A DNA stretch of 64,000 bases from Anaerorudis cellulosivorans (GTDB lineage: Bacteria; Bacteroidota; Bacteroidia; Bacteroidales; Dysgonomonadaceae): contig NZ_JAPCWE010000002.1 in the NCBI RefSeq assembly GCF_025943985.1, forward strand, positions 124,001 through 188,000, given 5' to 3'. Positions 1-64,000 of the stretch are shown one piece after another. Made by a program: the position numbers and the translations under genes. The notes beneath the pieces were generated by a model. That model saw only the letters and a program-made list of their open reading frames with translations, was not told where the DNA came from and made no database searches. Position 1 is the first letter of the stretch, and each line of letters begins with the position of its first letter.

Positions 1-1
1 G

Positions 2-1387
2 GTACAAAAATTACATTTGGTACCCATCGAGAGAAGGCTTAAAGCGTTGGAAGAGGGTGGATTCAACACCTTCCGGCTCACCACCAAGGATGTTTTCCTG
101 GACATGTTGACCGACAGTGGAACCAATGCAATGAGCGATAACCAGATAGCCGCAATGATGCAGGCTGACGATGCTTACGCAGGATCGCAAAGTTTTTTCA
201 AGCTGCAAAAGGCCGTTGAAGATGTTCTCGGCAAAAAATATTTTCTGCCGGTTCACCAGGGCAGGGCTGCCGAGAATATTCTCTGCCATGCTTACATTCG
301 CAAGGGAAACCTTATTCCCATGAATTATCATTTTACAACAACCATGGCGCACATTACGCAATACGGGGGAAGGGTTACCGAATTGTTGTACGACGAAGGC
401 TTCAACGTAGATTCGGATTACCCTTTTAAGGGAAATATGCATATCGAGAAGTTGGAGGAGACCATAAAAACCCATGGAGCCGAAAATATCCCGTTCATTC
501 GCGTGGAGGCTTCTACCAACCTGATTGGAGGCCAACCGTTCTCCATCCAAAACTTGAGAGAAGTAAGGGCTATTGCCGACAAATATAACATTCGACTTGT
601 GCTGGATGCGAGTTTGTTGGGCGAAAATGCCTATCTGATCCATCTTCGTGAAGAGGAGTTTAAAAATTGTTCTCTCGGGGAGATCATCAAAACAATGACC
701 GATTTGGCCGATATCGTTTACTTTTCTGCCCGAAAATTAAGCTCTTCACGAGGTGGAGGAATATGTACAAATGACCATGAGATCTACCGTGAACTGGAAC
801 CACTTATACCGCTTTTCGAGGGATTTCTTACCTATGGAGGAATTTCCGTACGTGAGATCGAAGCCATGGCTGTGGGGTTATATGAAACCCTCGATGAAAC
901 GATGATTCGTCAAAGTCCCGATTTCATCGCTTATCTTGTTAAATCCCTCGATGACCATGGTGTGCCTATGGTTAAACCCGCGGGTGTGTTGGGCGCACAC
1001 GTTAATGCGATGGAGATATGCAAACATATCCCGCAAAACGAATATCCGGCCGGTGCACTTGCTGCTGCGCTGTTTCTGGTTTCGGGAATAAGGGGAATGG
1101 AAAGGGGTACGCTTTCGAATCAGCGGGATGAGGATGGTAATGAAACCCTTGCCAATATGGAGCTGGTGCGGCTGGCTGTTCCGCGACGCGTATTTACGCT
1201 TTCGCAAATTAAATATGTTGTTGACCGGATGACTTGGCTGTATGAAAACCGGGAGCTTATCGGTGGATTACGCTTTGTATATGAACCTCCTGTACTTCGC
1301 TTCTTTATGGGTGGCCTGGAGCCTGTGAGCGATTGGCCGCAAAAGCTTATGGCAAAATTTAAAGCGGATTTCGGGGATAGCTTATAA
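2..1387 (+). CDS. Tryptophanase / tyrosine phenol-lyase family protein, 5' end outside window, divergent active site
   Basis: PLP-dependent beta-eliminating lyase that would split an aromatic amino acid into aromatic product, pyruvate and ammonia. The reading frame is open to the left edge. The TTG at 17 is probably internal, because residues before it continue the family's usual N-terminus. Family landmarks are present: HQGRAAEN, FTTT, LTDSGT, TYGG, and the C-terminal VRLAVPRRVFT and YEPPVLRFF. The Lys expected to bind PLP is in SARKLSSS (codon 734-736). Three departures from canonical enzymes, judged against family sequences I remember: the Arg after Asp in the usual D-[AS]-[TA]-R motif is Leu (codon 614-616), the Lys before the PLP Lys is Arg, and the following Asp is Leu. 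The MERG motif (1097-1108) resembles tyrosine phenol-lyase rather than tryptophanase. Family membership is secure; substrate is not. Confidence 0.85.
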   Translation, partial: VQKLHLVPIERRLKALEEGGFNTFRLTTKDVFLDMLTDSGTNAMSDNQIAAMMQADDAYAGSQSFFKLQKAVEDVLGKKYFLPVHQGRAAENILCHAYIRKGNLIPMNYHFTTTMAHITQYGGRVTELLYDEGFNVDSDYPFKGNMHIEKLEETIKTHGAENIPFIRVEASTNLIGGQPFSIQNLREVRAIADKYNIRLVLDASLLGENAYLIHLREEEFKNCSLGEIIKTMTDLADIVYFSARKLSSSRGGGICTNDHEIYRELEPLIPLFEGFLTYGGISVREIEAMAVGLYETLDETMIRQSPDFIAYLVKSLDDHGVPMVKPAGVLGAHVNAMEICKHIPQNEYPAGALAAALFLVSGIRGMERGTLSNQRDEDGNETLANMELVRLAVPRRVFTLSQIKYVVDRMTWLYENRELIGGLRFVYEPPVLRFFMGGLEPVSDWPQKLMAKFKADFGDSL

Positions 1388-1506
1388 ATTTCATCGGGGA
1401 AGGGGATAATTATTGGCGTGGCGTAGCAATGACAGGATACATGGCAAATGATCCCTTATTAAATAAAAATAACAACCTATTCTGCATAAATATGGCAAAA
1501 TATTTA

Positions 1507-1514
1507 TAGCTTTG
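1507..1514 (+). promoter_or_regulatory. Bacteroidota-type -7 promoter box
   Basis: TAGCTTTG matches the TAnnTTTG consensus of the primary sigma factor in this phylum and lies about 50 bases before the start codon at 1565. It would drive the five-gene cluster that follows. The 177-base gap has no recognisable cobalamin or TPP riboswitch motif. Confidence 0.55.
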
Positions 1515-1564
1515 TTTATCGACAAAAGAGAAAATCAAAAATAATTCCATTAAAACGTATCCCT

Positions 1565-2077
1565 ATGGAAACAACAAAACTTTATTCGCTTAACCTCAGC
1601 AATATAAAGACCTATCTTTTTGCGGGGCTTTTCCTGTTGGGAAATTTGCTTCTACCGCAATTGGCACACCTCGTTCCCAACGGCGGATTGATCTTCCTTC
1701 CCATCTATTTCTTCACGCTGATTGCCGCGTATAAATACGGTATGTATGTAGGATTGCTTACCGCCGTTTTATCGCCGCTGGCCAACAGTTTGCTATTCGG
1801 CATGCCTGTCGCTGCCATGCTTCCGGCTATCATGACAAAGTCGGTTATCCTGGCCATTGCAGCCGCACTGGCAGCAAAACATTTCGGCAAAATATCGATA
1901 GTGGGAATCCTGTTGGCCATTCTTGCTTATCAGGTTATCGGTACGGGACTGGAATGGGCCATGACGGGGAGCTTTTTTGTTGCCGTGCAGGATTTCAGGA
2001 TGGGTGTTCCGGGCATGCTGATTCAGCTTTTCGGCGGCTATGCTGTATTGAAAGCGTTGGCTAAAGCCAAAGCATAA
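1565..2077 (+). CDS. Membrane protein resembling an ECF transporter S component
   Basis: Hydrophobic 170-residue protein with about five to six predicted membrane segments, short loops and a basic C-terminus ending KALAKAKA. Size and hydrophobic pattern fit the substrate-binding S component of energy-coupling factor vitamin transporters, which capture a small molecule at the inner membrane and share ATPase and T subunits with other S components. No EcfA or EcfT gene is visible in the window, so a shared module elsewhere would be needed. It opens a cluster whose next gene, a phosphoribosyltransferase, begins nine bases after its stop. The family assignment rests on general appearance and I cannot name the ligand. 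Confidence 0.6.
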   Translation: METTKLYSLNLSNIKTYLFAGLFLLGNLLLPQLAHLVPNGGLIFLPIYFFTLIAAYKYGMYVGLLTAVLSPLANSLLFGMPVAAMLPAIMTKSVILAIAAALAAKHFGKISIVGILLAILAYQVIGTGLEWAMTGSFFVAVQDFRMGVPGMLIQLFGGYAVLKALAKAKA

Positions 2078-2086
2078 CCACGCCAC

Positions 2087-2488
2087 ATGCCGGTAGAAAA
2101 GTCATTTGAAGAAATATTACAGCGGTTTCGCGAAATCGAATTTCACGAAACGTTCGATATGATTGTTGCCATAGCCAATGGGGGAATCATCCCGGCCGCT
2201 ATCCTCAATCAGCTATTGAATATCGACATTCAACTGTTGAAAATCAACCTCCGCGATCCCCAACAGAAGCCGAAATACGATCGGCCGAAACTTGTTTCGC
2301 CTATCGATTTCGAATACCAAGGAAAAAAAATTCTTTTGGTGGAAGATCGCATCAAAACAGGGGCGACTGTACAATTCGCCATCGATCTTTTACATGATGC
2401 CGGGCAAATAAAAACCTTTGCGGTAAACGGAAAGGCCGATTATTCGCTATATGACGAACCCTGTTTCAGATTTCCATGGTTGCTGTAA
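2087..2488 (+). CDS. Small phosphoribosyltransferase-domain protein
   Basis: 133-residue type I phosphoribosyltransferase fold. The PRPP-binding motif VEDRIKTGAT (residues 85-94) follows the hydrophobic strand KILLV, as in the hypoxanthine/xanthine-guanine transferases, which also have Glu-Asp. IVAIANGGIIPA (26-37) fits the first phosphate-binding loop. It would transfer phosphoribose from PRPP to a base-like acceptor in the cytoplasm. It is shorter than housekeeping purine transferases and lacks a clear hood, so the acceptor is unknown. The last 13 bases overlap the start of the TonB receptor gene, which suggests translational coupling. Next to a putative S component, it could trap an imported compound by phosphoribosylation; that is inference. 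Confidence 0.75.
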   Translation: MPVEKSFEEILQRFREIEFHETFDMIVAIANGGIIPAAILNQLLNIDIQLLKINLRDPQQKPKYDRPKLVSPIDFEYQGKKILLVEDRIKTGATVQFAIDLLHDAGQIKTFAVNGKADYSLYDEPCFRFPWLL

Positions 2489-4362
2489 AAAAAATCGCGC
2501 TATACATAGGTATCTGTTTGGGGGCAGTTGTTCCGCTTTTTGCCGATGAGAATAATGTAACCGATACGATCCGGCTGGAAGAAGTGGTGGTAACGGCCAC
2601 CATGACCAAGGTGAACCTGCGAAACGTTCCCATGAGTGTTTCCGTGGTATCGGCAGCAGAAATCGAAAACCGGCTGCAGCCTTCGCTGCTGCCCTTGCTT
2701 GCCGAGGAAGTTCCCGGACTTTTTATCTCGCAACGGGGAGTGATGGGGTACGGCGTGGCAGAAGGTGCGGCGGGAAGCATGAACATCCGGGGAATCGGCG
2801 GAGCACCCACGACGGGTGTATTGATCCTGATCGACGGTAATCCGCAATATATGGGACTGATGGGGCATCCGCTTGCCGACAGCTATCAATCGATGATGAC
2901 CGAACGGGTTGAGGTGGTGCGCGGTCCTGCTTCGGTGCTCTACGGTTCCAATGCAATGGGAGGTGTGATCAACATCATTACCAAAAAACAGCGGGAAGAC
3001 GGTTGGCATCATTCCGTTCAAACCCAATACGGAAGTTACCAAACGCTTTCGGCCGAACTGTCGAGCGGATGGAAAAAGAACCGATTTCACGCCAATGCCA
3101 ATGTCGGGTACAATCGTTCCGACGGACATCGCAAAAACATGGATGTTGAGCAATGGAGCGGTTATGGAAAAGCGGGATACGACTTTTCGACGAATTGGTC
3201 ATCGTTCATCGATCTGAATATCTCGAACACCAACGCATCGAATCCCGGAACGCTTTCTTCGCCCATCAACGACAACGATGCCGATATTACGAGAGGAATG
3301 ACCTCGCTGGTTGTTGAAAATGCATACGATCGCACATCGGGCAGCTTGAAATTTTTCTATAATTTCGGTTCGCACACCATCGACGACGGCTATGCCGCCG
3401 GAGCGGAGCCAAAAACGTATCGGTTTCGTTCAACCGATCATATGTTGGGGTTTACGGTTGCTCAATCGTATGTTTTCTTCCCCGGCAACACTACTACGGC
3501 AGGTTTCGACTACAAACGATTGGGAGGGAAAGCGTGGAACCGGTATCTTGACGATACCCCCGATGTGCCGCTGGCCGATATCCGCCTAAACACGGTTGCC
3601 GGTTATGTGAATGTACAGCAACAGGTTTTAGACAACCGCCTGACACTCAACGCCGGCATCCGCCGGGATCATCACGAGATCAACGGTTGGGAATGGATTC
3701 CGCAAGCCGGTGTAAGTTTCACGGCTTCGGCTACCACGGTGTTGAAAGCCATCGTCAGCAAAGGATACCGAAATCCCACGATTCGTGAGATGTACATGTT
3801 TCCGCCACAGAACCCCGATCTCAAGCCCGAACGGCTTGTCAATTACGAAATATCGGTGTTGCAGACCTTGTTAAACAACAAAATCAATATGGGATTGAAC
3901 GTGTATTACATCGAAGGGGACAACCTGATACAGGTGGAACCGGTGAACGGAAAGCCGCGGAATGTCAATACCGGAAAAATCGAAAATAAAGGGATGGAAA
4001 TCACCGCAAGTTATCAGGCAACAAATCATCTCCGGTTCTCGGCCAATTACAGTTTGCTGGACATGACCTACAAAATACGTATGGCACCCGAACACAAGCT
4101 CTACATCAGCGGAAACTATACCAAAAACCGATGGAGCATTGCATCCGGGATCCAATACATCGGGAATCTGTACACGCAAACGTCACCCCAACCGGTAAAA
4201 GAAAGTTTCACCTTGTGGAATGCCCGAATCAACTATCGGGTTTTAAACGACTTGACTTTCTTTTTGAGAGGCGAAAATTTGCTCGGAGAATCCTACGAAA
4301 TCATGGCAGGATACCCCATGCCCGGTACAACCGTATTTGGAGGTGTCCGGCTGAATTTTTAA
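2476..4362 (+). CDS. TonB-dependent outer-membrane receptor
   Basis: 628 residues with a signal peptide (about 1-23, ending near FADENN), a TonB-box-like stretch LEEVVVTATMTKV (about 35-47), a plug domain containing MNIRGIGG and VEVVRGPASVLYGSNAMGGVINI, and a 22-strand-type barrel ending in the aromatic GGVRLNF. It has no STN or carboxypeptidase-regulatory domain and is much shorter than SusC, so it belongs with the BtuB/FepA-like receptors that import cobamides, metal chelates or other scarce small ligands using TonB-ExbBD energy. The start overlaps the phosphoribosyltransferase gene by 13 bases. The cargo is unknown; a compound later handled by the neighbouring inner-membrane, redox and phosphoribosyl functions is the simplest idea. 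Confidence 0.92.
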   Translation: MVAVKKIALYIGICLGAVVPLFADENNVTDTIRLEEVVVTATMTKVNLRNVPMSVSVVSAAEIENRLQPSLLPLLAEEVPGLFISQRGVMGYGVAEGAAGSMNIRGIGGAPTTGVLILIDGNPQYMGLMGHPLADSYQSMMTERVEVVRGPASVLYGSNAMGGVINIITKKQREDGWHHSVQTQYGSYQTLSAELSSGWKKNRFHANANVGYNRSDGHRKNMDVEQWSGYGKAGYDFSTNWSSFIDLNISNTNASNPGTLSSPINDNDADITRGMTSLVVENAYDRTSGSLKFFYNFGSHTIDDGYAAGAEPKTYRFRSTDHMLGFTVAQSYVFFPGNTTTAGFDYKRLGGKAWNRYLDDTPDVPLADIRLNTVAGYVNVQQQVLDNRLTLNAGIRRDHHEINGWEWIPQAGVSFTASATTVLKAIVSKGYRNPTIREMYMFPPQNPDLKPERLVNYEISVLQTLLNNKINMGLNVYYIEGDNLIQVEPVNGKPRNVNTGKIENKGMEITASYQATNHLRFSANYSLLDMTYKIRMAPEHKLYISGNYTKNRWSIASGIQYIGNLYTQTSPQPVKESFTLWNARINYRVLNDLTFFLRGENLLGESYEIMAGYPMPGTTVFGGVRLNF

Positions 4363-4414
4363 ACAAAGAACACTACTTTATTCGTAAATTATTTTATTAT
4401 TAATCGATACAACT

Positions 4415-5353
4415 ATGGATAGACGAAATTTTCTAAAAGCCATAGCACTGAGCGGCGCAACCTTGACCACCATTAAGGATGCGGAAGCGATGAGCATTCT
4501 CACGCAATCTTTCCAAACAACCCAGGCAGCCAAATACGATTTGGTAGCCGTGATGGGAGGCGAACCGGAAGTGATGTTCCGCAAAGCCATCACCGAAATG
4601 GGAGGAATGAAAAACTTCATAAACAAAGGCGACAAAGTATGCGTAAAACCCAATATCGGATGGGATCAACCTCCCGAAATGGGAGCCGATACCAACCCCA
4701 AACTTGTAGCCGAAATCATCAAACAATGTTTCGATGCAGGAGCAAGAGAGGTTGTCGTGTTTGATCATCCATGCGACGAGTGGCGCAGATGTTATACCAA
4801 CAGCGGCATAGAAGCAGCCGCTAAAGCTGCAGGGGCCAAAGTGGTGCCCGCCCATCAGGAATCGTATTACAAGGAAGTTTCCGTTCCGAAAGGGAAAAAC
4901 CTGAAGTCGGCAAAAATTCACGAAGCCATTGTGGACAGTGACAAATGGATCAATGTTCCCTGTCTGAAGAATCATGGTGGCGCACAACTCACTATTTCCA
5001 TGAAAAATTATATGGGAATTGTGTGGGATAGGGGTTATTTCCATGCTCACGATTTGCAGCAATGTATTGCCGATATCTGTGCATACGAAAAACGACCCGT
5101 GTTGAACGTGGTAGATGCCTACCGAATCATGAAGACCAATGGACCGAGAGGAAAATCGCCTTCGGATGTGGTACTCGCCAAAGGGCTTTTCATATCGCAA
5201 GATATCGTTGCCGTAGATACGGCTGCCGCCAATTTCTTCAACCAGGTTCGCGAAATGCCGATTGAAAAAGTCAAACACATTGCCAATGCTCAGGCGCTGG
5301 GATTGGGAACGATGAACCTCGACAGTCTGAAAATCAAAAGAATCAAGATATAA
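4415..5353 (+). CDS. DUF362 protein with twin-arginine signal
   Basis: 312 residues. The N-terminus MDRRNFLKAIALSGATL carries a twin-arginine motif (RRNFLK) followed by a hydrophobic stretch, so export in folded, cofactor-loaded form is likely. The body matches the DUF362 family: VCVKPNIGWD, VVVFDHPCDEW, INVPCLKNHGGAQLTISMKN and the terminal AQALGLG region. DUF362 proteins are often encoded beside 4Fe-4S ferredoxins and their reaction is undefined. Conserved Cys residues in DHPCDEW and VPCLKNH could bind metal. The polyferredoxin gene starts ten bases downstream and is the likely electron partner. Confidence is high for family and signal, low for activity. Confidence 0.88.
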   Translation: MDRRNFLKAIALSGATLTTIKDAEAMSILTQSFQTTQAAKYDLVAVMGGEPEVMFRKAITEMGGMKNFINKGDKVCVKPNIGWDQPPEMGADTNPKLVAEIIKQCFDAGAREVVVFDHPCDEWRRCYTNSGIEAAAKAAGAKVVPAHQESYYKEVSVPKGKNLKSAKIHEAIVDSDKWINVPCLKNHGGAQLTISMKNYMGIVWDRGYFHAHDLQQCIADICAYEKRPVLNVVDAYRIMKTNGPRGKSPSDVVLAKGLFISQDIVAVDTAAANFFNQVREMPIEKVKHIANAQALGLGTMNLDSLKIKRIKI

Positions 5354-5363
5354 ATAAGAGGGC

Positions 5364-6917
5364 ATGATGCTGAAAAAAATCCGGGTTATCGTATCTCTCG
5401 TGTTAGTTTCGCTGATTACCCTTTATTTCCTCGATTTCAGGGGATTTCTGCCTCAGCGTTTCAGCTTCCTGGCCGAGATACAATTTATCCCTGCCGTATT
5501 GGCACTCAATGTGGGCATCATCGTTGCACTGGTGATGCTTACGCTGATATTCGGGCGGATCTATTGTTCCTCTGTTTGTCCAATGGGAATATACCAGGAC
5601 GTGGTGGCAGGGTTGTCGAAAAAATTCACGAAAAAGAAACGATACACCTACAGTAAAGCCAAAACCGTGCTCCGTTGGAGTGTATTGGCTGCCGTAGTGA
5701 TTACTTTTCTTTTCGGCTTTACCTTCCTGCTTGGCTTACTCGACCCCTATGGAGCCTACGGACGAATGGTTACCCATCTTTTCCGCCCGGCCTATCTGGC
5801 GGGAAACAATGTACTCGAAGCTATATTTACCTCCTTCGGCAACTATACCTTCTATAAAGTTGCGATATACGGATTGGGGCTGTTTTCCACGATTATTGCA
5901 CTTATCACCTTAGCGGGAATCGGCCTTCTGGCGTGGCGCAACGGCCGAACCTATTGCAATACCCTCTGTCCTGTAGGAACTGTTCTGGGTTTTTTGAGCA
6001 GATTCTCATTCTTTAAAATACAATTTAAAGACGACAAATGCAACTCGTGCGGTCTGTGCACCATGAAATGCAAAGCATCGTGTTTGGATGCCAAAAACAA
6101 AAAAATAGATTACAGTCGCTGCGTCACCTGTTTCAACTGCATAGAAAGTTGCAATCGCGATGCCATAAAGTACGCTCCCGTTCTCCCGCGCAGGAAAAGA
6201 ATAGTGAATCCTATGCCGGCATATTCGTACGACAAACCCGCCAAATCGGTCGATTCATCCAAAAGACGGTTTCTTTCGGCAACAGTGTTAACCGCCATTG
6301 CCGCAGGTAATCTGATTGCTCAGGAAACAGCAGGCAAGCTGCTTCCCAAAAAAGAGCTCAAACGTCAAACACCGATTGCTCCTCCGGGTGCTATCGATTT
6401 CGATCACTTGCGGGAAAAATGCATATCCTGTCATCTGTGCGTAAGCAAATGTCCATCGCACGTCATAAAACCGGCATTTTTGGAATACGGCTTAGGCGGG
6501 ATGATGCAGCCGCTTTTGTATTTCGATCACGGCTTCTGCAATTACGATTGCACGATTTGCGGCGATGTATGCCCTACCGGCGCACTCAAACCGTTGACTG
6601 TTGAGGAAAAACACCAAACCCAAATGGGTCAGGTGCATTTCATTCTCGAAAACTGCATCGTTTATTACGATGAGACAAGTTGCGGTGCCTGCTCCGAACA
6701 TTGTCCGACGCAAGCCGTGAGTATGGTGCCTTACAAAGGTGCGCTCACCATACCACATATCGAACCCTCTATTTGCGTAGGTTGCGGCGGATGCGAATCA
6801 ATCTGCCCGGCTATTCCGTATAAGGCTATTTATGTGGAAGGACTGGAAACGCAAAACAGAATCGAGATCAAAGAAGAAAAAGCGGAAGAAATCGAAATCG
6901 AAGGCTTCGGCTTCTAA
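5364..6917 (+). CDS. Membrane polyferredoxin: NapH-like module joined to a Tat-type ferredoxin module
   Basis: 517 residues in two parts. Part one (about 1-275) has membrane helices and the paired CxxxCP motifs of the NapH/MauN/RdxA family (C68/C72 and C198/C202), then two 4Fe-4S motifs (C226-C236 and C253-C263). Part two begins with an internal twin-arginine sequence, SSKRRFLSAT (298-307), and a hydrophobic run, followed by four further cysteine clusters near 353-363, 392-403, 431-447 and 471-481, an arrangement like NapG. A quinol-to-periplasm electron path through one polypeptide is the natural reading. The C-terminus is acidic (EIKEEKAEEIEIEGFGF). It ends the cluster and is probably the electron source for the DUF362 protein. 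Family is sure; partner and acceptor are inferred. Confidence 0.88.
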   Translation: MMLKKIRVIVSLVLVSLITLYFLDFRGFLPQRFSFLAEIQFIPAVLALNVGIIVALVMLTLIFGRIYCSSVCPMGIYQDVVAGLSKKFTKKKRYTYSKAKTVLRWSVLAAVVITFLFGFTFLLGLLDPYGAYGRMVTHLFRPAYLAGNNVLEAIFTSFGNYTFYKVAIYGLGLFSTIIALITLAGIGLLAWRNGRTYCNTLCPVGTVLGFLSRFSFFKIQFKDDKCNSCGLCTMKCKASCLDAKNKKIDYSRCVTCFNCIESCNRDAIKYAPVLPRRKRIVNPMPAYSYDKPAKSVDSSKRRFLSATVLTAIAAGNLIAQETAGKLLPKKELKRQTPIAPPGAIDFDHLREKCISCHLCVSKCPSHVIKPAFLEYGLGGMMQPLLYFDHGFCNYDCTICGDVCPTGALKPLTVEEKHQTQMGQVHFILENCIVYYDETSCGACSEHCPTQAVSMVPYKGALTIPHIEPSICVGCGGCESICPAIPYKAIYVEGLETQNRIEIKEEKAEEIEIEGFGF

Positions 6918-6967
6918 CTCGGAATTCATCGAAAGAAGGATTCATAGAGACCAATTGAACCCGTTTG

Positions 6968-7048
6968 AGGCAAACGAGACAAAAAGCGGTGTATCACATT
7001 GTAATAAGGCAAACGACACAAAAGGAGGCTGCATCAATATAAAAAATA
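6968..7048. repeat. Two imperfect tandem units of about 40 bp
   Basis: Both units begin AGGCAAACGA(G/C)ACAAAA (at 6968 and 7007) and continue with related GGTGTATCAC- and GGCTGCATCA-like cores. The first core, at 6988-7002, is an exact 15-base inverted match to 7116-7130 in the adjacent palindromic element. They sit in the convergent gap between the polyferredoxin and isocitrate dehydrogenase genes. Confidence 0.6.
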
Positions 7049-7066
7049 AGCCGCCGAGAATTAAAT

Positions 7067-7140
7067 TTTGAAATTGTCCTCTGATAAGGAGTACAAATGC
7101 AAAGAGGGCAAAAACACAATGTGATACACCCTCTTTTTAA
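7067..7140 (-). terminator. Palindromic intergenic element, copy A (likely bidirectional terminator)
   Basis: On the minus strand this begins AAAAAGAGGGTGTATCACA and folds back on CCCTCTTT, then carries a tail TTTGCATTTGTACTCC...GACAATTTCAA. The same sequence recurs, about 80% identical by eye, at 39825-39896, and the hairpin part recurs at 47162-47202. It lies between two genes whose 3' ends face each other. Runs of A and T flank the stem, as expected for termination in both directions. Confidence 0.65.
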
Positions 7141-7165
7141 ATCGTTTAACGATCTTGTGCGGAAT

Positions 7166-8389
7166 TTATTCCAATTTCTTTTCAAGGTTGATTTTCAGCG
7201 TATTCAAAAACTCTTGCGTATTCAGATAGTTATCACGGGTCAACCGGTTACCGTAAACCAGCAAGGCAAGATCCTTGGTCATTTTCCCGCTTTCGACGGT
7301 TTCGATGCAGACGCGTTCCAATTTTTCACAAAAATCGATCAATGCCGGATTATTATCGAGTTTGCCGCGATGAGCCAACCCGCGCGTCCATGCAAAAATA
7401 GAAGCAATGGGATTGGTTGAAGTTTCTTTTCCCTGTTGGTATAAACGGTAATGACGGGTTACCGTGCCGTGAGCAGCCTCTGCTTCCACCGTTCTGCCGT
7501 CGGGTGTTATCAACACGGAAGACATCATACCCAGCGAACCGAAACCTTGAGCTACGGCATCCGACTGCACATCGCCATCGTAATTCTTACATGCCCACAC
7601 AAATCCGCCATTCCATTTAAGCGACGAAGCCACCATATCGTCAATCAAGCGGTGCTCGTAGGTTATGCCCGCTTTCTCGAACGCGTTTTTGAATTCTTTT
7701 TCGTAAACTTCTTGAAAAATATCCTTGAATCGTCCGTCATACGCTTTGAGAATGGTGTTTTTGGTGGAAAGATACAACGGGTATTTTTTGTTCAGTGCCA
7801 TTTGAAACGAAGAACGGGCAAACCCGTAGATCGATTCGTCGGTATTGTACATGGTCATAGCCACACCGTCGCCGTCGAAACGATACACTTCCCAGCTTTG
7901 CGTTTCGCCGTTGTCGGACGTAAAGGTCATGCTCAGTGTGCCTTTTCCCTTAATCACCTTATCGGTAGCCTTATATTGATCGCCAAATGCATGACGACCG
8001 ATCACGATAGGCTTTGTCCATCCCGGCACATACCGTGGGATATTGGAACATATGATGGGTTCGCGAAACACTGTTCCCCCGACGATATTCCGGATGGTTC
8101 CGTTGGGCGATTTCCACATCTTTTTTAATCCGAACTCCCTTACACGCGCTTCATCGGGAGTGATGGTGGCACATTTGATACCTACATTGTATTGCTTAAT
8201 CGCTTCGGCTGCCTCTATTGTTACCCGATCATCGGTTGCATCGCGATGCTGAATACTGAGATCAAAATATTTTATATTCAAATCGAGATAAGGCAAAATG
8301 AGCTGTTGCTTAATGAACGCCCAGATGATGCGCGCCATCTCGTCGCCATCCATTTCCACTACGGGATTTTCTACTTTAATTTTCTTCAT
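7166..8389 (-). CDS. icd: NADP-dependent isocitrate dehydrogenase, eukaryote-like subfamily
   Basis: 407 residues. Oxidatively decarboxylates isocitrate to 2-oxoglutarate in the cytoplasm. The sequence is of the homodimeric type common in eukaryotes and some bacteria: [12 protein letters not shown] at the N-terminus, [35 protein letters not shown] and [14 protein letters not shown], rather than the E. coli Icd type. It is the third gene of a minus-strand run after aconitase and citrate synthase, which together make 2-oxoglutarate from oxaloacetate and acetyl-CoA. The 73-base gap before it holds a direct repeat, CGGTCTTCTATAAA, at 8401-8414 and 8425-8438. Its 3' end faces the polyferredoxin gene across the palindromic element. 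Confidence 0.96.
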
Positions 8390-8400
8390 TCTATATTAAT

Positions 8401-8438
8401 CGGTCTTCTATAAACTATATCAAGCGGTCTTCTATAAA
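8401..8438. repeat. Direct repeat in the icd leader
   Basis: CGGTCTTCTATAAA occurs at 8401-8414 and 8425-8438, 24 bases apart start to start, between citrate synthase and isocitrate dehydrogenase. It is about two helical turns in pitch, so a regulator site is possible, but nothing else supports this. Confidence 0.4.
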
Positions 8439-8462
8439 AATAATCGCATTGCACCCTTACGT

Positions 8463-9851
8463 TTATCGCTCATGAATAGGAACATAAGGCTGTGTTTCGA
8501 GCACATTCTTATACGCCGGGCGGATAATACGTTTGCTGCTGAAATTCAATTCCTCGATGCGATGGGCACTCCAACCCACAATGCGGGCCATGGCAAACAA
8601 GGGGGTGAAAACTTCACTCGGCAAGCCGATAGCATCGTACACAAATCCCGAATAAAAATCCACGTTGACGCACACTTGTTTAGCGCTTTTTGCATGAGAC
8701 CCCTTATAATCCATAAATATCTTGACGGCACGCTCTTCGATACGTTTCATAAATTCGAATTCCTCCTCGCGATGCTTTTCTTTTGCCAGCTGTTCGGCCA
8801 TTTCTTTGAGCAACTGTGCACGGGGATCGCTAATGGTATATACTGCATGCCCAATGCCGTAAATCAATCCATTGCGATCGTACGCCTCTTTATTCAGGAT
8901 CTTCAGCAGATAAGCATCGATTTCGTCGGTATCTTTCCAATCGCTGATATTCTTCTTCATATCGTCGAGCATCCCTTTCACCTTGATATTAGCACCACCG
9001 TGCAATGGACCTTTCAACGAACCAATTCCGGCCGCGATAGCCGAATAGGTATCGGTTTCGGTAGAACTCACCACACGCACCGAAAAAGTAGAGTTGTTTC
9101 CTCCGCCGTGTTCGGCGTGAAGGATCAACGCCAAATCGAGTATTTTCACCTCCAGATCGGTATAAGCATCCTTTCCTTTCATCATGAAAAGAAAATTTTC
9201 GGCCACCGAACGATCTTCGTAAGGATGGCGGATATGCAGAGAGCGCGCCAACTGATTGTGTCGCAACACCTGATAAGCATAAGCAATGATGGTTGGAAAT
9301 TTTGCAATCAGATTGATGGATTGACGAATGAGATTGTCGGGAGAAATATCGTCGGGATTTTCGTCATACGTATACAATTCAAGAACGCTTCGCGCCAGAA
9401 TATTCATGATGTTTTTCCCTTGCAGAGAAAGAATATTCATGGTAGCTTTGTGTTCCAAGGGCATGGTTTTCATGATGATTTCACGAAAAGTTTCCAACTC
9501 GCTTTTGTTTGGAAGCACCCCGGATAGAATCAAATAGGCCGTTTCCTCGAATCCCGGCCGATTTTCTCGCTGAACCCCATGTACCAAGTCTTCCACATCC
9601 ATTCCCCGATAATACAACTTTCCCGGAATCGGTTTGAGTGTGCCGTCCGGCTGTTTCTCGTAGCCGACCACATCGCCGATACGGGTAAGGCCAACCAAAA
9701 CACCCGATCCGTCTTCATTGCGCAATCCACGCTTGACGTTCATTTGGGCGAACAATTCCTTATTGATATCGGTTGTCTTTTTTATAGATTCCGACAGTTT
9801 ATAAATCAAATATTTATCTTCTATGAAATTAATTCTTTCGTCGGTATTCAT
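8463..9851 (-). CDS. gltA: Citrate synthase
   Basis: 462 residues. Condenses oxaloacetate with acetyl-CoA to citrate. Active-site surroundings are clear: LILHAEHGGGNNSTF, GPLHGGAN, GIGHAVYTISDPRA and NVDFYSGFVYDAIGLP, which supply the expected catalytic His and Asp residues. The N-terminal extension and the length are typical of Bacteroidota enzymes. Lies 33 bases downstream of the aconitase gene in the same direction, so co-transcription is likely. A 2-methylcitrate synthase role is an alternative for this family, but the neighbours icd and acnA favour citrate. Confidence 0.94.
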   Translation of the reverse strand: MNTDERINFIEDKYLIYKLSESIKKTTDINKELFAQMNVKRGLRNEDGSGVLVGLTRIGDVVGYEKQPDGTLKPIPGKLYYRGMDVEDLVHGVQRENRPGFEETAYLILSGVLPNKSELETFREIIMKTMPLEHKATMNILSLQGKNIMNILARSVLELYTYDENPDDISPDNLIRQSINLIAKFPTIIAYAYQVLRHNQLARSLHIRHPYEDRSVAENFLFMMKGKDAYTDLEVKILDLALILHAEHGGGNNSTFSVRVVSSTETDTYSAIAAGIGSLKGPLHGGANIKVKGMLDDMKKNISDWKDTDEIDAYLLKILNKEAYDRNGLIYGIGHAVYTISDPRAQLLKEMAEQLAKEKHREEEFEFMKRIEERAVKIFMDYKGSHAKSAKQVCVNVDFYSGFVYDAIGLPSEVFTPLFAMARIVGWSAHRIEELNFSSKRIIRPAYKNVLETQPYVPIHER

Positions 9852-9884
9852 TTTTGTTTGTTTTTTATCTGTTAACTTAACCGT

Positions 9885-12134
9885 TTATCGCGCATTAAGT
9901 GCGCTTCCCGCTTCAAACCACTCGATTTGCTGAGCATTGTAGGAATGCGCTGCTTCGAAGACTTCTTTCGTACCATCGGCATGAAGAAGTTGAACCGTGA
10001 GATTTTTCCCCGGCGCAAATTCCTTTAATCCGAGAATGCTTATTTTATCTCTTTCCTGCACCTTATCGTAATCCTCCTTATTGACAAAAGTCAGTGCCAG
10101 TACCCCTTGTTTTTTGAGATTGGTTTCGTGAATGCGGGCGAATGATTTGACAATAATGGCCTTCACATTCAAATGGCGAGGTTCCATCGCTGCATGTTCA
10201 CGGCTTGAACCTTCGCCATAATTTTCTTCTGCAACCACAACCGATCCGATACCTTTCGCATTGAATTTGCGTGCCAATACCGGTACCGGCACATATTCCA
10301 ATGTCTCGGGATCGAGCACGGAATTGGTTTGATTATTGAAAGCATTTACCGCCCCGATAAACAAATTGTCGGAAATATTGTCGAGATGGCCGCGAAAACG
10401 AAGCCAGGGACCTGCCATGGAAATATGGTCGGTAGTACATTTTCCTTTTATCTTGATGAGTAACGGCAAATCGATGAAATCTTCCCCATCCCATGCCGGG
10501 AAAGGTTCGAGTTTTTGCAATCGTTGCGAATGCGGATCGATATGTATTTCCACACTGCTTCCATCGGGTGAAGGAGCTACATACCCCAAATTTTTCACTT
10601 CAAAGCCGTGCGGAGGAATTTCGTAACCGACCGGTTCGGCAAGTTTCACCTGATCACCCTGCTCGTTTTCGAGCGTGTCGGTAAGCGGATTGAAACAAAG
10701 GTCGCCGGCAATGGTAAGAGCAGCCACCAGTTCAGGCGAAGCCACAAAAGCATGGGTATTGGGATTGCCGTCGTTACGTTTGGCAAAATTGCGATTAAAC
10801 GACGTAACGATGGAATTGGGTCGATCGGTTTTTTCATCCGACCGTTTCCACTGACCGATACACGGGCCACAAGCATTGGCCATGATTACGGCTCCGGCTT
10901 CTTCGAATTCACGCAAGATACCATCCCGTTCGGCCGTATAACGTACCTGTTCCGAACCCGGATTAATGATGAACTGTGCTTTTACAGTCAATCCTTTATT
11001 TCGTGCATCGCGAACAACGGATGCTGCGCGCGAGAGATCTTCGTAGGATGAATTGGTACACGACCCGATCAACCCGGCTTCGATTTTCTTCGGGTAGTTA
11101 TTTTTTTTCACCACTTCGGCAAATTCCGACACCGGATGAGCGGCGTCGGGCGTGAAAGGACCATTAATATACGGTTCCAGTTCGGAAAGATCGATTTCGA
11201 TTACCTGATCGTAATAAGCTGACGGATTCTCTATCACTTCCGGATCGGGACGCAAATATTCCCTTATGCGGCGTGCCTCGTCGGCAACCTCTTTGCGACC
11301 GGTGATTTCGAGATAAAGCGCCGTTTTTTCGTCGAAGGGAAAAATAGACGTCGTTGCCCCTACTTCGGCACCCATGTTGCAGATGGTTCCTCTTCCGGTT
11401 GCCGACAATGTTTCGGCTCCTTCGCCAAAATATTCGATCACCGCATTTGTGGCTCCTTTAACCGTCAATATACCGGCCAATTTCAGGATCACATCCTTTG
11501 GAGCAGCCCAACCCGACAATCTGCCGGTGAGCTTCACGCCGATAAGCTTGGGCATTCTCAATTCCCAGGGCAATCCGGCCATCACATCCACGGCATCGGC
11601 ACCACCCACGCCAATGGCTATCATTCCCAATCCACCGGCAGTAGGGGTATGCGAATCGGTTCCCACCATCATTCCGCCGGGGAAAGCATAATTTTCGAAC
11701 ACCACCTGATGAATGATACCTGCTCCGGGTTCCCAAAATCCGATGCCGTATTTATTGGAAACGGCACGCAAAAAATCGTACACCTCCTTGTTGGTTATTT
11801 TCGCGGTCTGCAAATCCTCTGCAGCATTTTTATATGCCTGTATCAGGTGGTCACAATGAACCGTTGAAGGCACAGCAACCCTTTCGCGACCGGAATTCAT
11901 CAGTTGCAAAAGCGCCATTTGTGCCGTAGCATCTTGCATTGCCACCCGATCGGGTGAAAAATTGACATAATCGATGCCCCTTTTGTAATCTTTTATCGGC
12001 ATATCGTCCGCCAAATGCGAAAATAAAATCTTTTCGGTGAGCGTCAACGGACGTTTTAACTCGCTTTTAACCTGCTGTATCTTGTGAGGGAGATCCGAAT
12101 AGATTTTTCGAATCATATCTAAGTCGAAAACCAT
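9885..12134 (-). CDS. acnA: Aconitate hydratase (mitochondrial-like aconitase)
   Basis: 749 residues. Isomerises citrate to isocitrate using a 4Fe-4S cluster. Cluster ligands are in GSCTNSS and in [11 protein letters not shown]. Other family marks are [14 protein letters not shown], the swivel-domain [12 protein letters not shown] with its Arg, and [13 protein letters not shown]. The length is that of mitochondrial aconitase, shorter than AcnA of enterobacteria. It is the first gene of the acnA-gltA-icd run, and a TACCTTTG box on the minus strand at 12254-12261 is a likely promoter about 120 bases upstream. Confidence 0.96.
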
Positions 12135-12253
12135 AATAATGAATTGATATTTAAGCTTGATTTCGGCTCCGTAATTAAGCCATGTAACAACTGAAAGAAA
12201 AAAATGTTCGTCAGTAACCGAATAACCATCAGGTGACTAAAATTCACCGGAAA

Positions 12254-12261
12254 CAAAGGTA
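12254..12261 (-). promoter_or_regulatory. -7 box for the acnA-gltA-icd run
   Basis: CAAAGGTA on the plus strand reads TACCTTTG on the minus strand, an exact TAnnTTTG match, about 120 bases before the aconitase start. The 296-base divergent gap holds no other gene. Toward the transporter there is only a near match, TATTTTCG, about 80 bases before its start. Confidence 0.55.
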
Positions 12262-12430
12262 TTTATTTTCCCCAAAAAACAGGAAGTTTTCGACATAAAA
12301 TAGCGAATCATTCGCAGATTTTAATAATATTTTGTATTTTCGTCGCTGAATTTTACATCAAAACAATAAAGAACAGAAAAATAATTTACCTTTTTTCCTT
12401 TGTATATCAATTATTTAATAACATTAAAAA

Positions 12431-14440
12431 ATGGAATTTGAAGAAGAAAAGATTAAAGGATTACCGGAGAACGCCATGCGCGAATTAAAACCGGGTGAAA
12501 CGTATGAACCGCTATTATCGCCCGACAAAATCTATCCTGAAGTGAATGCTCGCTCCGTTTCACTGGGAGTAGTGATGGCTGTTCTTTTTTCGGCTGCCGC
12601 AGCCTATTTGGGATTGAAAGTAGGGCAAGTATTTGAAGCAGCCATTCCCATCGCCATCATCGCCGTGGGACTGTCAGGTGCTTCAAAACGAAAAAATGCC
12701 TTGGGCGAAAACGTGATTATCCAATCTATCGGTGCCAGTTCGGGCGTAATAGTTGCCGGTGCTATTTTTACCCTCCCGGCACTTTATATCCTTCAGGTAA
12801 AATATCCTGAAATCACGGTCAATTTCATGCAAGTATTCCTGAGTTCCTTGCTGGGAGGTATACTCGGTATTCTTTTTTTGATTCCTTTTCGAAAATATTT
12901 CGTATCCGATATGCACGGCAAATATCCGTTTCCCGAAGCCACTGCTACCACACAGGTACTGGTGTCGGGGGAAAAAGGCGGGAATCAGGCCAAACCCCTG
13001 ATAATGGCCGGACTGATCGGCGGAATTTATGATTTCGTGGTTTCTACTTTCGGTGGATGGGCAGAAGTTTTCACTTCACGCGTCACCCTTGCCGGTGCAG
13101 CTCTCGCCAACCAAGCAAAGATCGTGTTCAAGCTCAATGTCGGTGCAGCCGTCTTGGGATTGGGTTATATCGTCGGATTGAAATATGCGGCGATCATTAC
13201 CATCGGTTCGGCACTGGTATGGTTTGTGATTGTGCCGCTTCTTCCATGGGCAAGCGACGCCCTGGCAACCACATTGAACCCTGCTTTTACAGGATCTATT
13301 GCGGCACTCCCGCCGGAAGAAATCTTTTCTACATTTGCACGCCACATCGGCATCGGCGGCATCGCGATGGCCGGGATCATCGGCATCATCAAATCGTGGG
13401 ATATTATTAAAGGAGCAGTCGGATTGGCTGCTAATGAAATGAGAGGTAAAGGGGTGAAAATGGACGGAAAGGTAAAACGCACAGAACTTGATATCCCGAT
13501 GAAAATCATTTCAATAGGGACGATTATTGCGTTGATTGCCACTTTTGTTTTCTTTTATTTCGGCGTTGTCCACAACCTGCTTCATGCCGTTATAGCCATC
13601 CTTGTTGTTGCCATCATCGCTTTCCTTTTCACCACAGTGGCTGCCAATGCCATCGCCATCGTGGGCACCAACCCCGTATCGGGCATGACCCTGATGACGC
13701 TGATTCTGGCATCGGTTATTCTGGTGGCCGTAGGACTGAAAGGTACATCGGGAATGGTGGCTGCAATGGTTATCGGCGGAGTGGTTTGTACGGCATTGTC
13801 CATGGCCGGCGGTTTCATTACCGATCTAAAAATCGGTTACTGGATCGGCTCCACACCCAAGAAGCAGGAAACCTGGAAGTTTCTCGGCACGTTAGTTTCA
13901 GCTGCCACGGTGGGAGGAGTAATCATGATCTTAAACAAAACCTACGGTTTTACCGGAGAAGGAGCGCTGGTTGCTCCTCAGGCCAACGCAATGGCAGCAG
14001 TAATCGATCCATTAATGTCGGGAACCGGAGCCCCGTGGATTCTCTATGGCATCGGGGCCTTGATTGCCATTGTTCTGACGATATTCAAGATTCCGGCACT
14101 GGCATTCGCCTTAGGCATGTTCATTCCTTTCGAACTGAATATTCCTTTATTGATCGGCGGCTTCATCAGCCGGTATGTCTCTTCCCGAAGCAACGATCAG
14201 GCGCTAAACATCGCTCGAAAAGAAAAGGGCACACTGTTGGCATCGGGATTTATTGCAGGTGGCGCCTTGATGGGCGTAGTGAGTGCAGCCATCAAATTTG
14301 CCGGTGTAGATCTCAAAAACAGCGCCTGGGCAGAAAGTAGCGGTGCACAAGTATTGGCGTTGGGCATGTATATCCTCTTGTGCATTTATCTGGTTCGGGA
14401 TTCCATGCGGATTTCGAATCAATCTGCTGCAAAAAAATAG
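12431..14440 (+). CDS. OPT-family transporter
   Basis: 669 residues with about 14-16 hydrophobic membrane segments spread over the whole length. The sequence matches the prokaryotic oligopeptide transporter (OPT) family: LKPGETYEPLLSP near the N-terminus, AAAAYLGLKVGQVFEAAIPIA, PFPEATATTQVL, GTNPVSGMTLMTL and MFIPFELNIPLLIGG. Members import small peptides or metal chelates with protons. No peptidase or metal gene is adjacent, so the substrate stays open; oligopeptides are the default for anaerobic, peptide-using Bacteroidales. Transcribed divergently from acnA; the GH92 gene follows after 100 bases with its own promoter box. Confidence 0.92.
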   Translation: MEFEEEKIKGLPENAMRELKPGETYEPLLSPDKIYPEVNARSVSLGVVMAVLFSAAAAYLGLKVGQVFEAAIPIAIIAVGLSGASKRKNALGENVIIQSIGASSGVIVAGAIFTLPALYILQVKYPEITVNFMQVFLSSLLGGILGILFLIPFRKYFVSDMHGKYPFPEATATTQVLVSGEKGGNQAKPLIMAGLIGGIYDFVVSTFGGWAEVFTSRVTLAGAALANQAKIVFKLNVGAAVLGLGYIVGLKYAAIITIGSALVWFVIVPLLPWASDALATTLNPAFTGSIAALPPEEIFSTFARHIGIGGIAMAGIIGIIKSWDIIKGAVGLAANEMRGKGVKMDGKVKRTELDIPMKIISIGTIIALIATFVFFYFGVVHNLLHAVIAILVVAIIAFLFTTVAANAIAIVGTNPVSGMTLMTLILASVILVAVGLKGTSGMVAAMVIGGVVCTALSMAGGFITDLKIGYWIGSTPKKQETWKFLGTLVSAATVGGVIMILNKTYGFTGEGALVAPQANAMAAVIDPLMSGTGAPWILYGIGALIAIVLTIFKIPALAFALGMFIPFELNIPLLIGGFISRYVSSRSNDQALNIARKEKGTLLASGFIAGGALMGVVSAAIKFAGVDLKNSAWAESSGAQVLALGMYILLCIYLVRDSMRISNQSAAKK

Positions 14441-14491
14441 ACCAATGTGGAACAGTTCAACTCAACATAAACAATTTAGCGGTTTATTTTC

Positions 14492-14499
14492 TATCTTTG
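14492..14499 (+). promoter_or_regulatory. -7 promoter box before the GH92 gene
   Basis: TATCTTTG, an exact TAnnTTTG match, 42 bases before the ATG at 14541. It shows that the glycosidase genes probably have their own promoter rather than depending on the transporter. Confidence 0.6.
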
Positions 14500-14540
14500 C
14501 GGGAGGCACTGCGTTTGTTAAGACATAAAAACCTCATGAT

Positions 14541-16751
14541 ATGAAAAAAGTATCTTTATTTATTTTAGTATTCAGCTCCATCCTTGTTGGATGTACTCAA
14601 AAGCAAAAGGAACAGTCCATTACGGAAGGACCCGACTATACGCAGTATGTTGATCCATTCATCGGAACAGCCTTCACCGGTCACACCTTTCCCGGAGCAA
14701 CCTATCCGTTGGGCATGATTCAGGCAGGTCCCGAAACCGGCAACTACTCATGGGAATATTGTGCCGGATACGTCTATGGCGATTCGCTCATCAACGGCTT
14801 TTCACAAACCCGATTAAACGGTACAGGCTGCATCGATCTCGGCGATTTGCTTATCCAACCTTTTTCAGGCAATAAACGCGAAGATTTGCGGAGCAAATAC
14901 GATTTGGTAAGCGAGGACGCTTCTCCGGGTTATTATACGGTAAAATTAACCGACAACGACGTGCATGTAGAGATTACTGCCGCTCCGCACGTGGCTTTCC
15001 ATAAATATACGTTTGGCAAAGGTAAAGCTGCCAACATATTGGCCGACTTCCAAAGCGGACTGGTATGGACGGAAGATCGGATACATACGCATGTACTCGA
15101 AAATGAAGTAAAATTCGAGAACGACAAAACGATTTCGGGCTATACCCGTCGCAAAGAATGGGTTGAGCGCGTGTATTACTTCGTGATCACATTCGATAAA
15201 CCCATCGTTGCAAAAGAAGAACTCCCCAAACGTGATTCACGCGAAAAAGCTCCACGTTATATACTTACCTTTGATATGAAAAACGACACAACGCTCAACA
15301 TGAAGATTGCCTTGTCTTCAGCGAGTGTGGAAGGTGCAAAAGCAAATCTGAAAGCCGAAGTTCCGGGATGGGATTTCGATACTGTTCGGCGAAATGCAAA
15401 AAACGAATGGAACACCTATTTTTCCCGCATTCAAATTGAGGGAACGGATGCCCAAAAGAACAATTTTTATACTGCCGTTTATCATTTGTTTATTCAGCCC
15501 AACAACATTGCCGACGTTGACGGCAAATATATCGGCCCCAAAAAGGAAGTATCGCAATCGTCGGGCGGAAAGTTTTATTCGACCTGGTCGCAATGGGACA
15601 TTTTCCGTGCAGCCTATCCGTTGTACACCATCATCAGTCCGGAATTGATTCCCGATTTTGTGAATTCGATGCTCGATTACAGCGAACAACAATGGCATCT
15701 GCCCATCTGGGCATTGTGGGGACAAGAAACCTACACCATGATTGCCAATCATTCGGTTCCGATGATTGTGGATGCTTATCTGAAAGGATTTGAAGGATTT
15801 GATCCGGAGCGCGCGTATAACGAAGTAAAAAAATCGCTTACGCTGAATCATCCGAAATCCGACTGGACAATATATGATAAATACGGCTATTATCCTTTCG
15901 ATTTGGTAACGGTAGAATCGGTTTCGCGCACGTTGGAATCGGGATTCGATGATTATTGTGCCGGTTTGATGGCCGAGAAACTCGGGAAAGAAAGGGATAC
16001 CAAATTTTTCCGAAAACGTGCCGAATACTATAAGAACCTGTTCGACCCTTCCACAAACTATATGCGGGGACGCGACAGCAAAGGAAACTGGCGCACGCCA
16101 TTCGATCCGTTTGAACTGGCACACGGCGATTCAAGTGTAGGTGGCGATTATACCGAAGGAAACGCCGCCCAATATACCTGGCATGTGCTTCAGGATATTC
16201 CCGGACTGCTGGCTTTGATGGGCGATAACAAGAAAGCTGCAGAACGGCTGGATTCACTATTCTTTACCACGGAAAAATCGAAAAATGCGCTTTCCGATGT
16301 AACGGGACTGATCGGACAATATGCTCACGGCAACGAGCCCAGTCATCATATTGCCTATCTTTATACCTATTTGGGTCAACCGTACAAAACGCAAGAACTG
16401 GTTCGCCAAATTTGCACCGATTTCTACAAGAATCTGCCCGACGGGTTGATTGGAAACGACGATTGCGGACAAATGTCGGCCTGGTATATTTTCTCTTCGC
16501 TCGGTTTTTATCCGGTTAATCCGGTAAGCGGAGAGTTTGTGATCGGCGCTCCACAAATTCCGGCAGCCAAAATCGATGTCAGTAACGGGAAAGTATTTTC
16601 CATGGAAGCTAAAAATATTTCGGAGGACAATAAGTATGTAGAAAAAATCGAGCTAAACGGTAAACCCTACGCAAAACAAACCATAAGCTACAAAGACATT
16701 ATGGATGGTGCTTCCCTGGTATTTTATATGACCAACCAACCCCAAAAATAA
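14541..16751 (+). CDS. GH92 alpha-mannosidase lipoprotein
   Basis: 736 residues. A lipoprotein signal with lipobox LVGC (Cys at residue 18) places it on a membrane surface. Family 92 marks are strong: YVDPFIGTAFTGHTFPGAT at the start of the mature protein, QAGPETGNYSWEY, LNGTGCIDLGD, the loop SGGKFYSTWSQWDIFR, and the hallmark GNDDCGQMSAWYIFSSLGFYPV near residue 640. GH92 enzymes are calcium-dependent exo-alpha-mannosidases acting on 1,2-, 1,3- or other linkages in N-glycans and yeast mannan. With the GH76 protein at 23.5 kb it suggests use of alpha-mannan. A 12-bp hairpin separates it from the GH53 gene. Confidence 0.95.
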   Translation: MKKVSLFILVFSSILVGCTQKQKEQSITEGPDYTQYVDPFIGTAFTGHTFPGATYPLGMIQAGPETGNYSWEYCAGYVYGDSLINGFSQTRLNGTGCIDLGDLLIQPFSGNKREDLRSKYDLVSEDASPGYYTVKLTDNDVHVEITAAPHVAFHKYTFGKGKAANILADFQSGLVWTEDRIHTHVLENEVKFENDKTISGYTRRKEWVERVYYFVITFDKPIVAKEELPKRDSREKAPRYILTFDMKNDTTLNMKIALSSASVEGAKANLKAEVPGWDFDTVRRNAKNEWNTYFSRIQIEGTDAQKNNFYTAVYHLFIQPNNIADVDGKYIGPKKEVSQSSGGKFYSTWSQWDIFRAAYPLYTIISPELIPDFVNSMLDYSEQQWHLPIWALWGQETYTMIANHSVPMIVDAYLKGFEGFDPERAYNEVKKSLTLNHPKSDWTIYDKYGYYPFDLVTVESVSRTLESGFDDYCAGLMAEKLGKERDTKFFRKRAEYYKNLFDPSTNYMRGRDSKGNWRTPFDPFELAHGDSSVGGDYTEGNAAQYTWHVLQDIPGLLALMGDNKKAAERLDSLFFTTEKSKNALSDVTGLIGQYAHGNEPSHHIAYLYTYLGQPYKTQELVRQICTDFYKNLPDGLIGNDDCGQMSAWYIFSSLGFYPVNPVSGEFVIGAPQIPAAKIDVSNGKVFSMEAKNISEDNKYVEKIELNGKPYAKQTISYKDIMDGASLVFYMTNQPQK

Positions 16752-16763
16752 CATCTCAACTTA

Positions 16764-16796
16764 ACTCATCCGACAGCTTATGGTTGTTGGATGAGT
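16764..16796 (+). terminator. Hairpin between GH92 and GH53 genes
   Basis: A 12-bp stem (16764-16775 with 16785-16796, one G-U pair) around a 9-base loop, sitting 13 bases after the GH92 stop. The U-tract is weak (TATTTATCTT), so it may attenuate or protect the transcript rather than stop it fully. Confidence 0.55.
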
Positions 16797-16813
16797 ATTT
16801 ATCTTAAAAAACA

Positions 16814-17854
16814 ATGAAAAAATATTTCCTACTCATCCCGCTCATTTTATTCGGCTTTTCCTGTCAAAGCAAGTCGCAAGACAACACCAAGACACCTCCG
16901 AGACAGGATTTTGCCAAGGGAGCCGATATCAGCTGGTTACCTCAAATGGAAGCAAGCGGATATACGTTTTACAACGACAACGGGGAAGCCGAAGATTGTT
17001 TTAAGATTCTCAAAGACCACGGAATCAATTCCATTCGGCTGCGCACATGGGTGAATCCTTCGGATGATCCGTTCAGCGGTCATTGCAGCAAAGAAGAAAC
17101 CGTAGCGATGGCCAAACGGGCAAAAGATTGGGGAATGCGTGTGATGATTGATTTCCATTACAGCGACAGTTGGGCTGATCCCTCCAAACAACGCAAGCCC
17201 AAAGCTTGGGAAGGACTCGATTTCGACCAACTCAAAAAAGCCTTATACGACTATACGTTTGATGTCATGACGGCATTAAAAGAAGCCGGCGTAACGCCTG
17301 AATGGGTACAATTGGGCAACGAAATCCCTACCGGAATGATCTATCCCGAAGGGCATACTGATAATTGGCCTCAACTGGCACAACTGATCAATGCCGGCTA
17401 CGATGCCGTTAAGGCTGTGAGCCCGCAAACCAAAATCATACTGCATGTTGATCAGGGAAACAACAACGAACGGTTTCGCCAATGGTTCGACAATGCCGAA
17501 AAATACGGTGCGAAATATGATATCATCGGCATGTCGTACTATCCCTACTGGCTCGAAGGGAAACCCGATTATACCGAAACCATAGAAGATCTTGGGCACA
17601 ACCTCATCGATATGGCACAACGTTACAACAAAGAAGTAATGGTGGTAGAAGTAGGTGGTGAAGACGATAAACCGGAGAATACTTACAACATGCTGAAAGC
17701 CGTTATTCAAAAAGTGAAGGAGGTACCCGACAATAAAGGACTAGGGGTTTTTTATTGGGAACCCGAAGGTGCACGTTCGTGGAGTCGTTACCCCCTAAAC
17801 GCATGGGGAGCCGACGGAAGGCCAACCAAAGCGCTGGATGCTTTTTTGGACTGA
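16814..17854 (+). CDS. GH53 arabinogalactan endo-beta-1,4-galactanase lipoprotein
   Basis: 346 residues with a lipobox, GFSC (Cys at residue 17). Cleaves beta-1,4-galactan, as in pectin side chains. Family 53 features: KGADISWLPQMEASG at the start of the barrel, SIRLRTWVNP, MIDFHYSDSWADPSKQRKP, the acid/base Glu in WVQLGNEIPTGM, and the nucleophile Glu in VMVVEVGGED. The final YWEPEGA and AWGADGRPTKALDAF also fit. It is single-domain with no carbohydrate-binding module. Follows the GH92 gene by 62 bases, with a hairpin between; the two act on different polymers, so common control rather than a common substrate may explain the pairing. Confidence 0.95.
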   Translation: MKKYFLLIPLILFGFSCQSKSQDNTKTPPRQDFAKGADISWLPQMEASGYTFYNDNGEAEDCFKILKDHGINSIRLRTWVNPSDDPFSGHCSKEETVAMAKRAKDWGMRVMIDFHYSDSWADPSKQRKPKAWEGLDFDQLKKALYDYTFDVMTALKEAGVTPEWVQLGNEIPTGMIYPEGHTDNWPQLAQLINAGYDAVKAVSPQTKIILHVDQGNNNERFRQWFDNAEKYGAKYDIIGMSYYPYWLEGKPDYTETIEDLGHNLIDMAQRYNKEVMVVEVGGEDDKPENTYNMLKAVIQKVKEVPDNKGLGVFYWEPEGARSWSRYPLNAWGADGRPTKALDAFLD

Positions 17855-17866
17855 TATTCACCTTTC

Positions 17867-18766
17867 TCAGCAACATTCCTCCATCTCGCAATTTTCACCC
17901 GAAATTTCAAATTCGATGGTGGAATGTTGCACTTTCATTGCTTGCATTTTTTCACGAATTTTGTTTTTCAACATGTGCAATTTATCCATCGGCAGCGCCT
18001 GTTTCAAAACCACATGAACCGTCATGACATTATATTCTCCATCCTCTGACCACAGATGCAAATCGTGAACGCTGTCCACATCTTCCAATGCCAATATTTC
18101 TTTTTTGATTTCGTCGATTTTTATGTCGATAGGAGCTCCCTGTAAAATAATATGCAAACTCTCCTTGATATTACTATATACGTGAAACAACACATAAAGG
18201 GTTATGGCGATAGACAAAATAGGATCGAGAACCGGAACATCCACAAAATACATCACCAAAGCCCCAATGAGGATTGCTGCCCAACCGAGTACATCTTCCA
18301 GCAAGTGAAGCGAGATTACCCGCTCATTGAGCGAATGGCCACGTTTAAGTCTGAGCACCGCCGCACCATTAATAACAATACCCGCTATTGCCAACATCAA
18401 CATTCCTCCCGAATCGGGTTGTTCCGGATGAAACAACCGCGGAACCGCATTAAACAGAATCACGACACTTCCCACAACCAAAATAAGCGAATTGATAATG
18501 GCTCCAAGAAGTGAAAACCGCTTGTATCCATAAGTATATTCTTCATCACGCCCTTTTTTCGCCAACCGCTGAAAATACCACGACAATCCTACGGAAAAGC
18601 TATCGCCCAAATCATGCACGGCATCCGAAAGAATAGCCATACTGTTGGTCAAAAACCCCCCGACAAATTCGATTATGGTAAAAAAAAGATTGAGAAAAAA
18701 TGCTACCCGTATGTTTTCTTCACTATCGTTATAATGCGTATGATGAGTCATGAATTTATCGTTCAT
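17867..18766 (-). CDS. Cation diffusion facilitator (zinc/heavy-metal exporter)
   Basis: 299 residues if started at the ATG at 18766 (MNDKFMTHHTHYN); an upstream in-frame ATG at 18817 would add 17 residues that do not look like the family. Six membrane helices, with the metal-site motifs SDAVHDLGDSFS in helix two and LHLLEDVLGW in helix five, both HxxxD as in zinc/cadmium exporters such as CzcD/ZitB. The C-terminal cytoplasmic domain (VDSVHDLHLWS) is followed by a Cys- and acid-rich end, CEMEECC, which may bind metal. Divergent from proA and convergent with GH53, with only 12 bases between stops. Confidence 0.93.
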   Translation of the reverse strand: MNDKFMTHHTHYNDSEENIRVAFFLNLFFTIIEFVGGFLTNSMAILSDAVHDLGDSFSVGLSWYFQRLAKKGRDEEYTYGYKRFSLLGAIINSLILVVGSVVILFNAVPRLFHPEQPDSGGMLMLAIAGIVINGAAVLRLKRGHSLNERVISLHLLEDVLGWAAILIGALVMYFVDVPVLDPILSIAITLYVLFHVYSNIKESLHIILQGAPIDIKIDEIKKEILALEDVDSVHDLHLWSEDGEYNVMTVHVVLKQALPMDKLHMLKNKIREKMQAMKVQHSTIEFEISGENCEMEECC

Positions 18767-18863
18767 TATTTTACTACCTATAACACCTATCAAAAAACAA
18801 AAGTTCGCTGCAATCAAAAAGTTATATTTTACATGATTATCATCTCTTTTGGCAATAAATTGC

Positions 18864-18871
18864 TACCTTTG
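18864..18871 (+). promoter_or_regulatory. -7 promoter box for proA-proB-proC
   Basis: TACCTTTG, 34 bases before the chosen proA start at 18905. Its position within the upstream open frame argues against the longer reading frame that begins at 18614. Confidence 0.6.
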
Positions 18872-18904
18872 CAGCACAAATTAACATTATATTATTCCAA
18901 CGCT

Positions 18905-20095
18905 ATGTTGCAAACTTCAAAGAAAAACAGCGTACTCACTTCGTTGGCTGATCTGTTACGCCAAAGTCGGACACAAATCATCGAGGCCAATCATCGAGAC
19001 ATGGCCGAGTATCCCGATATGGATGAATCGATGAAAGACCGCTTAAAAGTAGATGAGAAAAAAATTGAAGGCATGATCTGTTCACTTACGCAAGTTGCAG
19101 GTCTGAACGATCCTGAAGGAAAAATCCTTTACGCTTTCACCCGTGAAGACGGGATGCAAATCGAAAACCGCACTGTTCCTTTCGGGACCATCCTCATCAT
19201 CTACGAATCACGTCCCGATGTCACTGTTGAAGCAGCTGCAACGGCTTTTAAGGCGGGAAACCGAATTTTGCTGAAAGGCGGGAAAGAGTCGTATCACACC
19301 AATGCTTTCTTGACACAACTTTGGCAGCAGGCACTGGAGAAAAACGGCATCGACAGCCATTATATTCAATATCTCCACTTGACCCATGAAGAAACGCAAC
19401 GACTGATTAAGGAAAATACGCACAACGTGGATCTGATAATTCCTCGCGGCGGAGAGAATCTGATTCGGTTTGTAAAAGAAAACAGCACCATTCCCATGAT
19501 TATCAGTGGACGGGGGAATAATTTTCTTTATGTAGACAAAAAATGCGATTTTGACATGGCTGTACGCATCATCCTCAACGGGAAAAAACGTATCAGCGTT
19601 TGCAATGCACTGGACAAAGTGTTGATTGATGAGAATCTGCCAAACATTCAAGATAAAATTGCCCAACTTGTATCTGCCTTAAAAAACAAGGGAATTGAGG
19701 TGTTGGGTAATTCATCCGTTTGTAGCTTAAATTCGGAAATAACCGAAAACAACGATAAAAAGGTGCTTGGTGAAGAATTTCTTGCACCTAAAATCTATCT
19801 CACCCTCGTGCCCGATATTACAGCAGCTATACGGTTAATCAATACCTATTCGGGAAAACATTCGGCAACGATTGTCACCAACGAATTCTCACAGGCAAAT
19901 CGTTTTATGCAGGAGGTGGATTGTGCGGCCGTTTACCACAATGCCTCCACGCGGTTTACCGACGGCGGCGAATTTGGCTTGGGAGCTGAAATTGCCATCA
20001 GCACACAAAAACTGCATTTCCGCGGTCCCATCGGCGCCGAACAGCTGGTGACCAACAAATGGTTTGTTTACGGAAACGGCCATATTCGCGAATAA
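18905..20095 (+). CDS. proA: Glutamate-5-semialdehyde dehydrogenase (gamma-glutamyl phosphate reductase)
   Basis: 396 residues from the ATG at 18905. An open frame extends back to 18614, but that part overlaps the CDF gene and the promoter box, so it is not used. Second enzyme of proline synthesis, reducing gamma-glutamyl phosphate with NADPH. Family sequence: PFGTILIIYESRPDVTVEAAATAFKAGNRILLKGGKE, IPRGGENLIRF, the catalytic Cys in ISVCNALDKVLID, and the terminal FTDGGEFGLGAEIAISTQKLHFRGP. First gene of a proA-proB-proC run, an order differing from the proBA order of E. coli; its stop is 16 bases before the proB start. Confidence 0.95.
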   Translation: MLQTSKKNSVLTSLADLLRQSRTQIIEANHRDMAEYPDMDESMKDRLKVDEKKIEGMICSLTQVAGLNDPEGKILYAFTREDGMQIENRTVPFGTILIIYESRPDVTVEAAATAFKAGNRILLKGGKESYHTNAFLTQLWQQALEKNGIDSHYIQYLHLTHEETQRLIKENTHNVDLIIPRGGENLIRFVKENSTIPMIISGRGNNFLYVDKKCDFDMAVRIILNGKKRISVCNALDKVLIDENLPNIQDKIAQLVSALKNKGIEVLGNSSVCSLNSEITENNDKKVLGEEFLAPKIYLTLVPDITAAIRLINTYSGKHSATIVTNEFSQANRFMQEVDCAAVYHNASTRFTDGGEFGLGAEIAISTQKLHFRGPIGAEQLVTNKWFVYGNGHIRE

Positions 20096-20111
20096 ATTGA
20101 TCGAACTCTAT

Positions 20112-20873
20112 ATGAAAAAAAAATTAATCATAAAAATAGGAACATCTACCCTCACGGCAGGAACAAACCGTATATCGTTTGCCGTCATTGAAAATCTCGC
20201 CAGGCAAATCGTAAAACTCAAAGACGAATTCGATATTGTTATTGTTTCTTCCGGCGCTATTGCAACAGCCCGCCAATTTGTGGAAATCAAAGGTTACAAC
20301 AAACACGTAGATTCCAAGCAGGCGATGGCAGCCATAGGACAAACGCGGCTCATGGAAGTGTACGATTCTGTTTTCAGCAGTTTCGGATTGAATATTGCAC
20401 AGATTCTGCTGACCTACCGCGATTTTGAAAATCCGACGGCTAAAGAAAACACCAAAAATACGATTTATAAGCTCTGGAAAGCCGATTACATTCCCATCGT
20501 AAACGAAAACGATACCGTTTCCATCGAAGAAATTGTATTGGGCGATAACGACAAACTTTCGGCACTGGTTGCCGTAATACTGAATGCCGATCTGCTGATT
20601 CTCGTATCGGATATCGACGGTATCTTCAATCGTAATCCACATCTTCATCCCGATGCCGAACTCATTACACAAGTTTCTGACCTGGATTCCATCAAAGCGT
20701 GCATCGAAGAAAAAGAATCCACGCTGGGAACAGGTGGCATGTCGTCCAAAATTCATGCAGCGGAAATCTGTATGGAGAGTGGCGTAGAAATGTGGATTGT
20801 AAACGGCCAACGCCCCAATTACCTTATCAACGCATTAAGCGGCACGATTCCTTACACTAAATTCAAAAAATAA
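20112..20873 (+). CDS. proB: Glutamate 5-kinase, short form without PUA domain
   Basis: 253 residues from the ATG at 20112 (MKKKLIIKIGTSTLT). First enzyme of proline synthesis, phosphorylating glutamate. Amino-acid-kinase fold: KIGTSTL, VSSGAIATAR, IVNENDTVS, FGDNDKLSA-like LGDNDKLSALVA, VSDIDGIF, and GTGGMSSKIHAAEICMESG. The E. coli enzyme has about 100 more residues forming a PUA domain; this one ends after the kinase domain. The short form is known in other bacteria, where sensitivity to proline can differ. proC starts one base after the stop codon. Confidence 0.95.
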   Translation: MKKKLIIKIGTSTLTAGTNRISFAVIENLARQIVKLKDEFDIVIVSSGAIATARQFVEIKGYNKHVDSKQAMAAIGQTRLMEVYDSVFSSFGLNIAQILLTYRDFENPTAKENTKNTIYKLWKADYIPIVNENDTVSIEEIVLGDNDKLSALVAVILNADLLILVSDIDGIFNRNPHLHPDAELITQVSDLDSIKACIEEKESTLGTGGMSSKIHAAEICMESGVEMWIVNGQRPNYLINALSGTIPYTKFKK

Positions 20874-20874
20874 A

Positions 20875-21651
20875 ATGAACTACGGATTTATCGGTTTTGG
20901 TCATCTGGCTACAGCCATTTATCAGGGTCTTAAAAACGAGAAAGACATCCATTTTGCCTATTTTGACCCAATGAGGAAAAATGTTGAACTTCCCTTTCTT
21001 CAACCGGAAGAGTTGACAGCTTTTGCCGATGTCATCTTTTTAACCGTCAAGCCACAGGATGTGGTGAGCGTTTTAGAACAACTCCGCCCGCTTCGGCGAG
21101 AAGGTAAAATCATCGTTTCGCCGGTTGCCGGAAAAAGCATCGCCTTTATCGAAAATTATCTCGGTAAAGATCAACCCATTGTGCGCATCATGCCCAACCT
21201 GGCCATTGCCTACAAAAAATCGGTAACGGCATTTGCCACGCACCATCCGAATAATGAGAACGTAAACGAAATCTACCGGGTGCTGACAAAACTGGGGAAG
21301 GTGGTTAAAATCGATGAAAACCATTTCGATTTGTTTACTTCTGTATTCGGCAGCGGCCCTGCCTTCATTCTGGCTTTCCTCAACGTTTTCAGAAACAAAA
21401 TACGCGAATTTAACCTTCCGGAGTCTGAAATCGACGAATTATTGGTGCAACTGACGGAAGGCACGTTGAGCTATTTTTCCGAAAATCATTCCCGTTGCAG
21501 CATCGAGGAACTCATCCGCAACGTCACCAGCAAAGGCGGAACCACAGAAGCCGGGTTGAACTATTTTTACGAACATCAAATGGATAGGCTGATCGAGGGA
21601 GTACTGGAAGCTGCCAAAAACCGATCCATCGAAATGAGCAAAATGAGCTAA
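20875..21651 (+). CDS. proC: Pyrroline-5-carboxylate reductase
   Basis: 258 residues. Last step of proline synthesis, reducing pyrroline-5-carboxylate. The Rossmann start reads NYGFIGFGHLATAIYQGL, where the usual GxGxxG is GFGHLA. TVKPQDV, VSPVAGKS, IVRIMPNLAIAYKKSVTAF and the C-terminal VTSKGGTTEAGLNYF are typical. Its ATG is one base after the proB stop, so the two are probably translationally coupled. The proA-proB-proC run therefore encodes the whole route from glutamate to proline. Confidence 0.94.
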   Translation: MNYGFIGFGHLATAIYQGLKNEKDIHFAYFDPMRKNVELPFLQPEELTAFADVIFLTVKPQDVVSVLEQLRPLRREGKIIVSPVAGKSIAFIENYLGKDQPIVRIMPNLAIAYKKSVTAFATHHPNNENVNEIYRVLTKLGKVVKIDENHFDLFTSVFGSGPAFILAFLNVFRNKIREFNLPESEIDELLVQLTEGTLSYFSENHSRCSIEELIRNVTSKGGTTEAGLNYFYEHQMDRLIEGVLEAAKNRSIEMSKMS

Positions 21652-21700
21652 ACAAACTAACGGATTTTTCGATAAAGGGAATCTTTAAGGGTCGTTGTGC

Positions 21701-21726
21701 AAATTGAAAATTATCATGTAAATTTG
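21701..21726 (+). promoter_or_regulatory. Promoter element upstream of aspS, identical to that of mutS
   Basis: A 26-base sequence starting AAATTGAAAATT and ending in the -7 box TAAATTTG (21719-21726). It is identical to 36566-36591 before mutS, and in both cases its end is exactly 35 bases before the start codon. Here it is also flanked by inverted GTGCAAATT/AATTTGCAC. Confidence 0.65.
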
Positions 21727-21760
21727 CACTTTTAAATGAAAAAAGCAAAAGATTGAAAAT

Positions 21761-23512
21761 ATGTACAGAAACAGAACATGCGGAGAATTAAACCTGTCGA
21801 ATGTAAATGAAGAAGTTACATTGGCAGGATGGGTGCACAAAATCCGTAAAATGGGTGGAATAACGTTTATCGACCTGCGCGACCGATACGGCATTACCCA
21901 ATTGTCGTTTAATGAGGAAGTCAACCCCGATCTTTTTGAAAAAGCCAACAAATTGGGACGCGAGTGGGTGATTCAGGTTACGGGCAGAGTAACGGAGCGT
22001 TCCTCTAAAAATCCTCATCTTCCTACCGGAGATATCGAGATCATTGTTTCGGAACTCAATGTACTGAATCCTTCGGATATCCCCCCTTTCACTATCGAAG
22101 ACGAAACGGATGGAGGCGATGATGTGCGTATGAAATACCGCTACCTCGATCTGCGCCGCAACACGGTGCGTAAAAATCTGGAACTTCGTCACCGCATGGC
22201 ACTCGAGACCCGTCGATACCTGGACGAAAGGCATTTCCTTGAAGTGGAAACGCCGGCTCTCATTGCCTCGACACCCGAAGGTGCACGCGATTTCATTGTG
22301 CCTTCACGCATGAACCCGGGTGAATTCTATGCCCTTCCGCAATCGCCACAGCTGCTCAAACAGCTGCTCATGGTTGCCGGATTCGACCGCTATTTCCAAA
22401 TCGTGAAATGTTTTCGTGACGAAGACCTCCGGGCCGACCGCCAACCCGAATTTACACAAATCGATTGCGAGATGTCTTTTGTTCATCGCGACGATATTTT
22501 AAACATGTTTGAAGGGCTGACCAAACATTTGTTTAAAACCATCAAAGGCATCGAACTCCCCGATTTCCCGAGAATGAGTTACGCCGATGCCATGAAATAT
22601 TACGGATCGGATAAACCCGATATCCGTTTCGATATGAAACTGGTGGAGATCAAAGATTTGACAGAAGGTCACGGTTTTGGTATTTTCGACGCATCGGAAT
22701 ATGTGGGAGCCATCTGCGTTGAAGGTTGTGCTAATTACACCCGCAAGCAGTTGGACGAACTGACCGATTTTGTGAAACGTCCGCAAATCGGAGCGAAGGG
22801 CTTGATTTATGTGCGGTATAACGAAGACGGCACCATCAAATCGTCCGTTGACAAGTTTTACACTGAAGACGATCTGAAAAAATGGCTGGAACGGTGTCAG
22901 GCCAAGCCCGGCGATTTGCTCTTGCTGTTAAGCGGGGAAACGGAGAAAACACAGAAACAACTGTCGGAACTTCGGTTGGAAATGGGGTCCCGCTTGGGAT
23001 TACGGAACAAATTTGACTACCAATGTCTGTGGGTTGTCGATTTCCCGTTATTGGAAAAAGACGAAGAACTGAATCGTTTTTTTGCCAAACACCATCCCTT
23101 TACCTCTCCCAAACCCGAAGATATTCCCTTGCTCGACACCAATCCCGCTGCCGTTCGAGCTAACGCCTACGATATTGTAATCAATGGTGTGGAAGTTGGC
23201 GGCGGATCGATCCGTATACACGACAGCCAATTGCAGAAAAAAATGTTCTCCGTGCTCGGATTTACCGAAGAACGGGCACAACAGCAATTCGGATTCCTTA
23301 TGAATGCTTTCCGATACGGAGCACCTCCTCACGGAGGAATAGCTTTTGGCCTGGATAGGTTCGTATCGTTGTTTGCCGGTTTGGACAGCATACGCGACTG
23401 CATCGCCTTCCCTAAAAACAATATGGGGCGCGACGTCATGCTGAATGCTCCCGCTCCTGTTGAACAAGAACAATTGGACGAACTGGGAATCATGCTGAAA
23501 CCCAAAAAATAA
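21761..23512 (+). CDS. aspS: Aspartyl-tRNA synthetase
   Basis: 583 residues, the normal length of bacterial AspRS. Charges tRNA-Asp in the cytoplasm. The anticodon-binding OB domain is at the N-terminus ([21 protein letters not shown]). Class II motif 2 is [18 protein letters not shown], and motif 3 is [15 protein letters not shown]. The inserted GAD domain lies between about residues 280 and 410. A tRNA-Asp gene is present in the same window at 36195. Follows proC by 109 bases with its own promoter element, and converges on the GH76 gene with 19 bases between stops. Confidence 0.97.
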
Positions 23513-23531
23513 CCCTTTTTATTTCAATCGC

Positions 23532-24668
23532 TCAAAACATTTCCTCTTTTTCCAGCAACGCGGCAGCTTCAATGAGCATACAGCCGCTGAGCTGTGTAGG
23601 CAAATCGGTTACATCGCCGGGGTTGGTTTTCCAATACGTTCCGAAGAGTAATCGTTGTTTGTCCGTTCCATATCTCCATAGGGTTTCTGCATTGAATTTT
23701 AAGAAGGTAACGTATCTTGTCCGATCTACACTACTGATATCGGGATTCAGTATCAGTTGAGTAAAATAACGAACAAAAATACCTTTAAACAACCCACCAT
23801 CACCATTGCCCTCGTCTTTAAGCAAACCATCGTTGCTATCAATCAGGTTGGTCAACGTATAATCGGCTGCTTTCATGGCATCGTTAAGGTAATCTTTTTC
23901 GCCTGTTATTTTATAAAGTTCAAGAGCCGCTCCCAGGAATGTTCCCTGATTATACGTAAATATCCATTTTTTTTGAATATAGCCCGTACGACTGTCGATA
24001 TGGTCATAAACGGCACCGTTGGCAGGATTGAAAAGGGTTTCCTTTTCCCATTCATAAATTTTTAGTGCCCATTCCTTATCGCTTTCATTGCCGAACAGTT
24101 GATATAATCGTGATGCCAAAATTGAGGCAGGACCATTGGAGCACGCATTTTTGCTATAGGGTTGATCTTTTTTCCAGGCGATTCCTCCACCTGCATTTTC
24201 ATTCCAACCCGTTTTTATATCTTCCCATACTTCCAAAGCCGCCGTCTTGAACTTTTCATCCCCCGTTGTCTGATACGCTCTCAGCATAGCAAGGGCATTC
24301 CACTCCATATCGTCATAAAAGATATTGAAAAAGGTGTTGCCGTTTTTTCTTTTCACCCCATCATACCAATCGTTGATGGTTGTTTTATAAAGGTTATCTC
24401 TTGTACGCAAATAAGCATCAATCATCACATCAAGTGCATGCGCCTGCGGCCAATAATGAAAATCTTTCAACCCGAGATTGTTGTAATTGAAATAATGCTC
24501 ATCCGCATTCCAAAACAAATGGATAAGAGCTGAACTGCTGCTGTCCGCTGCCGCATTCCAATTGATCCGGTATTCCCGATGCGTTTCCGATAGCAATTTG
24601 TCATCAGCGCATGCCTGACACCACAATGAATAAAAAAAGAAAAAAAGTAAGGGGTAATATTTTACCAT
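23532..24668 (-). CDS. GH76 endo-alpha-1,6-mannanase lipoprotein
   Basis: 378 residues with a signal peptide and possible lipobox CQAC (Cys at residue 20). Family 76 hydrolases cut the alpha-1,6 backbone of yeast mannan. The paired catalytic Asp residues are in FYDDMEWNALAML (D119-D120), and the alpha/alpha barrel repeats are visible in HYWPQAHALDVMIDAY, TGWNENAGGGIAWKK and WIFTYNQGTFLGAALELY. It lies 246 bases after the SusD gene on the same strand, with a strong hairpin in between. It is probably the enzyme of this utilisation locus and, with GH92 at 14.5 kb, points to alpha-mannan as substrate. Confidence 0.9.
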   Translation of the reverse strand: MVKYYPLLFFFFYSLWCQACADDKLLSETHREYRINWNAAADSSSSALIHLFWNADEHYFNYNNLGLKDFHYWPQAHALDVMIDAYLRTRDNLYKTTINDWYDGVKRKNGNTFFNIFYDDMEWNALAMLRAYQTTGDEKFKTAALEVWEDIKTGWNENAGGGIAWKKDQPYSKNACSNGPASILASRLYQLFGNESDKEWALKIYEWEKETLFNPANGAVYDHIDSRTGYIQKKWIFTYNQGTFLGAALELYKITGEKDYLNDAMKAADYTLTNLIDSNDGLLKDEGNGDGGLFKGIFVRYFTQLILNPDISSVDRTRYVTFLKFNAETLWRYGTDKQRLLFGTYWKTNPGDVTDLPTQLSGCMLIEAAALLEKEEMF

Positions 24669-24825
24669 AACTAGTAAAAAAATTGTTTAGTTATCATTTT
24701 CGAAAACAAATTTATAAAAATTCTCAACATTTTACACCCCTTTTCCCAAAAGCAATGCGAAATGCACTTTTTGCCGCTTAACGAACGATTAAGAAAAAAT
24801 AAAAAAGAGGAATGCTCCATATGAA

Positions 24826-24860
24826 CTGAACCCCAAAAGTTTTTAACTTTTGGAGTTCAG
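24826..24860. terminator. 16-bp stem hairpin after the SusD gene
   Basis: CTGAACCCCAAAAGTT (24826-24841) pairs with AACTTTTGGAGTTCAG (24845-24860) with one mismatch and a three-base loop. It lies 55 bases beyond the SusD stop. There is no uridine tract directly after it on the minus strand, so it may be an RNA-stabilising hairpin or a relic of an inverted-repeat element. Confidence 0.5.
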
Positions 24861-24914
24861 AATATTATATATCTTTAAAACAAGGATTTCAAATCGATTA
24901 ATATAATTAATTTT

Positions 24915-26591
24915 TTATTCATAACCCGGATTCTGTTGAAGAGCATTATTTCCTGATATTGCTTGTTGCGGTACAGGAAAACGACAAAGATGAGTTGAAT
25001 TGGAAGGTTTGTGATCCCACCATGATTCGGTTACAAACATATTCCAACGAATGAGATCGGTCCGTCTTCTTCCTTCACCAAGAAATTCAATACCCCATTC
25101 ATCTATCATGCGATATTTATCCAAGTTATCAGCCGTTACAGGATTGGGATCTTCTCTGTTAGCAAAATTCCTTGCCCGAACCTGGTTAATAAGATTAGCT
25201 GCCGTCTTTTTATCCCCTGCACGCATTTTACATTCAGCTAACATATAATAAATTTCGGCTAAGCGAATGACCGGATTATCTGCTCCATTACGAAGGTTCT
25301 CATCTGCCAAATTAGGTTGGGGAACTTTCACCAATCGAATTCCAGTATTTTCTTCTCCATCTGCCATAGTTGAACGCAAAGAAGCAGTATCAGGAGCTTC
25401 AATTCCAATTTTCTTAAATCTTGCCACTCTGTCTACAAAATAAATTACTTCTCCTTTATATTCTTGAGTCCCTCTGGTTATACCATATGGACTTTCTTGT
25501 CTACCGACAAGAAACATTCCCTCATATTTCCCTGATCCTCTATAAATATAAGGCTTTTTCCGCAAGTCCTCATTATCGAATTTTTCAAAAGGCTTACCTA
25601 ACTTAAACTCAGTATAAATTTCGCCGGTTGGCTTACGTGAAGGTTGTAAATGAGCTCCGTTATTTGCCCCTCCATCGAGACCAAAATATTTATAAGTTTC
25701 ATAATGATAAAAATCAGCATAAAACCAATTATATTGCAGTTTGTTGAACTCAGAAGGGGTAGACCATATGATTTCGGGTGATTTATTATTATAGAAATCA
25801 TGTGGTCCAAACCAGTCATCATCTAATTCATAATAACCATATTCACCATCAATAATGTCCTGACAAATGGTAGCACATTCATCAAAATGATCTTCACCTA
25901 TATAAGCTTCTGCATTAAAGTAAAGTTGGGCTAACATTGCAGCAGCAGCAGCTTGTTTAAGAGCACCTTCTTCTGCTTCTCCCTGTTGTTTTTTAGGCAA
26001 TTTTGGAAGTGCCTCTTTAAGAAGATTTTCAACATGTTCAAAAGTTTCCTTATCACTACTCCTGGGGATATTTTCACCTTCATTGCTAGTAAAAATTGGA
26101 AGACCACCAAAATAATCAAGCCCTCTCAGATAAAAAAAAGCTATTAATGTTTGAAGTTGCATTAAATGAGAAGCTTTGTCTTCCTCCGTTAATTTTACTT
26201 TTGAATAATCAAGATTTTGCAAATCTTGCTTTGTATCCAAAGCAAGTGCTACCCCCATGAGTGTTCCTCTCCAAGTTCCCCATATCCAACCATCATTAAC
26301 TGTCCATTGATGATAATGGTAACGATAATTCTCCCCCCCATTATACCAATGAGGGCCTTTTGTTGTAATAGCAAATTGATCAGCAGGATATTCCTGTAAC
26401 CTCCAGCGGTCATTTTCCACATACCAACGTGCATGAGTAAAAGGCCTGTATAGGGCAGCATTAACATCTTTTTCCGTTTTAAAGAAAGTTTCCGGTGTCA
26501 CTGCACTATACCATACTTCATCCAAATTAGTGCACGCTATTCCTATGAATAACAAGATAATAAATAAACTAATATATTTTAAGTTGCTCAT
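24915..26591 (-). CDS. SusD/RagB-family glycan-binding lipoprotein
   Basis: 558 residues with lipobox GIAC (Cys at residue 20). Surface partner that caps the SusC barrel and binds oligosaccharide. Typical SusD features: DEVWYSAVTPETFFKTEKDV near the N-terminus, tetratricopeptide-like helices with EDKASHLMQLQTLIAFFYLRGLDYFGGLPIF, and the C-terminal VIRLAEIYYMLAECKMRAGDK plus INQVRARNF and LGEGRRRTDLIRW. Begins 21 bases after the SusC stop. Base composition is AT-richer than the flanking housekeeping genes (several 60-base lines are near 35-40% G+C), consistent with a locus that moves between strains. Confidence 0.95.
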   Translation of the reverse strand: MSNLKYISLFIILLFIGIACTNLDEVWYSAVTPETFFKTEKDVNAALYRPFTHARWYVENDRWRLQEYPADQFAITTKGPHWYNGGENYRYHYHQWTVNDGWIWGTWRGTLMGVALALDTKQDLQNLDYSKVKLTEEDKASHLMQLQTLIAFFYLRGLDYFGGLPIFTSNEGENIPRSSDKETFEHVENLLKEALPKLPKKQQGEAEEGALKQAAAAAMLAQLYFNAEAYIGEDHFDECATICQDIIDGEYGYYELDDDWFGPHDFYNNKSPEIIWSTPSEFNKLQYNWFYADFYHYETYKYFGLDGGANNGAHLQPSRKPTGEIYTEFKLGKPFEKFDNEDLRKKPYIYRGSGKYEGMFLVGRQESPYGITRGTQEYKGEVIYFVDRVARFKKIGIEAPDTASLRSTMADGEENTGIRLVKVPQPNLADENLRNGADNPVIRLAEIYYMLAECKMRAGDKKTAANLINQVRARNFANREDPNPVTADNLDKYRMIDEWGIEFLGEGRRRTDLIRWNMFVTESWWDHKPSNSTHLCRFPVPQQAISGNNALQQNPGYE

Positions 26592-26612
26592 AATTCTAAT
26601 TTATTTTTAATA

Positions 26613-29600
26613 TTAGAAAGTTAATTGAATTCCCAACGTCCATGTTTGCGTTCTTGGATATAAATTATTAAACCATTCGAAACCGGGATCTAAACCATTA
26701 ATATTTGATTCGGGTTCCATCCCAGAATAGCTAGTAAGGGTAAATAAATCCCTCCCTGAAAGATACACACTGGCATTTTGAAGAAATTTAACAGATGATG
26801 TATTGAAATTGTATCGTAATGTTACGTTTTTAAGTTTCAGAAAATCACCATCTTCGATCCAATAATCACATAGTTCCTTCTCTCCTTTAACGTTTTTATG
26901 TTTTTTGAAAGCATCTTTCAATACATTTTGCTCTTCTACATTGGGTAAACCAAAATACATGTTAATTGTATTAAAGATATCATGCCCTAGCCAACTTGTA
27001 AGAAGAACATAGAGTTCCCAGTTTTTATAGCTTATATTATGATCCCATGACATTTGGACAATAGGGATGGCATTGCCAACAAAAGCCTTATCATCTATTG
27101 TCTTGGTACGTTTGGTCACATCGAAAGCATTTCCGTCTTTGTCATAGAGCATCCAATTACCTTCTTCGGTAAAACCGGCAAAACGCCATACAAAAAATTT
27201 CCCGATTTCTTGACCTGGATATAAACGTACGGCATCCCCAGGCGATCCGGGAGCCGGAAATCCGACACGATCCCAAAATGTTTGACTTCCCCACAAACTT
27301 TCAAGTACCGACTTATTATGGGATATCCTAAAAACAGTATTATAACTCCACTTATCCGTCTGAACTGCATTATACGCTAACTCGCCTTCCCAACCGGTAT
27401 TTTTCAAACTCCCGACATTCATCGTAGTCTTATCATGAATAGCTGGAGGTACGGATACCGACACATCATAAATCATTTTATCAACAGTTCTGTTGTAGAT
27501 ATCAAATTTTCCTGATAATTTATTGTTGAATAATGTAAAATCGACTCCTATATTCCACTCTTTCTTCTCTTCCCATTGCAAGTTTTTATTCTGATTATGA
27601 GCCAAACCATAGGTATATATCCATTCACCGTTACTTAGCCACCAAGTATCTGAAGAATACATGCGTGTAGCTACTCCGGGATCGAAATTTTGGTTACCTG
27701 TAACTCCATAGCCCCCACGTATCTTCAAATCGTTAATAAAATCAAATGATTCCATGAAAGACTCATTACTAATTCGCCAACCAGCAGAAATAGCAGGAAA
27801 GAAACCCCAACGATTATCTTTGTAAAATTTGGACGAACCTTCATAACGCCCACTCAACGTAATCATGTATGTGTCTTTATATGAATAATTACCTCTTCCA
27901 AAAAAGGCAATTAATCGTTCACGAGGATCCTTCCACGAACCCATACCTGCTCTCCCCTTCGATAAATAGGTACCTTTCCCCATGTCCCAAGCTTTAATCC
28001 CATCTACAGGGAAATCGGCATTGTTCATATCAAATCCATCACCATTAAATTCTTGAAAGCTATATCCAACAACTCCATTAACAACATGATTGCCAAATTC
28101 ATTTAAATAATTGGTTTGCCACTCAAATGTCTTATCACTATTTTGACCGTAGTTTTGCCTCGCATAGCCATCACGATTATTATCGAGGGAATTTTTATGT
28201 TGAGCCGATTCATAATAAACATCTCTCCATTGTCCGATACGGGTTGCCACCATAGCTTGGGTACTTAAATGGGGTGTAAGATTTAATTTCAACGTTACAT
28301 CTCCCAAAAAATTATCATTATAACCCAAATCATCTCGTAAACGAATATCGGCAACCGGATTATAATATTCCCACCCGCCAGTCCAAACATTAAAACCTGT
28401 CGGGGAATCTGGATCATATGGTGAAAGAGTTGGATTTAATTTTATTGCTTGATAAAATATACCGTTATGGGATCGTTCACTGGATGATTTCCTGTAATCA
28501 GCATGGGTAATAATTTCCACAAAATTATCTAAAAGATCAAAATTGGCATTGATGCGCCCTCCAAACTCATCCCTTTTATCTCCAAGGGCAATTCCTTCTT
28601 GGTCAGAGGCAACAAAGGTCGCATAGATTTTAGAAGTTTCCGATCCTCCATTGAGATTTATATGATGACGTTGGCGAAATGGAAAATCAACCGTAACTTC
28701 ATCATACCAATCCGTTTCATTTCCGTAATCTTGTCCCAGTCCGTTTTCTACAAATTCTTTAGCTGAAAGCACTTCAGGTCTGCGTCGAATAGTTTCTGTT
28801 GTTAATTCAGTTGTATAAGTTAATCTCATTTTGCCTGCTTTCGGCTGCTTAGTTGTAATTAATATTACACCTCCGGCAGCACGCGTCCCGTAAATAGCAC
28901 CTGCTGATGCATCTTTTAAAACATCGATCGATTGAATATCTTCACTAGTAACCGAGCTCAAACTACCTCCCGGCACTCCATCGATAACAATAAGGGGTCC
29001 TTGGCCCGCCTTTATGGAAGCAATACCGCGTAGCTGAAGTGAAGTTCCCGCATTCGGGCTTGTTCCATTGGTCGATTGAATACTCAAACCGGTGACCTTA
29101 TCCTGGATCGCAATTAATGGATTACCAGCAACACCCGGAATAAGATCCTTACTTTTTATTGAAGTAATCGAACTGGTCACTTCTCTCCTTTCCATGGTTC
29201 CATATCCTACAGCTACCACCTCCTGCAAAGCAATGGCTTCTTCCTGCAAGGTAACATCGATTCTTGTCCGATTGGCAACATTAATTTCCTGTGTTTCCAT
29301 GCCCACAAACGAGAAGACCAGGGTGGCAGTGACTGGTACGTTGCTTAACGAATAGTTACCTTCTGCGTCGGTAACCGTTCCCTGCGTGGTACCCTTTACA
29401 ACTATTGTTGCACCGGGCAGAGGCTGTCCACTTTGATCGGTTACCTTCCCTGTAACGGTAAGTTGTTGCTGAGTCGTTTGCTGATAATTGTTGAGAATCT
29501 CGCTACGGCTCAGAGCAATTTGTCGGTCATCGATCTTGTAGCTGATTCCGGAATCGTTGAAAAGTTCATCCAGAATTTTAGCTACGGACTGATTTTTACA

Positions 29601-29867
29601 TTTAATGCTTTTCCGTTGATGAAGGTCAACCACCGTGGTATCATACATAAAACGAAATTCTGTTTGTTGCTCAATAGTCTCCAGAATTTCCTGAATAGGT
29701 CGATTTTCGATATCCAGACTTAATTTTGTCTCCTGTGCATAACTATCCGAAGCAAACACATTGGTAATACAAACGAACAGAAACAACAAAACCATCCGGC
29801 TTACTTTCCCGAATTTTGATCCCATCATCGCTTTTAAAAAGGGATTCGCACCATAATCTTTTTCCAT
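26613..29867 (-). CDS. SusC/RagA-family TonB-linked receptor with STN domain
   Basis: 1084 residues. Long signal region (about 1-45, ending near SDSYAQ), then an STN domain (about 47-120) that contacts the FecR anti-sigma protein, a carboxypeptidase-regulatory-like domain (LTVTGKVTDQSGQPLPGATIVVKG, about 137-215), a TonB box (VVAVGYGTMERREVTSS) and plug (LRGIASIKAG, GVILITTKQPKAG), followed by a large barrel ending in TWTLGIQLTF. It imports oligosaccharides together with the SusD protein. The STN domain and the adjacent FecR and ECF sigma genes show trans-envelope signalling. The barrel-coding part is AT-rich in places (27481-27540 is about 23% G+C), whereas the N-terminal part near 29400 is about 52%. 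Confidence 0.96.
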   Translation of the reverse strand: MEKDYGANPFLKAMMGSKFGKVSRMVLLFLFVCITNVFASDSYAQETKLSLDIENRPIQEILETIEQQTEFRFMYDTTVVDLHQRKSIKCKNQSVAKILDELFNDSGISYKIDDRQIALSRSEILNNYQQTTQQQLTVTGKVTDQSGQPLPGATIVVKGTTQGTVTDAEGNYSLSNVPVTATLVFSFVGMETQEINVANRTRIDVTLQEEAIALQEVVAVGYGTMERREVTSSITSIKSKDLIPGVAGNPLIAIQDKVTGLSIQSTNGTSPNAGTSLQLRGIASIKAGQGPLIVIDGVPGGSLSSVTSEDIQSIDVLKDASAGAIYGTRAAGGVILITTKQPKAGKMRLTYTTELTTETIRRRPEVLSAKEFVENGLGQDYGNETDWYDEVTVDFPFRQRHHINLNGGSETSKIYATFVASDQEGIALGDKRDEFGGRINANFDLLDNFVEIITHADYRKSSSERSHNGIFYQAIKLNPTLSPYDPDSPTGFNVWTGGWEYYNPVADIRLRDDLGYNDNFLGDVTLKLNLTPHLSTQAMVATRIGQWRDVYYESAQHKNSLDNNRDGYARQNYGQNSDKTFEWQTNYLNEFGNHVVNGVVGYSFQEFNGDGFDMNNADFPVDGIKAWDMGKGTYLSKGRAGMGSWKDPRERLIAFFGRGNYSYKDTYMITLSGRYEGSSKFYKDNRWGFFPAISAGWRISNESFMESFDFINDLKIRGGYGVTGNQNFDPGVATRMYSSDTWWLSNGEWIYTYGLAHNQNKNLQWEEKKEWNIGVDFTLFNNKLSGKFDIYNRTVDKMIYDVSVSVPPAIHDKTTMNVGSLKNTGWEGELAYNAVQTDKWSYNTVFRISHNKSVLESLWGSQTFWDRVGFPAPGSPGDAVRLYPGQEIGKFFVWRFAGFTEEGNWMLYDKDGNAFDVTKRTKTIDDKAFVGNAIPIVQMSWDHNISYKNWELYVLLTSWLGHDIFNTINMYFGLPNVEEQNVLKDAFKKHKNVKGEKELCDYWIEDGDFLKLKNVTLRYNFNTSSVKFLQNASVYLSGRDLFTLTSYSGMEPESNINGLDPGFEWFNNLYPRTQTWTLGIQLTF

Positions 29868-30037
29868 GTTAACTTTTTGTTTTGTTTTTAATGATTAAAA
29901 ATCACATTCTTTTTTATTTGTAAATTAGACTAATAAAATACTACTGAGAGACATTGCCTTCTCAGCATCTTGCCATGTATTCGGCTGTTTTTCATTTTTC
30001 GAAATATATGCTTTTCATAACCAAATGTTTTTAGGGT

Positions 30038-31057
30038 TCAACATGTTATTTTTTTTGAAATGATGACTTTGGGAAGTGATGCCGAATCGGAATTATGTTG
30101 AATCCGACATTTCACCGGGCAGGAATATTCGATGAGCCTGAACAGTTGTTCGTAGCTTTCACTTTGAATAGTACCCGTAAAAATAGATTCGTATACCGTT
30201 TCGTCCGTTACTTCAATATCGATATTATACCACCTTTTCAGCTTTTCAAAAACCGTTTTTATCGGTTCGTTTTTAAATACCAACATGCCGTTTTTCCATG
30301 AAGCATATTGTGAAACGTCAAATTCATCTACGTGAATAGTATTTTGCGTCAAGTCATAAGCAGCCAATTCCCCCGGTTTCAGGGTATAGTCGAACGATTC
30401 GATCCGGTTATGAGACAATGCCACTTTGCCCGATTCAAGCGCTACACAGACTTTCCCAGTTTCGGGATACGCATTAATATCGAATTCCGTTCCCAATACC
30501 GACACCACAACATCGTTGCAGTGAACATCAAAAGGCAATTTTTCATTATGGGCAACCTTAAAAAAAGCTTCGCCATTCAGGATGACTTCTCTGCGATGTT
30601 CAGAAAAATTATCGCGGTACGTGAGCGTCGTTCCCGAATTCATCCAAACAATCGAGCTGTCGGGCAAAACAACCTGCGATCGCTGGCCGTTTTGGGTAAT
30701 TACAGTAACGGTTCTGCTGTTGAAAGCCCTTTCATCACTGCTCTTTTTATGAGAAAAGAAGAAAATCGACCCCAACACAAGGATCAGCATGGCTGCATAA
30801 GGCAACAACCGGTTAAAAGTGCGTTTGATTTCAAGCGATTTCCTGTGTTTGAGACCTTTACGGATGTTTTCGAGCATCTTTTCGGAATCCACGGGAATAT
30901 CTTCATCAACATAGGCAGAAAGACGGTTCTCGTCAAACAACCGACCTATTTCGTTCTGCCCTTTTTCGCTATTTAACCACAGAAACAACTTCTTCAGGTC
31001 TTCTTCCGAATACGAACCGGAAAAAAATCGGCGTATTGTTTCTTTAAAATTATCCAT
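30038..31057 (-). CDS. FecR-family anti-sigma factor
   Basis: 339 residues. The cytoplasmic N-terminal part (1-83) would hold the sigma factor; one membrane helix lies at about 84-102 (LLPYAAMLILVLGSIFFF); the periplasmic FecR domain follows (VITQNGQRSQVVLPDSSIVWMNSGT, LNGEAFFKVAHNEKLPFDV, VLGTEFDINAYPE), and a C-terminal domain (FKNEPIKTVFEKLKRWYNIDIEV) resembles the part that meets the receptor STN domain. It relays receptor occupancy to the ECF sigma factor encoded upstream. The 216-base gap to the sigma gene contains a duplicated sequence (31188-31213 and 31256-31281). Confidence 0.94.
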   Translation of the reverse strand: MDNFKETIRRFFSGSYSEEDLKKLFLWLNSEKGQNEIGRLFDENRLSAYVDEDIPVDSEKMLENIRKGLKHRKSLEIKRTFNRLLPYAAMLILVLGSIFFFSHKKSSDERAFNSRTVTVITQNGQRSQVVLPDSSIVWMNSGTTLTYRDNFSEHRREVILNGEAFFKVAHNEKLPFDVHCNDVVVSVLGTEFDINAYPETGKVCVALESGKVALSHNRIESFDYTLKPGELAAYDLTQNTIHVDEFDVSQYASWKNGMLVFKNEPIKTVFEKLKRWYNIDIEVTDETVYESIFTGTIQSESYEQLFRLIEYSCPVKCRIQHNSDSASLPKVIISKKITC

Positions 31058-31187
31058 TTCGAGGGTGTTTTATATCAATACACTTCAAAAGACAAAAACT
31101 ATGACGCTGTTCGCAAAAAAATTTGAAAAAAATGCAATAAAAAAACCTTCCGGCAGATTCGCCCGACTTTATAACAGACTATATAAT

Positions 31188-31281
31188 TAGGAGATAGAAT
31201 AAATCTTAACTTGAAAAATATATCAGTGGGCTCACTGAAGAGGAAAAAATATACGTAGGAGACAAAATAAATCTTAACCTG
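31188..31281. repeat. Imperfect 26-bp direct repeat at the sigma-factor 3' end
   Basis: 31188-31213 and 31256-31281 match at 23 of 26 positions (both begin TAGGAGA and contain AATAAATCTTAAC). The second copy contains the stop codon of the sigma gene; the first lies in the gap before fecR. It may be a short duplication or a repeated binding site in front of fecR. Confidence 0.55.
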
Positions 31282-31849
31282 CCAAAAGGCAGATCAGGAG
31301 CAAGCCATACTTCTTGAGTTCGTCTTTTAGATAGGTGTTGGCTTTGAGCAACTGACTGTCCACCGTGATAACCGAAATTCCCAATTTTTCCGAAATCTCT
31401 TTTCGAGACAATCCCTCAACCTTTCTCATCATGAAAACTTCTCTCCTCCTCGGCGGCATTCCCTCGATAATGAGTCGTATTATTTCGCGTGTTTCTTTAA
31501 AAATAACGTAATCGTCCGTCTTACCCGACTCCACTTCGTTAATGAGTTGAAAATGGTCTTCGAAAACCCTGCGGTTGACTTTTTCGCGGGTAAAATTCAA
31601 AAATGTATTTTTGGCGATTTTAAAAAGAAAAGCATCAAACGAATACCCTTCAATAAATTCTTCTCTTTTTTCCCATATCTTAATAAAGCTTTCCTGCACA
31701 ATCTCTTCTGCATCTTCTTTCGAATCGAGAAGACGCATCAAATAGGCATATAATTTTTTGTGATATCGCTCGAAGAGCTTTTCAAAAGCTTTCTGGTCGC
31801 CATTTTTGAAAGCCCTTATCAGCAATATTTCATTTTCATTAATGTCCAT
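31274..31849 (-). CDS. RNA polymerase ECF sigma factor
   Basis: 191 residues. Region 2 is FEKLFERYHKKLYAYLMRLL with EDAEEIVQESFIKIWEKRE, and region 4 is MPPRRREVFMMRKVEGLSRKEISEKLGISVITVDSQL. The region-4 helix-turn-helix and size fit the Bacteroidetes FecI-like group that drives SusC/SusD genes. It precedes FecR and SusC in the same direction, so the order is sigma, anti-sigma, receptor, binder. A TACCTTTG box on the minus strand (31880-31887) lies about 30 bases upstream, so basal expression is likely from the housekeeping sigma factor. The C-terminus is Leu-rich (LLLICLLAG), somewhat unusual. Confidence 0.95.
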   Translation of the reverse strand: MDINENEILLIRAFKNGDQKAFEKLFERYHKKLYAYLMRLLDSKEDAEEIVQESFIKIWEKREEFIEGYSFDAFLFKIAKNTFLNFTREKVNRRVFEDHFQLINEVESGKTDDYVIFKETREIIRLIIEGMPPRRREVFMMRKVEGLSRKEISEKLGISVITVDSQLLKANTYLKDELKKYGLLLICLLAG

Positions 31850-31879
31850 TCAATAATTTTAGGTATTATGAGATGCCGA

Positions 31880-31887
31880 CAAAGGTA
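31880..31887 (-). promoter_or_regulatory. -7 promoter box for the ECF sigma gene
   Basis: Plus strand CAAAGGTA, read as TACCTTTG on the minus strand, about 30 bases before the sigma-factor start codon. Confidence 0.6.
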
Positions 31888-31985
31888 GAGAATTATTTTT
31901 GAAAATTCACAAAAGGCTATTCCTAAGTATATCGATTAGGTATAACAGATTGATTCACAATTAACTATTGGGAATCATTTTCATC

Positions 31986-32636
31986 TCACGGAGCTAAGCG
32001 ACGCATAATCCACTCCCTATCTGCCTTAAAATAAGCAATGCGATCATGAAGGCGGTTCGGCCTTCCTTGCCAGAATTCGACGAGGATGGGACGAATAAGA
32101 AAGCCACCCCAGTTTTGGGGACGAGGGATGGGTTTCCCCTGAAATTTTTTTGCGAATTGCAGGAACCGTTCGTCCAATTCGTTGCGATCATTCAACAGGT
32201 TACTTTGAGCAGAAGCCCAAGTGCCAAGCTTGGATGCGCGCGGTCGGGAATCGAAATAAGCGTCGGATTCTTCCGGTGATATTTTTTCTACTTGACCTTC
32301 GATGCGTATCTGACGTTCAATCTCATGCCAGTCGAACACTACTGCAGCAAAAGGATTTGCCGTCAACTCGCGACCCTTACGACTCTCGTAATTGGTAAAA
32401 AACACAAATCCGTCCTCGTTTACTTCTTTCAAAAGCACCGTACGCGCCGATGGTTTCCCCTCGGGTGTGGCCGTAGCCAAAACCATGGCATTGGGTTCGG
32501 GAATACCCGATTCAACCGCATCAGTCATCCATCGGTTGAACTGCAAAATCGGATCTTGCATCATCTCTTCCTCCCGCAACGGATCTGCTTTATATTCTTT
32601 TCGAAAACCGCTAAATTGAGTATACATCGCATTCAA
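31986..32636 (-). CDS. pdxH: Pyridoxine/pyridoxamine 5'-phosphate oxidase
   Basis: 216 residues. FMN enzyme that makes pyridoxal 5'-phosphate. Family features: EPNAMVLATATPEGKPSARTVLLKEV, VFFTNYESRKGRELTANP, RIEGQVEKISPEESDAYFDSRPRASKLGTWAS, and the C-terminal PRPQNWGGFLIRPILVEFWQGRPNRLHDR with the active-site Arg-Leu-His, ending MRRLAP. Either Met1 or Met4 could start the protein; both fit. The next gene upstream is divergent across a 656-base gap. PLP made here is needed by the tryptophanase-like enzyme at the left edge, but that is a general link only. Confidence 0.96.
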   Translation of the reverse strand: MNAMYTQFSGFRKEYKADPLREEEMMQDPILQFNRWMTDAVESGIPEPNAMVLATATPEGKPSARTVLLKEVNEDGFVFFTNYESRKGRELTANPFAAVVFDWHEIERQIRIEGQVEKISPEESDAYFDSRPRASKLGTWASAQSNLLNDRNELDERFLQFAKKFQGKPIPRPQNWGGFLIRPILVEFWQGRPNRLHDRIAYFKADREWIMRRLAP

Positions 32637-32770
32637 AAGGTTAGTTACACTTTATAAACCATTTCTCCGCATTTTGGTTTACATTTCCGTCTGTTTCTTC
32701 ACTTCACCATTCCATCATATACGCGACTTGGTTCAAAATTAAACAGGTATCACGATACCGATTTCGCTTC

Positions 32771-32803
32771 TTCTTCGCTCTTTCTTCGCTCTTCCTTCGC
32801 TTC
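32771..32803. repeat. 11-bp-period array 1 (TTCTTCGCTCT units)
   Basis: Three adjacent 11-base units: TTCTTCGCTCT at 32771 and 32782, and TCCTTCGCTTC at 32793, with a degenerate unit before them. It lies in the 656-base gap between pdxH and the LolD-like gene. A 69-codon minus-strand reading frame crosses it but is low-complexity and not believed. Confidence 0.75.
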
Positions 32804-32905
32804 AAAGCAGGGACAACAACACCGGATTCCATACGTTCGGGGTAAGACAAACCTACGTCTTTCCCGCATGTAGAAAGGGATACAGAGGCAAAGCCGGAGC
32901 AAACT

Positions 32906-32982
32906 TTATGCAAAGGTGATGCAAGGCTGATGCAAGCATGGTGCAGCCTTGGTACGGCCTTGGTGCGAGGATGGTGCTGCTC
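32906..32982. repeat. 11-bp-period array 2 (TGRTGC units, seven copies)
   Basis: Seven contiguous 11-base units at 32906, 32917, 32928, 32939, 32950, 32961 and 32972. All but the first begin TG(A/G)T(G/A)C; examples are TGATGCAAGGC, TGATGCAAGCA, TGGTGCAGCCT and TGGTACGGCCT. The first five bases are conserved and the rest drift. The pitch is close to one helical turn. Two arrays of the same period but unrelated sequence lie within about 210 bases. Confidence 0.8.
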
Positions 32983-33030
32983 TTCGGAAAATAATCGGGG
33001 GAATTATGTCGCCCGAATAATAACATTTAT

Positions 33031-33038
33031 TATCTTTG
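33031..33038 (+). promoter_or_regulatory. -7 promoter box upstream of the LolD-like gene
   Basis: TATCTTTG, an exact TAnnTTTG match. It would leave an unusually long leader of about 250 bases before the ATG at 33293. Confidence 0.5.
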
Positions 33039-33051
33039 TCGGATAGGATGA

Positions 33052-33306
33052 GACATTGTCGTCGATCGAACAACGGTTTGCCGAACGAAAATAAACCTGT
33101 ACGAAAAAGTCGAGGTTCACAAAGCAGTCGAGAAGGTCACTAACAAGAACATCGGGCAAGATGATTTTCATGTGACGGCTGTTGGCATCGGAACAGCAGT
33201 TAACGGCAACAAGAAAGCCACACGAGATAATTTCCATGCCGGGATCATGATGTCCAAAAGACCGACAATAGTCTCGGAAAGAAAAATAATTCATGATAAA
33301 AGTTGA
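33052..33306 (+). other. Open, ATG-poor frame in the leader of the LolD-like gene
   Basis: One plus-strand frame stays open for about 84 codons between the promoter box at 33031 and the start of the ABC gene, which it overlaps by 14 bases. It contains plausible protein-like stretches (EVHKAVEKVTNKN, QDDFHVTAVGIGTAVNGNK) but no in-frame ATG before 33240. I do not recognise it. It could be a small gene with an unusual start, a decayed gene, or chance within a long leader. The opposite strand is also open here. Confidence 0.25.
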
Positions 33307-33976
33307 AAAGATATACAAAAGTTTTGGCAATCTTCAGGTATTGAAAGGTGTCGATTTGGAAGTCAACAAAGGTGAAATTGTATCCATTGTCGGTCCCAGT
33401 GGTGCAGGTAAAACCACGTTGCTGATGATTATGGGAACCCTCGAAAAGGCCGATGCGGGAAAAGTATATTTTAACGATAATGATCTGGGTCGGCTCGAAG
33501 AGAAGGAACTTTCCGATTTTCGCAACAAGAATATCGGCTTCGTATTTCAGTTTCATCAATTGTTGCCCGAATTTACCGCATTGGAAAACGTAATGATTCC
33601 GGCGCTAATCGGGAACCGTAAACGCAGCGAAGCAGAGAAAAAAGCCAAAGAGTTGCTACACATGATGGGACTCACGGGCAGAATGGATCATAAACCAGCC
33701 GAACTCTCGGGAGGTGAGAAACAACGCGTGGCCGTGGCCCGAGCGCTAATTAACGATCCGCTGGTGGTTTTGGCCGACGAACCGTCGGGCAGTCTGGACA
33801 CCCAAAACAAAGCCGAACTTCACCGGTTGTTTTTCGAGTTACGCGACAAACTCAACCAAACGTTCGTTATTGTCACTCACGACGAACAGTTGGCCTCGCT
33901 CACCGACAGGACCATTCACCTGCAAGACGGCAAGATTTTTCAACCTGAGCAACTGTTATCCCAAAAACAAACCTGA
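33293..33976 (+). CDS. LolD-like ABC transporter ATP-binding protein
   Basis: 227 residues forming a complete nucleotide-binding domain: Walker [11 protein letters not shown]-loop [23 protein letters not shown], signature LSGGEKQR, Walker [11 protein letters not shown], and the switch His in VTHDE. The sequence is of the LolD/MacB/FtsE group; the [16 protein letters not shown] stretch is especially LolD-like, so lipoprotein release to the outer membrane is the likely role. No permease (LolC/E) gene is adjacent, so it must work with one encoded elsewhere. The S9 peptidase gene begins 15 bases downstream and is probably co-transcribed. Confidence 0.9.
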
Positions 33977-33991
33977 AAAAAACGTCCTTTT

Positions 33992-36103
33992 ATGAAAAGA
34001 AAATCAACGATTATCGCATATATGTTAGCAGGAGCATTGGTGCTGTCATGCACGACAAACACGCAAAACTCGGACAACAAATCCGAGAAGGAAGAAATCA
34101 TAGGGAAGTCGTCTCCCAAGATAGAAAACGGCATTATGACGCCGGAGGTGCTGTACAGCTTTGGACGGATTGGCGAAATGCAGGTTTCGCCCGACAAATC
34201 GCGCATCGTTTATGAGGTTACTTATGTGAGTATACCACAAAATAAAACGAATACCGAGCTTTTCGTGATGAGAACCGACGGATCGGAGAAAAAACAACTA
34301 ACCCGTTCCAATTCCCGCGAGAGCAACCCCCGCTGGATAAACGGCGGGAAAAAGATCGCTTTTCTGAGCGATAAAGACGGTACGTCTCAACTTTGGATCA
34401 TGAACATCGACGGAAGCGATGAGGAGAAAATCTCCGATATCGAAGGCGGAATCGGAGGTTTCTCGTTTTCACCCGACGAAAAGAAAGTGTTGTTCGTCAA
34501 AAACGTAAAGACACAACCCACGGCTGCCGACCGCTATCCTGATTTGCCTGAAGCCTCGGGACGAATTATCGACGACCTGATGTACAAGCATTGGGATCAA
34601 TGGGTAACGGAAGTGCCTCACCCGTTCGTGGCTGATTTTTCGGAAGGGAAATTACAAAATGCCAAGGATATACTGGAAGGCGAACCTTACGAATCGCCCA
34701 TGCTGCCTTTCGGCGGAATGGAACAGCTGGCATGGAGCCCCGACAGTAAAATGATTGCCTATACCTGTCGCAAAAAAACAGGCAAAGAATACGCCCTATC
34801 CACCAATTCCGATATTTATCTATATCGTGTGGAAAGCGGCGAAACCCTCAACATTACGGAAGGCATGTCGGGTTACGACACCAATCCGCAATTTTCACCC
34901 GACGGAAAATATATCGCCTGGCAAAGCATGGAGCGCGAGGGTTACGAGTCGGACAAAAACCGCCTTTTCGTGATGGATCTGCAAACAAAAGAAAAAACCT
35001 ACGTCACCGAAAATTTCGATTACAATACCGATGCTTTCATATGGAATACCGATAATACCACGTTATTTATCGTCGCCTGCGTGAAAGCCAAAACGCAACT
35101 TTTTGCGGCAGACCGCACGACGAAAGAGGTTAAACCGATTACCGAAGGAGTTCACGACTACGTTTCGGTGGCATTGGGTGAAGCGGGGAAATTGATTGCC
35201 AAACGCCATTCCATGTCGCAACCCGATGAGATCTACGCGGTGGATATTGCCTCGGGAAAAGCCGTTGAGCTTTCGTTCGAAAATAAAGAAATTCTCGACC
35301 AACTGACCATGGGAAAAGTGGAAGAACGATGGATAAAAACCACCGACGGCAAACAAATGCACACCTGGGTAATCTATCCGCCCCGTTTCGATTCGACCCA
35401 AGTTTATCCCGCCATACTCTATTGTCAGGGTGGACCGCAGAATACGGTCAGCCAGTTCTGGTCGTACCGGTGGAATCTTCAACTGATGGCAGCCAACGGT
35501 TATATCGTGGTAGCACCCAATCGTCGCGGCGTTCCCGGTTTCGGCATGGAATGGTTGGAACAGATCAGCGGCGATTATGGAGGACAAAACATGAGGGATT
35601 ATCTCTCCGCCATCGATGCCTTAGCCAACGAACCCTATGTGGACGAAAACCGGTTGGGATGTACGGGCGCAAGTTACGGCGGTTTTTCGGTATATTGGCT
35701 TGCCGGAAATCACAACAAACGCTTCAAGGCCTTTCTCGCTCATGCCGGTATCTTTAATCTGGAAGCCCAATACCTCGAAACCGAAGAAATGTGGTTTGCC
35801 AACTGGGATTTGGGTGGGCCGTTCTGGGATAAATCGAATCCGGTGGCCCAACGCTCTTTTGCCAATTCACCCCACCGTTTCGTGGACAAATGGGATACAC
35901 CCATCATGATTTCGCACGGCGAGCTGGATTATCGTATTCTTGCATCGCAGGGGATGATGGCGTTCAATGCCGCACAACTGCGGGGAATCCCTTCACGGTT
36001 ATTGATTTATCCGGACGAAAATCACTGGATTACAAAACCCCAAAATGCCATTTTGTTTCAGCGCGAGTTTGCCCGGTGGTTCGATGAATGGCTGAAGAAA
36101 TGA
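33992..36103 (+). CDS. S9-family dipeptidyl peptidase (DPP5-like) lipoprotein
   Basis: 703 residues with lipobox LVLSC (Cys at residue 20). The N-terminal part is a beta-propeller with TolB/PD40-type repeats (WINGGKKIAFLSDKDGTSQLWIMN, FSFSPDEKKVLFV, QFSPDGKYIAWQS). The C-terminal alpha/beta hydrolase carries nucleophile Ser561 in GASYGGFS, Asp646 in HGELDYRI and His678 in DENHWI, the spacing of prolyl oligopeptidase relatives. It most resembles DPP5 of Porphyromonas, which removes dipeptides in the periplasm for use as carbon and nitrogen source. With the OPT transporter it supports a peptide-using lifestyle. Confidence 0.92.
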   Translation: MKRKSTIIAYMLAGALVLSCTTNTQNSDNKSEKEEIIGKSSPKIENGIMTPEVLYSFGRIGEMQVSPDKSRIVYEVTYVSIPQNKTNTELFVMRTDGSEKKQLTRSNSRESNPRWINGGKKIAFLSDKDGTSQLWIMNIDGSDEEKISDIEGGIGGFSFSPDEKKVLFVKNVKTQPTAADRYPDLPEASGRIIDDLMYKHWDQWVTEVPHPFVADFSEGKLQNAKDILEGEPYESPMLPFGGMEQLAWSPDSKMIAYTCRKKTGKEYALSTNSDIYLYRVESGETLNITEGMSGYDTNPQFSPDGKYIAWQSMEREGYESDKNRLFVMDLQTKEKTYVTENFDYNTDAFIWNTDNTTLFIVACVKAKTQLFAADRTTKEVKPITEGVHDYVSVALGEAGKLIAKRHSMSQPDEIYAVDIASGKAVELSFENKEILDQLTMGKVEERWIKTTDGKQMHTWVIYPPRFDSTQVYPAILYCQGGPQNTVSQFWSYRWNLQLMAANGYIVVAPNRRGVPGFGMEWLEQISGDYGGQNMRDYLSAIDALANEPYVDENRLGCTGASYGGFSVYWLAGNHNKRFKAFLAHAGIFNLEAQYLETEEMWFANWDLGGPFWDKSNPVAQRSFANSPHRFVDKWDTPIMISHGELDYRILASQGMMAFNAAQLRGIPSRLLIYPDENHWITKPQNAILFQREFARWFDEWLKK

Positions 36104-36154
36104 TATTCGTTGAAAAATTCTCTGCAAATCTTTTTGGGATTAAGAAAATATAAT

Positions 36155-36162
36155 TACCTTTG
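36155..36162 (+). promoter_or_regulatory. tRNA-Asp promoter -7 box
   Basis: TACCTTTG, with TTTG at 36133-36136 as a plausible -33 element 18 bases upstream. The box and following bases (TTTGCACTCGCT) are shared with the tRNA-Pro promoter at 46991. Confidence 0.65.
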
Positions 36163-36194
36163 CACTCGCTATCGAAAAACAGATGGCGATCGTT

Positions 36195-36269
36195 GGTGCG
36201 GTAGTTCAGCTTGGTTAGAATACATGCCTGTCACGCATGGGGTCGCGGGTTCAAGTCCCGTCCGCACCG
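36195..36269 (+). tRNA. tRNA-Asp (GTC)
   Basis: The acceptor stem GGTGCGG (36195-36201) pairs with CCGCACC (36262-36268), with G as discriminator at 36269. The anticodon stem CATGC/GCATG encloses the loop CTGTCAC, giving anticodon GTC. The T-arm contains GGTTCAAGTCC. CCA is not encoded. Confidence 0.97.
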
Positions 36270-36326
36270 CAAAAGAATTTACTGAAAGAATCGTACCTTA
36301 AAAGAATTTTTGTATTTACAGATAAA

Positions 36327-36360
36327 CGTCGTAATAGCACACCCCATTATGGCGTTTTTT
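36327..36360 (+). terminator. Intrinsic terminator after tRNA-Asp
   Basis: CGTCGTAAT (36327-36335) pairs with ATTATGGCG (36346-36354) in nine pairs, two of them G-U, around a ten-base loop. Six T follow immediately. Confidence 0.7.
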
Positions 36361-36390
36361 ATTTATCTCACCCTCCCCATTTGTGTAAGC

Positions 36391-36498
36391 AAAGGATTTT
36401 TTGTACATTTCCCCTTTATGCGATACTTAATATAAGACCTATAGACCGTTTATGTGGAACATCTATAAAAAGAATTTTTTGTACATACCCCTTTATGC
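36391..36498. repeat. Imperfect 30-bp direct repeat before mutS
   Basis: 36391-36421 and 36468-36498 both read AAAG(G/A)ATTTTTTGTACAT followed by CCCCTTTATGC, 77 bases apart. They lie in the 356-base gap between tRNA-Asp and mutS. Apart from this repeat, the tRNA terminator and the promoter element at 36566, I see nothing in the gap. Confidence 0.55.
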
Positions 36499-36565
36499 CC
36501 CTTATGCAAACAACTATAAAAACCGACTCGACTTGTTCGAACGGAATTTTCATGCCTCAGTATGT

Positions 36566-36591
36566 AAATTGAAAATTATCATGTAAATTTG
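36566..36591 (+). promoter_or_regulatory. Promoter element upstream of mutS, identical to that of aspS
   Basis: The same 26 bases as 21701-21726, ending with the -7 box TAAATTTG (36584-36591), again exactly 35 bases before the start codon. The sequence between element and start differs entirely from that of aspS. Confidence 0.65.
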
Positions 36592-36625
36592 TTCATCCGA
36601 AAATCCGGAGAACAAACCTGTAGTT

Positions 36626-39241
36626 ATGAGTAGAGAAATTGCCGAAACTCCATTAATGAAACAATATATCACGATCAAAAAACAGTATCCCGATGCGGTG
36701 CTGCTGTTTCGTGTAGGCGATTTTTACGAAACTTTTTCCGATGACGCCATCGTTGCCTCGGAAATATTGGGAATCACCCTCACACGGCGTGCCAATGGAG
36801 CTGCACAGTTTGTGGAGTTGGCCGGCTTTCCTCATCATGCACTCGACACCTATCTGCCCAAACTGATTCGGGCGGGCAAACGCGTAGCCATTTGCGACCA
36901 ACTGGAAGATCCAAAGAAAGCGAAAAAACTCGTCAAGCGCGGCATTACCGAACTGGTAACCCCGGGTGTTTCCATTGGCGACACTATCCTCAATCACAAA
37001 GAGAACAATTTTCTCTGTTCGCTTCATTTTTCAAACGGCAAACTATTCGGTATTTCGTTTCTCGATATTTCCACGGGCGAATTTCTGACTTCCGAAGGAT
37101 CGCGAGAAGATATCGATAAGCTGCTTTCCAACTTCTCTCCCAAAGAAATCCTCATCGAACGGGGCAACAAAAAGAGATTCGAAGAACACTTCGGCAGCAA
37201 TTACTTTTTATTTGAGCTCGACGACTGGATTTTCACGGAGGACTCCGCCAACGAACGATTATTAAAACATTTTCAAACCAAAAACCTGAAAGGCTTCGGC
37301 GTTGAACATCTGTCCTTGGGAATCATTGCTTCGGGAGCTATTTTGCACTATCTGGATATTACGCAACACACGCAGATCAGCCACATTGTATCGTTAAAAC
37401 GCATCGAAGAAGATCATTATGTTCGTCTCGACAAGTTTACAGTACGAAATCTGGAATTGCTTGCTCCACTCAACGAGGGAGGGAAAAGCCTGCTCGATGT
37501 GCTGGACAAAACCATTACCCCTATGGGTTCGCGGTTGTTGCGGCGGTGGATCGTATTCCCGCTGAAAGACATCAACCCCATCGAAAAACGGCTGGACGTG
37601 GTTGAAAACTTTTTCCGTGAACCGGAACTCAAAGAACTGCTCGAAGAGCAACTCTCCCTCATTGGCGATTTGGAAAGGATCATTTCGAAAGCCGCCGTCG
37701 GGCGAATCACACCGCGCGAAGTAGTACAGCTGAAAATCGCCCTCTCAGCCATCGAACCCATCCGGGACGCCTTTTTGGCATCCGACAATATCAATCTCAA
37801 AGAGATGGGCGAAAAATTGAACCCCTGTCCGTTGATCCGCGACCGCATTGAAAAAGAAATCGTATCCGACCCGCCTACCCTCCTGAACAAAGGCGGAATC
37901 ATCCGAAAAGGGGTCAGCAACGAGCTCGACGAACTTCGCGATATTGCCTATTCGGGAAAAGATTATTTGCAACGGATACAAAAACGTGAAAGCGAAAAGA
38001 CAGGAATTTCGTCGCTTAAAATCGGATTCAATAACGTGTTCGGTTATTATATCGAAGTACGCAACACGCACAAAGACAAAGTACCCGAAAGCTGGATACG
38101 CAAACAAACGCTGGTCAGTGCCGAACGTTACATCACCGAAGAATTGAAAGAATACGAAGAAAAAATTCTGGGGGCAGAAGAGAAAATCATCACCCTCGAA
38201 ACCGAGCTCTACAATGCGCTCGTGGAAAGTTTGATAGAATATATTCCCATCATCCAAATCAATGCCAACATTGTTGCCCGGATCGATTGTCTGTTGTCTT
38301 TTGCCAACGTGGCTCAAACGAACAACTATATCCGTCCCGAAATCAACGAAACGGATATTCTCGACATTAAAAACGGTCGCCATCCCGTTATCGAAAAAGA
38401 GCTTCCACCCGACGATCCGTATATTGCCAACGATGTGTATCTCGACAACGAAACCCGGCAAATCCTCATCATTACCGGTCCCAACATGTCGGGCAAATCG
38501 GCATTGCTTCGCCAAACGGCACTCATCACACTCATGGCGCAAATGGGATGCTTTGTTCCTGCCGATTCGGCAAAAATCGGTGTGGTCGATAAGATATTCA
38601 CCCGTGTTGGTGCATCCGACAATATCTCGCTGGGCGAATCTACGTTTATGGTAGAAATGAACGAAGCCGCCAATATTCTCAATAATCTCTCGCAACGCAG
38701 CCTTGTGCTTTTCGACGAACTCGGGCGCGGAACCAGCACCTACGACGGTATCTCCATTGCCTGGGCCATTGTGGAATACATTCACGAACACCCCTACGCA
38801 CACGCAAAGACCCTTTTTGCCACCCACTATCACGAATTGAACGAAATGGAGAAGACGTTCAAACGCATCAAAAACTATAACGTATCCGTAAAAGAGATCG
38901 GCAACAAGGTCATTTTTCTTCGAAAACTGGTACCCGGCGGAAGCGAACACAGCTTCGGTATTCATGTGGCACAAATGGCCGGAATGCCGCAAAGCATCAC
39001 AAAAAGAGCGGCTTCCATACTGAAACAGATGGAATCGAACAACCGAAAAGAAGGCATCGGCAAACCCATCCACGACATTATCGAAAAACGCGAAGGTTAC
39101 CAACTGAGTTTTTTTCGACTCGACGATCCGGTATTGAGTCAAGTACGCGACGAAATCATCAATTTGGATATAAATACGTTAACCCCTATTGAAGCGCTCA
39201 ATAAACTCAACGAAATCAAAAAAATCGTAACAGGAAAATGA
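36626..39241 (+). CDS. mutS: DNA mismatch repair protein MutS
   Basis: 871 residues, full length for MutS1. The mismatch-binding Phe lies in [16 protein letters not shown] near residue 30, with Glu two residues later. The connector and core follow; the lever/clamp includes [15 protein letters not shown]. The ATPase domain has Walker [25 protein letters not shown], Walker [17 protein letters not shown] and the ATHYHEL motif. The C-terminal helix-turn-helix region ends the protein. It recognises mispairs and recruits MutL. It is preceded by the aspS-like promoter element. MutL is not in the window. Confidence 0.98.
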
Positions 39242-39325
39242 TGCATTCTCATTCGAAAAATAAACAATTCATTTTTACGATTGTTATTTAAATGAGAATA
39301 TAACATCATTTAAATGCACACAACT

Positions 39326-39793
39326 ATGAAACTAAAAAAATTATTCCTTACAAGTTTATTGGCTATTGCCTTAACAACTACACTTCAAGCGCAGGATTAT
39401 CAAAGTGCTTTCGGCGTCAGATTAGGTTACGATAGCGGTCTGACTTACAAGAATTTCTTTTCTATCGGAAATGCTTTTGAGGGAATTCTAAGCGCGTCGC
39501 CTCATCATTTTCAGTTGACGGGGTTGTATGAATACCAGCAACCGGTGCCGGGGGCTCCCAATCTCGACTGGTATTTGGGACTCGGAGCACATCTGGGTGG
39601 TCTGTATGACAAGGAACACCGCGATAATGGCTTTCTTTTGGGTGCAGACCTTATTGCCGGAGTCGAGTACATCTTTCCTCAGGCACCTTTTGCCCTTTCA
39701 CTCGACTGGAAACCGTCGATTAACTTTCTCAACGATTACAATGACTACTGGTATGCGGGTTTCGCTCTGAGTTTAAGGTATCGATTTAACTGA
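39326..39793 (+). CDS. Small outer-membrane beta-barrel protein of unknown role
   Basis: 155 residues from the ATG at 39326, chosen because MKLKKLFLTSLLAIALTT is a clean signal peptide (cleavage near LQAQ-D); an ATG at 39314 would add four residues. The mature part has alternating aromatic/hydrophobic strands (SAFGVRLGYDSGLTYK, LDWYLGLGAHLGG, LGADLIAGVEYIF, YAGFALSLRYRFN) and ends in Phe-Asn, as in small eight-strand barrels. Similar proteins are common in Bacteroidota without a known function. Downstream is a palindromic intergenic element and a convergent gene. Confidence 0.75.
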   Translation: MKLKKLFLTSLLAIALTTTLQAQDYQSAFGVRLGYDSGLTYKNFFSIGNAFEGILSASPHHFQLTGLYEYQQPVPGAPNLDWYLGLGAHLGGLYDKEHRDNGFLLGADLIAGVEYIFPQAPFALSLDWKPSINFLNDYNDYWYAGFALSLRYRFN

Positions 39794-39824
39794 TTTCCTT
39801 CCTTAAACTCCTATTCCATAAATC

Positions 39825-39896
39825 AAAAGAGGGTGCATCACATGTGTGATTTCACCCTCTTTGTATTCGTACTCCCCTTATGGGAGACAATTTCAA
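39825..39896 (+). terminator. Palindromic intergenic element, copy B (likely bidirectional terminator)
   Basis: Begins AAAAGAGGGTGCATCACA and folds onto TGTGATTTCACCCTCTTT, then continues TTTGTATTCGTACTCC and a second small hairpin, CTCCCCTTATGGGAG, ending GACAATTTCAA. The whole 72 bases align with the reverse complement of copy A at 7067-7140. Between two convergent genes. Confidence 0.7.
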
Positions 39897-39978
39897 CTAT
39901 TCGATTCTCATTATCAGCGGCTTATTTAGATACAGCCGTTTTTATTTCGTATTTTCCCGATTTCGATGCGTGATGTTT

Positions 39979-41061
39979 TTACGGAAAACGATAAACCACA
40001 CTGTTAATATTCATTCCGGCACCCACGGAGGCCATCACCACCGTATCTCCTTTGGCGAGCTCATGATTGTCCAATTCGCCGCGCACAATCATATCCAACA
40101 AGGTGGGAATGGTAGCCACCGACGAATTCCCCAACCACGAAATGGTCATCGGCATCACCTCATCGGGCACAACGTCGATGTTGTAAAGTTTGAACAACCG
40201 TTTAAGAATGGCTTCATCCATTTTGCCGTTGGCCTGGTGAATAAGGATTTTCTTTACCTGTTCGATGCCGATATTCAATTTATCGAGTCCGGCCTTGATA
40301 GTCGAAGGCACATTTTCCAACGCATACTGATATAACCGACGTCCGTTCATTTTCAGGTAATAATCTTTCTTCTCGGCCAATTTGGGATTGTAGGAATATC
40401 CCATGTGAAGCAGATGTGCATAATTGAGTGCATCGGTACGGCTGTTATGACCGAGAACACCTACCGGCACGTCGCTCTCGCAAGGTTCCAGCACAGCAGC
40501 TCCGGCGCCATCGGCATAGATCATGCTGTCGCGGTCGTGAGGATCGGATATGCGCGACAATATATCGGCTCCGATGACCAGTACTTTTTTGGCTTCACCC
40601 GACCGAATGTAATAATCGGCCTGAATAAGGGCCTGCACCCATCCCGGGCACCCAAACAAAATATCGTAGGCAACGGTAAAGGGATTGGCTATCCCCAATT
40701 TTTGCTTGGTGCGTGAAGAAAGCGTCGGCAAAATATCCATACGATTATTATCGACCAACGTTTCCCCGAAATTGTGCGCGAAAATAATATAATCGAGTTC
40801 CTCCTTATCGATTCCTGCAGCTTCCATTGCCCGCTGAGCAGCGATAACTGCCAAATCGGAAGTAACCTGATCGTCTTCGGCATAGCGTCGTTCGGAAATA
40901 GTGGTGATTTCTTCAAATTTTCGTACGATTTCTTCGTTAGGAATGGGCAACTTTTCTCCATTGGTATCGTAAAATTCATACGACAAAAAATCGTTGTTGG
41001 TCATCCGTTTTGTGGGTACAAAACATCCTGTTCCCGTAATAACACTGTATATTTTTTTCAT
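39979..41061 (-). CDS. KAS III-like 3-oxoacyl-ACP synthase family protein
   Basis: 360 residues from the ATG at 41061 (MKKIYSVITGTGCFVPT); an open stretch back to 41118 is not needed. Thiolase fold with the nucleophile Cys in YDILFGCPGWVQAL, His in LIHQANGKMDEAI and Asn in WLGNSSVATIP, the FabH triad. It is one of two FabH relatives here; the canonical one is at 56747. Divergence from FabH and lack of fatty-acid neighbours suggest a specialised condensing role, for example priming an unusual acyl chain. The family is certain and the substrate unknown. Divergent from lpxD. Confidence 0.88.
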   Translation of the reverse strand: MKKIYSVITGTGCFVPTKRMTNNDFLSYEFYDTNGEKLPIPNEEIVRKFEEITTISERRYAEDDQVTSDLAVIAAQRAMEAAGIDKEELDYIIFAHNFGETLVDNNRMDILPTLSSRTKQKLGIANPFTVAYDILFGCPGWVQALIQADYYIRSGEAKKVLVIGADILSRISDPHDRDSMIYADGAGAAVLEPCESDVPVGVLGHNSRTDALNYAHLLHMGYSYNPKLAEKKDYYLKMNGRRLYQYALENVPSTIKAGLDKLNIGIEQVKKILIHQANGKMDEAILKRLFKLYNIDVVPDEVMPMTISWLGNSSVATIPTLLDMIVRGELDNHELAKGDTVVMASVGAGMNINSVVYRFP

Positions 41062-41272
41062 AAAAAAGGCAATTTTTTCGTTTTTTGTATTTCCAATTTT
41101 CCTAAAAACTTCATGCAAATGTAGAAAATATAAATCGGAAAACCGCTCAAACCGATAAAAATTTTGAGAAGCTATTGATTATTTTTATGATATCATTCTT
41201 TCGTACAATCAAAATTTATTCGTTAATTTGCAAAATTAAATAACATCCTTTTTTAGTTATAAAGAATACATA

Positions 41273-42316
41273 ATGACTTTTTCTGCGAAACAAATTGCTG
41301 ATCATCTGCATGGTGAAATAATTGGCAATCCCGATGTACAAGTTCATTCATTTGCCAAAATAGAAGAAGGAAAGCCGGGAACCATCACGTTTCTGTCGAA
41401 CCCGAAATATACGCACTATATATACGAAACCCAAGCCGATATTGTTTTGGTCAACAGCGATTTTGTTCCCGAAAAGCCCATAAAGGCTACAATGATTAAA
41501 GTCCCGAACGCTTACTCGGCGCTGGCCTCATTATTGGAGCTGGTTGAGATGAACACTCCCAAAAAGACGGGCATCGACGTTCGAAGTGCCATAGCTTCAT
41601 CGGCTCAACTGGGTAAAAATATTTACATTGGCGCCTTCACCGTAGTGGAAGAAAATGCCAAAATAGGCGATAATTGCCAAATTTATCCTCAGGTTTACAT
41701 TGGCGACAATGTAAAAATCGGGAAAAACACCCTTATCCATTCCGGAGTAAAAATCTATCGGGACTGCATCATCGGCGACAATTGCATTCTTCATTCCGGA
41801 GCCGTTATCGGCGCCGAAGGATTCGGTTTCAGTCGCGAAAAAGACGGTTATCGCAAAATACCCCAAACGGGCAATGTGATCATCGAAAACGATGTGGAAA
41901 TCGGAGCAAACACCACCATAGACCGGGCAGTCTTTGGTTCAACCATCATCCATCAAGGCGTAAAACTCGATAACCTTATTCACATAGCACATAATTGCGA
42001 AATAGGAAAAAATACCGTCATGGCAGCTCAAGTGGGCATTGCCGGCTCATCAAAAATAGGAGAAAACTGCGTTTTCGGTGGTCAGGTAGGTATAGGAGGC
42101 CACGTAACCATTGGCGATGATTCGCAAATCGGTGCACAATCGGGAATCCTCAGCAATACCCCAAAAGGATCCCGCATCATCGGAACGCCTGCCATTCCCG
42201 TGAAAAATTACTTCCGCTCAAGCGTGCTCTTTGCCAAATTGCCCGCCATGGATCGTGAGCTGAGAGCCCTCAAAACAGAAATCGAAGAATTGAAGAAAAA
42301 ATTAGAAGAAAAATAA
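41273..42316 (+). CDS. lpxD: UDP-3-O-acylglucosamine N-acyltransferase
   Basis: 347 residues. Third step of lipid A synthesis: adds a second 3-hydroxyacyl chain to the deacylated UDP-sugar. N-terminal uridine-binding domain ([36 protein letters not shown]), then hexapeptide repeats building the left-handed helix, with the catalytic His in [11 protein letters not shown] and the family sequence [34 protein letters not shown] (positions about 183-216). Ends in a charged helix ([18 protein letters not shown]). First gene of lpxD-lpxC/fabZ-lpxA. Confidence 0.97.
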
Positions 42317-42376
42317 GCGGCTTTTACGTGGAACAAAAAACACTTCTTTTGTGAAATTTTAATAATCGAAGAAATA

Positions 42377-43759
42377 GTGAAACAGAAAACGTTAAAAAAA
42401 AGTTTTACCCTCAAGGGTAAAGGATTACATACGGGTTTGGATATCGAAATCACATTTAATCCGGCACCGGTAGATCACGGGTATAAAATTAAACGTGTCG
42501 ATTTGGAAAACCAACCCATCATCGAAGCACTAGCTGAAAATGTGATCAATACCGAACGCGAAACTCTTCTGGGAAAAGACAACGTAACCGTTGGCACGGT
42601 AGAGCACGGCCTTTCGGCACTCTACGGTCTCGAAATCGACAACTGCCTCATTGAGGTGAATGCACCTGAATTTCCCAATCTCGACGGCAGTGCTCTCGAA
42701 TATGTAAAAGCAATAAAAGAAGTAGGTATTGTCGATCAAGAAAGAGAAAAAGACTATTATATCGTAAGAAAAAAAATTGAGGTTGACGATCCGGTAACCG
42801 GTTCCAAACTCACCCTGCTTCCCGATGATTGTTTATGCATTAATTCGTTTATCGAATTCGATTCGCAATACATTCCTAACCAATCGGCTTCGATGGAAGG
42901 GTTGGCCGAATACGAAAAAGAAATCGCTCCGGCACGTACCTTTGTTTTCGTTCGCGATGTACTTCAATTATTCAAGGCAGGGTTGATAAAAGGAGGAAAT
43001 CTGGATAATGCCGTTGTTATTTATGAACGCAAACTTCCACAGGAAGAGCTCGACAAACTGGCCGATTTGATGAATGCTCCTCATCACGATGCCAATGAGC
43101 TCGGATACCTGAATCATCGTTCGCTTATTTTTCCCAACGAACCGGCAAGGCACAAAATTTTGGATCTCATCGGCGATATCGCACTCATCGGGAAACCGTT
43201 GAAAGGACGAATCATAGCCAAAAAACCCGGTCATCACATCAATAATCAATTGGCACGACTTATTCGCAAAGATATTCGGTTGAACGAAGTACAACCGCCC
43301 ATTTACGAGCCCGACAAGGAGCCTCTTATGGATATCAACCGCATCCGACAATTACTGCCCCATCGTTATCCTTTTTTGATGGTGGACAAAATCATTGAAA
43401 AAACGGACAGGTACATCGTCGGTATCAAAAACATTACGGCCAACGAGCCCTATTTTCTCGGACACTTCCCCGAAGAGCCCATCATGCCCGGCGTATTGCA
43501 GGTGGAAGCAATGGCACAAACGGGTGGTTTACTCGTTCTTTCCAGACTGGATGAACCGGAAAGATATTCCACCTATTTCCTGAAAATCGATAATGTAAAA
43601 TTCCGTCAGAAAGTGGTTCCGGGCGATACGCTCATTTTCAGGGTAGAACTCACGAGTGAAGTAAGAAGAGGCATTGCCACCATGAGAGGACTTGCTTTCA
43701 AAGGCGACAAAGTAGTTTCTGAGGCCGACTTCACGGCTCAAGTCATAAAAAACAAATAA
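42377..43759 (+). CDS. lpxC-fabZ: Bifunctional LpxC deacetylase / FabZ dehydratase
   Basis: 460 residues starting at GTG 42377, which gives the normal LpxC start (KQKTLKKSFTLKGKGLHTG). The N-terminal LpxC part (about 1-305) removes acetate from UDP-3-O-acyl-GlcNAc; zinc ligands are in TVEHGLSALYG and HKILDLIGD. The C-terminal FabZ part (about 315-460) dehydrates 3-hydroxyacyl-ACP: LLPHRYPFLMVDKI with its His, and GHFPEEPIMPGVLQVEAMAQ with its Glu. The fusion is characteristic of Bacteroidota and joins two enzymes that compete for the same 3-hydroxyacyl-ACP pool. Confidence 0.97.
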   Translation: MKQKTLKKSFTLKGKGLHTGLDIEITFNPAPVDHGYKIKRVDLENQPIIEALAENVINTERETLLGKDNVTVGTVEHGLSALYGLEIDNCLIEVNAPEFPNLDGSALEYVKAIKEVGIVDQEREKDYYIVRKKIEVDDPVTGSKLTLLPDDCLCINSFIEFDSQYIPNQSASMEGLAEYEKEIAPARTFVFVRDVLQLFKAGLIKGGNLDNAVVIYERKLPQEELDKLADLMNAPHHDANELGYLNHRSLIFPNEPARHKILDLIGDIALIGKPLKGRIIAKKPGHHINNQLARLIRKDIRLNEVQPPIYEPDKEPLMDINRIRQLLPHRYPFLMVDKIIEKTDRYIVGIKNITANEPYFLGHFPEEPIMPGVLQVEAMAQTGGLLVLSRLDEPERYSTYFLKIDNVKFRQKVVPGDTLIFRVELTSEVRRGIATMRGLAFKGDKVVSEADFTAQVIKNK

Positions 43760-43778
43760 ACAATAAACGGTTGAATAT

Positions 43779-44567
43779 ATGAATGCGATTTCTCCCTTGG
43801 CATTTGTGCACCCCGAAGCAATAATCGGAGACAATGTAACCATCGAACCCTTTGCCTACGTTGACAGAAATGTGGAGATTGGCAATGGAACACATATCAT
43901 GGCACATGCAACCATTCTTTACGGTGCGCGTATCGGAAACAATTGCACCCTATTTCCCCAGTCTACCATAGCCGCCATTCCTCAAGATCTGAAATTCAAA
44001 GGTGAAGATACCGTTGCCGTTATCGGCGACAGAACCGTTATCCGCGAGTGTGCCACCGTAAATCGGGGTACGGCTTCAAAAGGATTTACCATTGTTGGAG
44101 AAGATTGTCTCATTATGGCTTACAGTCATGTTGCGCACGATTGTGTGCTTAAAAATCATGTCATCCTGGGCAATGCGGCACAACTGGCCGGCGAGGTCGA
44201 AATAGACGATTATGCCATTGTGAGCGGCGGATCGCTGGTACATCAGTTTACCCGGATAGGGGCTCATGTGATGATTCAAGGCGGTTCAAAAATTTCCAAA
44301 GACATTCCCCCCTACGTGATGGTGGGGCGCGAACCCATATCCTACGTGGGATTGAATGTTGTGGGACTTCGCAGAAGAGGATTTACCGGTGAAAGAATCA
44401 ATTCTATACAGGAAATCTACCGCTATTTATACCAATCGGGATACAATACTACACAGGCAACCGAAAGAATAGAAAACGAACTTCCCGATTCCGAAGACCG
44501 AAACTATATCCTCGATTTTGTCCGCAACTCAAGCCGAGGCATTGTTCGAGGGAACATGGATGTATAA
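43779..44567 (+). CDS. lpxA: UDP-N-acetylglucosamine acyltransferase
   Basis: 262 residues. First committed step of lipid A synthesis: O-acylation of UDP-GlcNAc. Hexapeptide-repeat helix (AIIGDNVTIEPFAYVDRNVEIGNGTHIMAH), catalytic His in LIMAYSHVAHDCVLKNHVILGN, and family sequence RECATVNRGT. The C-terminal helical domain is GLRRRGFTGERINSIQEIYR. Begins 20 bases after lpxC-fabZ. The next gene starts five bases after its stop, so the lipid A genes run directly into agmatine deiminase, an association without an obvious metabolic reason. Confidence 0.97.
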   Translation: MNAISPLAFVHPEAIIGDNVTIEPFAYVDRNVEIGNGTHIMAHATILYGARIGNNCTLFPQSTIAAIPQDLKFKGEDTVAVIGDRTVIRECATVNRGTASKGFTIVGEDCLIMAYSHVAHDCVLKNHVILGNAAQLAGEVEIDDYAIVSGGSLVHQFTRIGAHVMIQGGSKISKDIPPYVMVGREPISYVGLNVVGLRRRGFTGERINSIQEIYRYLYQSGYNTTQATERIENELPDSEDRNYILDFVRNSSRGIVRGNMDV

Positions 44568-44571
44568 GCTC

Positions 44572-45594
44572 ATGACTCGCACGATATTTCCTGCCGAATG
44601 GTATCCGCAAAGCGGTGTACAGTTGACATGGCCACATGCCGGCACCGACTGGTTCGACATGCTCGACGAGGTAATCCCTTGTTATGTTGCCATTGCAAAA
44701 GAAATTTTGAAACGCGAAAAACTGCTCGTGGTTTGTCCCGATGGGGATGATGTGCTCCGACACTTCAACAAAGAAGAACGAAAAAACCTCCTCGTGGCGG
44801 TAGTCAGAAGCAACGACACATGGGCGCGCGATCACGGCGCTCTTTCCGTATTTAGGGATGGGAAGCCCGTCATTCTCGATTTCGGATTCAACGCTTGGGG
44901 ACTGAAATTTGCGGCAAATTACGACAACCAAATCACCGGTGGACTTTATGCTCAAGACATTTTTCAACCCCAGGTGCAATACCGTTGCCATCTCAATTTC
45001 ATTTTGGAAGGAGGCTCAATAGAGTCAGACGGCAAGGGGACGCTCCTTGCTACCTCTGAATGTCACACTTCGCCCAACCGAAATCAACCGATGGAGCTCG
45101 ACGATATCGAGCAGTATCTGAAAACAACCTTGGGGGCAGAACGCGTGCTCTGGCTCAATCATGGCTATCTTGAAGGCGACGACACCGACCACCACATCGA
45201 TACACTTGCCCGTTTCTGCAACGAACACACCATCGCTTACGTACAATGTACCAACCGGGACGACGAACATTTCGACGAACTGCAAGCGATGGAAAAGGAA
45301 CTACGGTCGTTTGTCACGGCAGAAGGGAAACACTACACGTTGATTCCTTTACCCATGGCCGATGCCGTCTATTCCGAAGGCTATCGACTTCCTGCCACTT
45401 ACGCCAATTTTCTCATCATCAACGGTGCCGTGCTCATGCCCTGTTATGGCACGCCGAGAGACGAAATGGCCAAACAGCAGCTACAGAAAGCTTTTACCGA
45501 CAGAACGATTGTCGGCATCGACTGCCGACCGCTCATCCGACAACACGGGTCGCTGCACTGCACAGCCATGCAATATCCGCAAGGGTTTCTTTAA
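44572..45594 (+). CDS. aguA: Agmatine deiminase
   Basis: 341 residues from the ATG at 44572 (MTRTIFPAEWYPQSGVQLTWPH); an upstream TTG lies inside lpxA. Converts agmatine to N-carbamoylputrescine and ammonia. The guanidine-modifying fold is seen in SNDTWARDHGALSVF, FNAWGLKF, FILEGGSIESDGKGTLLAT, LWLNHGYLEGDDTDHHIDTLARF, and the catalytic Cys in GSLHCTAMQYPQGF. Belongs to the bacterial peptidyl-arginine-deiminase-like family; because N-carbamoylputrescine amidase follows at 45822, the agmatine assignment is favoured over protein arginine deimination. No signal peptide, so cytoplasmic. Confidence 0.92.
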   Translation: MTRTIFPAEWYPQSGVQLTWPHAGTDWFDMLDEVIPCYVAIAKEILKREKLLVVCPDGDDVLRHFNKEERKNLLVAVVRSNDTWARDHGALSVFRDGKPVILDFGFNAWGLKFAANYDNQITGGLYAQDIFQPQVQYRCHLNFILEGGSIESDGKGTLLATSECHTSPNRNQPMELDDIEQYLKTTLGAERVLWLNHGYLEGDDTDHHIDTLARFCNEHTIAYVQCTNRDDEHFDELQAMEKELRSFVTAEGKHYTLIPLPMADAVYSEGYRLPATYANFLIINGAVLMPCYGTPRDEMAKQQLQKAFTDRTIVGIDCRPLIRQHGSLHCTAMQYPQGFL

Positions 45595-45821
45595 ACAGGA
45601 TACCCGTAAAACGAGACAAGCAGGTGTACAATACACTATCCGCAAGTTTTGTTTAAACCATGAGTCTACTTGAATAAGTCTTATTTATTGAAGATGAGCA
45701 AAAAATCAACCATAAAATCAGGTTTCCACAAAATTAATTTTCGGTATTTTGAATTTTATAAAGCAGACTCAACCATTCAACTATAAAAAGAAACGAGTGA
45801 GAAGAAAAAACAACTAAAACA

Positions 45822-46697
45822 ATGAAAGTAGGAATCATACAACAAGCCAACACCGCCGATATACAGGAAAACGTTTCGCGACTGCAAATGGCCATCCGCA
45901 CACTTGCCCGCCAAGGGGCAGAACTTATTGTGATGCAGGAGCTGCATAACGGTCTGTACTTTTGCCAAACGGAAGATCCGCATGTTTTCGAACAGGCCGA
46001 AACCATTCCCGGCCCCTCAACACTCAAGTTCGGTCAACTTGCAAAAGAACTGGGTGTGATCATTGTGCTTTCGCTTTTTGAGAAACGTGCTGCCGGCCTT
46101 TACCACAACACTGCTGTCGTGATCGAAAAAGACGGCACTATTGCCGGAAAATACCGCAAAATGCACATTCCCGACGATCCTGGATATTACGAGAAATTCT
46201 ATTTCACCCCCGGCGATTTGGGTTTTATCCCCATACCTACCTCCGTTGGAAAACTCGGCGTGTTGGTTTGCTGGGATCAATGGTTCCCCGAAGCAGCACG
46301 ATTGATGGCGCTGGCCGGTGCCGATCTGCTGATTTACCCCACCGCCATCGGGATGGAACTCACCGACACCGAAGAAGAGCAACAACGCCAGCTCGAGGCG
46401 TGGATAACCGTTCAGCGGGGGCATGCCGTAGCCAATGCCCTTCCCGTTATTTCGGTAAACCGTACCGGATACGAACCCGATCCTTCCGGTCAGACACACG
46501 GCATCCGGTTTTGGGGAAACAGTTTTGTTTGCGGACCTCAGGGCGAGATGCTTTTCCGGGCACCGGAAGATAAAGAAGTAGCCGAAATTGTTGAGATCGA
46601 CACCCTCCGCACCGAACACACCCGCAGGATATGGCCATTTTTGCGCGACCGCCGAATCGACGCCTACGGGGATCTCACCAAAAGATTCAGAGATTAA
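45822..46697 (+). CDS. aguB: N-carbamoylputrescine amidase
   Basis: 291 residues of the nitrilase superfamily. Hydrolyses N-carbamoylputrescine to putrescine, CO2 and ammonia. The Glu-Lys-Cys triad is visible: Glu in IVMQELHNGLYF, Lys in KYRKMHIPDDPGYYEKFYF, Cys in LVCWDQWFPEAARLMAL. The sequence around PDDPGYYEKFYFTPGD is typical of this branch. With aguA it completes the agmatine-to-putrescine route. The 227-base gap between the two genes holds no other gene and only a weak promoter-like sequence near 45750, so it may have separate control. Confidence 0.95.
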   Translation: MKVGIIQQANTADIQENVSRLQMAIRTLARQGAELIVMQELHNGLYFCQTEDPHVFEQAETIPGPSTLKFGQLAKELGVIIVLSLFEKRAAGLYHNTAVVIEKDGTIAGKYRKMHIPDDPGYYEKFYFTPGDLGFIPIPTSVGKLGVLVCWDQWFPEAARLMALAGADLLIYPTAIGMELTDTEEEQQRQLEAWITVQRGHAVANALPVISVNRTGYEPDPSGQTHGIRFWGNSFVCGPQGEMLFRAPEDKEVAEIVEIDTLRTEHTRRIWPFLRDRRIDAYGDLTKRFRD

Positions 46698-47005
46698 ATT
46701 TCCTTTTTCGCAAAAATCGGTCTGAAGTAAAACTTTTAACTGTCGTCGGAAATGAAAAATGCGGCACTTATATCCATCGGCTACAAAAGTGTTTATTTTA
46801 AAGTTCTCTACCATCTTTTTTATCCTGTCTTTTAGAATATCTCTTGCTTCAGTAGAAATCAGATTTAACATTTCGGCTGATGTTTTTCCGCATAATAGGT
46901 ATCGTTTTGCATGTGCTGCACATGCCGGTCGGATCAACAGTTGGAAAATACAGCACACAAAATTTGCCGGAATAAAAATAAAAAGCTAATTTTGCACTCG
47001 CTTTT
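46698..47005. other. Intergenic region before tRNA-Pro
   Basis: 308 bases with no recognisable gene. On the minus strand a stretch at about 46870-46750 reads protein-like (EMLNLISTEARDILKDRIKK, VENFKINTFVADGYK) and is contiguous with an open frame antisense to aguB. It has no homologue that I recognise and could be a decayed gene. The tRNA-Pro promoter lies at the right end. Confidence 0.35.
46987..46994 (+). promoter_or_regulatory. tRNA-Pro promoter -7 box
   Basis: TAATTTTG, 12 bases before the mature tRNA, with TTTG at 46963-46966 as -33 element 20 bases upstream. Shares TTTGCACTCGCT with the tRNA-Asp promoter. Confidence 0.65.
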
Positions 47006-47081
47006 CGGGATGTAGCTCAGTCCGGTTTAGAGTACGCGTCTGGGGGGCGTGTGGTCGCTGGTTCGAATCCAGTCATCCCGA
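47006..47081 (+). tRNA. tRNA-Pro (GGG)
   Basis: The acceptor stem CGGGATG (47006-47012) pairs with CATCCCG (47074-47080), discriminator A. The anticodon loop CTGGGGG between CGCGT and GCGTG gives anticodon GGG. The D-arm has GCTCAG and the T-arm GGTTCGAATCC. CCA is not encoded. Confidence 0.95.
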
Positions 47082-47161
47082 CAAAAACACCTCAAGCCGA
47101 ATATCGAACAAAGGGCATAATACAATGTCAACAAAGTTGAACGATACCGGCAACCCAACAC

Positions 47162-47202
47162 TAAAAGAGGGTGAAATCTCAATGAGATTTCACCCTCTTT
47201 TA
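47162..47202. terminator. Palindromic intergenic element, copy C (perfect 20-bp arms)
   Basis: The left arm 47162-47181 and right arm 47183-47202 are perfect reverse complements around one central base; the arms contain AAAAGAGGGTGAAATC and GATTTCACCCTCTTTT. Flanking A/T runs make it a symmetric terminator for tRNA-Pro and for the convergent GH51 gene, which ends 15 bases away. Same family as copies A and B but without the long tail. Confidence 0.75.
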
Positions 47203-47216
47203 CATGAAAAACTATA

Positions 47217-49205
47217 CTATCGGCTTAATGTGAATTTATAAAGGTAGAACGAATAGGGCTCAATTTGCGATTCCAGTATATTACCCTCGGCGAAAACCTC
47301 TTTTTCTTCGGGAACAATAAAAAAAGGATTTTCCAAGGTATTTTCGGCATCCAACTTGTCCGACTTCAACGTGATGAGTTTTCCTCCGGTCAATTTTTCG
47401 GATTTCTTCAATCCACTGAAATTCAGTTTAACCGACTGAGTCTTATCTGAAGTATTCACGATTTTCACAATCACCTGCTGATGGGCTTTATCCCATACGG
47501 CACTCGCAAACAAGCCGTTTTGTCCTTCGGCTCCTGCCACAGGACGGTTATCCCTGGTAAGCGGAAGCACATGAGTACCCTTATTCCGCGAATAAAGCTG
47601 CTGTACGTAATAGCTGACCGTCTTCACCGAGCGTAAATTATCGAACCAGATCATATCAGGGCGCCATTGCCAACCTTCTGCATGAGCAAAAAGAGGAGCA
47701 TACGTTGCCATGTGTACCACATCGGCATTGCGTTCCATGCCGGTCATGAAAGCAGCTTCGAGCAGTGAGGTATAGAAATGGTTCCATTTCTTGCCTTCAC
47801 CATGACAGGCATATTCCCCTGCAAAAACCTTTGGTCCTTTGCGGTCATAATTATCGTAACGCGAACCCTGATTGAGAAACCAACTTTCGGGGCGATAAAA
47901 ATGCTCATCCACCAAATCCACATTGATGCGTTTCATCTCAGGCCAAAGGTACTCAAATTGTTCCCCTTCGGATGAAGGACCCGAACTACCGATGATTTTT
48001 ATATCGGGATAAGCCTTGCGAATGGCCTTGACAAAAGGCTCGAGACGTTCGGGATACTCAGGTCCCCACTGTTCGTTGCCTATACCGATAAATTTAAGAT
48101 TAAACGGAGCGGGATGACCCATTTCTGCGCGCAATTTGCCCCATGTAGTCGTAACATCGCCATTGGCAAATTCAATCAGATCCAATGCATCCTGAATATA
48201 GCTTCCCAACTCGCTCACAGGTACATGGGCTTTGGGATCGTCGTTTTGAAACTGGCAGGCGAGGCCACAACTGACCACCGGAAGCGGTTCTGCTCCAATC
48301 TCCTCGCATAAAAGAAAATATTCATAAAAACCGAGACCGTAACTCTGATAGTAATCGGGATAGAAACGATGGGTAAAGGTATATTGCCAACGGTTTTCGT
48401 TCAACGGCCGGTTTTCTACAGGGCCTACGCTGTTTTTCCAGTTGTATCGGGTTGCCAAATCGGTTCCCTCCACAATACACCCGCCGGGAAAACGAAAAAC
48501 ACCGGGATGCATGTCGTAAAGTGCCTGAGCCAAATCCTTACGAAGTCCATTTTCATGTCCCTTCCACGTATCAACAGGAAAGAGCGAAACATGTTCCAAA
48601 TCGACCCCCTCACGTGAAGTCAGGAAAATTCGCAAAACAGATTTGGCAAATGTCTTATCGGGTTTCAGGATGACCCGATATTTTTTCCACTCCGAAGAAT
48701 TGATGATCAGCTCTTGCGAAGCGAAAGCCTGCCGTTCGCCTTGTGAAGATACATCGACCAGTTCGATCTTGATTTTTGCATTTTTTGCAGCATCTGCTGT
48801 TCGCGCCCACACCGAAAAACGGTATTCTTCACCCTTTTTAACACCGATTCCGAAGTAACCCTCATTATCCAATCCCGTATGTTTATGCGGGTGACCGGCA
48901 TATTCCAATCTCACATAATGCGGATTCCTTTCAAAAGGGCCATCGTTACGGACAATTACTTTGCCAAAAGGCTTCCATCCCATTAAACGGTCGGGAAATT
49001 CAAAAGAACGGTTTTTCACCAACTCGGCATATAATCCTCCATCGGCCGCATAATTGATATCTTCGAAAAATAAACCATACATGGTAGGTTGAATCTCGGC
49101 GCCGGGTTTATTGGTTTTGATAACCATTTCGTTGGTTTGAGCACAAAGCGGATAAGTAAGTAAAACGCTCAATAAAATGACGAATAATCTTTTGTAATTT
49201 CTCAT
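47217..49205 (-). CDS. GH51 alpha-L-arabinofuranosidase
   Basis: 662 residues with a signal peptide (MRNYKRLFVILLSVLLTYPLCAQ; the Cys may be a lipobox but Ala follows a weak consensus). Removes arabinofuranose from arabinan or arabinoxylan. Family 51 marks: IQPTMYGLFFEDINYAADGG, a CBM-like jelly-roll insertion (about 80-210), FRFPGGCIVEG, the acid/base Glu in IGIGNEQWGPEY, and nucleophile Glu in VFAGEYACHG, then the C-terminal beta domain. Together with GH53 it would strip arabinogalactan-type pectin side chains. Transcribed divergently from the YidE-type transporter; a CAAAGATA (TATCTTTG on the minus strand) box lies at 49269-49276. Confidence 0.94.
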   Translation of the reverse strand: MRNYKRLFVILLSVLLTYPLCAQTNEMVIKTNKPGAEIQPTMYGLFFEDINYAADGGLYAELVKNRSFEFPDRLMGWKPFGKVIVRNDGPFERNPHYVRLEYAGHPHKHTGLDNEGYFGIGVKKGEEYRFSVWARTADAAKNAKIKIELVDVSSQGERQAFASQELIINSSEWKKYRVILKPDKTFAKSVLRIFLTSREGVDLEHVSLFPVDTWKGHENGLRKDLAQALYDMHPGVFRFPGGCIVEGTDLATRYNWKNSVGPVENRPLNENRWQYTFTHRFYPDYYQSYGLGFYEYFLLCEEIGAEPLPVVSCGLACQFQNDDPKAHVPVSELGSYIQDALDLIEFANGDVTTTWGKLRAEMGHPAPFNLKFIGIGNEQWGPEYPERLEPFVKAIRKAYPDIKIIGSSGPSSEGEQFEYLWPEMKRINVDLVDEHFYRPESWFLNQGSRYDNYDRKGPKVFAGEYACHGEGKKWNHFYTSLLEAAFMTGMERNADVVHMATYAPLFAHAEGWQWRPDMIWFDNLRSVKTVSYYVQQLYSRNKGTHVLPLTRDNRPVAGAEGQNGLFASAVWDKAHQQVIVKIVNTSDKTQSVKLNFSGLKKSEKLTGGKLITLKSDKLDAENTLENPFFIVPEEKEVFAEGNILESQIEPYSFYLYKFTLSR

Positions 49206-49268
49206 ATCGAAAAAATTAAAAAATTAAAAACCATGTTTTGTTTCAACAAATTGATTGCCCCAATCCTG

Positions 49269-49306
49269 CAAAGATAAAGAAATTCATGAAATAAATGTTA
49301 TCTTTG
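49269..49306. promoter_or_regulatory. Back-to-back promoter boxes for GH51 and the transporter
   Basis: TATCTTTG on the minus strand at 49269-49276 (64 bases before GH51) and TATCTTTG on the plus strand at 49299-49306 (77 bases before the transporter). The two identical -7 boxes point away from each other 22 bases apart, so the two upstream promoter regions must overlap and may compete. Confidence 0.6.
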
Positions 49307-49382
49307 CAATTAAATACAAAACTAAGCCGACAAGTATAGCTGCAAAATATCACTCAATAATTTATTTAGGTTATATATTTTT

Positions 49383-51053
49383 ATGGAATGGTTACATGAA
49401 CTGATTTTCGGAACCGGTGTTGCACATGCAATATTTATATTGGCACTGGTCATTTCGATAGGTATTTTACTGGGAAAAATAAAAATCTTCGGCATATCGT
49501 TGGGAACAACATGGATTTTGTTCGTCGGTATTTTCTTCGGCCATCTTGGTTTGGGAATCGACGAAAACGTTCTTCATTTTTTAAAAGAATTCGGATTAAT
49601 CCTGTTTATTTACTCTATCGGGATGCAAGTGGGACCCAGCTTTTTTTCGTCTTTCAAACAAGGAGGAATAACGCTTAATTTACTTGCATCGGCTATCGTT
49701 TTTTTGGGTGTGATCATTGCCTATGTCCTTCATTTAATCACCGGTGTGCCTATTCCTACTATGGTGGGGATCCTATCGGGAGCGGTTACGAACACTCCCG
49801 GACTGGGAGCCGCACAACAAACCTATTACGACATGACGCACCAAAGCGATCCTTCCATCGCCATGGGGTATGCCGTAGCTTATCCGTTGGGAGTGGTGGG
49901 CATCATCTTAACATTAATCATACTACGGTATTTGTTCCGCATCAACTTTGAAAAAGAAAATAAAGAACTCGACAACTTCAATGCTTCGAAACTCACCGAA
50001 GCTCGTATGTTTTCTCTGCAAGTGCTGAATCCGGCCATTTTCGGAAAAACAATTCAAGAAATCAAACAGTTCATCAACCGCGAATTTGTGATCTCCCGTG
50101 TGCTCCATGCCGATACGGAAACGCTGGAAATTCCACGGCCCGATACCCGCCTTTACGAAAACGATAAGGTATTGGTTGTTTCCAATTTGAAAAACATCGA
50201 CATCATCGAAGCTTTCATCGGAAAACGAATCGATATGGACAAAAGCGATTGGGATAAACTGGATTCACAGCTGGTTTCGCGCCGAATTGTCATTACCAAA
50301 CCACAAATCAACGGGAAATCCATCGGACAACTTCAACTTAGAACACTATATGGGGTAAACATCACACGGGTCAACCGAGCCGGAGTGGATTTGGTTGCCG
50401 ATTCAAGGCTGCAGTTGCAGTTGGGAGACCGGGTGACAGTAGTGGGGTCGGAAGCTGCTATTGCCAACGTAGAGCAGTTGTTGGGAAATTCGCTTAAGCG
50501 CTTGAGGGAGCCCAATTTGGTTTCCATTTTCATCGGTATCGCTCTGGGTGTTCTTTTGGGAAGCATTCCTTTCTGGATTCCCGGAATACCTCAACCCGTT
50601 AAACTCGGCCTTGCCGGAGGGCCGTTGATTGTAGCCATTCTTCTCAGCAAATTCGGCCCTAATTTTAAACTCGTTACCTACACCACCATGAGTGCCAACC
50701 TCATGTTGCGCGAAATCGGTATCGCCATATTTCTCGCTTGTGTAGGACTTGGAGCAGGAGAAGGTTTTGTGGAAACTGTAATAAATGGTGGTTATAAATG
50801 GATCGGCTACGGTGTAATCATCACGATGGTGCCGCTGCTCATCGTTGGCATTATCGGGCGAAAAGCTTGCAAGTTGAATTATTTTACGTTGATGGGACTG
50901 ATTTCGGGAAGCATGACCGATCCTCCGGCCTTATCATATTCCAATGCAACAGCAGGAAACGATGTGCCGGCGGTCAGTTACGCTACAGTCTATCCGTTAG
51001 TCATGTTTTTGCGCGTAATCACGGCACAACTCATGATTCTTCTTTTCCTTTAA
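49383..51053 (+). CDS. AspT/YidE-family putative transporter with paired RCK_C domains
   Basis: 556 residues. Two membrane halves (about 10-175 and 380-556), each of the AspT/YidE duplication type ([54 protein letters not shown]), enclose two soluble TrkA-C (RCK_C) domains, about 200-280 and 290-370 ([13 protein letters not shown] and [15 protein letters not shown]). The family includes the aspartate:alanine exchanger, but most members such as E. coli YidE have no proven substrate. The signature [14 protein letters not shown] and its second-half counterpart [14 protein letters not shown] are present. Monocistronic by position. Confidence 0.88.
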
Positions 51054-51135
51054 AAGACCTCTCTTTTTTCAATCGATTGCAATGCCGTTTCGAAAAAAGT
51101 CGGGGAATTTTGTACCTATCGAATTAAAAATAATG

Positions 51136-51143
51136 TAGTTTTG
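51136..51143 (+). promoter_or_regulatory. -7 promoter box upstream of malQ
   Basis: TAGTTTTG, 33 bases before the ATG at 51176, with TTTG at 51109-51112 as a possible -33 element. Confidence 0.55.
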
Positions 51144-51175
51144 TTGCTGTTCTTTTTAGATTCATAGGTAAATTT

Positions 51176-53857
51176 ATGGCAACTATCCATATAAAATTCA
51201 ATATTGATTACTATACCCGGTGGGGACAAGAGGTGTGTATTTGCGGATCCGTTCCCGAGTTGGGGATGTGGGATGAAAACAAAGCACGGAAATTATCTAC
51301 GACAGACGGTCATCATTGGAGTACAGAAATTACAGCCACGAAAACAAAGGCTGTAGCCTATTACTACTTCATCAAAGAAGGAGAAACTACTGTTCGCCGC
51401 GAATGGGGAACATGCCGCCTGTTGAAAACCGGAAGCAAAAAAACATTCTCTATTGAAGATCACTGGAAAGATAAGCCATCACACCAATACCTCTTTTCTA
51501 AGGTTTTTACCGAAAGTGTGTTTGCTCATGAAAAAAATGAGGTAACATCTACATACAAAAATGGCAATCTATTGCTCAATGTGCTTTGTCCTTATGTAGA
51601 AAAAAACATGCAATTGGTTATCAGTGGCGAAAGCGACGGATTGGGCAATTGGAATTTGACAAAAGCGTTGCCGCTGGCTTATGTTGGCGACGGCGAATGG
51701 GAAATTGTTCTGGATGCAGAAAAGATGAAACCGCCAACAGCCTATAAATTTGTCATCATCGACGTTTCCACAAAAAAAGCAATCCGGTGGGAAGATGGCG
51801 ACAACCGCCTATTATATTTTCAGGGAGAGAAGAAGGATGATTTCATGCAGGTTGAAATGGCCATTCCTTTTCGATATGCTTATTATGTGTGGAAAGGGTG
51901 CGGCGTTGCCATACCTGTTTTTTCGCTTCGTTCGGAAGAAAGTTACGGGATAGGCGATTTCAACGATCTGAAAAAAATGGTTGACTGGGCAGCCACTTCC
52001 GGTCTGCACATTGTTCAACTTCTACCTATCAACGACACCACAAAAACCAAAACCTGGCGCGACTCGTATCCCTATTCGGCAATATCCGTTTTTGCACTGC
52101 ATCCCATTTATCTTGGTCTTGCCGATTTCCTGCTCAAGAATCCGCAAAACCGGGCAGCTTATGAGGCGGAAGCAAAGAAACTGAATGCGTTAAAAAAGGT
52201 CGATTACGAAAAAGCCTTACACTTGAAATGGAAATATTGCCGCGAATTATTCCGTCAGGAAGCCGAGAACGTTCTTGCCTCAACAGCATATCGTGCATTC
52301 TACAAGGAAAACGAGTCCTGGCTTTTTCCCTACTGTTGCTATTGCTATTTGCGGGATAAATACAATACCGTAGATTTCGAAAATTGGGACGAATTTGCGC
52401 ACTATGATAATGCGCAACTCAAGCGCATGTTGAGAAAGGACGACACAGCACGTCGCGAAATCGATTTCTACAGCTTCATACAATACCTGCTTCATTGTCA
52501 ACTTTCGGAAGTTAAAGAATATGCGCACAAAAAAGGGGTAGCGCTTAAAGGCGATATCCCCATCGGCGTTCATAGGCACAGTGTGGATGTATGGACGAAT
52601 CCCGAATTGTTTAACAGGGATACCCAAATGGGTGCTCCGCCCGACGATTTTTCGGTATTCGGACAAAATTGGGGATTTCCTACCTACAATTGGCCTGCTA
52701 TGGAAAAAGAAAATTATGCGTGGTGGAAAAGACGTTTTCAAAAAATGGCAGACTATTTTGATGCCTATCGCATCGATCATATTTTGGGCTTTTTTCGCAT
52801 ATGGGAAATACCTACCGATGCCGTTCAGGGATTACTCGGGCAATTCAGCCCCGCCCTTCCTTACACTCCCGATGAACTTGTTGCGGCAGGAATCCCGTTC
52901 GATGAAGAAAGAATGGCAAAACCGTTTATTCATGAAAATTTCCTGTCGGTATTCTTTGGCGAATATACCGAAGAAGTTATCCACATTTTTTTAGAACCTA
53001 TAGGAAAACAACAGTTTCGATTGAAACCATTTTGCGACACTCAACTGAAAATAAAAAACCTGTTTAGAGGCCACTACGATGCAAAAGCCAATAGAATCAG
53101 AAACGGACTGACAGAATTGTGTGCCGAAGTACTGTTTGTGAGAGACCGACAGGAAACCCACAAATTCCATCCGCGCATTGCTGCTCAATTTACGTACTCG
53201 TATCGTTATCTCGACAATGCTGTAAAACAAGCTTACAATCGGCTTTATGACGACTTTTTCTATTACAAGCACAACGACTTCTGGCGCGAGCAAGCCATGA
53301 AAAAACTCCCCCCGCTTATTTCTGCCACATCCATGATGGCTTGCGGAGAAGACCTCGGCATGGTTCCCCAATGCGTACCCTCTGTGATGCAGGAATTGCA
53401 AATATTGAGCCTCGAAATTCAACGCATGCCGAAAACCGCTCACACCCTTTTCTCGGACCTTAAGCATTTGCCCTATCTTTCGGTCTGCACCACATCTACT
53501 CACGATATGTCGCCCATAAGGGCATGGTGGGAAGAAAACAAAGAAGTGACACAACGCTATTACAACCATGTTCTCGGACATGAAGGTGAGGCTCCCGATG
53601 AATGTACGCCGGAGTTATGCCGCGAAATTTTGGAATTGCATCTCCAATCCTCCTCATTGTGGGTGATTATTCCGTGGCAAGACTGGATAGCTATCGACGG
53701 CGAACTCCGTTACCCCGACCCACATGCCGAACGCATCAACATTCCGGCAAACCCGAAACATTACTGGCAATACCGTATGCATATTTCTTTGGATAGTCTG
53801 CTGAAAGAAGATCGTTTCAATGCCATAATAAAAGAAATGACACAGCGGGAAAAATAA
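51176..53857 (+). CDS. malQ: 4-alpha-glucanotransferase with two N-terminal CBM20 domains
   Basis: 893 residues. Transfers maltooligosaccharide segments between alpha-1,4-glucans (disproportionating, DPE2-like). Two starch-binding CBM20-type domains occupy about 1-110 (YTRWGQEVCICGSVPELGMWDENKARKL) and 125-240 (NMQLVISGESDGLGNWNLTKALPL). The GH77 catalytic part has the nucleophile Asp in YRIDHILGFFRIWEIP, Glu in ACGEDLGMVP and Asp in TSTHDMSPIRAWWEE. The long insertion and double CBM20 are shared with plant cytosolic DPE2 and are usual in Bacteroidota. No signal peptide, so cytoplasmic. Confidence 0.95.
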   Translation: MATIHIKFNIDYYTRWGQEVCICGSVPELGMWDENKARKLSTTDGHHWSTEITATKTKAVAYYYFIKEGETTVRREWGTCRLLKTGSKKTFSIEDHWKDKPSHQYLFSKVFTESVFAHEKNEVTSTYKNGNLLLNVLCPYVEKNMQLVISGESDGLGNWNLTKALPLAYVGDGEWEIVLDAEKMKPPTAYKFVIIDVSTKKAIRWEDGDNRLLYFQGEKKDDFMQVEMAIPFRYAYYVWKGCGVAIPVFSLRSEESYGIGDFNDLKKMVDWAATSGLHIVQLLPINDTTKTKTWRDSYPYSAISVFALHPIYLGLADFLLKNPQNRAAYEAEAKKLNALKKVDYEKALHLKWKYCRELFRQEAENVLASTAYRAFYKENESWLFPYCCYCYLRDKYNTVDFENWDEFAHYDNAQLKRMLRKDDTARREIDFYSFIQYLLHCQLSEVKEYAHKKGVALKGDIPIGVHRHSVDVWTNPELFNRDTQMGAPPDDFSVFGQNWGFPTYNWPAMEKENYAWWKRRFQKMADYFDAYRIDHILGFFRIWEIPTDAVQGLLGQFSPALPYTPDELVAAGIPFDEERMAKPFIHENFLSVFFGEYTEEVIHIFLEPIGKQQFRLKPFCDTQLKIKNLFRGHYDAKANRIRNGLTELCAEVLFVRDRQETHKFHPRIAAQFTYSYRYLDNAVKQAYNRLYDDFFYYKHNDFWREQAMKKLPPLISATSMMACGEDLGMVPQCVPSVMQELQILSLEIQRMPKTAHTLFSDLKHLPYLSVCTTSTHDMSPIRAWWEENKEVTQRYYNHVLGHEGEAPDECTPELCREILELHLQSSSLWVIIPWQDWIAIDGELRYPDPHAERINIPANPKHYWQYRMHISLDSLLKEDRFNAIIKEMTQREK

Positions 53858-53931
53858 CCGACCCTTTGTGAAAATTGTCATGCGACCGACTCTTTTTGAA
53901 GAGATCGTTTCATCTTTAATTTTAAATTGCT

Positions 53932-53939
53932 TATTTTTG
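53932..53939 (+). promoter_or_regulatory. -7 promoter box before the CBM9-like gene
   Basis: TATTTTTG, 45 bases before the ATG at 53984. Suggests that the CBM9-like and kinase genes form a separate unit from malQ. Confidence 0.5.
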
Positions 53940-53983
53940 TGCAATTGAAAAAACAAACACCATAATCGTCAAATTTTTTATAA

Positions 53984-54634
53984 ATGAAAACGCTAAAGAT
54001 ACCCTTGCAAAACATTTCGCATTACGAAACCTTTTTCGACCGAATTCAATATCTTAATGAAGCAGGTGCCGAAGCCGCAATCGATCAAGTCAATTGGAAA
54101 GAAACATTCCCGAAATACCTGCCTGTTAGCGTTCACGCAGCACACGACGATAATTGTCTTTATCTGCTTTATCGGGTAAAAGGAGAGATCTTGAGAACGG
54201 TCAACAACAAAGATTTTATGTCGGTATGGGAAGACAGTTGCGTAGAATTTTTCATGCAACGTCAGGGCGAAAAAACATACCGAAATTTCGAATGCAATGC
54301 CAACGGGGTACTCTTGGCTGCCATACATGAAAGCCGTGAAAAAGCAGAAAAATTGTCACCCGATGAAATGGCAAGCATCACAAGACACGCATCTATACAA
54401 CACTACTACGAAGGGAAAAAAGAAGTAAGCGATTGGACTCTATATCTGGAAATTCCCAAGCAAACGATGGGATTTTCAGCCGAAGAATCACTCTCGGGAA
54501 AAAAGATCAAGGCCAACTTTTATAAATGTGGCGACAAAACCGAAGAACCCCACTTCCTGAGCTGGAGTCCCATCGACACTCCGGAACCCGACTTTCACGT
54601 CCCTTCCTTTTTCGGTTTACTCGAAATGGAATAA
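53984..54634 (+). CDS. CBM9-like domain protein
   Basis: 216 residues, no signal peptide. The whole protein resembles a family 9-like carbohydrate-binding module: VSVHAAHDDNCLYLLYRVKGE, the strand pair SVWEDSCVEFFMQ and YRNFECNANGVLLAAIHESR, and the terminal HFLSWSPIDTPEPDFHVPSFFG. Such stand-alone cytoplasmic proteins are common in Bacteroidales but have no established role; sugar or sugar-phosphate binding is inferred. The APH-like kinase gene begins 30 bases after its stop, so the two probably form a transcription unit. Confidence 0.8.
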   Translation: MKTLKIPLQNISHYETFFDRIQYLNEAGAEAAIDQVNWKETFPKYLPVSVHAAHDDNCLYLLYRVKGEILRTVNNKDFMSVWEDSCVEFFMQRQGEKTYRNFECNANGVLLAAIHESREKAEKLSPDEMASITRHASIQHYYEGKKEVSDWTLYLEIPKQTMGFSAEESLSGKKIKANFYKCGDKTEEPHFLSWSPIDTPEPDFHVPSFFGLLEME

Positions 54635-54664
54635 TACAATTCACAATATAAAACACACATTTCC

Positions 54665-55768
54665 ATGCAAGACAATCAAAAATTAATAGACATTGCAGCA
54701 CATTTTATTACTCCCACCGATATAATCGAAGTAAAACCACTGGGAGCAGGTCACATTAACGATTCGTTTAAAGTAGTCAACGGCAACGATGAGTATGTTC
54801 TGCAACGTATCAACCACTCTATTTTCAAAAATGTGGATCAGTTGCAAAAAAATATCTTCCGTGTAACCTCTCACATTCGAAAAAAACTTGAAGAAGCAGG
54901 CGAAACGGATATCGATCGCAAAGTGCTGACGTTGATCCCCACCCACGACGAAAACCTCTATTACCGGGATGCCGATGGAAATTACTGGCGAATGACATTA
55001 TTTATTAAAGACAGCAAAAGTTACGACGATATCAACCCCGATTTGGCTTATCGTGCGGGGCTGGCTTTCGGTGATTTTCAACGGATGCTATCCGACCTCC
55101 CCGGAGAACCTTTATATGAGACCATTCCCAACTTTCACAACATGGAATACCGGTTGGAATCGTTTCGAGATGCTGTAAAGAGAGACCGGGTTGGACGGGT
55201 AATGGAAGTATCCGATCTGATCAAGGAAATAGAAGCCCGTGCCAACGACATGTGCCGTGCAGAACGGCTCCATCGCGAGGGAAAACTGCCCAAGCGCATC
55301 AATCATTGCGATACCAAAGTAAATAACATTCTTTTCGACTATAACGACCAAGTGCTGTGTGTAGTAGATTTAGACACGGTGATGCCGGGATATGTCCTCT
55401 CCGATTTTGGCGATTTCATCCGCACGGGTGCAAATACCGGTGCAGAAGACGACAAAAATCTCGACAATGTGAACCTCGATTTAGATATCTTTAAAGCATA
55501 CTCTGAAGGTTATTTGGAAAATGCTTCGGATTTTCTTACCGATACCGAAATCGAAAATCTTGCTTTTGGAGCCAAACTGCTCACGTACATGCAAACTGTG
55601 CGCTTTCTTACCGATTACCTTGACGGCGATACCTATTACAAAATTAACTACGGTAATCACAACCTGGTACGTTCGCTTGCGCAATTCAAATTGTTGTTGA
55701 GCATGGAAGAAAAGTTCGATCAAATGCACCAAATGGTCCTCGATACGGCTGCGAAACACAAAAGATAG
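54665..55768 (+). CDS. Aminoglycoside-phosphotransferase-fold sugar kinase (NahK-like)
   Basis: 367 residues. Choline kinase/APH fold: the N-lobe contains LGAGHINDSFKV and YVLQRINH; the catalytic loop NHCDTKVNNILFD has the Brenner-type His-Asp and Asn; the metal-binding DLDTVMPGYVLSDFGD follows. Size and sequence resemble N-acetylhexosamine 1-kinase (NahK) of bifidobacteria and its Bacteroidota relatives, which phosphorylate GlcNAc or GalNAc at C1 during glycan salvage. A role in antibiotic resistance is unlikely given the neighbours (CBM9-like protein, MalQ). Specificity is not provable from sequence. Confidence 0.83.
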   Translation: MQDNQKLIDIAAHFITPTDIIEVKPLGAGHINDSFKVVNGNDEYVLQRINHSIFKNVDQLQKNIFRVTSHIRKKLEEAGETDIDRKVLTLIPTHDENLYYRDADGNYWRMTLFIKDSKSYDDINPDLAYRAGLAFGDFQRMLSDLPGEPLYETIPNFHNMEYRLESFRDAVKRDRVGRVMEVSDLIKEIEARANDMCRAERLHREGKLPKRINHCDTKVNNILFDYNDQVLCVVDLDTVMPGYVLSDFGDFIRTGANTGAEDDKNLDNVNLDLDIFKAYSEGYLENASDFLTDTEIENLAFGAKLLTYMQTVRFLTDYLDGDTYYKINYGNHNLVRSLAQFKLLLSMEEKFDQMHQMVLDTAAKHKR

Positions 55769-55830
55769 CCGGTTGACTCTAGACCATAATAATAAAAGCT
55801 AAAAATAAAACCTATGTAAAGAAAAAATAG

Positions 55831-55838
55831 TATCTTTG
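55831..55838 (+). promoter_or_regulatory. -7 promoter box for DUF177-rpmF
   Basis: TATCTTTG overlaps an in-frame TTG at 55836, which therefore cannot be the start of the DUF177 gene; the GTG at 55863 lies 25 bases downstream. Confidence 0.6.
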
Positions 55839-55862
55839 CACCGCTTATTTTTTGATACGATT

Positions 55863-56441
55863 GTGGCAAAATTCAGCTCATACAATATATCCCTTAAGAA
55901 CTTTTCGCCTGAAGTTCATTCCTATTCTTTCGCATTGGATAAAAAATTTTTTGAAGCAATTGATGGAGAAGAAGTTAGAAAAGGAACACTACAAGTTGAA
56001 CTAAAGGTAAAAAAAGTTGCGACGACCTATGAATTCGATTTCGATATCCATGGAATTATACAAATTCCCTGCGATCGTTGCCTTGACGAAATGGATCAGA
56101 AAATCGATACGCATAACCGACTCATTGTAAAAATGGGAAGGGAATATGCGGAAGAAAGCGACGAAATCGTTATCATTCCTGAGGAAGAAGGGGAAATCAA
56201 CATTGCATGGTTTCTGTACGAATTTATTGCGCTTAACATCCCGATAAAACATGTACACGAACCCGGAAAATGTAACCGAAATATGACTAAAAAACTTCAT
56301 CGACACACCGTGGTGACTGACGAAGGAGAAGAATCCGGCGAACCACTCGACGAAGGTGGTGATACGGATTTCGAAGATAATCAACAGGAAACAACCGATC
56401 CCCGATGGGATGTCCTGAAAGGGATAGATTTAGATGAATAA
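55863..56441 (+). CDS. DUF177 (YceD-type) protein
   Basis: 192 residues from GTG 55863 (AKFSSYNISLKNFSPEVHSY). DUF177 proteins are almost always encoded just before ribosomal protein L32, as here, and are implicated in rRNA maturation in bacteria and plastids. The typical Cys pair is in IPCDRCLDEMDQKID. The C-terminal part is very acidic (DEGEESGEPLDEGGDTDFEDN) and ends WDVLKGIDLDE, the family's usual tail. rpmF starts 26 bases downstream, so they are co-transcribed. Confidence 0.9.
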   Translation: MAKFSSYNISLKNFSPEVHSYSFALDKKFFEAIDGEEVRKGTLQVELKVKKVATTYEFDFDIHGIIQIPCDRCLDEMDQKIDTHNRLIVKMGREYAEESDEIVIIPEEEGEINIAWFLYEFIALNIPIKHVHEPGKCNRNMTKKLHRHTVVTDEGEESGEPLDEGGDTDFEDNQQETTDPRWDVLKGIDLDE

Positions 56442-56467
56442 TAAATTAACTAAATAAACAGAGAAAA

Positions 56468-56653
56468 ATGGCACATCCAAAAAGAAGACGATCATCAGCA
56501 AAACAAGGGAAAGTACGTTCCCATGATCATGCAAAAATGCCGACCTTGGCAATTTGTCCCAATTGTGGTGCGTGGCACATTTACCATATGGTATGCAACG
56601 AATGTGGCTACTACAGAGGAAAACTCGCTATTGAAAAAGGGACTACAGCATAA
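56468..56653 (+). CDS. rpmF: 50S ribosomal protein L32
   Basis: 61 residues. Starts MAHPKRRRSSAKQGKVRS, the L32 N-terminal tail, followed by a zinc ribbon with CPNCG and CNECG. The zinc-binding (C+) form is complete. Lies in the conserved order DUF177-rpmF-fabH, which links ribosome and fatty-acid synthesis genes in many bacteria; plsX, often found between them, is absent. A hairpin with a run of eight T follows. Confidence 0.97.
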   Translation: MAHPKRRRSSAKQGKVRSHDHAKMPTLAICPNCGAWHIYHMVCNECGYYRGKLAIEKGTTA

Positions 56654-56677
56654 ATTTTCAAACAAAAAATTTAATAC

Positions 56678-56721
56678 AAAAAAAATCCCAAGAAACGTAT
56701 GCTTTCGAGGGACTTTTTTTT
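56678..56721 (+). terminator. Terminator or attenuator between rpmF and fabH
   Basis: A-run plus TCCC (56678-56689) can pair with GGGA (56709-56712) and the following T-run (56714-56721), with an inner GAAA/TTTC stem. It has the shape of a rho-independent terminator immediately before fabH, so it may set the ratio of L32 to FabH transcripts. Confidence 0.5.
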
Positions 56722-56746
56722 CTTATCACATCAACAGCAAATCAGG

Positions 56747-57745
56747 ATGAATGCGGTTATTACCGGAATTGCGGCAAGCATTCCCGACTATATTCTTACT
56801 AACAAGGAATTGTCGCAAATGGTCGACACAAGCGACGAATGGATAACAACCCGAGTTGGGATTAAAGAACGACGCATACTGAAAGGCGAAGCCCAAGGCG
56901 TATCGGTTTTGGCATCAAAAGCCATAGCCGAGTTGCTCGATAAAACCAACACAACATCCGAAGAAGTTGATGCCATTGTATTTGCCACAAGCACACCCGA
57001 CCATCTTCTCCCTTCCACTGCTTCCATTGTTGCCGAACAAAATCACATCAAAAACGCATTCTGCTTCGATATGGAGGCAGCGTGCAGCGGTTTCATTTTC
57101 GGTCTTGAAGTTTGCAACGGACTCATTAAAACCGGGCGATACAAAAAAGTGATTCTGGCGGCAGGTGAAAAAATGTCGGCTATCGTAAACTATGAAGATC
57201 GCAATACATGTCCACTATTTGGGGATGCTGCTGCTGCCGTAATGATTGAGCCCTGCGAAGAAAATATCGGTATCATCGATGCCATTCTACGAACCGACGG
57301 AGTGGGATACGAACCACTTCAAGTGAAAGCCGGAGGCAGTAAATATCCTGCTACGCACGAAAGGATAGATAAAAACGAGCACACCCTTCATCAGGATGGG
57401 AAAGTAGTTTTTAAATATGCCGTATCCCATATGGCCGATGTTTCACTGAAAATCATGGAGAGAAACAGCCTCACTAAGGATAATGTGGATTGGCTGGTTC
57501 CTCATCAGGCCAACATGCGCATCATCGATGCCGTGATACAACGCACGGGCATTCCGCGTGAAAGAGTGATGATCAATATCGAAAAATATGGCAATACGAG
57601 CGCAGTAACCATCCCCTTGTGTCTATGGGAATGGGAACATAAGCTACGTAAAGGTGATAATATTATCCTTACGGCTTTCGGCGCCGGATTCACATGGGGT
57701 GCCGTTTATTTGAAATGGGGCTACGACGGAAACCAAATAACATAA
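56747..57745 (+). CDS. fabH: 3-oxoacyl-ACP synthase III
   Basis: 332 residues from the ATG at 56747 ([15 protein letters not shown]); upstream in-frame sequence lies in the hairpin and is excluded. Starts fatty-acid synthesis by condensing acetyl- or branched acyl-CoA with malonyl-ACP. The triad is Cys in [13 protein letters not shown], His in [11 protein letters not shown] and Asn in [27 protein letters not shown] and [10 protein letters not shown] are canonical. The conserved rpmF neighbourhood marks it as the housekeeping enzyme, as opposed to the divergent relative at 39979-41061. Confidence 0.97.
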
Positions 57746-57747
57746 AT

Positions 57748-58578
57748 ATGAAATCGATAGTTACCTTATTTTTTTCTCTGTTCTTATCGGCATTTTTTTG
57801 CGTTCAGGCAGCAAAAGTGGATACCGTTGTCACGCACAGCCAAAAAATGCAAAAAGACATAAAAGCCGTGGTAATCACACCCGACTCATATGCTCGTCAA
57901 ACAAAATTTCCCGTACTTTATCTTCTTCACGGCTATAGTGACCGGTACGACGGCTGGGTAACCAAAGTACCTGCCATAAAAGACCTTGCCGACCTTTACG
58001 ATATGATCATCGTTTGTCCTGACGGTGCTTATGGAAGTTGGTATCTCGACAGCCCGATCGACCCCGATTTTCAATATGAAACCTACATCGCTGACGAACT
58101 GGTCAATTGGATTGATCAGAACTATCGAACTATCCCATCCCGATCAGGCAGAGCCATTACCGGCCTGAGTATGGGAGGTCATGGCGCATTATACCTGGCC
58201 TTCCGTCATCAGGATATCTTCGGCGCAGCCGGTAGCATGAGCGGAGGAGTGGATATCAGGCCCTTTCCCAACAATTGGGATCTGGCAAAACGATTGGGAA
58301 AACAAAGCGAATATCCCGAACGTTGGGAACAGAACACCGAGATAGGGCTGTTACACCTGCTTACTCCCAATTCGCTTCAACTCATCATCGATTGCGGAAC
58401 AGAAGACTTCTTTTATGAGGTCAATAAAAAGTTGCACGAAGCGCTTCTTTACCGCAACATTCCTCACGACTTCATCTCCCGTCCGGGTGTGCACAATTGG
58501 GATTATTGGGGAAATGCCATCAAATATCAGGCCTTATTTTTTAACCGGTATTTCGAAACAAATAAAATGAAAAAATGA
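57748..58578 (+). CDS. Secreted esterase of the esterase D / feruloyl esterase group
   Basis: 276 residues from the ATG at 57748, chosen because MKSIVTLFFSLFLSAFFCVQ is a signal peptide; the frame is open further upstream inside fabH. Alpha/beta hydrolase with oxyanion region FPVLYLLHGYSDRYDGWV, nucleophile Ser in ITGLSMGGHGALY, Asp in DCGTEDFF and His in PGVHNWDYWG. Relatives include acyl-sugar and feruloyl esterases and mycolyltransferase-like proteins. Overlaps the phosphoesterase gene by four bases (ATGA), so both are made together. The natural ester is unknown. Confidence 0.87.
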   Translation: MKSIVTLFFSLFLSAFFCVQAAKVDTVVTHSQKMQKDIKAVVITPDSYARQTKFPVLYLLHGYSDRYDGWVTKVPAIKDLADLYDMIIVCPDGAYGSWYLDSPIDPDFQYETYIADELVNWIDQNYRTIPSRSGRAITGLSMGGHGALYLAFRHQDIFGAAGSMSGGVDIRPFPNNWDLAKRLGKQSEYPERWEQNTEIGLLHLLTPNSLQLIIDCGTEDFFYEVNKKLHEALLYRNIPHDFISRPGVHNWDYWGNAIKYQALFFNRYFETNKMKK

Positions 58579-60440
58579 AAAAACGACTCGCGTTCCTTTC
58601 TTTTTGGATTATATGGATCGGCCTCTTTGCACAAACAACCGGTTCCTCTTTCAAATTTGCATTGGTTACCGACACACACGTCGGAAATCCCAATAATAAT
58701 GAAGACCTCTATCGAACAGTAAAAGACATCAATGCGTTGCCCGACATTGCATTTGTCATTGTGTCGGGCGATGTCACCGAATTTGGTTCGGATGAAGAAC
58801 TGCAAACGGCAAAAGAACTGCTCTCTAAGCTAAATAAGTCCTATTATGTGATTCCCGGCAATCACGATTCCAACTGGTCGGAAAGTGGGACAAATAGCTT
58901 TAAACAGATTTTTGGAGCAGAAACTTTTGGATTCGAATATAACGGTTACCAATTTATCGGTCTGGCATCGGGACCAAATATGCGCATGGGACCCGGGCAA
59001 ATTCCTCGCGAAAATCTTACCTGTTTTTTTGAAGAACTCGAAAAAACCGACAAAAACACCCCGATCATTGTCGTGAATCATTATCCAATGGATTCTTCAC
59101 TGAACAATTGGTTCGAAGTGTTGGATGCCTTGCGACCCTACAACGTAAAGCTGATGCTTTGTGGACACGGTCATGTCAACAAAGCATTAAATTTCGAAGG
59201 TGCGAATGCTGCCATGTGCCGATCCAATCTTCGGGGGAAAGCCAAATTCGGAGGATATACCATCATCACTGTTTCAGCAGACTCCATTTGCCTTCAAGAA
59301 CGCATTGTATCTGGACAAACCCTTTCACCGTGGCTTTGTTATTCTACCACCGGCCGCCCTCAATGGATAGACAATCCCCCGCGTCCCGATTATACAATAA
59401 ATAATCAACATCCCTATGTGAAAGAAATTTGGAGCATTCAAGAAACAAGCGATATGGGCAGCGGCATGTGTTTAACTGCCGGATTGCTCATTTACACCAA
59501 CACCAACGGAGAAATAAAAGGCGCAGATTCGTCGACAGGGAAAACCGTATGGACATACAAAACCAACGGAAAAATTTACTCTACTCCTACCGTATATAAA
59601 AACACGGTATGGTGCGCTTCCACCGATTCCTGCCTTTACGGTTTGAACCTGAAAAACGGTAAAATACGGTTTAAAATGAAAACCAACAACGCTGTTGTGT
59701 CCTCTCCGGTATGCACAGACAACAAGGTGATCCTTGCCGGAGGTGATGGTCATTGCCGTGCATGGTCAGTAACCAACGGTAAGACGATGTGGGACTTCGA
59801 CAGAGTAAAAAATTTCGTCGTTACCCGCCCCCTCGTAAAAGACCATACCGTATTCTTCGGAAGTTGGGGAAATGAATTTTATGCCATCGATACTCGAAAC
59901 GGAACACTGAGGTGGAAATGGACAAACGGACAAACCAACCGCATGTTTTCGCCGGCACAAGTGTGGCCTGTTGCCTCGCATGGTCGCATCTATCTGGCTT
60001 CGCCTGACCGCTATATGACGGTGCTCGACGAAAAGACCGGTATTGTGGTGTGGCGATATAACGATCCCGAAAACCGGGTACGCGAATCCCTCGGTATTTC
60101 GGAAGACGGAAATACCATCTATGCCAAGACGATGGACGGAAAAATTCTAGCCATCGACGCCTCGGTTTCCGATCGGAAAGTAAAATGGATTTCGTCGGGA
60201 GAAGATATGGGTTATGAACTGGCACCAACGGCCATCCCCGAAAAAAACGGCATCGTATATGCACCCACAGACAAAGGGTTGATCTATGCCTACCGTGCAT
60301 CCGACGGTCACTTCTTGTGGAAATACCGAATTTCTTCCGCATTGATCAACATGATTCTGCCCACCAACCACAACGAAATATATGTTTCGGCAATGGACGG
60401 CAAACTGGTCAAACTCAAAGTCCTTACCGGTCATCCGTAA
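58575..60440 (+). CDS. Exported metallophosphoesterase fused to a PQQ-type beta-propeller
   Basis: 621 residues. Signal peptide (1-20, ending GLFAQ), then a calcineurin-like phosphoesterase domain (about 26-260) with all metal motifs: D33-T-H35, G-D66 in SGDVTEFG, N96-H97 in GNHD, VNHYP and GHGHVN. From about 300 to the end are repeats of the PQQ/PQQ-like propeller (GKTVWTYKTNGKIYSTPTV, DNKVILAGGDGHCRAWSV, VFFGSWGNEFYAIDTRNGT, KNGIVYAPTDKGLIYAYRASDG), with no obvious PQQ dehydrogenase residues. The propeller probably serves as a binding scaffold. Translationally coupled to the preceding esterase, so an ester- and phosphate-bearing substrate is possible. Converges on the AddA-like gene. Confidence 0.88.
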   Translation: MKKRLAFLSFWIIWIGLFAQTTGSSFKFALVTDTHVGNPNNNEDLYRTVKDINALPDIAFVIVSGDVTEFGSDEELQTAKELLSKLNKSYYVIPGNHDSNWSESGTNSFKQIFGAETFGFEYNGYQFIGLASGPNMRMGPGQIPRENLTCFFEELEKTDKNTPIIVVNHYPMDSSLNNWFEVLDALRPYNVKLMLCGHGHVNKALNFEGANAAMCRSNLRGKAKFGGYTIITVSADSICLQERIVSGQTLSPWLCYSTTGRPQWIDNPPRPDYTINNQHPYVKEIWSIQETSDMGSGMCLTAGLLIYTNTNGEIKGADSSTGKTVWTYKTNGKIYSTPTVYKNTVWCASTDSCLYGLNLKNGKIRFKMKTNNAVVSSPVCTDNKVILAGGDGHCRAWSVTNGKTMWDFDRVKNFVVTRPLVKDHTVFFGSWGNEFYAIDTRNGTLRWKWTNGQTNRMFSPAQVWPVASHGRIYLASPDRYMTVLDEKTGIVVWRYNDPENRVRESLGISEDGNTIYAKTMDGKILAIDASVSDRKVKWISSGEDMGYELAPTAIPEKNGIVYAPTDKGLIYAYRASDGHFLWKYRISSALINMILPTNHNEIYVSAMDGKLVKLKVLTGHP

Positions 60441-60537
60441 AAAAATCGTTTTAAATACTGAAAGAGGAATCGTTTATCTGATGTGCTGTTCAAAGAAAAT
60501 TCAAATGTGAAGAGAGGGAAGAGGGACAGACTAACCG

Positions 60538-63500
60538 CTACACTTTTACGACTTTTTTCAGCCCGACATAAAAAACGTAGCCCGAAACGTTATCGTAGCC
60601 CATTTCCCGAATATGGTGAACATAATGCCGTACTTGACTAAGGTATCCCGATTCTTCTGCATCGCCAAACTTATAATCAACCACAATCACCTCGTTGTCA
60701 CCAATCATCACCCTGTCGGGACGACTGAAACCAAAAGCGGGATGCAACACTTGCGTTTCGTTTAGAATTTGATATTTACCCGAATACCAATCGTTTACCT
60801 CCTGAATCGACAACCATTCGCGAAGCGAAACAAGAAGTTGATTTTTCTTTTCAGCGGTAATCTCGCCGGCCAAGTATTTCTTCTCCACAGCCTTTTCCAG
60901 ATCGTCCAATGTTTTGATGCAGCTGATAATCTCATGCATCAACATGCCGTAATCGCGGTTGCCATCGTCGGTAAAATAGCCGATACTGTTTAAGCGAAGC
61001 CTCAGCCGATCGGAAAACGGGACCGACTGCCACTTCCCCGCCTTATAGGCGGCTGGGATTGCTTTATCGGAAGACGAAACAAGTTGGTCGGGATTCCCAA
61101 ACTCAACCATCCCGTTTTCCTTGTCCTCCCGGAAATAATCGTTCAGCACAACCGTCAATCCATTATTCTCAACACCAGCATCAAATAAATCCTTTTCAGC
61201 TACACTCAGCCACAATAGATCGGCCACACTTTTTACGGCTATCTCCTCTTTTTTCTTATTCTTCGGTTTAGGTGCAAAAATAACCATACGATGCTTTGCT
61301 CGGGTAAAAGCCACATACAGCAAATTCAGATTATCGATATAGGCAAAGAGCTTTTCTTGCAGGTAATCTTCGCGGAAAATGGTATTTTGCAAGCCACTCG
61401 AATAGCGCAACGGTACAATGCTCAGTTCGTTGAAAGGCGGCCTGTCGGGGTGACACCAAATAATGGTAGTATGGTTGGGATTATGATCCACCTCCCAATC
61501 CACAAAAGGCATAATAACCACGCCAAAGCCCAATCCTTTGGATTTATGAATGGTAAGCAGTCGGATGGCATCTTGGTCATCGGGCGAAAAAAGGGCTTTC
61601 TTATACCCCTTATCATCCCACCATTCCAGGAAGCTGTTCACATCCGACGAAGCATCGGCACTGAATTTCAGCACAATATCCAGAAATGCCTGCACATAGG
61701 CATTCTCTTTTTCGTCGAGAACATCATCCGATAAAGCAAAAAAAGCCTCGACCATCTCGTACAAAGGGAGTGAACTCAACTGTTCAATGCGTTCACTTAT
61801 TTCGTGTGGAAAGCCTATATCACCATTGATGAATACAGCCTGCAACGCCTTGTCGGGAGAATATTTCCGATGAAAACGGTAAAATTCGTAAACGGCAAGA
61901 AATTGGCAAGTGCGGTCTTCCCTGTTTTGAAAATAACGCAGCAATGCCAGTATAGCCTTTACACTACGGGCATTACCAAGCTGAAGCGCCTCGTTGGAAA
62001 TGATGTCGTAACGGTATTTCGAATCGGGATGCGCATCGGCATAGGCAAGCAACGTTTCTGCAACCGTCACTGCTTCCTCATTCGTACGCACCAGAATGGC
62101 GATATCTTTTAATGCAAAACCTTGATCCTGCAACGATTCAATCTCCTTCGGAAGCCGAACCAATGCCTGCGATCTCCAATTGTCGTCCTCATCTTCGGTA
62201 TTCAGAAAAGTAACCCGTACAAATCCTTGATCGGCGTTTTTTTTGGAAGGAATTCGTTGACAAACGTGCGTATAGACCTCCATTATTTTTGTCTGTGCAT
62301 ACTGCACAAAATCACTTTTGGGCATGGCCTCCAACGAACGGTTAAAATCGTTTTGCAAAAGTGCTGCACTGCTACGGAAAAGCGAATTGTTGAAATACAC
62401 AATTTTTGCATCACTCCGCCAATTGGTATCGAGCGAATGCGTACAAACATTCTCCAAGCCGAAATCGTGCACAATCTGCTCTTCAATCAAGCGCCAGTCG
62501 GAATTGCGCCACCGATAAATGCTCTGTTTCACATCCCCCACCACGAGATTAAAATTGCCTCCTGCAAGACTTTCTTGCATCAGCGGACGAAAATTATCCC
62601 ACTGCATAGCAGACGTATCCTGAAATTCGTCGATCATGTAATGAAAAAGGTGTGTCCCCGTTTTTTCGTAGATAAAAGGTGTATTGCTATCTTCAATAAT
62701 TTTGTTGAGCAACTCGGTAACATCCGAAAGAAACAACGTGCCGGTTTCCCGTTGCTGTTTCGTCAGCCGGTTTCGGATATCGTTAAGGATACCCAACGTA
62801 TAATAGTAGGTGAGAATGGTTTTGGCAGAAAAGTAAAAAATTGAATTTTCGAAAAGGTGCACCGCCTCTCTCACACAGGCATTCAATCCTTCGATATAAG
62901 CCGCCTCGATACGCGATTTCTTTTCGGCAGACGTGTTTTTTGTCGTCCAGTTTTCCGGATTATCCGCAAGATTAATAAATGTGGCAGTAGGTTCTTTCAC
63001 CTCACCGTTTGCCCATTTTACAAAATGCAAAAAAGGCGAATTTTTTCCCCCTTTAAAGTCGGAATGGTGCAGACCGGAACGACTCATCAGATTCACCCCC
63101 CTCTCCCCTATCGCTTTCAGTTCATTCTCGAATGCGCGCACAATCTTGATCAGTTTTAGACGATAGGCATCGAGATATTTTTTGTCGTGAATCCGTTCGC
63201 GGTCGCTTTGCGAAAACAATCGGTATTTTTCGTTGAACAACTGCGAAGCGAGCTCCTGAATATCTTTCTTTATGGACCAGCTTTTGTTTTGCTGAATCTT
63301 GTCCTGCATGAAAGCCAGCAACCATCCGGCCAACTCGCTGTTTTCGGGCTTATCCAACTCGAAAATCATCATGTCGATAATCTCCGAAAGAAAAACCTCT
63401 TCATCCACTTCGATGTTGTATCCGCCGTTTAACCCCATTTCGCGCGTGAAAGCACGCATGATCTGCTGAAAAAAACGGTCGATGGTGCTGACGGAAAATC

Positions 63501-63825
63501 CGGAATAATCATGCAACATGCTCTCCAGTATCTCTTTTGCCTGCCGGTCGACTTGCATTTCGCTCAACGAAAAATCCTCCATCAGTATAGACCGGTAATC
63601 CGATTCGCCACCCGCTGAAAGTTGGTGAAGCTCTTCCACAATGCGCGACTTCATCTCGTCGGTGGCCTTGTTGGTGAACGTCACGGCAAGGATATGCCGG
63701 TAATGGTAAGGCGAAGCAAAGAGCAAACGAAGATACTCCGCAGTCAGTCGGTGTGTTTTTCCCGATCCTGCCGAGGCTTTAATGAGCTGAAGCTGCCGGC
63801 GTTCAGAGAATGTTCGCTTTGGCAT
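60538..63825 (-). CDS. addA: AddA-like UvrD-type helicase-nuclease
   Basis: 1095 residues. UvrD/RecB superfamily 1A helicase: Walker [12 protein letters not shown] (Lys23), motif Ia [11 protein letters not shown], Walker B-like [48 protein letters not shown] and [16 protein letters not shown]. The C-terminal PD-(D/E)XK nuclease has [20 protein letters not shown] with QVRHYVHH. It would process double-strand breaks with AddB, which is not encoded beside it here; a single-subunit role or a distant addB are both possible. Its start overlaps the upstream SUI1-type gene by 23 bases. Confidence 0.9.
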
Positions 63826-64000
63826 ATCCTTCCTCCCGGAGAATATTCAACACCTTTTCGCGATGATCGCCTTGTATGATGATTTCTCCGTTTTTGACCG
63901 ATCCACCCACACCGCATCGGGTTTTTAGCAATCTTCCCAATGCTTCCAGTTCCTCTTCTGTTCCCTGAAAACCGGTAACAAGGGTAACTGCTTTCCCTTT
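63803..64000 (-). CDS. eIF1/SUI1-type translation initiation factor (YciH-like), 3' end only
   Basis: The frame is open from the right edge for 65 codons and stops at 63803-63805. The sequence matches the SUI1/YciH C-terminal domain: [42 protein letters not shown], and [17 protein letters not shown]. The start is outside the window. SUI1-type factors influence start-codon selection; bacterial YciH is poorly understood. The last 23 bases overlap the start of the AddA-like gene, so the two are probably expressed together. Confidence 0.88.

Follow-up and report, generated by a model that had tools for sequence, protein, structure and literature searches.

What could a solitary S component, a small phosphoribosyltransferase (PRT)-fold protein, a TonB-dependent receptor, an exported DUF362 protein and a polyferredoxin do together, and why do their genes lie head to tail in the 64-kb stretch of DNA analysed here (the window)? 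An earlier note on this DNA had proposed a single linear path, in which an imported compound is reduced or activated in the periplasm, carried across the inner membrane and trapped by phosphoribosylation. The neighbourhood, the folds, the pairing of an exported DUF362 protein with a polyferredoxin and the possibility of trapping have stood up to the analysis reported below; the linear reduce-then-import path has not.

Organization and conservation of the cluster

Five ORFs on the same strand occupy positions 1565-6917 (Table 1), with recomputed gaps of 9, -13, 52 and 10 bp. The recomputed ORFs and the profile matches given below confirm the arrangement, families and spacing described earlier. 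The single promoter box held up only in part: a TAnnTTTG sequence, which we take to be the Bacteroides -7 motif, is indeed present, but it is a weak candidate because the motif matches 61 times in the window, both strands together.

Table 1. Features of the five-gene cluster (positions in the window).
Feature	Position	Strand	Description
Possible -7 promoter box TAnnTTTG	1507..1514	+	50 bp before first start codon; weak
Gene 1, S	1565..2077	+	ORF of 170 aa; predicted solitary ECF-type S component
Gene 2, PRT	2087..2488	+	ORF of 133 aa; predicted 6-oxopurine-PRT-fold protein
Gene 3, TonB-dependent receptor	2476..4362	+	ORF of 628 aa; 13-bp overlap with PRT
Gene 4, DUF362 with Tat signal (MDRRNFLK)	4415..5353	+	ORF of 312 aa; LarA clan CL0471
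Gene 5, NapH-NapG fusion	5364..6917	+	ORF of 517 aa

The five-gene association is more than chance. All five families occur together in 25 of 80 public loci, so that the neighbourhood extends beyond close relatives, and all five genes are also found in Proteiniphilum acetatigenes (L039) and Petrimonas (L028). Among the 91 S loci with at least 4.5 kb on both sides, some species being counted twice, 20 contain the PRT, receptor, DUF362 and NapH-NapG fusion (NapHG) genes, and 7 more the PRT, DUF362 and NapHG genes; five loci without an S match (L133, L134, L190, L191 and L192) were left out of this count. None of the 80 public loci has, beside S, the tryptophanase-family gene that lies upstream of the cluster (17-1387). 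The riboswitches that the earlier note had suggested looking for were not found either in the window or in related loci: an Rfam search of window positions 1-9000 returned nothing at E 1, and a search of 19 related loci returned three tRNAs only.

The putative uptake genes

As judged from its predicted structure (mean pLDDT 86.6), gene 1 has the fold of an ECF S component. The first 21 rows of the structure search were ECF S components or transition-metal/cobalt S proteins with Z 9.9-14.5, although the search tool warns that between helical bundles a Z as high as about 13 may reflect no more than general similarity; the best Foldseek E was 0.009. Gene 1 itself has no Pfam match, and PF12822 was matched, below cut-off only, in two close relatives. 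Two further relatives (L133 and L134) exceed the PF12822 cut-off which, with the fold match, bears out the earlier assignment to the S components. Seven residues (H35, K57, N74, K92, E130, D143 and Q154) are invariant among 50 aligned sequences. Because no EcfT/CbiQ protein (PF02361) was found in the window's genome, a canonical ECF transporter was rejected and gene 1 is classed, from the genome sequence, as a solitary S protein; PF02361 was found in one of 27 S-bearing relatives (G047).

All 27 of these relatives have a cytosolic partner of S, either the PRT (20) or a DUF1893 protein (7) and never both, weak PRT matches of 20-30 bits having been dropped before counting. In keeping with the trapping idea, such a partner in the cytosol could retain what a solitary S protein brings in. 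S and PRT are also found as a pair where the other three families are missing, in L197 of genome G005 and in 6 of the 91 S loci.

Gene 2 matches PF00156 with 49.9 bits (cut-off 26.3), and its model, closest to a hypoxanthine-guanine-xanthine PRT (Z 17.1), has the type I, 6-oxopurine PRT fold; as regards fold, the small phosphoribosyltransferase seen earlier is thus confirmed. Gene 2 shares the fold of the 6-oxopurine PRTs but lacks their catalytic Asp. At that position of the PRPP loop a Lys (K90) is found in 54 of 54 PRT rows; it aligns with an Asp of 1vdm and 4trb that is presumably the catalytic residue. The pyrophosphate-loop residue is Asn, again in 54 of 54 rows. With Lys where the catalytic Asp is expected, gene 2 might accommodate a carboxylated pyridine.

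Gene 3 matches PF00593 and PF07715, as expected for the TonB receptor that had been recognized in it. It was rejected as a B12 receptor (BtuB), the score against TIGR01779 (154 bits) being far from the cut-off of 599.7.

An exported DUF362 protein and its polyferredoxin

Gene 4 belongs to DUF362 (PF04015, 175 bits, cut-off 24). Its Tat signal just exceeds the cut-off of TIGR01409 (16.8 against 16.7) and is under that of the Pfam TAT_signal family (16.9 against 22.7). The Tat translocase (TatC) is encoded in the genome, although its presence says little because 53 of 61 relatives also have it. K185 and H187 are invariant among 20 aligned orthologues. DUF362 and LarA (lactate racemase) are placed in the same Pfam clan, CL0471 (PMC11770544). 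No match of the window's DUF362 to Lar_N (PF09861) was obtained up to E 0.1, and none to solved structures. Four proteins of sister clusters, which represent a second exported DUF362 type, resembled Lar_N weakly, reaching 21.4 bits at best against a cut-off of 23.3; a DUF362 profile that included these second-type rows retrieved, from solved structures, only an aldolase at E 0.79.

The N-terminal half of gene 5 matches NapH and the C-terminal half NapG, both under cut-off (TIGR02163, 80.9 against 213; NF007012, 65.4 against 269), and Fer4 families are matched as well. The protein has four strong hydrophobic stretches, 29 Cys, four C-x2-C-x2-C-x3-C motifs and an internal KRRFLS; CX3CP motifs in the membrane part accompany the 4Fe-4S motifs. 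These matches support the earlier view of genes 4 and 5 as a Tat-exported DUF362 protein with a NapH/NapG-like polyferredoxin.

The cluster is composed of two separable modules: module A, S with its cytosolic partner, and module B, Tat-DUF362 with the NapH-NapG fusion. Of 116 genomes with a DUF362 orthologue, 101 lack S (118 had a match; the weak G471 and G654 were left out, and the contig-end fragments G562 and G792 kept), and Tat-DUF362 is missing from 32 of 47 S genomes. NapHG stands beside DUF362 in 70 of 70 stretches lacking S and larC and in 27 of 28 larC-genome stretches, the one miss (L333) being a stretch that stops at a contig end. Where S and DUF362 are both present, they lie within 2.5 kb in 12 of 15 genomes. 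Since S-PRT and DUF362-NapHG each occur alone, a path of periplasmic reduction followed by uptake is not supported, and supply of a cofactor for DUF362 fits the separate modules at least as well as processing of a substrate.

Linkage of DUF362 to larC and larB

A survey of 392 genomes of the order included 47 with S, 44 with larC (four with weak PF01969 matches, G555, G634, G745 and G790, were not counted) and 116 with Tat-DUF362. The Tat-DUF362 orthologue was present in 31 of the 44 larC genomes against 85 of the 348 in which larC was weak or absent (p 2.8e-9 in a Fisher test that treats the genomes as independent). The two genes were 130-419 bp apart in 16 of these 31 genomes, divergent in every case (16/16) and spread over seven coded families. 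Fifteen of the 16 stretches were read, and all contained larB, the copy in L200 being a contig-end fragment; in L338 and L342 larB immediately follows NapHG. In L201, LarB (315 bits), LarE (314) and LarC (212 and 156) beside DUF362-NapHG all exceed the NCBIfam cut-offs. Seven larC-linked DUF362 proteins align with that of the window at 50-56% identity and share its twin-arginine start. A link to larB, larE and larC, as in the LarA superfamily, is thus found for DUF362 orthologues in other genomes only.

No larC was present in any of the 47 S genomes (p 0.0025; of 392 genomes), nor LarB over cut-off in the five genomes searched, that of the window and four near-complete S+PRT genomes. This exclusion may be bound to clades, because the S label changes only four times on the DUF362 tree, on which larC was scored within the stretch and larC on another contig counted as 'none' or 'c2'.

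The gene here called c2 is a second S-like gene, found beside DUF362 in 28 of 70 larC-less genomes against 2 of 28 larC-genome stretches (p 0.0013). In 26 of the 28 it is divergent from DUF362, at 71-759 bp, and 14 coded families are represented. No Pfam match over cut-off was obtained for c2 (4 of 13 rows searched), and the S and c2 profiles compared directly gave no match (hhalign probability 1.8). A distant relationship of c2 to S is suggested by L133 and L134, two proteins that bridge the families. Both had first been picked up with the S profile, which they match at 5.9e-12 and 9.2e-12; their matches to the c2 profile are at 6.4e-10 and 7.2e-7 (2362 ORFs). Neither S, nor strong larC genome-wide, nor c2 beside DUF362 was found in 42 of the 116 DUF362 genomes, where the c2 search covered the neighbourhood of DUF362 only, four genomes had weak PF01969 matches and two stretches ended at a contig end.

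Proposed function and alternatives

Genomes with larB, larE and larC and without larA made up about 15% of those surveyed according to PMC11796402, where they are taken as a sign of other proteins using the nickel-pincer nucleotide (NPN). The DUF362-larC/larB neighbourhood elsewhere suggests, at the level of gene order, that the five-gene unit would salvage a cofactor instead of making it. We therefore propose, with a probability of about 35%, that DUF362 is an exported NPN enzyme fed by the polyferredoxin, and that the receptor, S and the PRT serve to salvage this cofactor or the base it contains. The NapH-NapG fusion would pass menaquinol electrons to the periplasmic DUF362, which would be exported folded, with its cofactor, most likely NPN or a close pyridinium relative, already bound. 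Passage of the cofactor, or of one of its breakdown products, through the outer membrane would be the task of the receptor. S would then move it, or the pyridine base alone, through the inner membrane, after which the PRT-fold protein would rebuild or hold the mononucleotide. Uptake by module A is invoked because the window's genome seems to lack the means of making NPN. The more general proposition, that non-makers take in NPN or its pyridine base through receptor and S, and that the PRT with its Lys (or DUF1893 as a substitute) restores the mononucleotide for a polyferredoxin-coupled Tat-DUF362, is less likely than not. Several observations weigh against the proposal: the 42 DUF362 genomes in which no S, strong larC or adjoining c2 was seen, the 32 S genomes that lack Tat-DUF362, the c2 beside DUF362 in two larC-genome stretches, the missing Lar_N and solved-structure matches of the window's DUF362, the possibly clade-bound exclusion of S and larC, and the S and c2 profiles that do not match directly. 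Many S loci have, instead of Tat-DUF362, a twin-arginine aldo/keto reductase whose link to NPN would be putative.

Much of the same evidence has been weighed for other explanations. The receptor and S could import Ni2+ or a nickel chelate for a nickel protein, the PRT-fold protein being regulatory or nucleotide-sensing. In L133, NikR, a receptor of gene 3's type and the S-like protein follow one another in a row, L203 and L213 too have NikR close to lar genes, and the transition-metal/cobalt S proteins among the structural matches of gene 1 and the invariant H35, E130 and D143 would suit a metal. However, nickel import should go with larC, which no S genome has; the L133 NikR has no relatives in the other S loci searched, and the co-occurrence of PRT with S (20/20) is given no clear role, so that we regard nickel uptake as decidedly unlikely. 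A second alternative is that the cluster takes up and traps some unrelated compound, aromatic or resembling a nucleobase, which the periplasmic redox proteins may reduce as well; this would account for the fold of gene 2, for the PRT or DUF1893 partner in 27 of 27 S relatives and for the aldo/keto reductase of sister clusters, which has a twin-arginine start and 4Fe-4S domains; yet the Lys and Asn of the PRT rows speak against it and the linkage of DUF362-NapHG to larC/larB is left unexplained, which makes it unlikely.

The modules might also be independent, their common operon being an accident of descent, with S-PRT salvaging a vitamin or base and DUF362-NapHG being an unrelated NPN enzyme unit. 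Each does occur alone, and S and DUF362 are far apart or on separate contigs in G526, G647 and G793; their proximity in most genomes with both, and the position of c2, a putative distant relative of S, beside DUF362 in other lineages, render this quite improbable.

The available portions of the literature on the nickel-pincer nucleotide contained no uptake or salvage route for it, those on DUF1893/TM1506, DUF362, DUF362 with NapH/TonB and solitary S components no description of this cluster, and those on queuosine transport gave no lead. To our knowledge, a salvage route for NPN and an NPN enzyme outside the cytoplasm would each be the first. A concrete candidate for an NPN protein is the exported DUF362 together with its polyferredoxin, orthologues of which adjoin larC/larB in seven coded families. 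If the salvage of NPN proposed here is true, DUF362 gains a cofactor, and NPN or a precursor its first named family of transporters, both points being testable in culturable relatives (Proteiniphilum acetatigenes, Petrimonas).

Comparison with known systems

In B12 uptake, BtuB works together with S components, CbrT among them. The cluster likewise joins a TonB receptor and an S component, putatively for one cofactor, but gene 3 is far under the BtuB cut-off and no cobalamin riboswitch was found. Solitary S components that work without EcfT are known from BioY-type use; gene 1 has in common with them the predicted S fold and a genome in which no EcfT/CbiQ was found, but forms a family of its own, without a Pfam match, whose gene neighbours encode a PRT-fold protein and a TonB receptor. 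Gene 2 has the same fold as the Sulfolobus-type hypoxanthine-guanine-xanthine PRT (4zfn, 4z1o; 26-27% identity), and differs in its length of 133 aa, its Lys for the catalytic Asp and the Asn in its pyrophosphate loop. With the NapH/NapG quinol dehydrogenase gene 5 shares a NapH-like membrane part and a NapG-like Fe-S part, whereas it is fused, far under the NapH/NapG cut-offs, and encoded in a cluster without NapA/NapB. Compared with the Lar system (LarA, LarB/LarE/LarC and NPN), the window's DUF362 is predicted to be Tat-exported, is paired with a polyferredoxin and belongs to a genome without larC or LarB over cut-off, its NPN being putative; it nevertheless falls in the LarA clan, and its orthologues adjoin larC, larB and often larE.

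The cluster and its distribution

The product of gene 1 (S) has no Pfam match. When its AlphaFold model (pLDDT 86.6) was aligned with known structures, the first 21 rows were all ECF S components or metal S proteins, with Z of 9.9-14.5; the best E given by Foldseek was 0.009. The product of gene 2 has a type I PRT fold and comes closest to HGXPRT of Sulfolobus (Z 17.1), and gene 3 encodes a TonB receptor (TBDR) scoring well under the BtuB cut-off. Gene 4 encodes a DUF362 protein with a Tat signal just above one cut-off and under another. In gene 5 (NapHG), a NapH-like membrane part is joined to a NapG-like part, with an internal KRRFLS between the two.

Coordinates of the cluster and of individual features in the window and other genomes (L, loci; G, related genomes; C, contigs)
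Location	Strand	Feature
Window 17-1387		Tryptophanase/tyrosine phenol-lyase family gene, upstream of the cluster
Window 1565-6917	+	Five-ORF cluster, head to tail; intergenic gaps 9, -13, 52 and 10 bp
L133:5534-8485		NikR, TonB receptor and S-like protein in a row
L159:7779-10058	-	DUF1893 and TonB receptor in a single open frame
L190:5218-7668	-	DUF1893 and TonB receptor in a single open frame
G055:C30:4630-6153		NapHG relative, match running through stop codons
G060:C29:46071-47570		NapHG relative, match running through stop codons

The tryptophanase-family gene matches NF009709 with 581 bits (cut-off 285), falls under three equivalog cut-offs, and did not turn up next to S in any of the 80 public loci.

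The earlier note had allowed that the neighbourhood might be confined to close relatives. This fails within the order, since S is present in 27 of 61 relatives and, across the order, in 47 of 392 genomes, and all five families occur together in 25 of the 80 public loci kept from 199 confirmed stretches (including Proteiniphilum, Petrimonas, Fermentimonas and many uncultured Bacteroidales). Outside the order S is rare (6/392 phylum genomes, two of them with no more than a distant match).

Partners of S

The cluster falls into two modules, S with its cytosolic partner and Tat-DUF362 with NapHG. All 27 S genomes among the 61 relatives carry exactly one partner, PRT (20) or DUF1893 (7), found in 0/34 and 1/34 S-less relatives respectively, PRT matches of 20-30 bits being left out. 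Around 128 S loci, with some species represented twice, PRT occurred in 54, DUF1893 in 56, both in none and neither within 7 kb in 18; all but two of the 337 partner entries (335) share the strand of S. PRT accompanies Tat-DUF362. DUF1893 is often accompanied by an aldo/keto reductase (AKR) with a twin-Arg start and 4Fe-4S domains and by a secreted flavodoxin; a second exported DUF362 type joins them in six of the loci viewed. Among 91 well-covered loci, S-DUF1893 (23) and S-PRT (6) also stand without NapHG, TBDR, DUF362 or AKR.

PF02361 (EcfT/CbiQ) was not found in the window's genome and occurs in 1 of 27 S genomes; S therefore either works without EcfT or has a role other than ECF transport.

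Several further arrangements were observed. The DUF1893-receptor frames of L159 and L190 are either fusions or lack a stop. In many rumen and gut loci (L069-L092, L098), S and DUF1893 are accompanied by a 408-aa protein that is encoded behind GlnS; the L098 copy of this protein weakly resembles TIGR00300, an NPN-dependent ornithine cyclodeaminase (18.9 bits, cut-off 410.8), and the GSU2086 family (25.8 bits). A Bacteroides finegoldii plasmid (L198, NZ_OY725888.1) carries NapHG, an aldo/keto reductase, DUF1893 and S, annotated 'hypothetical protein', in a row. A DUF1846-type protein recurs behind NapHG or near S (L022, L041, L043, L058, L168), matching NF010184 above cut-off in L043. Genes like tatA and tatC lie directly behind S in L157, L161 (covered by the NCBIfam check), L195, G015, G020, G032 and G037; in four relatives the sole tatC of the genome is 252-275 bp from S.

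DUF362-NapHG and the lar genes

A LarC search revealed larC, one of the genes making the nickel-pincer nucleotide (NPN), adjoining DUF362-NapHG in two genomes without S. Among 392 genomes of the order, 44 have larC, not counting four weak matches, 116 have Tat-DUF362 and 31 have both; Tat-DUF362 is thus present in 31/44 larC genomes vs 85/348 others (p 2.8e-9; the Fisher tests assume independence between genomes, which does not hold). In 16 of the 31 the two genes lie 130-419 bp apart, all divergent, against a chance expectation of ~0.03. The 15 stretches read with larC adjoining DUF362 all contain larB, and eight contain larE (single-sequence query); L201 has LarB, LarE and LarC above NCBIfam cut-offs, and in L338 and L342 NapHG is followed by larB on the same strand. 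Seven DUF362 proteins encoded at larC-linked loci share 50-56% identity and the Tat start with their orthologue in the window. The NapHG relatives in G055 and G060 are perhaps decaying or mis-assembled.

In the S genomes larC is lacking (0/47, p 0.0025), the window's genome included. Its best LarB match reaches 54 bits (cut-off 175), and four other S+PRT genomes give a likewise insufficient 51-55 bits, presumably the level of PurE. Of the DUF362 genomes, 70 lack both S and a strong larC match, and in all 70 NapHG lies beside DUF362; in 28 (14 coded families) DUF362 also adjoins c2, a 170-aa membrane protein gene, which in 26/28 is divergent at 71-759 bp, the position of larC elsewhere. Of the 28 larC-genome stretches read, 2 have c2 beside DUF362 (p 0.0013). 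By profile likeness, c2 and S appear tied through two bridge proteins (L133, L134), which match both profiles, and PF12822 above cut-off. A FastTree phylogeny built from 143 DUF362 sequences shows 22 partner-label changes; its well-supported branches require at least three for larC, four for c2 and three for S. Such a distribution of larC, c2 and S is what would be expected of a cofactor that some lineages make and others import.

An exported NPN enzyme?

DUF362 would then be an exported NPN enzyme fed by the polyferredoxin, with receptor, S and PRT salvaging the cofactor or its base. DUF362 and the lactate racemase LarA share clan CL0471 (PMC11770544). We hold this full reading to be possible but doubtful (probability about 0.35) because of the counter-evidence. 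No partner was found for DUF362 in 42 of 116 genomes, Tat-DUF362 is absent from 32 of 47 S genomes, Lar_N does not match the DUF362 protein of the window, and NPN gives no explanation for the AKR branch of S loci. The NikR-receptor-S-like order of L133, from a genome sharing only the phylum with the window's, agrees with a nickel compound as well as with plain nickel, and clade membership may account for S and larC excluding one another.

Comparison with known systems

In the portions available of the literature on DUF362, DUF1893, nickel-pincer salvage and transport, and solitary S components, this cluster was not found described. Judged from its residues, the PRT-fold protein is unlikely to be a normal purine PRT: an Asn stands in its pyrophosphate loop, and where the structures 1vdm and 4trb have Asp, the window's family has Lys in all 54 rows of the alignment.
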